A stretch of DNA of 45,846 nucleotides. It comes from a bacterium. GTDB taxonomy: Bacteria; Bacillota; Clostridia; Lachnospirales; Lachnospiraceae. Positions within the stretch are counted from its first letter, which is position 1; every line of letters begins with the position of its first letter. The position numbers and the translations under genes are program-made. The notes under the pieces were generated by a model. That model saw nothing but the letters and a program-made list of their open reading frames with translations. It did not search any database and had not been told where the DNA came from. Shown here piece after piece: positions 1 to 45,846 of the stretch. The stretch is from contig JAQYCU010000069.1 of the NCBI GenBank assembly GCA_028724545.1, positions 1 to 45,846 of the forward strand, written 5' to 3'.

Positions 1-857
1 AAGATTTAAAACGGGCAGGTAATGAAAAAAGGTTTGCAAAAGATAAGAAATTCTGGGACGAACAGCTGGATGCATTAGGCGAACCACTTTACTCGGATAT
101 TCAGGGGCCGTCTGTGCTGGAAGAGGCCAGAAAAAAGCATAATAATGCAAATTTACGGGCAGCTGATATGGAGATGGAAAATTTATTTGTTGCGGTGAAA
201 GATTACTATCTGGAGCCGTTTCCAACACAGAATCTGATGGATTTCTGTATGAATCATCAGCTTTCGATGACGAATCTCTTATTGCTGGGAATCCGTACTT
301 ACTTATCGAAAGTAAACAATGGACAGGAAGATATTACGATAGAGAATTTTATTTCCAGACGTTCTACACACGACGAATGGACATCAGGAGGCAGCCGGAC
401 AATTATGTTCCCGTGCCGTACCGTGATATCGCCTGATACAGAGTTTCTGGCAGCTGCTTATGAGATTCAGAATATGCAAAACAGAATTTATATGCACAGC
501 AATTATGACCCGGCACTGATTCAGGAAGAAATGAAACGCCGTTATCATACACCGGACCATACTACATATGAAAGCTGTTATCTTACGTATCAGCCGATGC
601 CGGTCAAACTGGATAACCCACATCTGGTTCATGTTCCACAGCACTCAAAATGGTTTGCCAATGGAGCAGCGACAAAGAAAATGTATTTGACAGTATCCCA
701 TACGGAAGACGGTGGAATGAAATTTTCTTATCATTATCAGACAGCGCATCTTTGTGAGCATGATATGGAACTGTTATATTACTATATGATGCGAATCCTT
801 TTTAAAGGAATTGCAGAGCCGGATATGACAATAGGGGAAATTATGGAACAGGTATAA
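1..857 (+). CDS. Condensation-domain protein, C-terminal part (5' end outside window)
   Basis: The frame is open from base 3 and runs to a stop at 857, so the start and the HHxxxDG active-site motif lie upstream of the window. What remains looks like the second half of an NRPS-type condensation domain: an FWDEQL segment near residue 18, an inter-subdomain stretch, an ENFISRRS segment like the ‘sgR’ motif of C domains, and a helical end. Condensation domains join a carrier-bound acyl or aminoacyl group to an amine or alcohol. No adenylation or carrier domain is fused here; those functions sit in the next two genes as separate proteins (24 bp and 54 bp gaps), which suggests a non-modular assembly system. 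An acyltransferase of the same fold (WS/DGAT or PapA-like) is possible. Family call fairly sure; substrate unknown. Confidence 0.68.
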   Translation, partial: DLKRAGNEKRFAKDKKFWDEQLDALGEPLYSDIQGPSVLEEARKKHNNANLRAADMEMENLFVAVKDYYLEPFPTQNLMDFCMNHQLSMTNLLLLGIRTYLSKVNNGQEDITIENFISRRSTHDEWTSGGSRTIMFPCRTVISPDTEFLAAAYEIQNMQNRIYMHSNYDPALIQEEMKRRYHTPDHTTYESCYLTYQPMPVKLDNPHLVHVPQHSKWFANGAATKKMYLTVSHTEDGGMKFSYHYQTAHLCEHDMELLYYYMMRILFKGIAEPDMTIGEIMEQV

Positions 858-881
858 ATTTTATTGCAGGAGGAAAAAAAG

Positions 882-1109
882 ATGACACAGGAAATGGAAT
901 TTAAGACAATCGTTGCACAGTATTGTGAAGTAAAACCGGAGGATATGACAAATGAAATGCGATTCCGGGAAGACTTAGGGTTTAGTTCGCTTGATTTTAT
1001 GTCTTTTTTAGGAGAATTAGAAGATACTTTTGATGTGGAACTGGAAGAGGAAGATGCATTGCAGATTCTGACTATTGGCGAAGCGTTGGATATGCTGCAG
1101 ACACTGTAA
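882..1109 (+). CDS. Stand-alone acyl/peptidyl carrier protein
   Basis: A 75-residue acidic protein with the carrier-protein signature DLGFSSLD at residues 31-38. Ser36 fills the 4'-phosphopantetheine attachment position of the usual DLGxDSL motif. ATG at 882 is preferred over an upstream in-frame TTG at 864 because AGGAGG at 868-873 stands eight bases before it. It lies between a condensation-domain protein and an acyl-activating enzyme, so it probably carries the acyl or aminoacyl intermediate passed between them. Its sequence is unlike a textbook fatty-acid AcpP and no fab genes are near, so a dedicated role is likely. It must be activated by a phosphopantetheinyl transferase encoded elsewhere. 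Confidence 0.86.
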   Translation: MTQEMEFKTIVAQYCEVKPEDMTNEMRFREDLGFSSLDFMSFLGELEDTFDVELEEEDALQILTIGEALDMLQTL

Positions 1110-1163
1110 TGACAGGCAGCATCAGACAGTTGATGTATTTTAGTGACAGGGAGGTAAAACAGA

Positions 1164-2714
1164 ATGTTGATTCGAGATATCTTAGAAGAAAGCGAAAAGA
1201 AATATGCAGATATACCAGCCGTTAAATGGCTGAAAAAGAAGGAAATGCAGCAAAGAACATATGGTGAACTGATGCAGAATGTTGCAGCTGTCCGTAAAGG
1301 ACTACTTGCAAATGGATTTCAAAAAAAGCACGTTGCACTGCTGGGAAACAGTTCTGCAGAGTGGATGGAAAGTTATCTGGGCGTTATTACAGGAAGTACT
1401 GTTGCCGTACCACTGGATGCAGGACTTCCGGCAGAGGACCTGACGGATTTAATCAACCGTTCTGACGCAGAAGCACTTTTCCTGAGTCCAAAAAAGAAAT
1501 CACTTCTGGATACCATTTTGGCAGAATGTCCAAAACTTCAGAAAGTCTGGCTGTTACAGGAAGAACCGGTGGAAGAGGAAGATGAAAAAGTATCTTCTTA
1601 TGCAGAATTGAAAACCATTGGAAGCAACAATGAAAATGATGAAAAAAGTCCCGAAGAAGAGGACATTGCAACGATTATTTTTACGTCAGGCACAACAGGA
1701 AAAAGCAAAGGTGTTATGCTGACACAGAAAAATCTTGCAGAAAATGTGTTATCGGTAGATTTTGTGACGAATCCGGGCAGCATTGTGTTAAGTGTTCTGC
1801 CAATCCATCATGCGTATTGTCTGGTTATGGACTGGTTAAAAGGCTTTTCACTTGGCGTGACGGTCTGCATTAATGATTCGCTCTTACATATGGTAAGGAA
1901 TATGGGGATTTTCAAACCGGATATTATGCTGATGGTGCCAATGATGATAGAAACCATTTATAAACGCCTTTCAGCTGCAGACCCTGCTATTCCAAAACAG
2001 ATATTAGCCGAAAAAGTATTTGGTGGCAATTTAAAAATCATCTTTACCGGTGGGGCGCATCTGGATTCGTTTTATATTGATGAATTTGCCCAATATGGTA
2101 TAGATGTTCTGGAAGGATATGGTATGTCGGAATGTTCGCCGGTGATTAGTTCCAACACACAGGCAAATCACAAAACGGGTTCGATTGGACGTCCACTTTC
2201 CAATGTTGAGATTTCCTTTGAAGATGGGGAAATTTTGGTGCGTGGAAGCAGTGTGATGAAAGGGTATTACAAAATGCCGGAAGAAACAAAAGAAACATTA
2301 AAAGATGGCTGGCTTCACACGGGCGATAAGGGATATCAGGACGAGGATGGATATTTATTTATCAATGGACGTGTTAAGAATCTGATTATTCTTTCCAACG
2401 GAGAAAATATTTCGCCGGAAGAAATTGAGAATAAACTGGCTTTAGGTGAACTTGTCGGAGAAGTTATTGTAACAGGAGAAAATAACGGACTGACGGCAAG
2501 AATTTATCCTGACCAGGAAATCGTACAGGCAAAAGGTATGGAACCGGAAATGGTGCAGGAGAAGTTACAGGAATTTCTGGATGCCTATAACAAAACGCAG
2601 CCGACATATCGCCAGATTACAGGTCTTGTCGTCAGAAAAAATCCGTTTATCAGAAGTTCTACAAAGAAAATCAAACGGCAGGAAGCCCTTATTGATGAAC
2701 CTTATGACATATAA
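1164..2714 (+). CDS. AMP-forming acyl ligase (acyl-CoA / acyl-ACP synthetase or stand-alone adenylation enzyme)
   Basis: A 516-residue ANL-superfamily adenylating enzyme. The ATP-binding loop TSGTTGKSKG starts near residue 174, a GYGMSECSPV motif follows in the core, and the hinge region GWLHTGDKG continues into a domain with NGRVKNLIILSNGENISPEEIE. A conserved lysine is expected near the C-terminus (RSSTKKIKR segment). It activates a carboxylate as acyl-AMP and transfers it to a thiol, here plausibly the carrier protein just upstream (54 bp gap, GGGAGG ribosome site before ATG 1164). The sequence resembles long-chain fatty-acid ligases more than amino-acid adenylation domains, so the likely substrate is a fatty acid, but this is inference. 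It converges on the TetR gene, with a 13-bp overlap of coding ends. Confidence 0.85.
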   Translation: MLIRDILEESEKKYADIPAVKWLKKKEMQQRTYGELMQNVAAVRKGLLANGFQKKHVALLGNSSAEWMESYLGVITGSTVAVPLDAGLPAEDLTDLINRSDAEALFLSPKKKSLLDTILAECPKLQKVWLLQEEPVEEEDEKVSSYAELKTIGSNNENDEKSPEEEDIATIIFTSGTTGKSKGVMLTQKNLAENVLSVDFVTNPGSIVLSVLPIHHAYCLVMDWLKGFSLGVTVCINDSLLHMVRNMGIFKPDIMLMVPMMIETIYKRLSAADPAIPKQILAEKVFGGNLKIIFTGGAHLDSFYIDEFAQYGIDVLEGYGMSECSPVISSNTQANHKTGSIGRPLSNVEISFEDGEILVRGSSVMKGYYKMPEETKETLKDGWLHTGDKGYQDEDGYLFINGRVKNLIILSNGENISPEEIENKLALGELVGEVIVTGENNGLTARIYPDQEIVQAKGMEPEMVQEKLQEFLDAYNKTQPTYRQITGLVVRKNPFIRSSTKKIKRQEALIDEPYDI

Positions 2715-3280
2715 GGCAGAATGCCGGTAATAAAGGTTCGTGTCAGAATATCAGCAATGACTTCTTTTGGCACCTGAAAATTGCCAGTGGTCCATTTGTG
2801 CAGTACGCCAAGCGTGCTGCCGATGGCATAGGCAATCATATAAGAAAATTCTTCTTTGCTGTGCTGTCCCGGTGCTTTTTCCTGCATTACCTGTTTTACA
2901 TAGTCGTGAAACATTGTCATCAGTTTTTCAAAAAAAAGATTTCCACGGGGACTGCGCAAAAGATTTGCTAAAAAAGGATTTGTGATGGTATATTCGCAAA
3001 TAGTCAGAAAATAGGAATTACACATATCCCAATCGTTTTTTGGATGAAATGTTTCCATCAGGGAAAAGATATCCTGAATGGTCTTGTCTTCAATGGCAGT
3101 GATAAGGGCTGGAATGTTTTCGTAGTGATTATAAAAGGTACTGCGTACAATTCCGGCCTTTTTAATAACATCTGATACTGTAATCTTTTCCATATCTTTT
3201 TCCTGAAGAAGTAAATAAAACGCATCATGAATGGCTTCTTCAGCTACAGAATATCTTTCATCAAGAATTTCGTTTGTCAT
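2702..3280 (-). CDS. TetR/AcrR-family transcriptional regulator
   Basis: A 192-residue protein with an N-terminal helix-turn-helix around residues 33-57 (ITVSDVIKKAGIVRSTFYNHYEN), the usual TetR arrangement with YNHY ending the DNA-binding domain. The C-terminal helical domain would bind an unknown ligand. Its stop overlaps the end of the convergent acyl ligase gene. TetR proteins near acyl-activating enzymes often sense acyl-CoA or hydrophobic compounds, so control of the condensation/carrier/ligase genes is plausible but unproven. Its own promoter region, 3281-3367, holds partly related AACGGTAATCG and GGTTATCG segments that could be operator halves; that is weak evidence. Confidence 0.85.
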   Translation of the reverse strand: MTNEILDERYSVAEEAIHDAFYLLLQEKDMEKITVSDVIKKAGIVRSTFYNHYENIPALITAIEDKTIQDIFSLMETFHPKNDWDMCNSYFLTICEYTITNPFLANLLRSPRGNLFFEKLMTMFHDYVKQVMQEKAPGQHSKEEFSYMIAYAIGSTLGVLHKWTTGNFQVPKEVIADILTRTFITGILPYMS

Positions 3281-3367
3281 AATATCTCCCCTATCTATAT
3301 AACGGTAATCGTATTGCTTCGGAATATAAAAAGATTCCAGATTATTATTGGAAAATAAAAAATATGG

Positions 3368-4132
3368 TTATCGTTTCACAAACAGTATCACAATGCCAAG
3401 CGTTGCCAGAACAACACCGGTAACACGGTTTAATGTTTTTGGCTCTGCCTTGTTTGCTAATTTTGCTGCAATTCTTGCCCAAAGCAGGGTAGAGAGAATA
3501 CAGAAAATAAGGCATGGAATATCCGGCATTCCACCGAGGACAAAGTGACTGACAGAACCAGTAAATGCTGTAAAAGCCATAATAAAGACGCTTGTACCAA
3601 CGGCTGTTTTTAATTCATATCCTAATACGCTGGTCAGAATCAGAAGCATCATCATACCACCACCGGCACCGACAAATCCACAAATCAGTCCAATAAACGT
3701 GCCACAGATAACGGATTGTATCAGACGTTGTTTTGGTGAAACGGCTTCCATAGATTCCTTTGTTGTCATAACCGGTTTTACAATAAATTTAATACCCAGT
3801 AAAAATGTCATAAAAACAGAGAAATTTCCCATCGTAGCATTTGGAACGAGTTTGGCAAGAAAACTGCCGACTAATGTAAATAACAGGACGGTGACCATCA
3901 TAACCAGTCCGTTTTTGATATCAAGATTTTTGTTTTTTCCATATGTATAAGCACTGACGGCACTTGCCAGAACGTCACTCGCAAGAGCAATACCAACAGC
4001 ATTATATGCTGGCATATCCAGAAATGTAATCAGAACTGGGCTGATTACAGCTGCAGCACTCATTCCTGCAAATCCTGTGCCAAGACCGGCACCAATTCCG
4101 GCAATAAAACAGATAATAAATTTAAATAGCAT
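3368..4132 (-). CDS. TSUP-family (TauE/SafE) membrane permease
   Basis: A 254-residue hydrophobic protein with about eight membrane segments and the glycine-rich loops of the TSUP family: GAGLGTGFAGMSAA near the N-terminus and FVGAGGGMMMLLILT in the second half, reflecting the internal duplication. Family members export sulfite, sulfonates or related small organic anions, or act in sulfur assimilation; the substrate cannot be told here. The ATG at 4132 is preferred over upstream in-frame codons because GAGG lies just before it and the length then fits the family. It has its own promoter (4181-4209) and is separated from the purine permease by a strong terminator. Confidence 0.85.
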   Translation of the reverse strand: MLFKFIICFIAGIGAGLGTGFAGMSAAAVISPVLITFLDMPAYNAVGIALASDVLASAVSAYTYGKNKNLDIKNGLVMMVTVLLFTLVGSFLAKLVPNATMGNFSVFMTFLLGIKFIVKPVMTTKESMEAVSPKQRLIQSVICGTFIGLICGFVGAGGGMMMLLILTSVLGYELKTAVGTSVFIMAFTAFTGSVSHFVLGGMPDIPCLIFCILSTLLWARIAAKLANKAEPKTLNRVTGVVLATLGIVILFVKR

Positions 4133-4180
4133 AACAAACCTCATTTCTGTATAAATATCGTTAAAAAAGCATATAAACGA

Positions 4181-4209
4181 ATGATAGTACATTTATAAAT
4201 ATTTGTCAA
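4181..4209 (-). promoter_or_regulatory. Promoter of the TSUP permease gene
   Basis: On the minus strand a perfect TTGACA -35 (4204-4209) and TATCAT -10 (4181-4186) are separated by 17 bases. It lies about 50 bases upstream of the permease start and just downstream of the terminator that ends the purine permease transcript. Confidence 0.75.
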
Positions 4210-4228
4210 AAAACAGACATTATAATAG

Positions 4229-4262
4229 AAAAACTTCCCTGTCATCTGACAGGGAAGTTTTT
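4229..4262 (-). terminator. Rho-independent terminator after the NCS2 permease gene
   Basis: A perfect 15-bp inverted repeat: AAAAACTTCCCTGTC (4229-4243), loop ATCT, then its complement ending in a T run (4248-4262). It is symmetrical with A/T runs on both sides and so could work in both directions, but only the minus-strand permease transcript reads into it from a gene. Confidence 0.92.
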
Positions 4263-4321
4263 TGTATCTTTCATAATGAAAAATTCTATGCTGTCGTGAA
4301 ATAATCAATACTTTTTTGATT

Positions 4322-5680
4322 TTATAAGAAGATATATTTCGCAACAAATAAAATAGCCAGAATATACATTAAAGGAGTGATTTTCTTAGCTTTTCCACAG
4401 CAAAGGTTGATGATAACGTAAGAGATAACTCCGATAGCGATTCCTTCTGAGATGCTGTACATTAAAGGCATAGCAATTAAGCAAAGATATGCTGGAACAG
4501 CTTCTGTTAAATCGTTGAAATCAATTTTAGCAACAGCAGTTACCATTAAGAAACCTACAAAGATTAATGCAGGAGCCGTTGCGAATCCTGGAATAGCTGT
4601 AAAGATAGGAGCAAACAGGATTGCCAGTAAGAACATAATTGCTGTTACAACAGAAGAAAGACCGGTTCTTGCACCAGCACCAACACCAGCAGAACTTTCT
4701 ACATATGTAGTTGTTGTTGATGTACCAAAGATAGCACCTGCTGTTGTAGCAATGGCATCAGCAAGTAATGCTGGTTTGATTCTTGGTAATTTCTCATTTT
4801 CATCTAACATATCAGCTTTTGTAGCAACACCAACTAATGTTCCGATGGTATCAAACATATCTACAAAGAGGAAAGATAAAATAACAACCAGGAAGTTTGC
4901 AATACCTACACCACTAAAGTCTGCTTTGAATACCTGTCCAAATGTTTCTCCGATTTTTGAAAAATCAGTAATTCCTAATGAAGGATAGAGAGAATAAAAT
5001 CCTGCGTCAGGAGTAACGGTATAAAGTCCTGTTGCCTGTGCTAACATACCTAAAATCCAGGTTGCAAGAATACCAATCAGGATTGAGCCACTGACTTTCT
5101 TTACATATAAAACAATCGTAATAAAAAGTCCGATTAATGCAAGGATGGCACAAATTCCTTCTGTATGGAAATTCTCTCTGAAGTTTACATAAGATAATAA
5201 TGTAGAATCATCATTAACAACTAAGTGAGCACCCTGTAAACCGATAAATGCAATAAATAAACCGATACCGGCACTAACACCTTTTTTCAGTGTACTTGGA
5301 ATTGCATTAAAGATTGCTTCACGCACGTTTGTTAAAGATAAGATGATGAAGATGACACCTTCAATAGCAACAGCTGCTAAAGCGATGCGCCAGTCATAAC
5401 CCATCTTTCCACATACAGTAAATGCAAAGTAAGCATTCAGTCCCATACCAGGAGCTAAAGCGAATGGATAATTGGCTAATAATGCCATACATAATGTACC
5501 AACAAATGCAGCAAGACATGTTGCAATCAATGCAGCAGTAGCATCAATGCCTGCTGCTGAAAGCATAGAAGGGTTAACTGCAAGAATATACGCCATTGTC
5601 ATAAAGGTAGTAAGACCGGCAATGACTTCAGTACGTACATTCGTATTGTTTTCTTTCAGTTTGAAAAATTTTTCTATCAT
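4322..5680 (-). CDS. NCS2-family purine permease (AzgA/PbuG type)
   Basis: A 452-residue polytopic protein of the AzgA-like branch of the NCS2 family, recognisable by the N-terminal TEVIAGLTTFMTMAYI and NPSMLS segments and by LAPGMGLNAYFAFTV. Such permeases import hypoxanthine, guanine or adenine with protons. ATG at 5680 is chosen because the GAGGA of an upstream in-frame ATG (5692) serves as its ribosome site. The gene lies 134 bases after apt in the same direction, so imported or salvaged adenine is handled by both products. The gap holds a candidate RNA pseudoknot immediately before the ribosome site, suggesting translational control of this gene separate from apt. Confidence 0.92.
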   Translation of the reverse strand: MIEKFFKLKENNTNVRTEVIAGLTTFMTMAYILAVNPSMLSAAGIDATAALIATCLAAFVGTLCMALLANYPFALAPGMGLNAYFAFTVCGKMGYDWRIALAAVAIEGVIFIILSLTNVREAIFNAIPSTLKKGVSAGIGLFIAFIGLQGAHLVVNDDSTLLSYVNFRENFHTEGICAILALIGLFITIVLYVKKVSGSILIGILATWILGMLAQATGLYTVTPDAGFYSLYPSLGITDFSKIGETFGQVFKADFSGVGIANFLVVILSFLFVDMFDTIGTLVGVATKADMLDENEKLPRIKPALLADAIATTAGAIFGTSTTTTYVESSAGVGAGARTGLSSVVTAIMFLLAILFAPIFTAIPGFATAPALIFVGFLMVTAVAKIDFNDLTEAVPAYLCLIAMPLMYSISEGIAIGVISYVIINLCCGKAKKITPLMYILAILFVAKYIFL

Positions 5681-5695
5681 TTTTTTCCTCATTTC

Positions 5696-5752
5696 TGCAC
5701 TGCCACTCAGTGTTTTTTACTATTTGTGTCTGGCAGTGCATTGACACAAATA
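5696..5752 (-). promoter_or_regulatory. Candidate H-type pseudoknot in the leader of the purine permease gene
   Basis: Four 10-base arms form two perfect, interlocking pairings on the minus-strand RNA. TATTTGTGTC (complement of 5743-5752) pairs with GACACAAATA (complement of 5721-5730). Its hairpin loop contains TGCACTGCCA (complement of 5731-5740), which pairs with TGGCAGTGCA (complement of 5696-5705). The 10-base loop arm is separated by two bases from stem 1 on one side and abuts it on the other, and a 15-base strand joins stem 1 to the second arm. Nine bases follow before the permease ribosome site AGGA. An alternative small hairpin CACTG/CAGTG would disrupt stem 2. Seen directly: the complementarity. 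Inferred: a regulatory pseudoknot, possibly ligand- or protein-responsive. Confidence 0.6.
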
Positions 5753-5814
5753 AAGTGGGGTGGGGATGCATAATCACATTTTTAATCATGCAGTCACCGT
5801 TTTTTGCGTAATCG

Positions 5815-6345
5815 CTACTTTCCCTCATAGGACAGGACAGCATCAATATCGTAGTTTTTGAGGCGTTCCCGTCCGTTCAGACCGGCCAGTTCCAATAAGA
5901 AAATAGCCTTTTGGACTTTTCCACCCAGACGCTCGATAAGTTTGATGCTGGCTTCCACCGTTCCACCTGTTGCAATCAGGTCATCGACTAACACGACTTT
6001 CTGGCCTGGCAGGATAGCATCCTTGTGGATTTCGATTTCTGTACTTCCATATTCTAAATCGTATTTTTCGGAAATGGTGTCGCAAGGCAGTTTTCCTTTC
6101 TTACGAACAGGCACGAAAGATTTTCCTAATGCATAAGCAATCGGTGCGCCAAAAATGAAACCACGTGATTCGGCTCCGACAATAATATCAAAGTCAATGC
6201 CATTCAGCAAATGAATCATAGAGTCGATAGCCAGCTTTAAGCCATCCGGGTCCTGCAGAACAGTTGTAATGTCGCGAAACATGATTCCGGGTTCGGGGAA
6301 ATCAGGAATCGTTCTTACGTAATCTTCTAATGTCTTCAATGACAA
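5815..6345 (-). CDS. apt: Adenine phosphoribosyltransferase
   Basis: A 176-residue type I phosphoribosyltransferase that converts adenine and PRPP to AMP. The PRPP-binding motif VVLVDDLIATGGT lies at residues 117-129, and the N-terminal PDFPEPGIMFRDITT and the GAESRGFIFG segments are typical of bacterial Apt. A TTG at 6345, four bases after AGGAGG, is taken as start; a second TTG at 6339 with 10-base spacing is equally possible, and no ATG is available nearby. It leads a minus-strand unit with the purine permease. The leader contains an 8-bp inverted repeat (GTGTAAAA 6378-6385, TTTTACAC 6403-6410) of unknown role. No confident -35/-10 pair was found. Confidence 0.95.
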   Translation of the reverse strand: MSLKTLEDYVRTIPDFPEPGIMFRDITTVLQDPDGLKLAIDSMIHLLNGIDFDIIVGAESRGFIFGAPIAYALGKSFVPVRKKGKLPCDTISEKYDLEYGSTEIEIHKDAILPGQKVVLVDDLIATGGTVEASIKLIERLGGKVQKAIFLLELAGLNGRERLKNYDIDAVLSYEGK

Positions 6346-6524
6346 TTTTCCTCCTTTCCTTTCTTTTTTAGATAGATGTGTAAAAACAATAAATCAGTTC
6401 TATTTTACACTTTTTTATAAGAAAAGAAAAGTATTTCCGGACACAAATTTCACGTTTGCTTTTTGTTGCAATAAAGGATTTACACTTTGGCATAATTTTT
6501 TTATAATATAAGCCCAACTTATAG

Positions 6525-6563
6525 AAAAAATAAAAAGTCGGATTGCCCGCACAATCCGACTTT
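6525..6563 (-). terminator. Terminator of the small RNA
   Basis: A perfect 12-bp stem AAAGTCGGATTG (6534-6545) / CAATCCGACTTT (6552-6563) with a 6-base loop. Read on the minus strand it is followed by TTTTATTTTTT, a classical intrinsic terminator; on the plus strand there is no T run. Confidence 0.88.
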
Positions 6564-6675
6564 AGAAAAAATCCAATATGCCATACTATAAATATGACGC
6601 CTGGTATATCCCAAACTGTAACATTCGTTTCCTAACTGAAAATGAAACGTTGGAATACATAAATGAAAAACTCCT
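6525..6675 (-). ncRNA. Probable ~150-nt small RNA with own promoter and terminator
   Basis: A consensus-like promoter (6682-6710, minus) would start transcription near 6675, and a strong terminator ends at about 6525. The RNA between folds by eye into two further hairpins. One has GTATTCC against GGGATATAC with an inner CGTTTC/GAAACG stem; the other has GTCATA/TATGGC extended by CCA/TGG. A 24-codon frame (6586-6660) starts ten bases after an AGGAG located at the very 5' end, so a tiny peptide gene is an alternative. I do not recognise it as 6S, tmRNA, SRP RNA or a known riboswitch. It lies upstream of apt in the same direction, but with its own terminator. Confidence 0.6.
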
Positions 6676-6710
6676 AATAAGATTATATCATCAATTAGGA
6701 TAACAGACAA
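6672..6710 (-). promoter_or_regulatory. Small-RNA promoter with an inverted repeat around the -10 element
   Basis: Minus strand: TTGTCT (-35, 6705-6710), 17-base spacer, TATAAT (-10, 6682-6687) with an extended TG motif. A 7-bp inverted repeat TCCTAAT (6672-6678) / ATTAGGA (6694-6700) brackets the -10, where a dimeric regulator could block polymerase. The promoter is seen; the operator role is inference. Confidence 0.68.
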
Positions 6711-6795
6711 GGCAGAATGTAGTAAACAAGAAACAGTTACCATTTTAGGAATAATAAAATTTTGGCAAGAAAAAACAAAAATCAGAAAAAATTTA

Positions 6796-6824
6796 TGGAT
6801 TGCATTTGTCGGATATGCTATAAT
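6796..6824 (+). promoter_or_regulatory. Promoter of the small unknown gene at 6906
   Basis: TGGATT (-35, 6796-6801), 17 bases, TATAAT (-10, 6819-6824) preceded by TGC (extended -10). The -10 lies about 80 bases before the proposed start. It is back to back with the minus-strand small-RNA promoter about 85 bases away. Confidence 0.65.
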
Positions 6825-6905
6825 AAATGCAAATAAAAAGTAAAAACACTGTTTCGCATTTTGGGGTTGAAAGTGCATGGAAGCAGGACAGGAGTTGCAA
6901 GGAAA

Positions 6906-7154
6906 ATGAACAAATCAAGCTTTGAAATCAGGGCATTGGTAGAGAAAATCAGTCAAAAGGAGCTTTTGGATTTTTATGATGCATTTCGACAGGTAACGGG
7001 CTATTGTATAGAAAGCCCACTGATGGACCACGAGTATCTGCAGGAGAACAAGGAAAAGATAATCGTTGCAGTCCGGGCAATATTATCTGCGAAACTTTCC
7101 AACAGAAGAATTAACAAGATAATAGAAGTCTTTGAAGAATCTGTCAATGACTAA
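6906..7154 (+). CDS. Small protein of unknown function
   Basis: An 82-residue, mostly helical and charged protein (start MNKSSFEIRALVEKI) without membrane segment or signal peptide. I recognise no family. ATG 6906 is preferred because AAGGA and GGAG lie just upstream; in-frame TTG/GTG codons from 6861 lack a good ribosome site. It has a clear extended -10 promoter upstream and a terminator just after its stop, so it is a single-gene unit. The C-terminal stretch AKLSNRRINKIIEVFEE is basic then acidic and could be a helical hairpin. Coding status is supported by these flanking signals rather than by homology. Confidence 0.6.
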   Translation: MNKSSFEIRALVEKISQKELLDFYDAFRQVTGYCIESPLMDHEYLQENKEKIIVAVRAILSAKLSNRRINKIIEVFEESVND

Positions 7155-7163
7155 GGTTTTCTG

Positions 7164-7196
7164 AAAAAAGCAGCAGAATTTATCTGCTGCTTTTTT
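7164..7196 (+). terminator. Terminator after the small unknown gene
   Basis: A 13-bp inverted repeat, AAAAAAGCAGCAG (7164-7176) and its complement (7184-7196), with a 7-base loop and a T run on the plus strand. It is symmetrical, so may also stop minus-strand transcripts. Confidence 0.9.
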
Positions 7197-7214
7197 GTAT
7201 TGTATCTTGGTGTC

Positions 7215-7364
7215 CCAGCCAGCATAGGCTTCCTTTTCTATCAAGGGGACGCTTTTGCTGCGCAAACTACGCAGCAGTACATAGTATCCTGAAAAAGCAC
7301 AGGATACAAGTACTGGCGAGTTTGTAAGCCCCCTTTTATGGAAAAGGGAGCCTATGCTGGCTGG
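7215..7364. repeat. 150-bp palindromic element able to fold as a cloverleaf (MITE-like or structured RNA)
   Basis: The ends form a 24-bp stem with a single G·T mismatch (7215-7238 with 7341-7364; the outer 16 bp, CCAGCCAGCATAGGCT and its complement, are perfect). A second inner stem follows: AAGGGG 7243-7248 with CCCCTT 7330-7335. Inside sit two perfect hairpins, TGCTGCG/CGCAGCA (7256-7262, 7270-7276) and GTATCCTG/CAGGATAC (7284-7291, 7300-7307), the latter extended by AGTAC/GTACT (7276-7280, 7310-7314). No coding frame is convincing and no clear target duplication is visible. A non-autonomous palindromic repeat is the likeliest explanation; a folded RNA is possible. No second copy is in this window. 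Confidence 0.7.
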
Positions 7365-7572
7365 CAATCTAGACTGTGGAGAATTATTTGTCTAAGTGTA
7401 TGGATGCAATTAACAGAGAAGTTGATTTGTAAGCAGAGTGTGTTGGCAGGCAATCCAGATTTTTGTTTTATGCAAAAGATGAAAAGCGTACCGTCTTAGA
7501 ACAGCTGGTTTGCAGACTCGAATTTAGCAGTACACTCTCGTTTGAAAACAGTACAGCAGCCAACTTGTAAAT

Positions 7573-7631
7573 GGGCTGTGATAAAAACAGAGTTTCCTAA
7601 AAGCATAGGAAACCTGTTTTATCACATGCCC
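7573..7631. repeat. 59-bp imperfect palindrome (long hairpin)
   Basis: Nested stems: GGGC/GCCC (7573-7576, 7628-7631), TGATAAAA/TTTTATCA (7579-7586, 7617-7624), CAG/CTG, and GTTTCCTA/TAGGAAAC (7592-7599, 7606-7613) around a 6-base loop, with single-base bulges at 7587 and 7591. There is no T run on either side, so it is not a standard terminator. Confidence 0.72.
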
Positions 7632-7698
7632 CTACAAAACCCTTTTTCCCCAATTCTTTATATTGTATTTTGCGCCAAAATATCGTACACTAATAGTT

Positions 7699-7731
7699 AG
7701 GACTTTTTTGATAAAAAGGTTTATCTGTCCT
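7699..7731 (+). promoter_or_regulatory. Leader hairpin upstream of the YhfC-like gene
   Basis: AGGAC (7699-7703) pairs with GTCCT (7727-7731) and encloses GATAAA/TTTATC (7710-7715, 7720-7725). It lies about 60 bases before the next start codon. Its role is unknown; attenuation or an operator are options. Confidence 0.4.
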
Positions 7732-7791
7732 GAAAAAACGATGTGGCTTGTCCACAAACTATAAAGATAGAGAAAGAAAAGAGGAAAAAAG

Positions 7792-8667
7792 ATGGTATCA
7801 ACATCCGTTTTGAATTGTTTAATGGAAATATCTGTACTGAGTTTTGTATTTCCGGTTGTTATTTTGCTGGCATGGAAAATGAGAACGCATAAAAGTCTGG
7901 TTCCTGCGTTTGCCGGTATTTTTGTATTTCTGGTATTTGCAAAAGTACTGGAATCCGTTCCGTATGCACTGTGTCTGGGAATGGAAAATCCTGTTTCCGG
8001 AGTTCTTCGGTCAAATTACATTTTGTATGCCGTATATCTCGGCGTTGCTGCTGCGATTTTTGAGGAAGTGGGACGTTATCTGGCATTTCGTTATTTCCTG
8101 CCAAAATATGATGAATGTCAGAATGCGATTACATATGGAATCGGTCACGGTGGCATTGAATGTATGATTGTTCTTGGATGGAGTGATTTGCAGTATTATA
8201 TGACAGCAATTATTCTGAACAATGGCAAAGGATTATCAGACCTGCCAAAGACGATGCAGAGTTATTTCAAAAATCTGACAGCGTTTGACTGCATTGCAGA
8301 CGGTATTTCAGCTGTCTTTTTACTGGTTCTGCAGGTATGTCTGTCTATATTTATTTTTCAGGCAGTCCGCAATGAAAAATTACAGAAAAGATTATTTGGC
8401 CTTAGTATGATTTTTCATATGGCATTTTATATCCCAAATGGATTTTATCAGGCAAAACTGATACCACATATTGTAAGCCTTCTGTTAGAATTACTGATAA
8501 CAGGCATTGCTTTGGTTCTGGCAGTAGACATTTATAAAAAAATGAATGCAAATCAGACACGCAAAAAGTCTGAGCAGAAGCGAAAGGAGTCAGCTGAAAA
8601 AGGCAATGTATGGAATGTTGCTTCCCGAAAACTGACGAACTTGGATGAAGAAAAGGAAGACAAGTAG
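7792..8667 (+). CDS. YhfC-family putative intramembrane metalloprotease
   Basis: A 291-residue protein with about seven hydrophobic segments. The family-defining region reads EEVGRYLAFRYFLPK at about residues 90-104, followed by AITYGIGHGGIE; the paired Glu and the GHGGIE histidine/glutamate are the expected metal and catalytic ligands of the CPBP/PrsW-like superfamily to which YhfC belongs. The C-terminus is a charged cytosolic tail rich in Lys and Glu. It would cleave membrane proteins or act as a membrane scaffold; no substrate is known. It precedes the LTA synthase gene, but that gene has its own promoter 40 bases after this stop. GAGG lies nine bases before ATG 7792. Confidence 0.82.
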   Translation: MVSTSVLNCLMEISVLSFVFPVVILLAWKMRTHKSLVPAFAGIFVFLVFAKVLESVPYALCLGMENPVSGVLRSNYILYAVYLGVAAAIFEEVGRYLAFRYFLPKYDECQNAITYGIGHGGIECMIVLGWSDLQYYMTAIILNNGKGLSDLPKTMQSYFKNLTAFDCIADGISAVFLLVLQVCLSIFIFQAVRNEKLQKRLFGLSMIFHMAFYIPNGFYQAKLIPHIVSLLLELLITGIALVLAVDIYKKMNANQTRKKSEQKRKESAEKGNVWNVASRKLTNLDEEKEDK

Positions 8668-8703
8668 GCAGTTGTCTGGAAAAAAAGGACAGCAGGCAGT
8701 GGA

Positions 8704-8733
8704 TTGACAAAAGGGATTCAATAATAGTATGAT
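8704..8733 (+). promoter_or_regulatory. Promoter of the LTA-synthase-like gene
   Basis: TTGACA (8704-8709), 18-base spacer, TATGAT (8728-8733). It falls in the gap after the YhfC-like gene and gives a leader of about 80 bases before the synthase start. Confidence 0.68.
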
Positions 8734-8742
8734 GGGTTGGTG

Positions 8743-8781
8743 TGTGTTGCTGTTGTCACAGAGGTTTTGCAGTGCAACACA
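8743..8781 (+). promoter_or_regulatory. Inverted repeat in the LTA-synthase leader
   Basis: TGTGTTGC (8743-8750) and GCAACACA (8774-8781) form a perfect 8-bp stem with a 23-base loop, placed right after the predicted transcription start. It could be an mRNA hairpin or a protein-binding dyad. Confidence 0.45.
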
Positions 8782-8813
8782 TAATAGATATTATTATGAT
8801 TGAAAGAGGTTAT

Positions 8814-8825
8814 ATGTCATTATGA
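8814..8825 (+). other. Three-codon leader ORF overlapping the LTA-synthase start
   Basis: ATG TCA TTA TGA sits four bases after AGAGGT, the ideal ribosome-site spacing, and its stop overlaps the synthase start codon as ATGA. The synthase ATG itself is 12 bases from that site, further than usual. Ribosomes may therefore reach it by termination-reinitiation. The arrangement is visible; function is inferred. Confidence 0.4.
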
Positions 8826-11569
8826 TACAAAAGTATTTTCGTTTTACGAAAAAAAGAATTGCCACTTTTTTATTTCTTGCTTTGCTTATCATAACAGCCC
8901 AGGTGATTTTGACAGGCTCTATGATTTCGCGCCAGAAAGTTACGACAGAAGCAGGAAATTCGGAGAGTGCCGTTATTGGAATTTTAGATAAGACGGAAAT
9001 TGTACGGCAAAAATTTGAATTTGACCGGAAAGTTATTTTGAAAGAATTTTCATTAAGTTTCGGTTCGTTTGAACGTGATGAGGTCGGTGACCAGTTAAAT
9101 ATCCAGATGCTGGATGGTGATAACAATATTGTTTACGAATCAACAGTTCCGGTAGATGATATTACACCAAATGCATCATACCGTGTGGAGATGGACCATA
9201 CTGTCACGATTCCAAAAGGCGTTACCTGCTGTATCAAAATTAGCTGTAGTTCCAAAAAGAGCCAGTATGATACGATTCCGACTTTAAATACGACAAACAG
9301 AACAAATCCAAACACGTATATGTCTACATTAAAGATGCAGACACGCAAAAAATCATTAAATATATCCTATACCTATTATTATCGCCAGATATTCCCATTG
9401 GTGATGATAATTCTGGAGTTTGCTGCCTTATTTATTCTTTGTTTTGAACGTGTTACAGAATATGGTGTAATGCTTCGCAAAAAGCAGCAAAAGAAACTGC
9501 GTCAGTTAAAAAGACTGCAGGAAAGGGACAAAGAAGCACAGGAAAAAAGAAAGCACAGCAAAGATACTTCTGCAAAAGTGCGCTATTCGCGTGCCAATAC
9601 GGAGCAGAAGAAAGCAACAGACAAAAAAAGAAAGGCAAAACAGAAACAGAGCCAGAAGAAAAACAAATCGTTCAAAGATTTTGTGAAATGGTGTCTGGTG
9701 GAGCCTAAAGTCTTAAAGCGGGTCCGGATTGCTGCTGTTATTTTCAATCCATTGCTGACTATGTTTGCCATTGAGTTAATCAATGAAAATCTATTGGGAA
9801 TGGGTCCGAATGTCTGGATATTTACATGGATTTTATTGCTGGCCGTAGAAATACTGTTTTATGCTGTATCCGGCAATATGTTTGTTTCCATGATTGTTTT
9901 AGATTGCATTTTATTTATAGCAGGTCTTGCAAACCTGATTTTGATGAATGTGCGTGGAACTCCGTTTTTACCGGGAGATTTACTGGCACTTGGCACGGCT
10001 ACAGAAGTGGCAAATACGTATAAGATTTCTTTGACGCCTGCCCAGTTTGTTATGCTGCCGGCCTTTGTTATCTGGTGCCTTTTATTGTCACGCCTGAAGG
10101 AAAATAAGAAGAAAACTACTCCGGTTTCACAGAGAGTAATCAGGAGAGTAATTCCTCTGGCTGCTTCCTGTCTGGTGATTGGTGTACTATATAATACTCC
10201 TGTTTTGGAAAATGTAAAAATTACGGATAATGTCTGGAACAAAGTCGCATCCAGCCGTACAAATGGATTTTATATGAATTTCTTTTTGAATATTCATTAT
10301 CTGAGTGTTTCCAAACCGGATGGATATTCGCAGGAAGAAGTGACTGACATTCTGGATGCGTTCCAGAAGGAGAAAAATGATACAGCGACAAAACAGAAAC
10401 GAAAAGATGAAAATGGAAATGAAGTAACATCGAACAGTGACTATGGAACAAATAAAACATTGCAGGGGAAAAAGCCAAATATCATTCTGATTATGAATGA
10501 AAGTCTGGCCGATTATGATATGATTGGAAAGACCAACTATAATCGTGACCCGCTTGAGTTTATGCATAGTTTAAAAGACAATACGATATACGGAAAAGAT
10601 TATGTTTCCATTTATGGTGCAGGTACCAGCAATTCTGAGTTTGAAGCAATGACAGGAAATACTATGTCATTTTTCCCGAGTGGCTGCAATGTTTATCAGC
10701 AATTTATGCATAAAAGCACATTTTCAATGCCGTACTATCTGAAGTCATTAGGTTATGATACGGTTGCCGTGCATCCAAGCAGTGGTGCAAACTGGAATCG
10801 AATCAATACTTATAATAGTATGCGCTTTGACCGTTTTGTCACGATAGATGATTTCAAAAATCCGGAATATGTCCGTTATATCAGTGACAAAGAAAGTTAC
10901 AAAAAAGTCATTGAGTTATATGAACAGAAAGACAAAGATACGCCGTTGTTCTGTTTCAATATGACGATTCAGAATCATGGTGGCTATCTGACAAATACAA
11001 ACTGGGAAAATCCTGTTTATATGAAAGGCTCTTACTATCAGGAGGCAAAAGAATTTTTGTCTGCCACAAAAGTATCGGATGATGCTTTCAAATATCTGAT
11101 TGACTATTTCAAAAATGCAGATGAACCAACGATTATTTGTATGTTTGGTGACCATCAGCCGTCAATTGAAGTAGAGTTTTACGAAGAGATTATGAAAAAA
11201 CGGCAGGATGACTGGTCATTTGAAGATTTGCAGAAACGTTTTGTTACACCATTTATTGTCTGGGCAAATTATGATATTGAAGAAGGACAGAATGTAGTAT
11301 TAAGCAACAACTATCTGGAAAATCTGGTATTAAAGCAGGCAGGACTTGAACTGCCGGTATATAACCAGTATATTGAAAAAGTTTCAGAAACGATTCCTGT
11401 TATGAATGTAAACGGATATATGGACAATGCAGGAAAATGGCATAAGTATGATACCGATGAAACAGAAACGATTCAGAAATTGCTTTACCAGTATGAATTG
11501 CTGCAATATGCTTATTACAGTGACAGCGATAAAGCAACTATGAAAAAACTGTTTCAGATAAAAGACTAA
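8822..11569 (+). CDS. LTA synthase-family membrane sulfatase with large N-terminal extension
   Basis: A 915-residue protein, well beyond the usual 600-650 for LtaS. Order: membrane anchor (about 13-33); an extracellular, strand-rich domain (about 45-175); a second membrane segment (about 185-207); a very Lys/Arg/Gln-rich cytosolic region (about 218-286); further membrane segments (about 300-490); then an extracellular sulfatase domain beginning KKPNIILIMNES near 549. The nucleophile threonine is in GAGTSNSEFE (Thr602), and the metal/His motif GDHQPS is near 776. LtaS enzymes polymerise glycerol phosphate from phosphatidylglycerol onto a glycolipid; relatives transfer phosphoglycerol or phosphoethanolamine to other glycans. 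The extension makes canonical LTA synthesis uncertain. Confidence 0.85.
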   Translation: MIQKYFRFTKKRIATFLFLALLIITAQVILTGSMISRQKVTTEAGNSESAVIGILDKTEIVRQKFEFDRKVILKEFSLSFGSFERDEVGDQLNIQMLDGDNNIVYESTVPVDDITPNASYRVEMDHTVTIPKGVTCCIKISCSSKKSQYDTIPTLNTTNRTNPNTYMSTLKMQTRKKSLNISYTYYYRQIFPLVMIILEFAALFILCFERVTEYGVMLRKKQQKKLRQLKRLQERDKEAQEKRKHSKDTSAKVRYSRANTEQKKATDKKRKAKQKQSQKKNKSFKDFVKWCLVEPKVLKRVRIAAVIFNPLLTMFAIELINENLLGMGPNVWIFTWILLLAVEILFYAVSGNMFVSMIVLDCILFIAGLANLILMNVRGTPFLPGDLLALGTATEVANTYKISLTPAQFVMLPAFVIWCLLLSRLKENKKKTTPVSQRVIRRVIPLAASCLVIGVLYNTPVLENVKITDNVWNKVASSRTNGFYMNFFLNIHYLSVSKPDGYSQEEVTDILDAFQKEKNDTATKQKRKDENGNEVTSNSDYGTNKTLQGKKPNIILIMNESLADYDMIGKTNYNRDPLEFMHSLKDNTIYGKDYVSIYGAGTSNSEFEAMTGNTMSFFPSGCNVYQQFMHKSTFSMPYYLKSLGYDTVAVHPSSGANWNRINTYNSMRFDRFVTIDDFKNPEYVRYISDKESYKKVIELYEQKDKDTPLFCFNMTIQNHGGYLTNTNWENPVYMKGSYYQEAKEFLSATKVSDDAFKYLIDYFKNADEPTIICMFGDHQPSIEVEFYEEIMKKRQDDWSFEDLQKRFVTPFIVWANYDIEEGQNVVLSNNYLENLVLKQAGLELPVYNQYIEKVSETIPVMNVNGYMDNAGKWHKYDTDETETIQKLLYQYELLQYAYYSDSDKATMKKLFQIKD

Positions 11570-11683
11570 TAAAGGAAATGTTTTATAAGAAGAATAGCAC
11601 AGAGATAAAAATATGTTTTCCAAATGATGCAAATTAAAGAATAAAATGTATTGTCAATAACTGATTTCACAGAGGAGGCTTTT

Positions 11684-12613
11684 ATGAACCACAAAGAAAT
11701 TGAAGCAGCGTTGGATGAACTGAAGCGTCAGAAAAAGACGCAATTACCGGCAGATGTGCTGGAAGCATTAAATAAACTTACAGTAGTGGTTCCGGCAGTG
11801 ATGCCAAAAGGAACCAGTCCGGAAATTTTAAAGAAAATGCTTACGAACCCGGGAAAAGACCGCCCACTGCCGGAAGGTGTCAATCCCCATCCGTGCATTT
11901 TTGAAAATCAGGAAGGAGAGAGTCTTTTACCTGTATTTACTTCGGAGGCAGAGTTAAAAAAGGCAAAAAATGTGCCGAATTTCCCATTGCTTTTAAATAT
12001 GGATTTTCAGTCCTGCATCCATTTTGTGCAGCGCAATCCAAAAGTAACGGGTATCGTTCTGAATGCATATACGCACAATGTGATTATGCATCTGAATCCA
12101 AATGCTGCCAGTGGTAATCAGGAGAAGAAAGTTACGATAGAGCAGTATCACTATATGATGCGTCAGCGTTTTGAATCTTCTGTTCTGCCAAAGCAGTTAT
12201 TTGAACAGAAGGAAGCCTTTATACAGAAACTTGCCAATGAAAAGGGAGAGTGTCTGAAAGCCTTATATGATGAAATCTATGATGGAGAAATCGCCTGTCC
12301 TTATGTGGAAGAAGATTTTGAATTTATGTTTCTGAATCTCCGTGAGGATTTTATGGTTTGCCAGATTACAATGCCGGCCAAAAACCTCGCTGTCAAGATG
12401 TGTCCGAGTGCTATATTTGCGTGGAATAAAACGCAGAAAAAAATCTGGTATTACGCCATTGTTTTATCAGGAGGACAGAATCAGGCACACCTGTTTGAAG
12501 TATATGAGAATGGAAAAAATGCAGATTTAGGAGAAGCACCGGTACAGGGAAATGAGATTTCTACAGTGCTGGATTTGATACAAGGAGCAAATGATGATAC
12601 AGCAGAATCATAA
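11684..12613 (+). CDS. SseB-like domain protein
   Basis: A 309-residue soluble protein. The middle part (LLPVFTSEAELKKAK, about residues 83-97, then FPLLLNMDFQSC and GIVLNAYTHNVIM) matches the N-terminal domain of SseB-like proteins, a widespread domain of unclear role named after a secretion component; no secretion genes are present here. A second alpha/beta domain (about 195-300, EDFEFMFLNLRED) ends the protein. ATG 11684 is preceded by GAGGAGG. Its end overlaps the next gene by 23 bases, making a tight four-gene unit with the lipoprotein, phosphatase and Maf genes. Molecular role unknown. Confidence 0.72.
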   Translation: MNHKEIEAALDELKRQKKTQLPADVLEALNKLTVVVPAVMPKGTSPEILKKMLTNPGKDRPLPEGVNPHPCIFENQEGESLLPVFTSEAELKKAKNVPNFPLLLNMDFQSCIHFVQRNPKVTGIVLNAYTHNVIMHLNPNAASGNQEKKVTIEQYHYMMRQRFESSVLPKQLFEQKEAFIQKLANEKGECLKALYDEIYDGEIACPYVEEDFEFMFLNLREDFMVCQITMPAKNLAVKMCPSAIFAWNKTQKKIWYYAIVLSGGQNQAHLFEVYENGKNADLGEAPVQGNEISTVLDLIQGANDDTAES

Positions 12614-13463
12614 ATCGTGCATCAAAAGATGGACAGCACATTTTATGGTACTTGCCATAACAGTCTGTCTTTTTTCAGGATGTACAGCAAAAAAAGAGGA
12701 AAAGAAAGAAACAGTAACACCAAAGCCGACATATGAAAAGGTAAATCAAGAGGAAGAAACGGCGTCAAATTTAGGTTTATGGACACGCGCGATGGGTTCT
12801 GTCCTAATCTATATTAATGATGGCAATCCTTATTATTTTGGTGGTTATCAGACGACAGAAGATAATAAAGAGGCTGCCGTTCGTATTTTATCCCAAAGCT
12901 GGAACATCAACAGCCGGAAAGACTTGCTAAAGCAGATTAAAATTCTGCTGGTGCAGGGTGACCGGAAAGAGTATGTTAAAGAAGCGAAAGAAATGAAATC
13001 AATGTCGAAAAAGAAACTGAAAACAGCGATGAAACAGCTTTCGGGAGATATTCTGATTCATTATGAAACAGTGCAGTATAACTGGAAAAAATGGAAGAAA
13101 AAAGGACTTCTTGCCTGGGATATGTGCCGTATTTCCCATCTGGTACAATGGGGATATGTGGCAGGATATCTAACTGTAAGAGAAGCGCAGGCATTGATAG
13201 AGCCTGCTGCAAAACGTCTGCAGAAGAATTTTAAATCATGGGAAGAAGTACAGAATAACTGGCTGGATGGTTACTGTCTTTATGCAGATGTTGACCGGAC
13301 GGCAGATGGAAACGAATATGTGAACCGGAAAACAGTTTATGAAAAACTGCGTGATAATCAGACAAAGAAAAATTTGCTATATGATGACAAACTTTTTACG
13401 GACGAAATTATTCCGTTAAGTGATATATCATATCAGACTATATTAGAGGAAATAAAAAAATGA
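12591..13463 (+). CDS. DUF1266-like lipoprotein
   Basis: A 290-residue protein with a lipoprotein signal peptide; the lipobox LFSGC puts the modified cysteine at position 31, followed by a charged linker. The rest (about 62-290) resembles DUF1266: SQSWNINSRKDLLKQI near the front, then AWDMCRISHLVQWGYVAGYL and later SWEEVQNNWLDGYCLYA. The family has no known function; here the protein would sit on the outer face of the membrane, which is unusual since many members are cytosolic. It starts inside the SseB-like gene and its stop overlaps the next start as ATGA, so the three are probably translationally coupled. Confidence 0.75.
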   Translation: MMIQQNHKSCIKRWTAHFMVLAITVCLFSGCTAKKEEKKETVTPKPTYEKVNQEEETASNLGLWTRAMGSVLIYINDGNPYYFGGYQTTEDNKEAAVRILSQSWNINSRKDLLKQIKILLVQGDRKEYVKEAKEMKSMSKKKLKTAMKQLSGDILIHYETVQYNWKKWKKKGLLAWDMCRISHLVQWGYVAGYLTVREAQALIEPAAKRLQKNFKSWEEVQNNWLDGYCLYADVDRTADGNEYVNRKTVYEKLRDNQTKKNLLYDDKLFTDEIIPLSDISYQTILEEIKK

Positions 13464-14188
13464 TTTTATATTTGATTCGTCATGGAAGACAGAACAGTAC
13501 GGACTGTAATGTAAACACGGGATTGGCCGAAGAAGGCAAAAAGCAGGCAGAACTGCTTGGCAAGCGAATGAAACATTATCCCGTGGATGCGTTGTATACC
13601 AGTGATTTAACCCGTGCCATAGAAACTGCACAGATTGCTTTTTGTGACAACAAAGAACTTTTGGCAAAACACCAGATACGCAGTGGTTTACGGGAAGTGG
13701 ATTTTGGTTCTCTTACAGGAAAAGAAGATGCTGTAGTAAAAGCATTCTATCAGGATTATTATAAAGAGCAGATGGCACTTTTTGACGAAGGCAAACAGCG
13801 TCCGTCAGGCACGGCATTAGATGAAGTAAATCAATATGTCGGCGAGTTTTTTGTGCCACCACATGAAATGTGGTATCCGGATGGAGAAAACGGAAAAATG
13901 GTTCTGGAACGTTTTATGCCTGTGATGCAGGAATGGATTGCAAGTGATTATCAGCATATTGCTGTTGTTACGCACGGCGGGGTAATCCGTATTCTTTTGT
14001 GCGCGCTGTTTGGAGGCGATTTTGGAAAGCGTCTGCAATTTGGCACATCATTAGAAAACTGCAGTATTACACAGCTGCATTATGATGAAGCAAAACATTC
14101 CTTCTTTTTAGACAGGTTTAATGACTATGCTCACATAGAAGCAGAGCCTTCTTTGTTACGCAGTCATTTTTTGAAGCCAAATGAATAA
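13460..14188 (+). CDS. Histidine phosphatase-family protein (phosphoglycerate mutase-like)
   Basis: A 242-residue branch-1 histidine phosphatase. The phospho-accepting histidine is in IRHGRQN (His8), the usual LYTSDLTRAIETAQ follows near residue 46, GLREVDFGSLTG near 75, and the second catalytic histidine is in VVTHGGVIRILL (about 172). Such enzymes remove phosphate from small metabolites or act as cofactor-dependent mutases; the longer middle part argues for a phosphatase rather than glycolytic GpmA. The start overlaps the lipoprotein stop (ATGA). The substrate is unknown. Confidence 0.88.
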   Translation: MILYLIRHGRQNSTDCNVNTGLAEEGKKQAELLGKRMKHYPVDALYTSDLTRAIETAQIAFCDNKELLAKHQIRSGLREVDFGSLTGKEDAVVKAFYQDYYKEQMALFDEGKQRPSGTALDEVNQYVGEFFVPPHEMWYPDGENGKMVLERFMPVMQEWIASDYQHIAVVTHGGVIRILLCALFGGDFGKRLQFGTSLENCSITQLHYDEAKHSFFLDRFNDYAHIEAEPSLLRSHFLKPNE

Positions 14189-14258
14189 AAAGGAGCATAC
14201 AGTGAGAATAAGGCAGATAACTTATTTTGCAACAGACTGCTCTGAAATGAGGATGATT

Positions 14259-14825
14259 ATGGATAAAATTATATTAGCTTCCGGTTCGCCAAGACGCCGG
14301 GAAATACTATCGCAGGTTGGAATTGCTTATGATGTAATCCCAAGTAATATCGAGGAAGTAATCACACAGAACACGCCTTCTCTTATCGTAGAAGAACTTT
14401 CTAAACAGAAAGCAATGGATGTTGCCAATCGGAATAAAATGGCAGTTGTGCTGGGGGCAGATACTGTTGTGGCACTAGAGGATAAGATTTTAGGAAAGCC
14501 AAAGGATGAGCAGGATGCCTTTGAGATGATTTCGGCTTTGAGTGGACGGACACATTTTGTTTATACAGGCGTAACGCTGGCAAAAGTATCGCAGGACGGC
14601 TCAATGGTCAGCAGAACATTTCATGAGAAAACGGCAGTAACCGTGTCGAAAATGTCATCAGAAGAAATTTTGGCGTATATTGCAACAAAAGAACCAATGG
14701 ATAAGGCAGGTGCTTACGGGATTCAGGGGGCATTTGCTGCTTATATCAGTGGCATTGAAGGGGATTATTATAATGTTGTCGGTCTGCCGATATGCAGAGT
14801 TATGCGCGAATTAAAAGAAATATAG
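14259..14825 (+). CDS. maf: Maf-family nucleotide pyrophosphatase
   Basis: A 188-residue protein with the Maf signatures ILASGSPRRREIL at the N-terminus, VLGADTVVALEDKILGKPK around 62-80, and GIQGAFAAYISGIEGDYYNVVGLP near the end. Maf proteins hydrolyse dTTP, UTP or modified nucleoside triphosphates to monophosphates, and were first linked to septum formation. ATG 14259 is preferred: GAGG lies seven bases upstream, while the in-frame ATG at 14181 would add 26 residues not seen in the family. It is the last gene of the SseB-like unit, before a terminator shared with argG. Confidence 0.92.
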   Translation: MDKIILASGSPRRREILSQVGIAYDVIPSNIEEVITQNTPSLIVEELSKQKAMDVANRNKMAVVLGADTVVALEDKILGKPKDEQDAFEMISALSGRTHFVYTGVTLAKVSQDGSMVSRTFHEKTAVTVSKMSSEEILAYIATKEPMDKAGAYGIQGAFAAYISGIEGDYYNVVGLPICRVMRELKEI

Positions 14826-14920
14826 GAATAACAGAAAATGATAGGGAATTACGGAAGACAAAGAATGATAGAATCAAGACGATGTTAAATAAAGAAAAAA
14901 GCAAATAAAAAAATAGAAAG

Positions 14921-14965
14921 AAACGGGAATATATTTGAGAAAATCTCATTTATATTCCCGTTTTG
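14921..14965. terminator. Bidirectional terminator between maf and argG
   Basis: AAACGGGAATATA (14921-14933) pairs with TATATTCCCGTTT (14951-14963); the stem continues inward as TGAGA/TCTCA. T runs follow on the plus strand, and A-rich sequence on the other side gives a T run on the minus strand. It serves two converging transcripts. Confidence 0.9.
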
Positions 14966-14995
14966 CTTTTATGATATAACGATTATCATATGATT

Positions 14996-16222
14996 TTATT
15001 TATCATTCAGTTCAACGAATGGTCCCTGTTTCATAGCACGTACTTTAGAAGAAAGTCCGAACAGGTTGATGAAGCCTTCAGCATCTTTGTGGTTATAAAG
15101 TTCACCGGTTGTAAAGGAAGCGATAGACTCGCTGTAAATACTATATGGAGAAGTAGTTCCCATTTTGATGATATTTCCTTTGTAAAGTTTGAACTTAACT
15201 TCACCGGTAACATATTTCTGTGTAGATTCAATAAATGCCTGAACAGCTTCACGAAGAGGAGTAAACCATTTTCCTTCATATACGATATCAGCAAATTTAT
15301 TTCCCATATCCTTCTTTGCTGTATAGGTATCACGGTCAAGGATTAATTCTTCTAACTGCTGATGTGCTTCCATCAGGATAGTTCCACCTGGTGTTTCATA
15401 TACACCACGGGATTTCATACCAACAACACGGTTTTCTACGATATCAATAATACCGATGCCGTGTTTTCCACCTAAAGCATTCAGTGTACGGATGATATCA
15501 GATACTTTCATTTCTTTGCCATTGACAGATTTTGGAACACCCTGTTCAAAAGTCATAGTAACGATTTCACCTTCCTCTGGAGCTTTTTCAGGAGTAGTTC
15601 CCAATACCAGAAGATGGTCATAATCAGGTGCGTTTGCAGGGTCTTCTAACTCAAGACCTTCGTGGCTAATGTGCCATAAGTTTCTATCACGGCTGTAACT
15701 GTTATCAGCAGAAAATGGAAGGTTGATACCGTGCTGCTTGCAGTATTCAATTTCAGATTCACGGGAATCCATTGTCCAGAGGTCGTTTCTCCATGCTGCG
15801 ATAATCTTGATATCAGGAGCAAGTGCTTTGATACCAAGTTCAAAACGTACCTGGTCATTTCCTTTACCTGTAGCACCGTGGCAGATGGCAGTAGCGCCTT
15901 CTTTACGTGCAATTTCAACAAGTCTTTTTGCAATTAATGGGCGAGCCATAGAAGTACCAAGCAGGTATTTATTTTCATAGATTGCATTAGCCTGAACACA
16001 AGGAACAACATAATCATCACAGAATTCATCTGTTACATCTTCAATATATAATTTAGATGCGCCACATGAGATTGCTCTTTCCTCTAAACCGTCCAGTTCG
16101 CTTTCCTGTCCAACGTCAATACATACACAGATTACTTCATAATCGAAGTTTTCCTTTAACCAAGGAATAATTGCAGTTGTGTCAAGTCCGCCGGAATAGG
16201 CGAGAATAACTTTTTCTTTCAT
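14996..16222 (-). CDS. argG: Argininosuccinate synthase
   Basis: A 408-residue enzyme joining citrulline and aspartate with ATP to argininosuccinate, the penultimate step of arginine synthesis. The N-terminal PP-loop [15 protein letters not shown] is at residues 8-22; [23 protein letters not shown] and the [18 protein letters not shown] region complete the family pattern, and the length is standard. AGGAGG stands before the ATG at 16222. The gene diverges from argB across a 300-bp control region with good promoters for both. No argH, argC or argJ is in the window. Confidence 0.97.
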
Positions 16223-16303
16223 TCTTAAATCCTCCTAAATATGTAGTCGCGTGTAACTTTATATCATAGTTACATTAGAAATAAAAAAGATACACTAACT
16301 TTT

Positions 16304-16332
16304 AGTATAAGCAGAAACGGTATTGAATGCAA
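16304..16332 (-). promoter_or_regulatory. argG promoter
   Basis: Minus strand: TTGCAT (-35, 16327-16332), 17-base spacer, TATACT (-10, 16304-16309). The leader of about 75 bases contains a TGTAACT/AGTTACA hairpin. TTGAATGCA, overlapping the -35, looks like an ARG-box half site. Confidence 0.78.
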
Positions 16333-16383
16333 TCTTTTTTCAGAAAAGATTCTATTCTGCTGTTTCGTTTCATACTGAAATCT

Positions 16384-16417
16384 TTAATAAATATACACTA
16401 GAATGAATAAATATGCA
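16384..16417. promoter_or_regulatory. Two ArgR/AhrC operator boxes
   Basis: TTAATAAATATACA (16384-16397) and TGAATAAATATGCA (16404-16417) match the palindromic ARG-box core TGAATAAATATTCA at 12 and 13 of 14 positions. Their starts are 20 bp apart, two helical turns, the pairing expected for hexameric ArgR/AhrC. They lie between the divergent argG and argB promoters. Confidence 0.75.
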
Positions 16418-16457
16418 ATAGAATTTCCATATATTTTTTAAAAATGCGAAAAAGGTA

Positions 16458-16486
16458 TTGCATAAATATAAATTTAATCATATAAT
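16458..16486 (+). promoter_or_regulatory. argB promoter overlapped by a third ARG box
   Basis: TTGCAT (16458-16463), 17 bases, TATAAT (16481-16486). TGCATAAATATAAA (16459-16472) is a partial ARG box covering the -35 and part of the spacer, so bound repressor would block polymerase directly. Confidence 0.8.
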
Positions 16487-16530
16487 AAGTAAGCGCAAAA
16501 AAATTATGTCAGGAAATGGAGAATGAAACT

Positions 16531-17448
16531 ATGGATACATACGAAAAAGAAAAATTTATGGACCAGATTACGGTAAAAGCAGAAACGCTGATTGAGGCGC
16601 TGCCTTATATTCGTGATTTTAATAATAAAAGAGTTGTGGTTAAATATGGTGGAAGTGCCATGCTTGACAAGAATTTGGAAGAAAGTGTCATTAAGGATGT
16701 TGCACTGCTAAAATTAGTCGGAATGCAGCCGATAATTGTGCACGGTGGAGGAAAAGAAATCAGTCACTGGATTGACAAAGTCGGAATGGAGACTAGATTT
16801 GAAGAAGGTTTTCGTGTGACTGACAAAGAAACGATGGAAATTGCCGAAATGGTATTAAACCGTGTCAATAAAAATCTTGTACAGATGGTAGAGCATCTCG
16901 GAGTAAAAGCGATTGGTATTTGTGGAAAAGATGGTGGAATGCTCCAGGTGACCAAGAAGATGCCAAACGGAAAGGACATTGGGTATGTAGGCGATATCGA
17001 AAGTGTAAATACGGAAATATTAGATACCCTGTTAGACAATGACTTTATTCCGATTATTGCGCCAATTGGAATGGACGAAAAAGGAGAAACCTATAATATT
17101 AATGCAGATGATGCTGCCTGTGCAATTGCAGGAGCCATCCGTGCTGAAAAACTTGCATTCTTAACAGATGTGGAAGGTGTCTGCATGAATCCGAAAGACC
17201 CGTCATCGCTTGTATCTGTATTGAATCTGATTGAAGCAAATAAATTAATTGAAAGTGGCATTATCAGCGGTGGAATGCTTCCAAAAGTGAACAACTGTAT
17301 CCATGCTGTTAACGAAGGCGTTGGACGAGTCCATATATTAGATGGAAGAAGAAAACATTGTCTGTTGCTGGAGTTCTTTACGAAAAAAGGTATTGGTACG
17401 GCAATTATTGGCGATGACAGTGAACTGTATGACCACGAAATGGTTTAG
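16531..17448 (+). CDS. argB: N-acetylglutamate kinase
   Basis: A 305-residue amino-acid kinase that phosphorylates N-acetylglutamate, the second step of arginine synthesis. VVKYGGSAM (near residue 36) and [11 protein letters not shown] (near 69) are the ATP/substrate loops; [14 protein letters not shown] and the LTDVEGV segment follow, and [15 protein letters not shown] is the typical C-terminal motif. ATG 16531 is chosen because TGGAG lies nine bases upstream; the ATG at 16516 is only two bases from its AGG. The arginine feedback-sensitive branch of the family has an N-terminal helix like the one here. argD follows after 24 bases. Confidence 0.95.
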
Positions 17449-17472
17449 TTAAGATTAGAAAAGAGGGTAATT

Positions 17473-18648
17473 ATGAGCAAAAAATTTGATGAGCATTTAA
17501 TTCATACGTACAATCGTTCCCTTGTGTTGACAAAGGGCGAGGATGTTTATTTATTTGACGATAAAGGAAATAAGTATCTGGATATGGGAGCCGGTATCGC
17601 CGTTTCTGCGCTGGGTTACAGCAACGACGAGTACAAGCAGGCATTAAAAGACCAGATTGATAATGTGATTCACGTATCCAATCTGTATTACACTGAGCCA
17701 TCCGTAAAAGCTGCTGCCTGCCTTGCAAAAGGTTCTGGCATGGACAAAGTCTTTTTTACAAACAGTGGGGCAGAAGCTGTTGAAGGTGCAATAAAACTTG
17801 CCCGTAAATATGCTTTTGTCAAAAATCCTGAAAGCAAAGGCGAGATTATTGCAATGAATCATTCTTTCCACGGACGTACGATGGGCGCACTTGCCGTCAC
17901 CGGAACAGAGCATTACCGGGAACCATTTGAACCATTAATCGGAGGCGTTTCTTTTGCAGAATACAATAATCTGGAAAGTGTCAAAAAACTGGTAACAAAA
18001 GATACCTGTGCCATTATTTTAGAAACCGTACAGGGGGAAGGTGGTATTTATCCTGCAACAGAGGAGTTCTTGCAGGGAATCCGTAAAATATGTGATGAAA
18101 ATGATATTGCTATGATTTTAGATGAAATCCAGTGTGGAATGGGCAGAACAGGCAAATTGTATGCGTATGAACATTATGGCATAAAGCCGGATATTATGAC
18201 AACGGCAAAAGCATTAGGATGTGGTGTGCCGGTTGGTGCATTCGCTGCCGTTTCTAAATTTGCTGATGCGATGTGTCCGGGCGACCACGGAACAACCTAT
18301 GGTGGAAATCCTCTGGCAACTGCTGCCGTATGCAAGGTATATGAAATTTTTGAAAAAGAACATATTGTGGAACACGCAGCAAAGGCAGGAGAATATTTTT
18401 ATCAGAAATTGCAGGCACTTGCCCAAAAATATCCGTCACATATTACACAAATCCGTGGAAAAGGACTTTTGCTTGGTATGGAAGTAACCTGCAAACCGGC
18501 AGATATTATGCAGAAAGCGTTGGAAAAAGGCCTGATTGTACTTTCGGCAGGCTCCAATGTTGTCCGTTTTGCACCACCGTTAATTATTGAAGAAAAACAT
18601 ATTGATATGTGTTGCGACATTTTGGATGAAATTTTTCAGGCAATGTAA
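17473..18648 (+). CDS. argD: Acetylornithine aminotransferase
   Basis: A 391-residue class III PLP aminotransferase exchanging the N-acetylglutamate semialdehyde carbonyl for an amino group from glutamate. The cofactor-binding lysine is Lys246 in TTAKALGCGVPVGAF; FTNSGAEAVEGAIKLARK, SFHGRTMGALAVTG and ILDEIQCGMGRTGK are the standard motifs. The length fits ArgD rather than the longer ornithine or GABA aminotransferases. It forms an operon with argB under ARG-box control. AGAGGGT precedes the ATG. Confidence 0.95.
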   Translation: MSKKFDEHLIHTYNRSLVLTKGEDVYLFDDKGNKYLDMGAGIAVSALGYSNDEYKQALKDQIDNVIHVSNLYYTEPSVKAAACLAKGSGMDKVFFTNSGAEAVEGAIKLARKYAFVKNPESKGEIIAMNHSFHGRTMGALAVTGTEHYREPFEPLIGGVSFAEYNNLESVKKLVTKDTCAIILETVQGEGGIYPATEEFLQGIRKICDENDIAMILDEIQCGMGRTGKLYAYEHYGIKPDIMTTAKALGCGVPVGAFAAVSKFADAMCPGDHGTTYGGNPLATAAVCKVYEIFEKEHIVEHAAKAGEYFYQKLQALAQKYPSHITQIRGKGLLLGMEVTCKPADIMQKALEKGLIVLSAGSNVVRFAPPLIIEEKHIDMCCDILDEIFQAM

Positions 18649-18750
18649 AAGAAGCAGGAAAGCACCAGCGTTTGTAAAGTGACAGAATACCGTGCCGTTT
18701 TTTGGAAATACTATTCTAAAACAGTAACTTATAGCCAAAGGAGTTTTGTT

Positions 18751-19197
18751 ATGTTAGGAATGGTAATTTCGATTATTTCTGGTATTCTGATGAGCGTTCA
18801 GGGCGTATTTAATACGCAGGTCACGAAACAGACGAGCGTGTGGGTGTCTGCTTCATTTGTGCAGCTGACGGCACTGATTGTCTGCCTGGCAGCATGGTTT
18901 TTTACGGGAAGAGAAGGCAATTTTATGGGAATTGCTCATGTCAGACCGTGGTATCTGCTGCTGGGAGGGACAATTGGTGCTTTTATTACTTATACCGTAA
19001 TTCTGGGAATGGAGCAGTTAGGACCGGCAAAATCTGTTTTGTTTATCATTGCAGCCCAGCTGATTGCTGCTTATGTCATTGAACTATTTGGATGGTTTGG
19101 AGCACAAAAGGCTGGATTTGACTGGATGAAACTGGCAGGTGTTGTTGTTTTTATTGCAGGAATTGTACTTTTTAAGTGGAAAGAACTTTTTTCATAA
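18751..19197 (+). CDS. YdcZ-like (DMT-superfamily) membrane protein
   Basis: A 148-residue protein with five likely membrane helices, the size of the single-domain DUF606/YdcZ group of the drug/metabolite transporter superfamily. Glycine- and alanine-rich helices such as LLGGTIGAFITYTVIL are typical. Short members usually form dimers, often as gene pairs; here it is alone. ATG 18751 with AAAGGAG upstream removes a hydrophilic N-terminal stretch that the longer frame would add. It follows argD by 102 bases and may be co-transcribed, so export or uptake of an amino-acid-like compound is conceivable, but this is guesswork. Confidence 0.8.
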   Translation: MLGMVISIISGILMSVQGVFNTQVTKQTSVWVSASFVQLTALIVCLAAWFFTGREGNFMGIAHVRPWYLLLGGTIGAFITYTVILGMEQLGPAKSVLFIIAAQLIAAYVIELFGWFGAQKAGFDWMKLAGVVVFIAGIVLFKWKELFS

Positions 19198-19447
19198 TGG
19201 AATTTGTCATAATTCACAAAAATAGCGATGGGAATTATATATTATTATGAAAAATATGAAAAAAGCAGTGTAAAAACCGAAAACAGATGACATTTTTTTC
19301 AAAAAAGTCAAAAAACGGATGGAAAAAGTTTATAAATTTGTTCATTGTATCTATTGTAATCGTCGTCCAAATTCGATAGAATGATTCAAGGAGTATACAA
19401 CAAGTGTATTGGATTTCATAACCTGACATTTTTTGTGGAGGTTTTAT

Positions 19448-20128
19448 ATGAAAAAAGATACGCGCATTATGATTGGAATATCGTTATGCCTGATTGTTCT
19501 GGCAGGTGCCCTGCTATTCTGGAAACAGGCAACGACATCAAAACAAAATACAGCATATCAGGGAACGTATCGTGAGGATATGGCAGGAGAGATTATGACA
19601 ACTTCTGAAGATACGGCACCGGTTTTGACGGATGCGCCGAAGTCTTCTGCAACACCTGATATGGCAGAATGTGCTGTCTATATTTCCGGAGCTGTTAAGC
19701 ATCCCGGACTGTACCGTTATTCCGGGCAGGCACGGGTAAATGATGCGATTGAGGCTGTAGGAGGTTTTACGGAAAATGCTTCGACAGATGATATTAATCT
19801 GGCCCAGGTGCTTACGGACGGTGAGCAGATTACGGTTCTTACTAAAAAGGAAGCTGCAGCCCGTAAAAAAGAAAAAGCAGCCGGAGCGAGTGACAAAAGC
19901 AAAGAACAGCAGGATGGAACAGATGGTAACGATTCTGCATTAATCAATATCAATACGGCATCTTTGGATGAGCTGACGACCTTGCCGGGGGTAGGGCAGG
20001 TAAAGGCAAATCAGATATTGGATTATCGGACAGAACACGGTTCGTTCTCAAAAAAAGAAGATTTGATGAATATATCCGGTATCAAAGAAGGTGTATACAA
20101 TAAAATCAAAGACTTGATAACAATTTAA
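19448..20128 (+). CDS. comEA: ComEA-family DNA-binding competence protein
   Basis: A 226-residue protein with an N-terminal membrane anchor (about 7-27), a linker, an SLBB-type domain (about 77-135, CAVYISGAVKHPGLY) and two helix-hairpin-helix motifs at the C-terminus (ININTASLDELTTLPGVGQVKANQIL and the following GSFSKKEDLMNISGI). ComEA binds incoming double-stranded DNA at the outer membrane face and hands it to ComEC. Here comEC lies 3.3 kb downstream, separated by a two-component system and a lipoprotein. GGAGG stands before ATG 19448. Competence in such gut Clostridia is mostly undemonstrated. Confidence 0.92.
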   Translation: MKKDTRIMIGISLCLIVLAGALLFWKQATTSKQNTAYQGTYREDMAGEIMTTSEDTAPVLTDAPKSSATPDMAECAVYISGAVKHPGLYRYSGQARVNDAIEAVGGFTENASTDDINLAQVLTDGEQITVLTKKEAAARKKEKAAGASDKSKEQQDGTDGNDSALININTASLDELTTLPGVGQVKANQILDYRTEHGSFSKKEDLMNISGIKEGVYNKIKDLITI

Positions 20129-20154
20129 TAAATGCTTTTAGGGGGATTCATAAA

Positions 20155-20844
20155 ATGGCAAAGAAAGTTTTAGTAGTAGATGATGAGAAATTAATTGTAA
20201 AGGGCATTCGCTTTAGCCTGGAACAGGATGGTATGTCTGTTGACTGTGCTTATGATGGACAGGAAGCACTTGATTTGGCTTCTCAGAATCACTATGATGT
20301 CATTTTACTGGATGTTATGCTGCCGAAATTTACCGGTTTTGAAGTATGCCAGCAGATTCGTGAATATTCGGATGTACCGATTATTATGCTGACGGCAAAA
20401 GGCGATGATATGGACAAAATACTCGGTCTGGAATATGGAGCAGATGATTATATTACGAAACCTTTCAATATTTTGGAAGTCAAAGCACGCATCAAGGCAA
20501 TTATGCGCCGAAGTGAGCCAAAGAAGCAGAAGGTTCCGGAGAAAAATGAAATCGTTTATGAAGAATTGAAAATCGACCTTGATAGCCGTCGTGGTTACAT
20601 TAATGAAAAAGAAGTGAATCTGACAGCGAAAGAGTTTGATTTATTAGAACTGCTAATGACACATCCAAACAAGGTATACAGCAGAGAGGAACTGCTCAAT
20701 ACAGTCTGGGGATATGATTATCCGGGCGATGTCCGTACAGTAGATGTACATATTCGCCGGCTGAGGGAAAAAATCGAACTGATTCCAAGTGACCCTAAAT
20801 TTATCCATACGAAGTGGGGCGTAGGATATTATTTTCAGAAATAA
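20155..20844 (+). CDS. OmpR/PhoB-family response regulator
   Basis: A 229-residue regulator: receiver domain with acidic pocket Asp9/Asp10, phospho-acceptor Asp53 (ILLDVMLPKFTG) and conserved Lys in TKPF, followed by a winged-helix DNA-binding domain (about 130-228; LTAKEFDLLELL, VDVHIRRLREKIE). It is 42 bases upstream of its partner kinase. The closest well-known relatives in layout are PhoP/WalR and MtrA. With the downstream kinase and GerMN lipoprotein it probably governs envelope or division functions; the competence genes at both ends may be targets or merely neighbours. Confidence 0.93.
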   Translation: MAKKVLVVDDEKLIVKGIRFSLEQDGMSVDCAYDGQEALDLASQNHYDVILLDVMLPKFTGFEVCQQIREYSDVPIIMLTAKGDDMDKILGLEYGADDYITKPFNILEVKARIKAIMRRSEPKKQKVPEKNEIVYEELKIDLDSRRGYINEKEVNLTAKEFDLLELLMTHPNKVYSREELLNTVWGYDYPGDVRTVDVHIRRLREKIELIPSDPKFIHTKWGVGYYFQK

Positions 20845-20885
20845 TAAGTGACAGAGCATAACAAATTCTGGCTGGAGGGGCTGTT

Positions 20886-22328
20886 TTGAAAGAGAAGTTA
20901 AAAGATTTTTGGGACAAGCTGCGCAGTATGCGTGTACAGGTATTCATTGTTATGGTTTTTATGGGAATGATACCTGTTCTTATTTTTTCTCAAATTGTTA
21001 TAAAATCATATAATTCACAAATTATTTCTCAAAAAACGGATGAAGTGAAAGCATATGGTAATATGATTTCTAATCTGATTTTGTCTTCCGGTTATTTGTC
21101 AGGACAGGCATCTGATGAAGTGGAGCACGAAGCTGAAGAAGTGGCCAATATTTATCAGGGGCGCGTTGTTATTATTGACCAGAATCTGAATATTGTAGAG
21201 GATACATATGGATTAGAAGAAGGAAATACGGCAATTTCTACGGAAATTGTGAAGTGCTTTAGTGAACCAAAGGCACAGTATACCAATGAACTTGGTGATT
21301 ATTTGCAACTGACGCTTCCTATCGTAGAAACGCAGACAAATAAAACAATTGGTGTTCTTTTAATTAGTTTTTCCACGAAAAATATCCATTTAATTAAGGA
21401 ATCCATCAATTACCGGATTGTTTTTATCCTTTTGGCAATGGCAATATGTATCATATTAGTTGCTTATTTTTACGCTAGTGTATTATCCGGACCATTATTG
21501 AAAGTAACGGAATCAATTGATGAAATCACACGTGGTGATTTTGATGTTTCGCTGGAATTAAAGTCCTACTCTGAGTTAGTAACCGTGTCGGAGTCTTTTA
21601 ACAAAATGACCGGCTATATCAAAGAGCAGGATGCTGCCAGACAGGATTTTGTATCGAATGTGTCCCACGAATTAAAGACACCATTGGCATCAATGAAAGT
21701 ATTATCGGATTCCCTGCTGTCGCAGGAGGGAATGCCGGAAAAACTCTATCGGGAGTTTTTGTTTGACATCACAGATGAAATTGAGCGTATGACGCAGATT
21801 ATCAATGATTTGCTGTCGATGGTAAAATTAGACAAAAACAGTGCCAATATGCAGGTTACAACAACAAGCATCAATGATTTGTTGGAACAGTTGTTAAAGC
21901 GTCTGCGTCCGATTGCAGAAAAGAGAAATATTGAACTGATTTATGAGAGTTTTCGTCCGGTAACGGCTGATGTGGACAGTGTTAAGATTTCGATTGCCTT
22001 AAACAATCTGATAGAAAATGCGATTAAATATAATTATGATGATGGCTGGGTAAAAGTAACATTAAATGCTGACCATAAGTTTTTCTATGTAAAGATTCAG
22101 GATTCCGGTGTTGGTATTCCGGAGGATGTGCAGGATAAAGTTTTTGACCGTTTTTATCGTGTTGATAAGGCGCGTTCCCGTGAAACGGGTGGAACGGGAC
22201 TGGGGCTTGCGCTGACGCGAAGTGCTGTCCTGCTTCATAGGGGGTCGGTGAAACTGTATAGCAAAGAAAAAGAAGGCACTACTTTTACCGTCCGGATTCC
22301 ATTGAATTATATTCCGGCAGATATGTAA
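20886..22328 (+). CDS. Membrane sensor histidine kinase
   Basis: A 480-residue HAMP-type kinase. Two membrane segments (about 18-38 and 176-200) enclose an extracellular sensor domain of about 135 residues; then HAMP (about 200-250), the dimerisation domain with phospho-accepting His261 (NVSHELKTPLASM), and the ATPase domain with N box (NNLIENAIKYN), DSGVGIP and GGTGLGLAL. The start is TTG at 20886, a few bases after the strong GGAGGGG; no ATG fits as well. It should phosphorylate the adjacent response regulator. The PAS domain typical of WalK is absent. Confidence 0.93.
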   Translation: MKEKLKDFWDKLRSMRVQVFIVMVFMGMIPVLIFSQIVIKSYNSQIISQKTDEVKAYGNMISNLILSSGYLSGQASDEVEHEAEEVANIYQGRVVIIDQNLNIVEDTYGLEEGNTAISTEIVKCFSEPKAQYTNELGDYLQLTLPIVETQTNKTIGVLLISFSTKNIHLIKESINYRIVFILLAMAICIILVAYFYASVLSGPLLKVTESIDEITRGDFDVSLELKSYSELVTVSESFNKMTGYIKEQDAARQDFVSNVSHELKTPLASMKVLSDSLLSQEGMPEKLYREFLFDITDEIERMTQIINDLLSMVKLDKNSANMQVTTTSINDLLEQLLKRLRPIAEKRNIELIYESFRPVTADVDSVKISIALNNLIENAIKYNYDDGWVKVTLNADHKFFYVKIQDSGVGIPEDVQDKVFDRFYRVDKARSRETGGTGLGLALTRSAVLLHRGSVKLYSKEKEGTTFTVRIPLNYIPADM

Positions 22329-22351
22329 AGAAGACAGAGAGGAAGTATGTT

Positions 22352-23314
22352 ATGAAAAATCAGGAGATGGCTTACAACCGGATATGGTATTGTATTCTGA
22401 CCGTTTTTTTTGTATGCGTAACAATACTTCTTGTTTCCGGATGCAGCAAGAAAGAAGATGACTATACCGGATATTATGTCTATTGTCTGGATACCAACGA
22501 AACAAAAGTCATTGGGGAAAAATATATTCCAAAGGGGAAAAACGGAAAAGAAATCGTAAAAGAATTATTAAGACGGATGGAAAACGAGCCGGAAGATATT
22601 TCTTTTAAGAAGGCGATTCCGGATAATGTGAAATTAGATGATTTTACACTTTCCAGTCAGGGCGATTTATGTCTGTATTGGACTTCATCTTATGGTAATT
22701 ATACCGGTGTTTCTGAAATTTTGCACAGGGCTGCGATTGTCAAAACACTTTGTCAGGTGCCGGATGTTGAAAATGTACAGTTTTATGTATCGGGACAGCC
22801 ATTAACGGATTCTAATATGGAACCGGTTGGCTTTATGACAGCAGATACTTTTATTGATACGACGGGTGAGATTGCTTATAAGCAAAATACAACATTAAAA
22901 ATATATTTTGCCAACAAAGAAGGTACGGCTTTACGGGGAGTTCCGGTTAAAATTACGTATGATGCAACGATTTCTATAGAGCAGCTTGCATTGGAACAGT
23001 TAATCAAAGGACCGGAAAAGAATAATAGTTTAAAGAACGAAGAACTGATAAAAACAATTCCAAATGGAACAAAAATTAACACGATTACGGTGAAAGACAA
23101 CACGTGTTATCTGGATTTATCATCTGATTTTATGGAAAAAAGAAGTGGCATTTCTGATGAAGTAGCAATTTATTCTGTTGTCAACACACTGGTAGAATTG
23201 CCAAATATCAATCGTGTCCAATTTAGTATTGATGGAGAACAGGTATTATTATATGATGATGTGATTAATTTTGGAGAGCCATTTGAATCGAATCTGGATG
23301 TTATTGAACGATAA
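22352..23314 (+). CDS. GerMN-domain lipoprotein
   Basis: A 320-residue lipoprotein (lipobox LLVSGC, Cys31) with two related domains: about 45-160 and, more clearly GerMN, about 180-300 (TLKIYFANKEGTALR, LEQLIKGPEKN, IPNGTKINTITVKDNTCYLDLSSDF). GerMN domains occur in sporulation protein GerM and in LpqB, the lipoprotein partner of the MtrAB two-component system. The position 23 bases after a histidine kinase strongly suggests it modulates that kinase from outside the membrane. No spore genes are nearby, so a signalling role is preferred over a sporulation one. Confidence 0.88.
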   Translation: MKNQEMAYNRIWYCILTVFFVCVTILLVSGCSKKEDDYTGYYVYCLDTNETKVIGEKYIPKGKNGKEIVKELLRRMENEPEDISFKKAIPDNVKLDDFTLSSQGDLCLYWTSSYGNYTGVSEILHRAAIVKTLCQVPDVENVQFYVSGQPLTDSNMEPVGFMTADTFIDTTGEIAYKQNTTLKIYFANKEGTALRGVPVKITYDATISIEQLALEQLIKGPEKNNSLKNEELIKTIPNGTKINTITVKDNTCYLDLSSDFMEKRSGISDEVAIYSVVNTLVELPNINRVQFSIDGEQVLLYDDVINFGEPFESNLDVIER

Positions 23315-23462
23315 AATATGATATCAATATCGAGTATGATATGGAATGAATAAAAAGTAAGATTCATTTTCAATTTAAGAAACAAAATAAAGACAAATGA
23401 AAAATTACCCAAATTTAGAATAAAAGAGATGAACTAAAAAACAAAAAAGAAAGAAGGAATTT

Positions 23463-25889
23463 ATGAAACGCCCGTTGGTATGGGTTTTTGGTATTCTTCT
23501 TGCTCTGTTTCTGATTGCACGGTTTGCATTTGAAAAAGAGTGGGACAGCAGACACTATCTGCTGGATTCTATTTTGCAGGAACAGGATTTCAAAAATGCT
23601 GAGGCAGTTGGGACAGTAGACAATATAGAAACAAAACCCAATTCAAAATATATTTATTTGAAGCAAGTTTTTCTAACATTAGATTCTTCAAAAAATCCGT
23701 ATTCTTTTGACTCTCTTTTAGTTATAGCCACAAAAAATCAGATACCTTCTTTACTGCCGGGAAATGTATTGCACATTTCCGGTGAAATACAAATGTTGCA
23801 GACTCCGACCAATCCCGGTCAGTTCAATGAAAAAGCATATTACCGTGAAAAAAATATTTATTATAAATTATATGCTTCTGCTATTCAGATACAAAATCCC
23901 AGAACGAATAAAATAAAGGCTGCCTTGTTTCGGTTAAGAAATCAGTTGTTTGCTGTATATAAAAGTACTCTGTCGGACAATGAAGCAGGTATTGTATCAG
24001 CTATGCTGCTAGGTGAAAAATCTATGCTGGATACTGAAAGCAAAGAATTATACCAGAAAAATGGAATTGGTCACATTCTGGCTATCAGCGGACTTCATAT
24101 AACGATTATCTGTATGCTGTTGTTTTCTATATTTTCAAGGCTTTTATGTCCCAAAAGTATTTCATTTTTGCTGACTTTATGTTTTTTGATGGCATATGGA
24201 ACGATGACAGGCTTCGGTGTTTCCGTCAACAGGGCAATTCTGATGATGCTTCTTTTGCTGTTCAGCCAGGTGATAGGAAGAAGTTACGAACCATTAACGG
24301 CAATGGCTGTCAGTGCTTTTGTGATTTTGGTGCAAAAGCCGTATGCCGTTTTTTCCAGCAGTTTTCTTCTGTCATACAGTGCTGCTCTTGGTGCTATTTT
24401 TGTATATCCGGTATTGAATGGCCTTGTCTTTGGGAGCTTCGCAGAACAGAAAAGTCAAAAACACAGGCAAAAGAGAAAGAAAAAAGAAATGATGGCAAAC
24501 AGTACGTTTCCGTATTTAAGAATATGGTTTCTTTCGGGAATTGAGAAAATGATTTCTTCTCTTTTAGGCAGTATAGCAATCTGGCTTACTACATTTCCGG
24601 TTTTGCTTTCTTTTTATTATGAAATTTCGACATATAGTATCCTATTGAACCTTCTGGTATTACCATTGGTTTCGGCAATTGTATTGTTATCCTTGCTGGC
24701 AGGCATTATCGGTTTGCTTTATCTGCCGGTAGCAAAAGTGCTTTTAATACCGGTGCATCTGATATTGTGCTTTTATCAATGGCTTTGCAACATAACAGTA
24801 AAACTGCCTTGTCCGACGCAGGTCCTCGGTTGTCCGGCAAAGTGGAAAGTTATCATATATTATGCCATTCTTGTACTTGTGGTTCTTTTTTTGAAGCAGC
24901 AGATTCTTTATTCAAAGTACTTAAAAAGTCATTATCGCATTCTGTCAATTGGTCTGTGTGTTATCGTCTGTATTTTTCTGGGATACCATTCTCCGGTCAG
25001 TGGGTTACAGATGACTATGCTGGATGTCGGACAGGGAGATGGCATTTTTATACAGACAGAAGAAGGCGTTACGATTCTGATTGATGGTGGCAGTACCGAT
25101 ACAAAACAGGTTGGCAGGTATCGTATTATTCCATTCCTAAAATATTATGGCATACGAAAGATTGATTATATGATAATGACACACGCAGATGAAGACCATA
25201 TTTCGGGACAGCTGGAATTGCTGGAAGGAGGACCTTTGCTGGGGATTCGTATTGGCAGGTGCCTGGTTCCGAATCCGGATAACCAGAGTAAAGATGAAAA
25301 TTATAACATGCTCATCCGGGCAGCATATCAGGCAGGCGTACCCATCGGAGAGATTCAGACGGCAGATTGTATACAGGCCGGAAAATTAAAAATTACCTGT
25401 ATTCATCCGGACAGTGGTTTTTTGTCTGATTCTGCCAATGCATATTCTGTCACACTTAGTATGGTTTATGGGCAAAATTCTGTTCTCCTGACAGGAGATT
25501 TGGAAAAGGAAGGAGAAGAGCAGGTTCTGAAAAGATTACAGGAAAATTCTATGAATCTGCCTGCACGATATGACATATTAAAAGTGGCACATCATGGCTC
25601 GAAAAATTCTTCCGGCGAAGAATACTTAGAAAGGCTGCACCCGTCCGTTTCCCTGATTTCCTGTGGAAAGAAAAATCGTTACGGGCATCCTCATCAGGAA
25701 CTTCTGCAGCGTTTGGAAAAAGTGCAGAGTAAAGTTTTGCAGACACCACAATGTGGGGCTGTTTTTCTGCATAGCGATGGGAAACAGTGGGATATTGCAA
25801 CAGCGAAAATGATTTGCAACAACAGAAAAACATTCGCAAAAATAGAAAAACATTCGCAAAATAGAAAATCATTCGCAAAAATAGAATGA
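23463..25889 (+). CDS. comEC: ComEC/Rec2-family DNA uptake channel
   Basis: An 808-residue membrane protein: N-terminal membrane helix and soluble OB-like domain (about 20-140), the competence channel domain with many helices (about 160-500; GIGHILAISGLHITIICML is the family hallmark), and an extracellular metallo-beta-lactamase-fold nuclease-like domain (about 515-775; MLDVGQGDGIFI, THADEDHISG near 573, VAHHGSKNSS). ComEC moves one DNA strand through the membrane. The last 25 or so residues come from three copies of a 20-bp repeat, so the C-terminus is probably an accidental extension. ATG 23463 has AAGGAA upstream. Confidence 0.92.
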   Translation: MKRPLVWVFGILLALFLIARFAFEKEWDSRHYLLDSILQEQDFKNAEAVGTVDNIETKPNSKYIYLKQVFLTLDSSKNPYSFDSLLVIATKNQIPSLLPGNVLHISGEIQMLQTPTNPGQFNEKAYYREKNIYYKLYASAIQIQNPRTNKIKAALFRLRNQLFAVYKSTLSDNEAGIVSAMLLGEKSMLDTESKELYQKNGIGHILAISGLHITIICMLLFSIFSRLLCPKSISFLLTLCFLMAYGTMTGFGVSVNRAILMMLLLLFSQVIGRSYEPLTAMAVSAFVILVQKPYAVFSSSFLLSYSAALGAIFVYPVLNGLVFGSFAEQKSQKHRQKRKKKEMMANSTFPYLRIWFLSGIEKMISSLLGSIAIWLTTFPVLLSFYYEISTYSILLNLLVLPLVSAIVLLSLLAGIIGLLYLPVAKVLLIPVHLILCFYQWLCNITVKLPCPTQVLGCPAKWKVIIYYAILVLVVLFLKQQILYSKYLKSHYRILSIGLCVIVCIFLGYHSPVSGLQMTMLDVGQGDGIFIQTEEGVTILIDGGSTDTKQVGRYRIIPFLKYYGIRKIDYMIMTHADEDHISGQLELLEGGPLLGIRIGRCLVPNPDNQSKDENYNMLIRAAYQAGVPIGEIQTADCIQAGKLKITCIHPDSGFLSDSANAYSVTLSMVYGQNSVLLTGDLEKEGEEQVLKRLQENSMNLPARYDILKVAHHGSKNSSGEEYLERLHPSVSLISCGKKNRYGHPHQELLQRLEKVQSKVLQTPQCGAVFLHSDGKQWDIATAKMICNNRKTFAKIEKHSQNRKSFAKIE
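25824..25882 (+). repeat. Three tandem 19-20 bp repeats at the comEC 3' end
   Basis: AGAAAAACATTCGCAAAAAT (25824-25843), a 19-bp copy lacking one A (25844-25862), and a copy with one substitution (25863-25882). A more degenerate fourth unit may precede them. The single-base loss shifts the repeat phase, so the copies encode different residues. They run up to the pur promoter. Confidence 0.85.
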
Positions 25890-25917
25890 TGACAAATAAT
25901 CTTCTTTATGATACAAT
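25889..25917 (+). promoter_or_regulatory. Promoter of the purM-purN-purD-glyA operon
   Basis: ATGACA (25889-25894), 17 bases, TACAAT (25912-25917) with an extended TG. The -35 begins at the last base of the comEC stop. A leader of about 130 bases follows; I could not match it to a known purine, PRPP or THF riboswitch, though CAAGG/CCTTT and CTG/CAG segments could pair. Confidence 0.72.
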
Positions 25918-26055
25918 AAAATAGATTGTTGTTATTTATCCTTTGTTCAGGCAAGGAACCTTTCTGATGACATAACGTGTTCAGAGAGAGCAGGGTAAAA
26001 AACAAAAAGCTATTGATAAATTAAATTGCCGTATACAGGCAGAATGGAGGCAATA

Positions 26056-27084
26056 ATGGATTACAAAAAAGCAGGTGTTGACATTGAGGCAGGGTACAAA
26101 TCAGTTGAATTAATGAAAAAGCATATCGCAAGTACAATGCGAAGCGAAGTTTTAACTGATATTGGTGGTTTTTCCGGTGCGTTTTCTATGGAAGCGTTCA
26201 AGAAAATGGAACAGCCAACTTTAGTATCTGGTACTGATGGTGTCGGAACAAAGTTAAAAGTAGCATTTGAGATGGACAAGCATGATACTGTTGGTATTGA
26301 CTGTGTAGCCATGTGTGTCAATGATATCGCATGTGCAGGTGGTGAACCATTATTTTTCTTAGATTATATTGCATGTGGCAAAAATGAGCCAGAAAAAATT
26401 GCATCAATTGTAAGTGGTGTTGCAGAAGGCTGCAGACAGTCAGATGCTGCATTAATTGGTGGTGAAACAGCAGAAATGCCAGGATTTTACCCTGTTGACG
26501 AATATGATTTGGCCGGTTTTGCCGTTGGTGTTGTAGACCGGAAAGATATGATTACAGGAAAAACAATTGCAGCAGGCGATGTATTAGTTGGTATTGCATC
26601 TTCTGGTATTCATAGCAACGGATATTCCCTGGTTCGTAAAGTGTTTGAAATGAAAAAAGAATCTTTAAATAAAACCTACGAATCACTTGGTGGAAAATCA
26701 CTTGGCGAAACATTATTAACACCTACGATTATTTATGTAAAAGCACTTCGTTCTGTAAAAGAAGGTGGCGTAACAATAAAGGGATGCAGCCACATTACAG
26801 GTGGTGGTTTCTACGAAAATATTCCACGTATGCTGCCGGAAGGTGTCCGTGCACAGATTAAAGCAGACAGTTATGAAATTCCACCAATCTTTGAAATGCT
26901 TGCAAAGGATGGCGATATCGCACGTGAGATGATGTACAATACATATAATATGGGTATTGGTATGATGTTAGCTGTTGATGCAAAAGATGCAGACAAAACA
27001 GTAGAACTGATTAATCAGTCCGGACAAAAAGGATTTATTGTCGGCGAAATCGTTTCAGGTGATAAGGGCGTTACATTAATCTAA
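26056..27084 (+). CDS. purM: Phosphoribosylformylglycinamidine cyclo-ligase (AIR synthetase)
   Basis: A 342-residue enzyme closing the imidazole ring of AIR with ATP, step five of purine synthesis. [42 protein letters not shown] and [11 protein letters not shown] are diagnostic. ATG 26056 follows GGAGG by five bases; an in-frame ATG at 26026 would add ten residues without a ribosome site. It is first in a four-gene operon with purN, purD and glyA, with spacings of 21, 25 and 12 bases. Other pur genes (purF, purL, purH) are not in the window. Confidence 0.96.
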
Positions 27085-27105
27085 TTTAATAAAGGAGAGC
27101 ATGTT

Positions 27106-27732
27106 ATGCAAAAAATTGCAGTATGTGTTTCTGGTGGAGGTACTAACCTGCAGGCCATTATTGATGCCGTCAATGCAGGAATTGTAAAAGATACCCAGAT
27201 TGCTGTTGTTGTCAGCAACAAAAAAGATGCCTATGCCTTAGAACGGGCAAAAAATGCAGGCATAGACAGTATGTGCATCAGTCCAAAAGATTTTCCGGAC
27301 AGAGAAGCATTTGGACGTGCTATGGTAGAAGCTTTTCAAAAATATGAGATAGATTTAGTAGTACTGGCAGGATATCTGGTTATTATTCCGAAAATATTAG
27401 TACAAAACTATCAGAATAAGATTATTAATATTCATCCGTCCTTGATTCCGGCGCATTGTGGCATGGGATATTACGGACTGAAAGTACATGAAAGCGTACT
27501 GGCTGCCGGAAATAAAGTTACCGGTGCGACAGTTCATTTCGTGGATGAAGAGGCAGACCACGGTCCGATTCTCTTACAGAAAGCAGTTAATGTAGAAGAG
27601 GGAGATACGCCTGAAATTCTACAAAAACGAGTGATGGAACAGGCTGAATGGAAGATTCTTCCGGAAGCGATTAATTTGATTGGACAGAATAAAGTAGAAA
27701 TCAGAGATGGAATTGCCCATATTCAGAAATAA
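27106..27732 (+). CDS. purN: Phosphoribosylglycinamide formyltransferase
   Basis: A 208-residue enzyme that formylates GAR using 10-formyl-tetrahydrofolate. The N-terminal VCVSGGGTNLQAIIDA binds substrate phosphate; INIHPSLIPAH contains the catalytic Asn/His pair, and VTGATVHFVDEEADHGPIL the catalytic Asp. The length and motif order are standard. The folate cofactor is fed by glyA, two genes downstream, so the operon groups one-carbon supply with its user. An AAAGGAGAG ribosome site precedes the ATG. Confidence 0.96.
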   Translation: MQKIAVCVSGGGTNLQAIIDAVNAGIVKDTQIAVVVSNKKDAYALERAKNAGIDSMCISPKDFPDREAFGRAMVEAFQKYEIDLVVLAGYLVIIPKILVQNYQNKIINIHPSLIPAHCGMGYYGLKVHESVLAAGNKVTGATVHFVDEEADHGPILLQKAVNVEEGDTPEILQKRVMEQAEWKILPEAINLIGQNKVEIRDGIAHIQK

Positions 27733-27757
27733 GGCAGTGGAAAGAGAGGATTTTTTC

Positions 27758-29032
27758 ATGAAAGTTTTAATTGTAGGAAGTGGTGGACGTGAACATGCGA
27801 TAGCATGGAGTGTATCACAGAGCAAAAGAGTAGATAAAATCTATTGTGCACCAGGAAATGGTGGTATCAGCCAGTATGCTGAATGTGTTGACATTGGAGC
27901 AATGGAATTTGACAAACTGGCAGATTTTGCTGAGGAAAAAGAAATTGACTTAACAATTATTGGTATGGATGACCCGCTGGTAGGAGGCGTAGTTGACGTC
28001 TTTGAAGAGAGAGGACTTCGGGTATTTGGACCACGCAAAAACGCGGCTATCATTGAAGGCTCTAAGAGTTTTTCAAAAGATTTAATGAAAAAATATGACA
28101 TTCCAACATGCCATTATGAAACATTCCATTCACCGGAAGAAGCACTTTTATATTTGGAAAACGCTTCTTTCCCAATTGTTTTAAAAGCAGACGGACTTGC
28201 ATTAGGAAAAGGCGTATTGATTTGTCAGAATCAGGAAGAAGCAGAAGCAGGCATTGGCAGCCTGATGTTAGATAAGCAGTTCGGGGATGCCGGCGAAACT
28301 GTTGTAATTGAAGATTTTATGACAGGACGTGAAGTATCTGTTCTTTGCTATTGCGACGGTACCCATATTAAGCCGATGACAAGTGCTCAGGACCATAAAA
28401 GAGCAAAAGACGGTGACAAAGGTTTAAATACCGGTGGTATGGGAACTTTCTCGCCAAGTCCTTTTTATACAGAGGAAATTCAGAAGTTCTGTGAAGAAAA
28501 AATTTACCAGCCTACAATGGATGCAATGAAAGCAGAAGGCAGGGATTTTGTCGGTATTCTTTTTGTTGGTCTGATGCTGACAGAAGACGGACCAAAGGTA
28601 TTGGAATATAATGCCCGTTTTGGTGACCCGGAGGCACAGGTTGTCCTTCCACGTATGAAAAATGATATTATTGATGTAATGGAAGCATGTATTGACGGAA
28701 AATTAGACCAGATTGACTTACAGTTTGAAGACAATGCAGCAGTTTGTGTTGTACTGGCATCCGATGGTTATCCTGAAAAATATGAAAAGGGAAAAGTGAT
28801 TTCCGGTCTGGAGAATTTTGAAGGAAAAGATGGTTATTATGTATTCCATGCCGGTACGAAACTGACAGATGAAGGTATCGTGACAAATGGTGGACGTGTA
28901 CTTGGCGTTACTGCAAAAGGAAGCAACTTAAAAGAAGCCAGAAAAAATGCATATGAAGCAACAAAATGGGTTTCTTTTGAAAACAAATATATGAGAAATG
29001 ATATTGGTAAAGCAATTGATGATGCAGAATAG
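27758..29032 (+). CDS. purD: Phosphoribosylamine-glycine ligase (GAR synthetase)
   Basis: A 424-residue ATP-grasp enzyme joining glycine to phosphoribosylamine. It starts MKVLIVGSGGREHAIAW, the usual PurD N-terminus, which supports ATG 27758 (GAGAGGA upstream) over in-frame codons inside purN. ATP-grasp motifs include PIVLKADGLALGKGV (about 145-159), DHKRAKDGDKGLNTGGMG and EYNARFGDPEAQVVLPR. Its glycine substrate is made by the GlyA enzyme encoded 12 bases downstream, a sensible pairing. Confidence 0.96.
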   Translation: MKVLIVGSGGREHAIAWSVSQSKRVDKIYCAPGNGGISQYAECVDIGAMEFDKLADFAEEKEIDLTIIGMDDPLVGGVVDVFEERGLRVFGPRKNAAIIEGSKSFSKDLMKKYDIPTCHYETFHSPEEALLYLENASFPIVLKADGLALGKGVLICQNQEEAEAGIGSLMLDKQFGDAGETVVIEDFMTGREVSVLCYCDGTHIKPMTSAQDHKRAKDGDKGLNTGGMGTFSPSPFYTEEIQKFCEEKIYQPTMDAMKAEGRDFVGILFVGLMLTEDGPKVLEYNARFGDPEAQVVLPRMKNDIIDVMEACIDGKLDQIDLQFEDNAAVCVVLASDGYPEKYEKGKVISGLENFEGKDGYYVFHAGTKLTDEGIVTNGGRVLGVTAKGSNLKEARKNAYEATKWVSFENKYMRNDIGKAIDDAE

Positions 29033-29044
29033 GAGGAGTATAAA

Positions 29045-30289
29045 ATGTATTCATTTGATGAAGTAGAAAAATTTGACCCTGAAGTAGCAAAAGCGATTAC
29101 GGATGAAACAAACAGACAGCGTGATAATATTGAGCTGATTGCTTCTGAAAACTTAGTCAGTAAGGCTGTTATGTCAGCAATGGGAAGCACACTGACAAAT
29201 AAATATGCAGAAGGTTATCCAGGAAAAAGATATTATGGTGGCTGTGAATATGTAGATGTTGTAGAAAATCTTGCCCGTGACCGTGCCATGAAACTGTTTA
29301 ACTGTACCTATGCAAATGTGCAGCCACATTCCGGTGCGCAGGCAAATATGACAGTATTCTTTGCCTTAATGAATCCTGGCGATACTTTTATGGGAATGAA
29401 CTTAGACCACGGTGGACACTTAACACACGGAAGTCCGGTAAACTTATCGGGTAAATATTTCAACTGTGTTCCTTATGGAGTTAATGATGAAGGATTCATT
29501 GACTATGATGAAGTAGAAAAGATTGCAAAAGAATGCAAGCCAAAACTTATCATTGCCGGAGCAAGTGCTTATGCAAGAAAAATTGATTTCAAGCGTTTCC
29601 GTGAAATTGCTGATTCTGTTGGAGCATATCTTATGGTTGATATGGCACATATCGCAGGACTGGTAGCTTCCGGTTATCATGAGAGTCCAATCCCATATGC
29701 ACACGTTACAACCACAACAACACATAAAACGCTTCGTGGACCACGTGGTGGTATGATTTTATCCAGTGAAGAATTTGCCAAAGAAGTGAATTTCAACAAA
29801 GCACTTTTCCCTGGAATCCAGGGTGGTCCTCTGATGCATGTGATTGCAGCAAAAGCAGTCTGCTTCAAGGAAGCATTAGAGCCTGACTTTAAGGAATATG
29901 GAAAAAATATTATAGACAATGCTCAGGCACTTTGTGCAGGACTGCAGAACCGTGGTATTAAAATTGTATCCGGTGGTACTGACAACCATTTGATGTTAGT
30001 TGATTTGGCCGATAAGGGACTGACAGGAAAAGAAGTAGAGAAATGGCTGGATGCTGCTCATATTACCTGTAACAAAAATACGATTCCAAATGACCCACAG
30101 TCTCCATTTGTTACAAGTGGTATCCGTCTTGGTACGGCTGCTGTTACAACAAGAGGCTTTAAGACAGATGATATGGATAAGGTGGCTGAGGCAATTGCAA
30201 TGATTATCAATGACCCTGAGGGCAACAAAGAAAAAGCAACAGCAATTGTAAAATCATTAACAGATAAATATCCACTTTATGAAGCATAA
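29045..30289 (+). CDS. glyA: Serine hydroxymethyltransferase
   Basis: A 414-residue PLP enzyme converting serine and tetrahydrofolate to glycine and 5,10-methylene-tetrahydrofolate. The cofactor lysine is Lys228 in [38 protein letters not shown] and [10 protein letters not shown] are family motifs. It ends the pur operon and supplies both glycine for PurD and one-carbon units for PurN. GGAGGAG stands before the ATG. A GC-rich hairpin follows the stop. Confidence 0.97.
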
Positions 30290-30298
30290 ATTGACATA

Positions 30299-30355
30299 AA
30301 ATGCAGATGCGCCAGCGGGATTCTGACCGGTTTCCTGCTGGCGAACCTTGCATTT
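30299..30355 (+). terminator. Two-tier hairpin after glyA (weak terminator or leader structure)
   Basis: CGCCAGCGGGA (30310-30320) pairs with TCCTGCTGGCG (30333-30343), one G·T pair, and AAATGCA (30299-30305) pairs outside with TGCATTT (30349-30355). The following T run is poor, so it may be an inefficient terminator or a leader element of the next gene. Confidence 0.6.
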
Positions 30356-30389
30356 GAACCATTTTAAACCATTAGAAGGGGGCAGTTAT

Positions 30390-31031
30390 ATGACAGCAAA
30401 ACAGCAAAATTATGAAAATCTGGCAGAAAGCATTATTGAAAAACTGGCACATCGCAATATGGAAGGCTATTACTGCAAAGACCGTGAGGAAGCAAATGCA
30501 AAAGCAAAACGTTTTCTGACACCGGAATGTTCCATTTCGTGGGGTGGCTCTGAAACATTGCGTGAAATCGGACTTCTGGATGATTTGTTGGAATCAGAAT
30601 CCGATTATGAAATTTATAATCGTGCCTCCAAACCGGATGATATGTCCGAAAAGGAATTTTATGGAAAAATTGTTACGTCTGATTTTTATTTTATGAGTTC
30701 TAATGCAATCACATTAGACGGAGAACTGATTAACATTGATGGCAATGGAAACCGTGTTGCATGCCTTTGCAACGGTCCGGAACATATCATTGTTATTGTT
30801 GGCATGAACAAAGTAGTTCCAGATGTGGAAAGTGGTATTGCACGTACCAGAAATATTGCTGCACCACCAAACACTGTACGATTGAACAAAAACACACCGT
30901 GTGCAGAATACGGAAGATGTTTTGACTGTCAGACAGAGGACTGCATCTGCTGCCAGACCGTGATTACAAGAAGGTCGCGTCAGCCGGGCAGAATCAAAGT
31001 AATTCTGGTTGGGGAAGAATTAGGATATTAG
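30390..31031 (+). CDS. LUD-domain (LutC/YkgG-like) lactate-utilisation-type protein
   Basis: A 213-residue protein of the LUD (DUF162) family. SWGGSETLREIGLLDDL near residue 47, FYFMSSNAITLDGELINIDGNGNRVA near 110, and the GPEHIIVIVGMNKVV segment are typical. The C-terminus is rich in cysteine (CAEYGRCFDCQTEDCICC), suggesting a bound metal or Fe-S centre. Classical LutABC have three subunits; here the protein stands alone, as in many Clostridia where its role is unclear. ATG 30390 follows GGGGG by seven bases. Confidence 0.86.
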   Translation: MTAKQQNYENLAESIIEKLAHRNMEGYYCKDREEANAKAKRFLTPECSISWGGSETLREIGLLDDLLESESDYEIYNRASKPDDMSEKEFYGKIVTSDFYFMSSNAITLDGELINIDGNGNRVACLCNGPEHIIVIVGMNKVVPDVESGIARTRNIAAPPNTVRLNKNTPCAEYGRCFDCQTEDCICCQTVITRRSRQPGRIKVILVGEELGY

Positions 31032-31100
31032 GATATTCTGCAGGTATAAAAAAGGGAAAATGGGAGAAGACAACAAAAATAACAGGAGAATACCATCATT

Positions 31101-32150
31101 TTGACAGTAGCAGAATTAATAGAAACACTACAAAAAAATACGGTACTGACAAAAGACGAATATATTGCCCTTATCGAAAATGCTCAGGAAGCAGACAGAA
31201 ATCTGTTATTTGAAAAGGCAAGAACTGTCAGGGAACAATATTATCAAAAAGATGTCTATATTCGTGGACTGATTGAATTTACAAATTATTGCAAAAACAA
31301 TTGTTATTATTGTGGTATCCGTTGTCAGAATCACGCTGTCGAAAGATACCGTCTTTTGCCGGATGAAATCTTAGCTTGTGTTGAAGAAGGTTATGAACTG
31401 GGATTCAGGACTTTTGTTCTGCAGGGTGGCGAAGATTTACAGTATTCCGTAAAAGATATCGGCAGACTGATTTGTGAAATCAAAAAAAGGCATAGCGACT
31501 GTGCTGTGACATTATCGGTAGGCGAAAGGGAACATAATGTTTATCAGTACTGGTTTGACTGTGGCGCAGACCGATATCTGCTTCGTCATGAAACAGCGAC
31601 AAAGGAGCATTATGAAAAATTACATCCGGATGATTTGTCATTTGAACACAGAATAAACTGTCTGTATGATTTGAAAGAAATCGGTTATCAGGTAGGAGCC
31701 GGATTTATGGTTGGCTCTCCGTATCAGACAACCGAATATCTTGCAAATGACATTTTGTTTTTGAAAAAATTGCAGCCACATATGATTGGAATTGGGCCAT
31801 TTATCCCTCAGAAAGATTCACCATTTGCAAATATGCCGGGTGGTACATTAGAGCAGACACTTTTGCTGCTTGGAATTTTGCGTTTATCGTTTCCAAAAGT
31901 GTTATTACCGGCAACGACAGCGTTAGGCACGATTCATCCGCAGGGACGCGAGCAGGGGATTTTGGCAGGTGCAAATGTCGTGATGCCAAATCTTTCGCCG
32001 GTTGGTGTAAGAGAAAAATACCAGTTATATGATAATAAAATCTGCACCGGTGACGAGTCGGCGCAATGCAGACAGTGTTTAGAGAATAGAATGCAGTCCA
32101 TTGGGTATCATATCGTTGTAAGCAGGGGAGATTATCCGGGGATAAAATAA
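31101..32150 (+). CDS. hydE: [FeFe]-hydrogenase maturation radical SAM enzyme HydE
   Basis: A 349-residue radical SAM protein with the cluster motif Cys64-X3-Cys68-X2-Cys71 (CKNNCYYC), then VLQGGEDLQYS, and the HydE-like MVGSPYQT, GIGPFIPQKDSPF and NVVMPNLSPVGVREKYQLYDNK. HydE acts with HydF and HydG in building the H-cluster of [FeFe]-hydrogenase. Neither partner nor a hydrogenase is in the window. The start is a TTG at 31101, 12 bases after AGGAG; an ATG is not available near the expected N-terminus. BioB and PylB are related families but fit these motifs less well. Confidence 0.9.
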   Translation: MTVAELIETLQKNTVLTKDEYIALIENAQEADRNLLFEKARTVREQYYQKDVYIRGLIEFTNYCKNNCYYCGIRCQNHAVERYRLLPDEILACVEEGYELGFRTFVLQGGEDLQYSVKDIGRLICEIKKRHSDCAVTLSVGEREHNVYQYWFDCGADRYLLRHETATKEHYEKLHPDDLSFEHRINCLYDLKEIGYQVGAGFMVGSPYQTTEYLANDILFLKKLQPHMIGIGPFIPQKDSPFANMPGGTLEQTLLLLGILRLSFPKVLLPATTALGTIHPQGREQGILAGANVVMPNLSPVGVREKYQLYDNKICTGDESAQCRQCLENRMQSIGYHIVVSRGDYPGIK

Positions 32151-32253
32151 AAATTTATTACCAATAAAAATCTCTGTTTAACAGGAAAAGAAATATATTT
32201 TGAATAAATAAAAGATAAAAAAACAAAGAAATAGTATAAGGAGGAATTGGTAT

Positions 32254-32457
32254 ATGTGTAAATGCAAAAAAGCTGCAGATGCAGCAAAATTTATTAGTTC
32301 ATCTAAATCAAAAGGAAATTCCGATGTTACAGTAACCGTGAATGTAACAGATATCGTAAAATATGTTGCACTGGCAGGTGTAGCTATTGTCGGCATTATT
32401 TTTGGTACAAAATGCTATAGTGAAATCGCAGGAAAACAAGAGAAAGAGGACGAATAG
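32254..32457 (+). CDS. Small single-span membrane protein
   Basis: A 67-residue protein with an N-terminal CKCKK motif, a hydrophilic stretch, one membrane helix (about 36-52, YVALAGVAIVGIIFGT) and a charged tail. Not recognised. The coding call rests on a strong AGGAGG ribosome site and on its position five bases before topB, which itself lacks a close ribosome site; topB translation may depend on this upstream frame. The paired cysteines could bind metal or lipid. Confidence 0.7.
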   Translation: MCKCKKAADAAKFISSSKSKGNSDVTVTVNVTDIVKYVALAGVAIVGIIFGTKCYSEIAGKQEKEDE

Positions 32458-32462
32458 CCAGA

Positions 32463-34574
32463 ATGGGGAAAGATTTATTTATTGCAGAAAAACCTAGTGT
32501 GGCTAAAGAATTTGCAAAAGTATTAGGTGTAAGTGGCAGCGCCGGAAAAGGCTATATGGAATCTGAGGAATATATTGTAACCTGGTGTGTCGGACATCTT
32601 GTAACGATGAGTTATCCTGATGCATATGACCCGGCACTCAAAAAGTGGACATTGCAGACACTTCCTTTTTTACCGGAAACATTCCTGTATGAAGTGATAC
32701 CAGATGTAAAGCAGCAGTTTGAAATTGTATCATCGCTGCTAAACAAGGATGAAGTTACCCGTATTTATGTCTGCACTGACTCCGGACGTGAAGGAGAATA
32801 TATTTACCGTCTGGTAGACCAGATGGCGCATGTGCCTGACAGCAAAGAAAAGAGAAGAGTATGGATTGATTCCCAGACAGAAGAGGAAATCAAACGTGGA
32901 ATTGCTGAAGCGAAGTTATTAAACGAATATGATAATTTATCGGCTTCAGCATATTTGCGTGCAAAAGAAGATTATCTGATGGGAATCAATTTTTCGCGTG
33001 TTCTTTCTTTAAAATATGGAAAAACCGTTATGGATTACTTAAATAACGGAAAATGGTCTGCGATTACCGTAGGCCGTGTTATGACCTGCGTACTGGGGAT
33101 GGTTGTGCGAAGAGAACGGGAAATCCGTAATTTCGTAAAAACACCATTTTATCGTGTAATCGGAAACTTTATGTATGAAGGACAGGGATTTCAGGGCGAC
33201 TGGCGTGTGACAGAAGAATCAATATACTATCAGTCCCCTGCGTTATATAAAGAAAATGGTTTCAAAGAGCGTGCTGATGCAATGAATTTATGTCGGGAAC
33301 TTGATTTTTCAGAAGAAGAAGTGGAGCAGGCCAGTCAGGCTGGTGAGAGCATAAATACAGAGGCAGTGCAAAAGGAACGGACTGCCGTGATTACAAAGGT
33401 GGAAAAAAAGAAAGAAAAGAAAAAGCCGCCATTGCTCTTTAATCTGGCAGAATTGCAAAATACCTGTTCCAAAATGTTTAAAATCAGTCCTGATGAAACA
33501 CTGAAAATTGTTCAGGAATTGTATGAAAAGAAACTGGTAACATATCCCCGTACCGATGCGCGTGTATTATCAACAGCCGTAGCCAAAGAAATACATAAAA
33601 ATCTTGCAGGTCTTCAGCATTATCCGGTTCTTTCGGAAATTGCAGGAAATATTCTGCAGAATAAAATGTATCAGGGGCTTAGTAAAAGTCATTATGTTAA
33701 TGACAAACAGATTACGGACCACTACGCAATTATTCCGACAGGACAGGGGCTTGGTGCGCTTGCCGGTGTCAGTTTTACGGCACAAAGAGTTTACGAAGTC
33801 ATTGCCCGGCGTTTTGTATGTATTTTTTATCCACCGGCAGAATATTTAAAACTGAATATTACAGCAAAAAGAAAGACAGAAAGTTTTTTCTCAGGATTTA
33901 AAGTGCTGACAGAACCGGGCTATCTTTCTATTGCAACGGCTTCTTTTGTTTCCAAAAAGGCTGACAGTGCCTCAAAAAGCGAAAGCGAAGGAGAGGAAGA
34001 CGAAAATACCGACCAGGCAGCACAGAAAGCAATGCTGCAGTTAAAGAAAGGGATGGAGATAACAGTATCGTCACTGTTTATCAAAGAAGGGGAAACTTCA
34101 CCACCAAAAAGGTATAGTTCCGGTTCTATGATTCTTGCAATGGAAAATGCCGGACAGTTAATTGAAGATGAAGATTTACGTGCCCAGATAAAGGGTAGTG
34201 GCATTGGAACAAGTGCAACCCGTGCCGAGATTTTGAATAAATTAGTAAAAATCAAATATCTGAATCTGAATAACCGGACGCAGATTATTACGCCCGAACT
34301 TCTTGGTGAAATGGTATATGATGTTGTCAATACGTCCATTCGTTCCCTGCTCAATCCGGAACTTACGGCAAGCTGGGAATTAGGACTAACGCTGGTGGCT
34401 GAAGGAAAAATTACGCCGGAAGAATATATGGAAAAATTAAACGGCTTTGTCATTCGCCGGGTAGAAGGTGTTAAGCAGACGAATAACCAACTCATACTGC
34501 GACAGATGTTTGACCAGGCAGCCGTATATTATAAAAAGCCAAAAAGCAAATCTCAAAAAGCAAAGAAAAAGTAA
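32463..34574 (+). CDS. topB: DNA topoisomerase III (type IA)
   Basis: A 703-residue type IA topoisomerase. The Toprim domain opens with LFIAEKPSVAKEFAKVLG and contains CTDSGREGEYIYR; SAYLRAKEDYLMGINFSR follows, and the DNA-linking tyrosine is Tyr361 in LVTYPRTDARVL. The C-terminal basic tail (KKPKSKSQKAKKK) has no zinc-finger domains, matching TopB rather than TopA. Type IA enzymes relax or decatenate DNA by passing strands through a single-strand break. Plasmid and ICE-borne TopB exist, but the neighbours here are chromosomal. Confidence 0.94.
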   Translation: MGKDLFIAEKPSVAKEFAKVLGVSGSAGKGYMESEEYIVTWCVGHLVTMSYPDAYDPALKKWTLQTLPFLPETFLYEVIPDVKQQFEIVSSLLNKDEVTRIYVCTDSGREGEYIYRLVDQMAHVPDSKEKRRVWIDSQTEEEIKRGIAEAKLLNEYDNLSASAYLRAKEDYLMGINFSRVLSLKYGKTVMDYLNNGKWSAITVGRVMTCVLGMVVRREREIRNFVKTPFYRVIGNFMYEGQGFQGDWRVTEESIYYQSPALYKENGFKERADAMNLCRELDFSEEEVEQASQAGESINTEAVQKERTAVITKVEKKKEKKKPPLLFNLAELQNTCSKMFKISPDETLKIVQELYEKKLVTYPRTDARVLSTAVAKEIHKNLAGLQHYPVLSEIAGNILQNKMYQGLSKSHYVNDKQITDHYAIIPTGQGLGALAGVSFTAQRVYEVIARRFVCIFYPPAEYLKLNITAKRKTESFFSGFKVLTEPGYLSIATASFVSKKADSASKSESEGEEDENTDQAAQKAMLQLKKGMEITVSSLFIKEGETSPPKRYSSGSMILAMENAGQLIEDEDLRAQIKGSGIGTSATRAEILNKLVKIKYLNLNNRTQIITPELLGEMVYDVVNTSIRSLLNPELTASWELGLTLVAEGKITPEEYMEKLNGFVIRRVEGVKQTNNQLILRQMFDQAAVYYKKPKSKSQKAKKK

Positions 34575-34589
34575 GGAGGAGGATTACAT

Positions 34590-35264
34590 ATGTATGACCA
34601 GATAAAAAACACAGCACTCTTTAATATGGATGAAACGATAGCAAATGAGATTTTTGAAGACACAACATATCCGTGGGAAGTGCTTTCAAAAATCAAAGAT
34701 TTTCTGCCAAAACTGGGAGAAAGCCTTTCTGAAGAAGAGTATGACCACCCACAGGAAGAGGTCTGGATTGCAAAATCAGCAAAGATTGCACCAAATGTAA
34801 CAATTGCCGGTTCCTGCATCATTGGAAAGAACACAGAGGTAAGACCGGGAGCATTTATCCGTGGAAATGCAATTGTTGGTGAAAATTGTGTCGTGGGAAA
34901 TTCCACAGAACTAAAAAATGTCCTGTTATTTAATAATGTGCAGGTGCCGCATTATAATTATGTAGGGGATTCTATTCTGGGGTATAAATCCCATATGGGT
35001 GCCGGTTCTATTACATCCAATGTGAAATCAGACAAAACAAATGTAACGATACGCTATCAGGGCGAGGTGATTGAAACCGGCTTACGCAAAATGGGAGCCA
35101 TTCTTGGAAATTATGTTGAAATTGGCTGCAACAGTGTATTAAATCCGGGCAGCATCATTGGCAGCAATTCCAATGTATATCCACTTTCAATGATTCGTGG
35201 TTTCGTTCCAAAAGGAAGTATTTACAAGCGACAGGGCGAAATTGTGAGCAAAAAATTGGATTAA
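34590..35264 (+). CDS. Left-handed beta-helix (hexapeptide repeat) protein, GlmU-like acyltransferase fold
   Basis: A 224-residue protein with about 60 N-terminal helical residues followed by hexapeptide repeats (VWIAKSAKIAPNVTIAGSCIIG onward) forming a left-handed beta helix to about residue 205. It resembles the acetyltransferase half of GlmU or nucleotide-sugar pyrophosphorylase-related proteins, but the GlmU uridylyltransferase domain is missing. It might acylate a sugar nucleotide or be non-enzymatic. It starts 15 bases after topB with AAGGAGGAGG upstream, so the two are co-transcribed. Confidence 0.8.
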   Translation: MYDQIKNTALFNMDETIANEIFEDTTYPWEVLSKIKDFLPKLGESLSEEEYDHPQEEVWIAKSAKIAPNVTIAGSCIIGKNTEVRPGAFIRGNAIVGENCVVGNSTELKNVLLFNNVQVPHYNYVGDSILGYKSHMGAGSITSNVKSDKTNVTIRYQGEVIETGLRKMGAILGNYVEIGCNSVLNPGSIIGSNSNVYPLSMIRGFVPKGSIYKRQGEIVSKKLD

Positions 35265-35385
35265 ATGTTAAAATTTATACTTTTTTGTCAAAAATAGTAG
35301 ACGAAATCGGAATTTTGTGAGAAAATAAGTATTAGGACTGCGATTTTTATTGCAGAGAATAAGCATTATTGAAAGGAGCATAAAC

Positions 35386-36093
35386 ATGATTTATTCACAA
35401 GAAGTAGAAAACATGTGCCCAGTTGCTCAGGGTGTTAACCACGGTTGTGCACCTATCCCAGAAGAAGCAAAATGGGTTAAAGCAAAAGACGTAAAAGATA
35501 TCTCTGGTTTTACACACGGTGTAGGCTGGTGTGCACCACAGCAGGGTGCCTGCAAGTTAACACTGAATGTTAAAGAAGGTATCATTCAGGAAGCATTAGT
35601 AGAAACCATCGGATGTTCAGGTATGACACATTCAGCAGCTATGGCATCTGAAATTCTTCCAGGACGTACTGTTATGGAGGCACTTAACACAGACTTGGTT
35701 TGTGATGCTATTAATACAGCAATGAGAGAATTATTCTTACAGATTGTTTACGGACGTTCACAGAGTGCATTCTCTGAAGATGGTCTTGCAATCGGTGCAG
35801 GTCTGGAAGACCTTGGTAAAGGACTTCGTTCTCAGGTTGGTACAATGTACGGAACTCTGAAAAAAGGACCTCGTTACTTAGAGATGGCTGAAGGTTATGT
35901 TACTGCAATCGCATTAGATGAAGATGACTTAATCATTGGTTACAAGTTCGTTAGCCTGGGTAAGATGACAGACTTCATCAAAAAGGGTGATGACCCTAAC
36001 ACAGCTTGGGAAAAGGCTTGTGGACAGTATGGTCGTGTTGATGATGCTGTTAAGCTCATTGACCCAAGAACGGATGAAGAAATTGCAAAATAA
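35386..36093 (+). CDS. NifU/IscU-like Fe-S scaffold protein of the GGGtGRT pair
   Basis: A 235-residue protein whose N-terminal part carries cysteines at CPVAQGVNHGC and GVGWCAPQQGACK, followed by the IscU/NifU-like LVETIGCSGMTHSAAMASEIL region with a conserved cysteine. It belongs to the Fe-S scaffold-like family that is found next to GGGtGRT genes. Codon use (many GCT, GTT, GAA, GGT) differs from its neighbours and resembles that of highly expressed genes. ATG 35386 has AAAGGAG upstream, and the downstream partner begins 21 bases after its stop. No isc/suf genes are nearby. Exact function unknown. Confidence 0.84.
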   Translation: MIYSQEVENMCPVAQGVNHGCAPIPEEAKWVKAKDVKDISGFTHGVGWCAPQQGACKLTLNVKEGIIQEALVETIGCSGMTHSAAMASEILPGRTVMEALNTDLVCDAINTAMRELFLQIVYGRSQSAFSEDGLAIGAGLEDLGKGLRSQVGTMYGTLKKGPRYLEMAEGYVTAIALDEDDLIIGYKFVSLGKMTDFIKKGDDPNTAWEKACGQYGRVDDAVKLIDPRTDEEIAK

Positions 36094-36114
36094 TAAAAAG
36101 GAGGCAAACGAATA

Positions 36115-37125
36115 ATGGCATTATTTGAATCATATGAAAGAAGAATTGATAAGATTAATAGCGTATTAAACAGCTATGGTATTTCTTCTATCGAAGAAGC
36201 AGAAAAGATAACAAAGGATGCTGGACTTAATGTTTATGACCAGATTAAAGGTATCCAGCCAATTTGTTTTGAAAATGCATGCTGGGCTTATATTGTAGGT
36301 GCAGCTATCGCAATTAAAAAGAACTGCCGTCGTGCAGCAGACGCAGCAGCAGCCATTGGTGAAGGTTTACAGTCTTTCTGTATTCCTGGTTCTGTTGCAG
36401 ATACTCGTAAAGTAGGTTTAGGACATGGTAATCTTGGTAAAATGCTCCTGGAAGAGGAAACAGAGTGTTTCTGCTTCTTAGCAGGACATGAGTCTTTTGC
36501 AGCAGCAGAAGGTGCTATCGGTATTGCTGAAAAGGCAAACAAAGTTCGTAAGAAACCTCTTCGTGTTATCTTAAATGGTCTTGGAAAAGACGCAGCACAG
36601 ATTATTTCTCGTATCAACGGATTTACATTTGTTGAAACAGAGTATGACCCATACACAAATACTGTTAAGGAAGTATTCCGTAAATCATATTCAGACGGAC
36701 TTCGTTCTAAAGTTAACTGCTATGGTGCAAACGATGTTTGTGAAGGTGTAGCAATTATGCACAAAGAGGGCGTTGACGTATCTATCACAGGTAACTCAAC
36801 AAACCCTACAAGATTCCAGCATCCAGTAGCAGGTACTTACAAGAAGGAATGTATCGAGCAGGGTAAAAAGTACTTCTCTGTAGCTTCTGGTGGTGGTACA
36901 GGCCGTACCCTTCATCCAGATAATATGGCAGCAGGTCCTGCTTCTTATGGTATGACAGATACATTAGGACGTATGCATTCTGACGCTCAGTTTGCAGGTT
37001 CTTCTTCTGTACCAGCTCACGTAGAGATGATGGGACTGATTGGTGCAGGTAACAACCCAATGGTTGGTATGACTGTAGCCGTAGCTGTAGCCGTTCAGGA
37101 AGCAGCAGATGCTGGTAAGTTTTAA
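36115..37125 (+). CDS. GGGtGRT protein
   Basis: A 336-residue protein containing the motif that names the family, SGGGTGRTLHPD (about residues 261-272). It is soluble, Gly/Ala-rich, with many cysteines (ICFENACWAY, NCRR, CFCFLAG, VNCYGANDVC) that could ligate Fe-S clusters. The family is always seen with the NifU-like protein encoded just upstream, and mostly in strict anaerobes; to my knowledge its activity is not established. The strong AAAGGAGG site and highly biased codons suggest abundant protein. A terminator follows at 37204. Confidence 0.9.
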   Translation: MALFESYERRIDKINSVLNSYGISSIEEAEKITKDAGLNVYDQIKGIQPICFENACWAYIVGAAIAIKKNCRRAADAAAAIGEGLQSFCIPGSVADTRKVGLGHGNLGKMLLEEETECFCFLAGHESFAAAEGAIGIAEKANKVRKKPLRVILNGLGKDAAQIISRINGFTFVETEYDPYTNTVKEVFRKSYSDGLRSKVNCYGANDVCEGVAIMHKEGVDVSITGNSTNPTRFQHPVAGTYKKECIEQGKKYFSVASGGGTGRTLHPDNMAAGPASYGMTDTLGRMHSDAQFAGSSSVPAHVEMMGLIGAGNNPMVGMTVAVAVAVQEAADAGKF

Positions 37126-37203
37126 TTATAGGGATATGTTATTGCATTAACTGTTATATTATGACAGAAGATGTCACATATCAAATATTAAGTATTACAT
37201 TCA

Positions 37204-37237
37204 GAAAGGGTACCGAGAAAAATTACGGTATCCTTTC
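37204..37237 (+). terminator. Terminator after the GGGtGRT gene
   Basis: GAAAGGGTACCG (37204-37215) pairs with CGGTATCCTTTC (37226-37237), one G·T pair, and CGTTCTT follows. The T run is interrupted, so read-through into the PilZ gene is possible. Confidence 0.65.
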
Positions 37238-37259
37238 GTTCTTATGGGGAGTTAAGGTA

Positions 37260-37898
37260 ATGAAATTATCAGAATTTGGGGTTGGAACACAGGTATCAAT
37301 CCGTTCCAGCAAAGGTTTAAAAAATATTACATTTACAACAGAAATTATTGACATCAAAGAAGATAAAGTCTTTGTAAAGCCAATTCTTGTCAATGGACAG
37401 GCTGTTGGATTTAATGCACCGGATATTATCAATGTGGTTACGGTCAATCGCAAAGACAAAGCTTATTTATATAATAGTATAAAAATTACATATGTTATGA
37501 GCCCGAAGCTGCCTGATGGCAGTGCACATTGTATTGCAACCACAGAAGAAGAAAATGTTACCCCTGTAAACCGGCGAAATTATTATCGTGTATTTATGGG
37601 AATTGTGGGTAAGATGCAGACAGGATTCCACAAAGAGCCTTCGGAAATAACGATACGGGATTTGAGCGCCAAAGGAATTGGCATTATCTGTCCACGCAGT
37701 GCTGAAGTGGAAGTCGGCTCAGAAATTTATGTTTCTTTTCATGACAGGGATACCAATACAAAGTTTAAAATAAAGTGTACGGTTGTCCGTTGCACCAGAG
37801 TAGATGCCAGTACTGTGCTTTGTGGCTGTCAATTGCCAAAATTCAGTGATTCTCTCAGCCGGTATGTGGCGAAAAAGCAACAAAGAAACAGAAAGTAA
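37260..37898 (+). CDS. PilZ-domain protein (probable c-di-GMP receptor)
   Basis: A 212-residue protein with an N-terminal beta-barrel of YcgR type (about 1-95) and a C-terminal PilZ domain. The two c-di-GMP-binding motifs are present: the RRNYYRV arginine stretch (about 104-110) and the DLSAKGIG motif (about 134-141). Such proteins alter motility or exopolysaccharide production when c-di-GMP is bound. No flagellar genes are in the window; the next gene encodes a large membrane protein that might be a glycan-related target. ATG 37260 has GGGGAG eight bases upstream. Confidence 0.86.
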   Translation: MKLSEFGVGTQVSIRSSKGLKNITFTTEIIDIKEDKVFVKPILVNGQAVGFNAPDIINVVTVNRKDKAYLYNSIKITYVMSPKLPDGSAHCIATTEEENVTPVNRRNYYRVFMGIVGKMQTGFHKEPSEITIRDLSAKGIGIICPRSAEVEVGSEIYVSFHDRDTNTKFKIKCTVVRCTRVDASTVLCGCQLPKFSDSLSRYVAKKQQRNRK

Positions 37899-37970
37899 CT
37901 GTGATGAAACTGTTCCGGCTAGTGCTTGTATATCTAAACAGTAGCCGGACGGTAAAAAATGACAAGAATA

Positions 37971-38002
37971 GGGTATGTATATTTTTTTAAATATGCATAC
38001 CC
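37971..38002 (+). terminator. Terminator between the PilZ and large membrane-protein genes
   Basis: GGGTATGTATATTT (37971-37984) pairs over 14 bp, with one G·T pair, with AAATATGCATACCC (37989-38002), around a TTTT loop. A short T run (TTTG) follows. Confidence 0.7.
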
Positions 38003-38039
38003 TTTGTAGCATAGATTTTTTGGAAAAATGGAGATTATT

Positions 38040-40184
38040 ATGATTGGAATTTTATATTTTTTTGCATTTCAATTGTTAGGAATGATTAGTATCCGTTTGC
38101 TGTTTTCAAAAGAAACAAATGGATTTTGTATCTTATTAGGAAGTGTGGCAGGTAGTTTTTTCCTTCAATGGCTGCCGGTTATTTTTGCATTCTTCTTTGG
38201 TTTTGGATATCTGGCACATGGTCTGGTTATTTTAACTGCTTTCTGTCTGTTTTTGATGATTCTTTGCTATCGTATGCGGCAGAAAACATCCACTTCGGGC
38301 AGAGAAGTGAGGGGAAATCAGCAGAAAGAAACTGCCATTGTAGGTTTCCACAAAGGAAACGTTTCTATTTTTCAACTGATAAAAAAGCATCCTTGTGCTA
38401 TTTTTATCGGATTGCTGTACCTGTATATGGTAGTTGTGCTCTGGCATCATACACTTACCGTAAAAGATGGTGCCTATATGACAGGACAATGTACATATGG
38501 TGATATGAATATGCATCTTGGATTTATTACAAGCATTGCCAGACAGGGAATCTTTCCACCGGAATATTCTATTTTGCCGGGAACACGGCTGGCATATCCG
38601 TTTTTATCAGACAGTATTTCTTCCAGTCTGTATCTGCTCGGAACTTCTTTGAAACTGTCCTATCTGATACCAATGTATATTGCTTTATTACAGGTGTTTT
38701 TTGGTGTTTATTTATTGGCACAGTATTTGCTGAAGGACAAATGGAAACCATTTTTGGCGTGTATTTTGTTCTTTCTGAACGGTGGTTTTGGCATCTGCTA
38801 TTTTATTAGCAATGGATTTCAGGATACAAATTTCACCAGAATTTTTACGGAATTTTATCAGACGCCTACCAATTATGTGGACCAGAACATACAATGGCAT
38901 AATGTTCTGGTAGATATGTTGATTCCACAACGTGCTACGCTTTTTGGCTGGGCAATCCTGTTTCCATTGCTCTATTTGCTGATAAAAGCGTGGAAAGAGC
39001 AGAAACAGTGGTATTTTATACCGGCAGGCATACTGGCAGGCGGACTGCCTTTGATTCATACGCATTCTTTTCTGGCATTGGGCGTACTGTGCTGTGGCTT
39101 TTTATTGCTGAATGCAAAAGAAAATATTGTCACAAAGAAAAAATCAATTACCATATGGATGCGCATTGTAATTATGGCTGTTATTTTAACGGTCCTTAGC
39201 CTGCTTAGCATCAAAATGAATTCGGATGCGCCACTTGGTAACAATATTATTTTTGCAATGGGTCTTATTTTAATCATTGCATTTTTAGCATACCTTGTGT
39301 ACGTCTGTTGCAAAGGTTTTAGTAAGCAACTTCTGCTGACGTGGGGTGTGTTCTTAGCTGTTGTACTGGCACTTGCATTGCCACAGCTGCTTGCATTTAC
39401 GTTTCGACAGGCAGTGGGGGAACAATTTACCCGTGGTGGCTTTAACTGGGCAAATTCGGGCGATAATTACATTATATTTGCCATAAAGAACTATGGCATA
39501 ATGTTCTTCCTTGTAATTGCCGTATTCCTATCCGAAAATGAAAAGCAAAAGAAAATAATGCTTCCATCGGCTTTTTTATGGCTGATTTCAGAATTTATTA
39601 TTTTCCAACCAAATGTATATGATAATAACAAGCTGTTGCTGGTTGCCTATCTGTTTTTCTGCATTGCCGTTTCTGATTTTATATGCGATAAACTGCAAAA
39701 AATAAGAGAAAGTTTCATCTTATATTATGGAGGAATTGCACTGCTTATTTTCTTAGGCTCCATTTCTGCAATCCTGACAATGGCAAGAGAAGCTGTTTCG
39801 GAATATGAATTATATAGCAAAGGTTATGCAGAAGCAGCAGCATTTATAGAAAAAGAAACAAAACCATCTGACTTGCTGCTGACAGCGACAAATCATAATA
39901 ATGCAGTGGCTTCCCTTACCGGGCGTAACATTGTGTGTGGTTCCAGCTCTTTCTTGTATTATCACGGCGTTGATTATGCCCAGAATGAAGCAGATGTTAA
40001 AACAATGTATGAAGATTCTGAGAAAAGGGATGCGCTGTTAGAGCAATATGGTGTAGACTATATTGTACTTGGGCCTAATGAATTATTTACATATTTAATT
40101 ACGGATTATAAGAGTATGCTTGAAAAGTATCCTGTTTGTTTCCAAAAGGATGATGTTGTTATATTGAAAGTAACAGACGGGTAA
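38040..40184 (+). CDS. Large polytopic membrane protein, GT-C glycosyltransferase-like
   Basis: A 714-residue protein with a dozen or so membrane helices and a soluble C-terminal domain (about 590-714). An early extracytoplasmic loop contains GDMNMHLGFI near residue 155, resembling the acidic catalytic loop of GT-C glycosyltransferases, which use lipid-linked sugars. The C-terminal part (AAAFIEKETKPSDLLLTAT, VDYIVLGPNE) resembles the soluble domain seen in such proteins. I do not recognise a named family. ATG 38040 is preferred over 38028 because GGAG lies six bases upstream. A role in cell-surface glycan synthesis is inference. Confidence 0.65.
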   Translation: MIGILYFFAFQLLGMISIRLLFSKETNGFCILLGSVAGSFFLQWLPVIFAFFFGFGYLAHGLVILTAFCLFLMILCYRMRQKTSTSGREVRGNQQKETAIVGFHKGNVSIFQLIKKHPCAIFIGLLYLYMVVVLWHHTLTVKDGAYMTGQCTYGDMNMHLGFITSIARQGIFPPEYSILPGTRLAYPFLSDSISSSLYLLGTSLKLSYLIPMYIALLQVFFGVYLLAQYLLKDKWKPFLACILFFLNGGFGICYFISNGFQDTNFTRIFTEFYQTPTNYVDQNIQWHNVLVDMLIPQRATLFGWAILFPLLYLLIKAWKEQKQWYFIPAGILAGGLPLIHTHSFLALGVLCCGFLLLNAKENIVTKKKSITIWMRIVIMAVILTVLSLLSIKMNSDAPLGNNIIFAMGLILIIAFLAYLVYVCCKGFSKQLLLTWGVFLAVVLALALPQLLAFTFRQAVGEQFTRGGFNWANSGDNYIIFAIKNYGIMFFLVIAVFLSENEKQKKIMLPSAFLWLISEFIIFQPNVYDNNKLLLVAYLFFCIAVSDFICDKLQKIRESFILYYGGIALLIFLGSISAILTMAREAVSEYELYSKGYAEAAAFIEKETKPSDLLLTATNHNNAVASLTGRNIVCGSSSFLYYHGVDYAQNEADVKTMYEDSEKRDALLEQYGVDYIVLGPNELFTYLITDYKSMLEKYPVCFQKDDVVILKVTDG

Positions 40185-40496
40185 AATATAGTGGTTACAT
40201 AGAAATGACGGGTAAAAAGAATGCCGGCAACATAACAGTAAAAAATATCAGAGTCGGTCTGTTAAAGCGCTTTTTTGTTTATAATAAAAATGATATAATA
40301 CAGTAAGAATGTTGCAGAATACCGTGCTGTGGTAAGGTTTTATGCAATGAGAATGTGAAAATAGAAAAAAGAAAGAAACGATAAAATGAAAAAGAAGAAC
40401 AGATGATAAAATGAAGAAATAGAAGTGACAAATCGAAAATAGTAAAAAGAAAAATCGAAAGAAGCAAATAGAAGTAAATAGAAGGGGGAAAATAAA
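40185..40496. other. Non-coding A/G-rich stretch with a promoter
   Basis: No gene found. An extended -10 TGATATAAT (TATAAT at 40294-40299) gives the likely start of the next transcript, though its -35 is only a T run. Downstream, from about 40350 to 40490, the plus strand is almost pure purine/A-rich, with recurring GATAAAATGAA- and AATAGAAGT-like words, a low-complexity leader of about 190 bases. Confidence 0.55.
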
Positions 40497-40916
40497 ATGC
40501 AGTTAATCCATAAAGACCGTGCCGAAAAATTCAAAGAAAAAGTCTGTCCGGATTGTAATCAGCTGCTTTCTGAACTGTATCCGGATGAGTTGTGTCCATT
40601 ATGTAAAGAACGCCATCTTTTTAATGACGTCCGTGATTATATTCGTGAAAATGATGTCCGTGAGCATGAAGTGGCAGAACATTTTAATATTCCGATATCA
40701 AAAGTAAGAGGATGGATTCGGGAAGGCAGGATACAGTATAAGGGTGATACTGCAAAAAGCATTACAGGAGTCCATTGCCGTATTTGTGGAAAACCAATTT
40801 CGTTTGGTGTGACCTGTGCAGAATGTCATTCGCTGGAAACTCTGCAGGTGGTGGCTGCAAGCAAAAAAGCAGAAGCAGAAGAGATGCGATTTCTTGGAAA
40901 AAACCGGGTAGAATAG
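40497..40916 (+). CDS. Zinc-ribbon / helix-turn-helix protein (YvyF-like)
   Basis: A 139-residue protein with a first zinc knuckle (CPDC at 18-21, CPLC at 34-37), a MerR/excisionase-like helix-turn-helix (about 50-85, VAEHFNIPISKVRGWIREGRIQYKG), a second zinc knuckle (CRICGKPI, CAEC) and a basic helical tail. The first two parts resemble YvyF, the small protein of Bacillus flagellar loci, but no flagellar genes are near. It could bind DNA or RNA. AAGGGGG precedes the ATG. Confidence 0.75.
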   Translation: MQLIHKDRAEKFKEKVCPDCNQLLSELYPDELCPLCKERHLFNDVRDYIRENDVREHEVAEHFNIPISKVRGWIREGRIQYKGDTAKSITGVHCRICGKPISFGVTCAECHSLETLQVVAASKKAEAEEMRFLGKNRVE

Positions 40917-41045
40917 CCAAAATCCTGTATTTTCGGGCTGAAAAGCGAGGTAAATTTTCCCAAAATACTTGTATTTCCCAAAATCTTCTATTATAATCAA
41001 TTATGTTGATTTTATTTAGTAAAGCAGAAACAAGGAGTAAAACAA

Positions 41046-41423
41046 ATGAACAGTAATGTAAAATTGGAAGAAATCTTAAATGGTTATAAGGTTGGTGAAC
41101 TGAAGGAATTGGCAAAAGTTGCCGGTGCCACAGGATATTCCAAATTAAAGAAAGCAGAATTAGTAGAGGTTGTAGCAGAACAGTTACAGAGTGTAGATGT
41201 TACAACACTTGATATTGCTGATGAAATCAAAGATATTTTAGTACCTGCAAAGAAAGAGTCTGCTAAGACAGAAAAAGAAGAAAAGACAGAGGCAAAACCG
41301 GTAGCTGCTGTACAGCCTGCCAAGTCATTTATCAGACCTGCAGGAAGCAGAAAGATTTATCCAAATGAGCCATGCCCATGTGGAAGTGGTATGAAATATA
41401 AAAGATGCTGTGGCAGAAGATAA
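41046..41423 (+). CDS. Rho-N/SAP-like plus SEC-C motif protein
   Basis: A 125-residue protein. The N-terminus ([21 protein letters not shown], then [13 protein letters not shown]) resembles the Rho N-terminal/SAP helix-extended nucleic-acid-binding fold; a Lys/Glu/Ala linker follows; the C-terminus [19 protein letters not shown] is a SEC-C zinc-binding motif, known from SecA where it contacts SecB or ribosomes. The combination suggests a small nucleic-acid- or ribosome-associated adaptor. It lies 129 bases after the zinc-ribbon gene. Confidence 0.84.
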
Positions 41424-41488
41424 TCTGCTGTCTGACATAGACAAAACAGCTGGTTTTTAACCACAAAAATAGAATAAAATTAAAATAG

Positions 41489-41563
41489 AAAGTGTTATGG
41501 AGTATATACTTCCTTTTACGGTATCCAACAAGGAGAGCATATTACTAACTATAGCACTTTTTT
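41489..41563 (+). ncRNA. Structured RNA-like element ending in a terminator
   Basis: AAAGTGTTAT (41489-41498) pairs with ATAGCACTTT (41551-41560) over 10 bp with one G·U, and the T run TTTTTT starts within it, as in an intrinsic terminator. The 52 bases enclosed are not a simple loop: GGAGTAT/ATACTTCC and TCCTT/AAGGA offer competing inner stems. It may be the end of the SEC-C transcript, an attenuator, or a small RNA. I could not match it to a known riboswitch. Confidence 0.5.
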
Positions 41564-41686
41564 GTTTGAATTTTTTCCTATTGAAAAATCAAATAAAAAT
41601 TAATGTATTACTTTCATTTTCTAAATAAAAAGTTATTATGTGGTTTGAATTTTTATACGCAAATGTAATTTTATAACAAAAAAAAA

Positions 41687-41764
41687 CGAAAATTTGTTCG
41701 ATTTTGTATTGACAAACATTTGTTTGGGTGTTATAGTATTCACATAGAAACAAACAGATGTTCG
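41687..41764 (+). promoter_or_regulatory. SOS promoter with three LexA-type boxes
   Basis: TTGACA (41709-41714), 17 bases, TATAGT (41732-41737). Three boxes of the Firmicutes CGAAC-N4-GTTCG type: CGAAAATTTGTTCG (41687-41700) upstream, CAAACATTTGTTTG (41713-41726, a perfect palindrome) between -35 and -10, and CAAACAGATGTTCG (41751-41764) after the start site. Confidence 0.82.
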
Positions 41765-41782
41765 TCAACAGGAGGTACTATT

Positions 41783-42121
41783 ATGAAGACTGTAAAAATA
41801 GAATTATCTTATACATTTATATATCGTATGATTGTTTTTTTACTTATCCTTGCGATGCTTGGTTTTACGGCATCACATATCGCAGCAGCATATTCTTCTG
41901 AAGCAAAGGCTGCAAATCAGCAGGAACTTAGTTTTAAATCTGTTAAAGTATCTACGAATGATACCTTATGGAGTATCGCTAAGGAAAATTATTCTGCCGA
42001 ATATGGTACATTTAAAGAATATGTGCAGGAAATTATGCGTTGTAATTCGTTATCATCAGAGGATATCAATGCTGGAAGTTCGTTGATTATACCTATCTAT
42101 ATTTCTGGTAACCCAGCTTGA
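41783..42121 (+). CDS. YneA-like SOS cell-division suppressor (LysM protein)
   Basis: A 112-residue protein with one N-terminal membrane segment (about 14-34) and a LysM domain (about 50-106, VKVSTNDTLWSIAKENYSAE ... LIIPI). This layout, plus three LexA boxes at the promoter, matches YneA of Bacillus, which is induced by DNA damage, sits outside the membrane and delays septation. In many Firmicutes it lies beside lexA; here lexA is absent from the window. AGGAGG precedes ATG 41783. Sequence identity to YneA itself is not claimed. Confidence 0.84.
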   Translation: MKTVKIELSYTFIYRMIVFLLILAMLGFTASHIAAAYSSEAKAANQQELSFKSVKVSTNDTLWSIAKENYSAEYGTFKEYVQEIMRCNSLSSEDINAGSSLIIPIYISGNPA

Positions 42122-42123
42122 TA

Positions 42124-42840
42124 TTATTTTTCATATCCTTCCAGATTGCTTGTGATAATGGCATGGAAGAGTCTGTCCTTTGCACCGGGATGTTCTTTGT
42201 TTAACTGGCGCACCAGATTTTTTGCATATTCCCGTTTGGTATAACCGTCTGCCGGACAGGGATTCTTTTGTACCGGCAGATGATACTTATTTTGAAATCC
42301 TATAATATCTCTTTCTTCCATATAAATAAAAGGCCGGATTAAAGTTAAGTCCATACGGTCAAGATATGTTTTCGGAGGAAATACATAAAAATGTCCCTCA
42401 AATAGAAGAGAGAGCAGTAGTGTTTCAACGAAATCATCTTTATGATGAGCATAGGCAATTTTATTACAACCCAAATCTTTTGCTTTTGTATTTAATGCAC
42501 CTTTTCGCATTTTTGCACAAAGGGAACAAGGATTACTTTCTTTTCTTTCCTCAAATACGATTTTACCAATCTCGCTTTTTACTTCATAAAAAGGAACTTT
42601 TTGTTCTTCACATAGCTGACGGATAGCCGATAAATCCATTCCTTCAAAACCTAAATTTACACATATTGCAACTAATTCAAATCTTTTAGGATAGAACCGT
42701 CTTAGACCTGAAAGTGCATATAATAATGCCAGGCTGTCTTTCCCACCGGAAATACCGATTGCTATTTTATCATTTTCTTCAATTAAGTTATAATCGTCAA
42801 TGGCCCTGCGAGTATAACTCATCAGCTGTTGTAATTTCAT
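42124..42840 (-). CDS. TtcA-family tRNA 2-thiolation-type PP-loop ATPase
   Basis: A 238-residue N-type ATP pyrophosphatase. The PP-loop GISGGKDSLALLYAL lies at residues 29-43, and paired cysteines in NPCSLCAKMRKGAL plus CPADGYTKR are those that bind the catalytic [4Fe-4S] cluster in TtcA, which makes 2-thiocytidine at tRNA position 32. The protein is shorter than E. coli TtcA, as in the Firmicutes branch. Its stop is two bases from the end of the convergent YneA-like gene, with no terminator between, so the transcripts overlap. AGGGG lies before the ATG. Confidence 0.88.
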   Translation of the reverse strand: MKLQQLMSYTRRAIDDYNLIEENDKIAIGISGGKDSLALLYALSGLRRFYPKRFELVAICVNLGFEGMDLSAIRQLCEEQKVPFYEVKSEIGKIVFEERKESNPCSLCAKMRKGALNTKAKDLGCNKIAYAHHKDDFVETLLLSLLFEGHFYVFPPKTYLDRMDLTLIRPFIYMEERDIIGFQNKYHLPVQKNPCPADGYTKREYAKNLVRQLNKEHPGAKDRLFHAIITSNLEGYEK

Positions 42841-43087
42841 AAGAAACCCCTTTCCAGTGTGTTATGGTATATATTTTGTATTGGCTATTTTCAATTTTTT
42901 GCCTTGATTTTGCTATCATTTTCTATTATATTAAAAAACAGGTGTGTTAAAAATCCAATACTATAATTTTGCTTTTTTATACTACACGATTTTAAAAGAA
43001 TGTGCAAGATAGCAAGATAGAAAAGAAGCAGATACCATCGATGCAGATGGTTGATTACAAGAGCAGATTTGGCAGGAGAAAGATGAT

Positions 43088-44857
43088 ATGAATACAAATT
43101 TCAGGACAAATATTTTGAAATATATTAAATATGGCAGTTACCTTGTTTTTACCGTTCTGATGCTGGCATTGGCAACAGGTTCTATTGCAAAAGCATCAGA
43201 AACAACAATTACGATAAAACAAGAAGACGAGGAGTGCGATTATGAAGGAAGTACGAAGCGTATCAAATATAATGGAACTTCTTATTCGGTTGAAATGCTT
43301 CCATTGCAGATTCATAATACCTGGATGGTGCCGTCCAGAGAAATTTTACATAAACTTCTAGGGTGTAGTTATTCGGTAAGCGAGAGTGAAGATAATACGC
43401 AGTTGACGATAAAAAATCCAGACAGAACAGTCACGTTACAATTTGTAAAAGACAGTACATCTGTAACAGTAAATGGAAAAATGCAGAATATATCGATGCC
43501 TATGCTAAAGGGAAGCAGTGAACTAAGAGGGCTTACCGATTTTTATCTGCCATTTGACTTTGTAATGAAATCATTAGGCTATAGCTGGCAAAATACCACG
43601 AATGCATTTGTGATAGATTCCTATTATATTTATACAGCAGCTTCTAATGCTAAAATAAGAGACCAGACAAAATATAGAAATATATTAAACGGAATTACTA
43701 TTGGAATGAATACATCGAATACCCAAAATTATGTTTTAGGCTTAACAGCCAATTCGTTAGAAGAATCTGATATCAGTTATCTGCCAAATACAAGTGAAAA
43801 CTCTATTACTATGAAGTTTTCAAAAACGCAAAATGCACTGGGAACGATGACAAAAGAAATTCATAATGGCATCATTTCAACAGTCAAAATATGGGATTCC
43901 GATTCCGAAGCAGCTACCTATATTAAAGTATTTTATAGCAAAAAATATATTTATACCCAGAAGACAACATCGAATGGTGGTAAGGTTACATTTTCAAAAG
44001 AAAAATATTCTATGAAAATTCTTTTGCCAAAAGGCGTGAATTTTTCTCAAATCACAACTACAGACCAGTACTGGAAAAAGCGTTTTTTAATTGTAATCCC
44101 TGGTAATCATATTGCTTTTTACAAGAAAAATAAGCCATTGATAAACGATTCGTCTATTGTGCGATATTCTGTAAGCAAAACAGCTTCTGGTAATACCAGA
44201 ATTATTGTAAAGACTTCTAAATTAAGAGGTTATAAATTAAGCAAAAGAAGTGATTATTTCACTGTAACAATAGGTTCACCACAATCAATTTATAAAAATA
44301 TAGTATTACTGGATGCCGGACATGGTGGCTTTGATTTAGGAGCCAAAAAGCGTGGTGTAACAGAAAAAAAATTGAATTTGAATATTCTATACACACAGGC
44401 AAAAAAATATTTTGAAAGCAATTCATCTGATGTAAAAGCCTACTGGACCAGAAGAAACGATACGTTTGTAAATTTATATCAACGTCCAAAATATGTAAAA
44501 AAATATGGTGCCGATTTATTTGTAAGTCTGCATATGAATAGTTGTCCTTCATCGCGTGTGAGAGGATTAGAAGTATATTATTCCAGGGCAAATACCAGTA
44601 AAATGTCGGGGATTACCAGTAAAATGTTTGCGAAAGAAATGTGCAACACTTTAGTGAAAGATTTAAGTTGTAAAAAAAGAGGAGTGAAACAGGCTGGTTT
44701 TGTGGTAATCAAACATAATACCGTGCCGGCTATTTTGATAGAACTTGGTTTCCTTACCAATTCATCAGACAGAAACAAACTAAAAAGTAAGTCTTATCAA
44801 AAAAAGGCAGCAAAATCTATTTATCGTGGTATTTCTGATATATTTAAAAAGCGTTAG
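43088..44857 (+). CDS. Secreted N-acetylmuramoyl-L-alanine amidase with N-terminal copper-amine-oxidase-like domain
   Basis: A 589-residue exported protein: signal peptide or membrane anchor (about 15-37), a copper-amine-oxidase N-like domain (about 55-180), a strand-rich AMIN-like middle region (about 230-400), and a C-terminal Amidase_3 domain. Zinc ligands are visible: His412 in LDAGHGG, His482 in SLHMNS; catalytic Glu552 is in LIELGFL. It cuts the amide between muramic acid and peptide in peptidoglycan. The start is tied to a two-codon ORF (ATG ATA TGA, 43083-43091) overlapping it. The neighbouring BlaI regulator suggests a cell-wall-stress link. Confidence 0.9.
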   Translation: MNTNFRTNILKYIKYGSYLVFTVLMLALATGSIAKASETTITIKQEDEECDYEGSTKRIKYNGTSYSVEMLPLQIHNTWMVPSREILHKLLGCSYSVSESEDNTQLTIKNPDRTVTLQFVKDSTSVTVNGKMQNISMPMLKGSSELRGLTDFYLPFDFVMKSLGYSWQNTTNAFVIDSYYIYTAASNAKIRDQTKYRNILNGITIGMNTSNTQNYVLGLTANSLEESDISYLPNTSENSITMKFSKTQNALGTMTKEIHNGIISTVKIWDSDSEAATYIKVFYSKKYIYTQKTTSNGGKVTFSKEKYSMKILLPKGVNFSQITTTDQYWKKRFLIVIPGNHIAFYKKNKPLINDSSIVRYSVSKTASGNTRIIVKTSKLRGYKLSKRSDYFTVTIGSPQSIYKNIVLLDAGHGGFDLGAKKRGVTEKKLNLNILYTQAKKYFESNSSDVKAYWTRRNDTFVNLYQRPKYVKKYGADLFVSLHMNSCPSSRVRGLEVYYSRANTSKMSGITSKMFAKEMCNTLVKDLSCKKRGVKQAGFVVIKHNTVPAILIELGFLTNSSDRNKLKSKSYQKKAAKSIYRGISDIFKKR

Positions 44858-45171
44858 ATATTTTTTTGCAATCCGAAAAGCACAATACTCAGTAGTTTTT
44901 AGATAAAGAAAACACAATCTATAGTTGTAGAATGCATATTTTACAAAGGTTTGCGTGAAAAATTGTATAATTTTTCTATTGACGAAATTATACTTCACTA
45001 GTAGAATAAAGTTTGTTAAGATTTTGTTACAATATATTTCTGGATATTTAATATTTAAAAATTCTAAATACAGAATATAAAACACAAATCATTTCTAGTA
45101 ATAACTAAGTTCTACAAAGGTAGTAATTTATTCTATAAATGTAGAATGAATTATAATGTGGAGGGAAATTC
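44858..45171 (+). promoter_or_regulatory. Non-coding region with the blaI promoter
   Basis: No gene found. A good promoter, TTGACG (44979-44984), 17 bases, TAGAAT (45002-45007), starts a leader of about 160 bases before blaI. TGTAGAATG-like words recur at about 44926 and 45141 and CTAGTA-like words at 44998 and 45095. No clear terminator follows the amidase gene. Confidence 0.65.
45112..45144 (+). promoter_or_regulatory. Two BlaI/MecI-type operators
   Basis: CTACAAAGGTAG (45112-45123) and CTATAAATGTAG (45133-45144) each differ at one position from CTACA-NN-TGTAG, the core of BlaI/MecI operators. They are 21 bp apart, two helical turns, and lie 28-60 bases before the blaI start, suggesting autoregulation downstream of the promoter. 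Confidence 0.62.
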
Positions 45172-45534
45172 ATGAAAGAAATACGATTACACGAAGGTGA
45201 ATTGAATGTAATGGAACTTTTGTGGTCAAACAAAGAGTTAGCAGCAAAGGATATTTCAAAAATCATAAAAGAATATATCGGCTGGGAAAAAAATACAACA
45301 TATACGGTGATTAAACGTTTAATTGACAAAGGTGCCATCACACGGGAAGACCCGGGATTTATCTGCAGGGCAAATGTTACAAAACGTAAAATACAGGATA
45401 CAGAAACAAAGGTTTTATTAGAAAAGTTTTATAACAATTCTATATCGAATTTTATTACAGATTATCTGGCAAACCAGAAATTGTCATCTGAAGATTTAAG
45501 CAATTTGGAACAGGTTATTGCAAATCAAAAATAA
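45172..45534 (+). CDS. BlaI/MecI/CopY-family repressor
   Basis: A 120-residue winged-helix repressor: LHEGELNVMELLWSNKELAAKDISK forms the first helices, and NTTYTVIKRLIDKGAITRED is the recognition helix and wing; the C-terminal helices dimerise. BlaI proteins are normally inactivated by cleavage triggered by the BlaR1 sensor protease encoded next door. Here no BlaR1 follows: the gene is succeeded by AT-rich repeats, a terminator and an insertion sequence. A strong GGAGGG lies before the ATG. Copper-type CopY is less likely since the C-terminal Cys motif is missing. Confidence 0.9.
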   Translation: MKEIRLHEGELNVMELLWSNKELAAKDISKIIKEYIGWEKNTTYTVIKRLIDKGAITREDPGFICRANVTKRKIQDTETKVLLEKFYNNSISNFITDYLANQKLSSEDLSNLEQVIANQK

Positions 45535-45601
45535 TGAATGGCTCATTAGAGCAAGGATTATAAATCAAGCCTTAATGACAACTAATAAATATTGTAAAAA
45601 T

Positions 45602-45660
45602 AAAATGATAAATAAAATGATAAATTAAATGATAAAATTAAATAATTAAATTAAATAATA
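45602..45660. repeat. Low-complexity AT tandem repeats
   Basis: Two perfect 12-bp units AAAATGATAAAT (45602-45613, 45614-45625), followed by decaying versions built from TAAATGATAAAAT and TTAAATAAT. This is probably slippage-derived DNA between blaI and the terminator. Confidence 0.8.
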
Positions 45661-45662
45661 TG

Positions 45663-45706
45663 TCCCATAGACAAATATAGATACGTTATTTGTTTATGGG
45701 ATTTGT
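45663..45706 (+). terminator. Strong hairpin terminator after blaI
   Basis: TCCCATA-G-ACAAATA (45663-45677) pairs with TATTTGT-T-TATGGGA (45687-45701), 14 pairs with one mismatch and a 9-base loop. The T run that follows (TTTG) is short. It lies just before the insertion-sequence end. Confidence 0.72.
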
Positions 45707-45710
45707 ATAA

Positions 45711-45846
45711 TGGTCTCATAAATTAAGACACTTTTTCGGACAAATTTTAATGAATCTGATATACTAAAATCATCATGAAAGAGAGGATTCATTGTTATGT
45801 CCAGACAAAGAAGAAATTTTAGTGCTAAATTTAAATCAGACCTTGT
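45711..45846 (+). mobile_element. Left end of an IS3-family insertion sequence (cut by window edge)
   Basis: The sequence from about 45711 (TGGTCTCATAAATTAAGACA) has the look of an IS3-family terminal inverted repeat, with a short untranslated lead and then the first codons of an OrfA-type transposase. The other end and the target duplication are outside the window, so the boundary is approximate. Confidence 0.68.
45797..45846 (+). CDS. IS3-family transposase OrfA, first codons only
   Basis: Sixteen codons are visible, reading MSRQRRNFSAKFKSDL. The basic start followed by FSAKFK is the usual beginning of IS3-group OrfA proteins, whose N-terminal helix-turn-helix binds the IS ends; the full transposase is made by frameshifting into OrfB. 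AGAGGA lies before the ATG, slightly further than ideal. The rest is outside the window. Confidence 0.75.
   Translation, partial: MSRQRRNFSAKFKSDL

Follow-up and report, generated by a model that had tools for sequence, protein, structure and literature searches.

We consider it likely that the 57-nt leader preceding an NCS2 purine permease gene in a genome of the family Lachnospiraceae is one copy of a multi-copy, interspersed 5'-leader element of this family, roughly 65-100 nt in length, which has been inserted at Shine-Dalgarno (SD) sequences, is kept as RNA, and most likely works as a general module for translation initiation or mRNA protection. At the level of sequence, insertion at the SD and the diversity of the genes concerned are demonstrated at the loci tested. 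The copy lies in what we call the window, i.e. the whole stretch of DNA analysed here (45,846 nt), and the features around it are as follows.

5752-5696, minus strand: leader pseudoknot of 57 nt, TATTTGTGTC-AA-TGCACTGCCA-GACACAAATA-GTAAAAAACACTGAG-TGGCAGTGCA
5721..5752, minus strand: stem 1 hairpin, TATTTGTGTC (5752-5743) pairing with GACACAAATA (5730-5721), read from the sequence
5696..5740, minus strand: stem 2 (the pseudoknot), TGCACTGCCA (5740-5731) pairing with TGGCAGTGCA (5705-5696), read from the sequence
5742-5741, minus strand: L1, AA, read from the sequence
5706..5720, minus strand: L3, the A-rich 15-nt crossing strand GTAAAAAACACTGAG, read from the sequence
5687..5695, minus strand: constant 3' end GAAAT plus the SD GAGG (5690-5687), together GAAATGAGG, read from the sequence
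5767..5792, minus strand: upstream hairpin P0, TGCATGATTA..TGATTATGCA, from RNA fold prediction
4322..5680, minus strand: NCS2 purine permease (Pfam Xan_ur_permease, PF00860, E 7.4e-44), likely start ATG at 5680
5815..6345, minus strand: apt (NCBIfam apt), the gene before the permease; the element occupies the gap between the apt stop and the permease gene

A preliminary description of this DNA had pointed out two perfect, interlocking 10+10 bp pairings directly before the SD, and the minus-strand sequence at 5752-5696 bears this out, with GAGG followed by 6 nt and then by the ATG at 5680 on the same strand. Its view that a chance origin is unlikely also holds up: the copy is the sole perfect 8+8, 9+9 or 10+10 pseudoknot in the window when both strands are searched with loops of up to 6 nt and an L3 of up to 40 nt, and a 7+7 pseudoknot, the level at which the shuffles were scored, arose in 20 of 20,000 dinucleotide shuffles of the leader. 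The predicted RNA fold of 156 nt of the leader has a z-score of -3.75, as computed by a program that cannot draw pseudoknots. The 2-nt loop crossing a 10-bp stem, formerly regarded as a weak point of the structure, is less of a concern in view of the family. Among the aligned copies, unpaired cells are most frequent in the first pair of stem 2 (35) and in the two pairs of stem 1 beside the loop (27 and 23), followed by the outer two pairs of stem 1 with 21 each; as the least-kept pairs cluster at the loop junction, a few loose bases would seem to be tolerable there. L3 has a median of 14 nt over 96 copies of the element. The end formed by GAAAT and GAGG is common to the copies, which were found with that end in the query, and many other copies have a hairpin at the position of P0, often GAGTGAAAAATAAATTTTTCACTC.

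Several variants of this layout were also seen. At L239, L240, L248 and position C58:29649 of another genome, G246, small hairpins such as AGAACCAACTTTGTTGGTTCT replace the upstream hairpin or multiply at its place; G246 C8:30341 and C58:29649 have an extra hairpin within the stem-1 loop; and a subtype at L259, G026 C1:131859 and G026 C5:65758 has a GTGAAC..GTTCAC-like hairpin plus CTTGCAGAAATGAGG in place of the stem-2 3' strand beside the SD. Elsewhere in the window (7214-7366) lies a long inverted repeat, CCAGCCAGCATAGGCTTCC.. / ..GGGAGCCTATGCTGGCTGG, the arms of which are more than 100 bases apart; it resembles a MITE or a folded intergenic repeat.

The element is present in many copies. 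With up to 3 mismatches allowed, the 17-mer GCAGTGCAGAAATGAGG occurs at 26 sites in the window's own genome, as against 1 site for the reversed pattern, and 8 of the 16 sites listed by our script, namely those with a readable ORF and pattern, folded at a score of at least 32. A leader search of 60 relatives returned similar DNA in ten further genomes, all of the same genus and mostly before other genes. An exact scan of 84,980 species genomes gave at least 118 stretches; among the 80 matches listed, many are labelled as Lachnospiraceae, and the few from other phyla may be due to chance. The exact 17-mer with Y had no match in the viral contig set, and no plasmid match was found. Nine faecal records labelled 'Bacteriophage sp.' do match the element, and the six inspected by eye resemble bacterial gene fragments; these six, from human faeces (L492-L497; MT836618, MT838294, MT837110, MT838019, MT839466 and MT837311), appear by eye to hold bacterial genes, e.g. 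one for a DnaB-like helicase, and to carry a third subfamily of the element with the stem 2 GCGCAC/GTGCGC.

A covariance model (R1), built from 18 hand-picked copies (alignment A2) and modelling stem 1 only, had matches at E<=0.01 in all 28 genomes of the genus, 1 to 76 in each and 11 in the window's own, with a single weak match (E 0.006) in each of G009 and G016. In wider samples, 39 of 250 family genomes (counting the window's own) had matches, as did 3 of 245 genomes drawn from the whole class: the window's own, a second member of the family and, with a weak match, a genome of another family. These counts are lower bounds, because a limited number of candidates was scored per genome and diverged copies were missed; of 10 folded gyrB leaders (see below), the model found 4 at E<=1e-7 and one at 0.017. 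Among 160 distinct anchor sites, 96 had both stems at a score of at least 34, as against 0.2% of 480 plain shuffles of the upstream region, and 64 had no pseudoknot. A further alignment (A1), containing 60 of 67 references, plays no part in the later counts.

The fold has been kept by compensatory changes, and the element therefore acts, or acted, as RNA. In an alignment of 113 copies (107 distinct), all 12 stem-1 pairs were changed on both sides, and the most variable stem-2 pair was GC in 48 copies, AU in 32, GU in 20 and broken in 2; none of 500 shuffles reached the observed covariation, which dropped to a fraction when the partners were slid. Most of this set had been selected for the presence of both stems. 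The paired percentages of alignment A3, made from 100 of more than 300 loci, are inflated, since nearly all of its loci had been picked for having both stems. Alignment A5 consists of all 80 loci fetched from model matches, whatever their stem 2; here stem 1 was 93.2% paired, with changes on both sides in 10 of 12 pairs, and stem 2 was 94.0% paired, with such changes in 3 of 8 pairs, while 17 of the 80 loci gave no fold in the script run, whose 3'-end pattern missed them. In the own genome, stem 2 is written in unrelated letters before fliW (GCACAC/GTGTGC), an OPT transporter gene (GCGTTGTCG/TGACAACGC) and a Na/alanine symporter gene (GCACACA/TGTGTGC). Judged from these alignments, two interlocked stems, both with compensatory changes, make the element a member of the H-type pseudoknots.

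The gyrB leaders of the genus allow the same comparison before a single gene. Folding at a score of at least 34 was found in 10 of the 27 readable leaders (of 28 loci), as against 1 of 540 shuffles, the script counting only leaders with both stems paired. Stem 2 occurs there in at least six different sequences: GCACTGC/GCAGTGC, TGCGCAC/GTGCGCA, GCGTTAC/GTAACGT, GCGTCATT/AGTGACGC, CGCACGCT/AGCGTGCG and CGTGCGCC/GGCGCACG. In the six leaders tabulated, 4 of 7 stem-2 positions were changed on both sides with no mismatch, and of the 54 stem-1 cells 4 were mismatched. Between the three closest genomes, stem 1 has both sides changed at three positions. The differing stem 2 of the more distant gyrB leaders may in part reflect separate insertions of different subfamilies.

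Presence and absence of the element at the same site, together with remnants of old SDs, indicate that the insertions took place at SDs and that each leaves an SD at the 3' end of the element. In the gap between rpsQ and rplN, the element is absent from 20 of 22 genomes, including the window's own, the leader there being of the kind of GCGGAATATGGAGGTAATCATG; in the two that have it (G010 and G027), the left flank agrees with the empty sites as far as GGAG, and the right end bears a new GAGG. Two copies in G246 were compared with 20 loci hand-chosen from a match list of 38 congeners; the element is absent at 14 of 14 and 6 of 6 of these, although by eye 4 of the 14 are not strictly empty, because another hairpin-rich repeat occupies the site. 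That repeat (GTGAAGAGAATTTCTAAG..CTTAGAAATTC, at L475, L481, L482 and L483) is a different one and stands before an ordinary SD. One congener site without the element reads AAATGGAGGTTCCATATG, where G246 has AAATGGAGGAAA, the element, and GAGGAAAAAATG. For atpD, a model match lies directly before the gene at 1 of 27 loci, all of which were scanned with the model; two of them gave no start and some had other upstream contexts. Its many copies and its absence from the same site in relatives place the element among the small interspersed (MITE-like) repeats.

An excess of SDs to the left of the element is expected if the old SD is left behind by the insertion. Among the 44 copies with an upstream hairpin of the GAGTG..CACTC type or close to it, 27 indeed have GAGG or GGAG no more than 11 nt to the left of that hairpin; the corresponding count for control windows further upstream is 20 of 308. 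The window copy has no such remnant upstream and is probably old. To the right, the start codon follows GAGG by 5-7 nt in 81 of 91 folded copies. The position at the SD is partly built into these counts, because the 3' end including GAGG served as the anchor of the searches; the scans independent of the SD, by stem 1 and by hairpin, covered 700 kb of G246. There, each of the 12 stem-1 cores runs into the constant 3' end and then an SD; for 11 of them an ORF begins after another 4 to 6 nt, and for the twelfth ACG stands in the place of ATG. In a few copies the constant AAT is followed by GGAG rather than GAGG, which suggests that the letters of the SD derive from the target and not from the element.

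We infer mobility as the cause of the insertions. GAGG flanks many copies on both sides, and in 12 non-tandem copies the bases beyond GAGG match no more than expected by chance; a target duplication beyond GAGG is therefore not significant outside tandem copies. The tandem copies (L245, L284, L296, L074 and L164) may be plain duplications. Terminal inverted repeats were not seen by eye, the left end GAGTGAAAAA and the right end ..GCAGAAAT not being inverted copies of each other. A Y1 transposase was found once each in G000, G006 and G004 and is absent from 4 of 7 genomes (G246, G026, G027 and G014), though G246 has near-identical copies; an IS200/IS605 (PATE-like) mobiliser was rejected on this ground. 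In the 700 kb of G246 there are three copies consisting of the 3' end only, whereas 0 of 12 stem-1 cores lack the 3' end; such a bias would fit copying through RNA, but the copies are few, and decay or deletion can mimic it. At G246 C7:33560 the left hairpin is present and the usual right end is missing. Related structured repeats, AAACTTGC..ATGCGCAAAG..GCGCAAT, lie away from any SD at L397 near 353 and L402 near 9294 (G246 C3:352 and C8:49294), and are possibly a sister family or the source of the SD element.

These observations bear on a purely selfish element, whose fold would serve its own movement, as RNA or as single-stranded DNA, and whose terminal SD would only make the insertion harmless. 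Presence and absence at the same locus, the near-identical copies in G246, the tandem copies and the three 3'-end-only copies all speak for it; we nevertheless find it unlikely, as the compensatory stem-1 changes among the gyrB leaders of three close genomes, and the diverged yet folded copies in the own genome and before gyrB, argue for selection after insertion.

More improbable still is a genome-wide translational regulon, in which one trans-acting protein or RNA would read the pseudoknot, or toggle it with a TGCRC/GYGCA hairpin, and so co-control many genes. The constant sequence of the loop and the 3' strand in many copies speaks for such a factor. In addition, L3 often contains TGCRC, which is able to pair with the same GYGCA as stem 2, and it varies together with the 3' strand, which an alternative pairing would explain: its variable base and the 3' strand form AU in 44 copies, GC in 32, GU in 7 and other combinations in 20. 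TGCRC/GYGCA may thus be a competing hairpin, but the L3 pattern may equally come from common descent. The downstream genes looked at show no functional theme, and stem 2 has been wholly rewritten before fliW and gyrB, which a sequence-reading factor would hardly tolerate.

The same diversity of genes decides against a metabolite (purine or other) riboswitch, or a protein-controlled leader, specific to the permease, as the preliminary description had proposed. A real pseudoknot does sit before a purine permease, and a second permease of the same Pfam family (L114), beyond the set of eight leaders considered here, has a copy as well. However, among the eight NCS2 leaders of the genus (permease matches at E<=1e-80), the window's own alone has the element and the 7 others lack it. 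In the relatives at L319-L321 the end of an apt-like gene also precedes the permease, the spacer being short and normal by eye; at L321 a copy of the element lies about 500 nt past the gene end, outside the leader. The proposed search for covariation was thus answered in part: both stems covary across the element family, but the same leader is not found before the seven other NCS2 genes of the genus compared here. The statement that the leader matches none of the known purine riboswitches was correct, as no Rfam family scored above its gathering threshold in the window or at 15 further loci, and CRISPR-DR6 and mir-192, both below the cut-off, were the only matches at E<=10 in positions 5600-5900 of the window.

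No association with purine genes was found among the downstream proteins, whose gene names are our reading of Pfam names. All 8 of those in the own genome had a Pfam match, namely the permease, ThiW, GyrA, a LeuD-like protein, FliW, an OPT transporter, YhbY and a Na/alanine symporter. In other genomes, 20 proteins were hand-chosen from the 80 loci fetched via model matches, and the 19 with a Pfam match have varied functions: GroEL, flagellin, FliR, GyrB, GpsA, AtpD, DnaE, a RidA-like protein, an amino-acid kinase, AICARFT/IMPCHase, desulfoferrodoxin, SpoIVA, a UvrD-type helicase, ribosomal protein L14, Asp23, an epimerase, an ABC transporter, CheB and a PTS permease. With the element before such unrelated genes and missing from most NCS2 leaders, we have rejected the purine riboswitch; a purine-specific switch is very unlikely, and so is any other control specific to the permease. 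A leader-peptide attenuator, with a short ORF running through the pseudoknot to the TGA in AAATGAGG, was likewise rejected and is hardly credible: several copies in G246 and G026 do have an open ORF of this kind, but its frame is not favoured over the other two (a median of 24 open codons as against 24 and 27 in 110 copies), and in the window copy it stays open for only 5 codons.

The reading that we prefer, a leader element inserted at SDs and kept as RNA, would work as follows. Its layout comprises an optional upstream hairpin, the H-type pseudoknot, and the constant GCAGAAAT or a close variant, followed by the SD. Copies lie inside or beside the SD of a gene, and the SD that each one leaves stands at the usual spacing from the start codon; the gene, whatever its function, can therefore stay translatable. 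The pseudoknot would then form the 5' border of the ribosome site, the constant AGAAATGAGG staying free for the 30S subunit; this stretch resembles AGAAAGGAGG, the complement of the 16S tail, with one mismatch. Such a border would prevent the inserted DNA, once transcribed, from pairing across the SD, and may also shield the mRNA. A general role in translation initiation or mRNA protection, at the 5' edge of the ribosome site, is therefore the one we hold most likely. Going further, we suggest tentatively, and with more doubt than confidence, that the element is a mobile RNA leader that targets and rebuilds SDs and spreads harmlessly through essential genes (gyrA, gyrB, rplN and atpD), giving its hosts a shared pseudoknotted translation start; it would then be a transposable ribosome-binding site, possibly moving via an RNA intermediate.

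Some parts of this arrangement are familiar from other systems. In the S15 and alpha operon leaders and in preQ1 riboswitches, an H-type pseudoknot adjoins the ribosome site, each serving one gene or pathway; the present pseudoknot likewise abuts the ribosome site, but is dispersed over unrelated genes. The STAB-SD mRNA stabilisers of Bacillus have an extended SD-like stretch, comparable to AGAAATGAGG here, which may bind the 30S subunit and shield the mRNA; we know of no pseudoknot or repeat family associated with them. The BOX, RUP and SPRITE repeats of pneumococcus are short, structured, multi-copy sequences with varied insertion sites, and are held to be parasitic (PMC3049150). The Lachnospiraceae element resembles these repeats and MITEs in being short, structured and present in many copies at differing insertion sites, and departs from them in that its copies sit at the SD, leave an SD at their 3' end, contain a covarying pseudoknot, and have no terminal inverted repeat visible by eye. 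In Beggiatoaceae, about 170 sets of TAACTGA direct repeats lie for the most part immediately before start codons, and the downstream genes show no functional pattern (PMC4679880). Those are 7-nt direct repeats, mostly without an SD, for which that account, so far as it extends, reports no fold. No description of the element was found in the literature searched (CC-licensed PMC papers), and no Rfam family matched it. Small interspersed repeats and dispersed repeats before start codons come closest in kind; what appears to be new is that an element lands on an SD, leaves one at its end and contains a covarying pseudoknot.

If this reading is right, a single repeat that lands on SDs and rebuilds them has reshaped the start regions of many housekeeping genes across a large group of gut bacteria, which would be an unusual route for unrelated genes to gain the same structured leader. 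It would make two matters testable, i.e. the effect of an SD-abutting pseudoknot on initiation, and the machinery able to target SDs. Furthermore, it would explain odd Lachnospiraceae leaders that can be mistaken for riboswitches, the leader in the window included.
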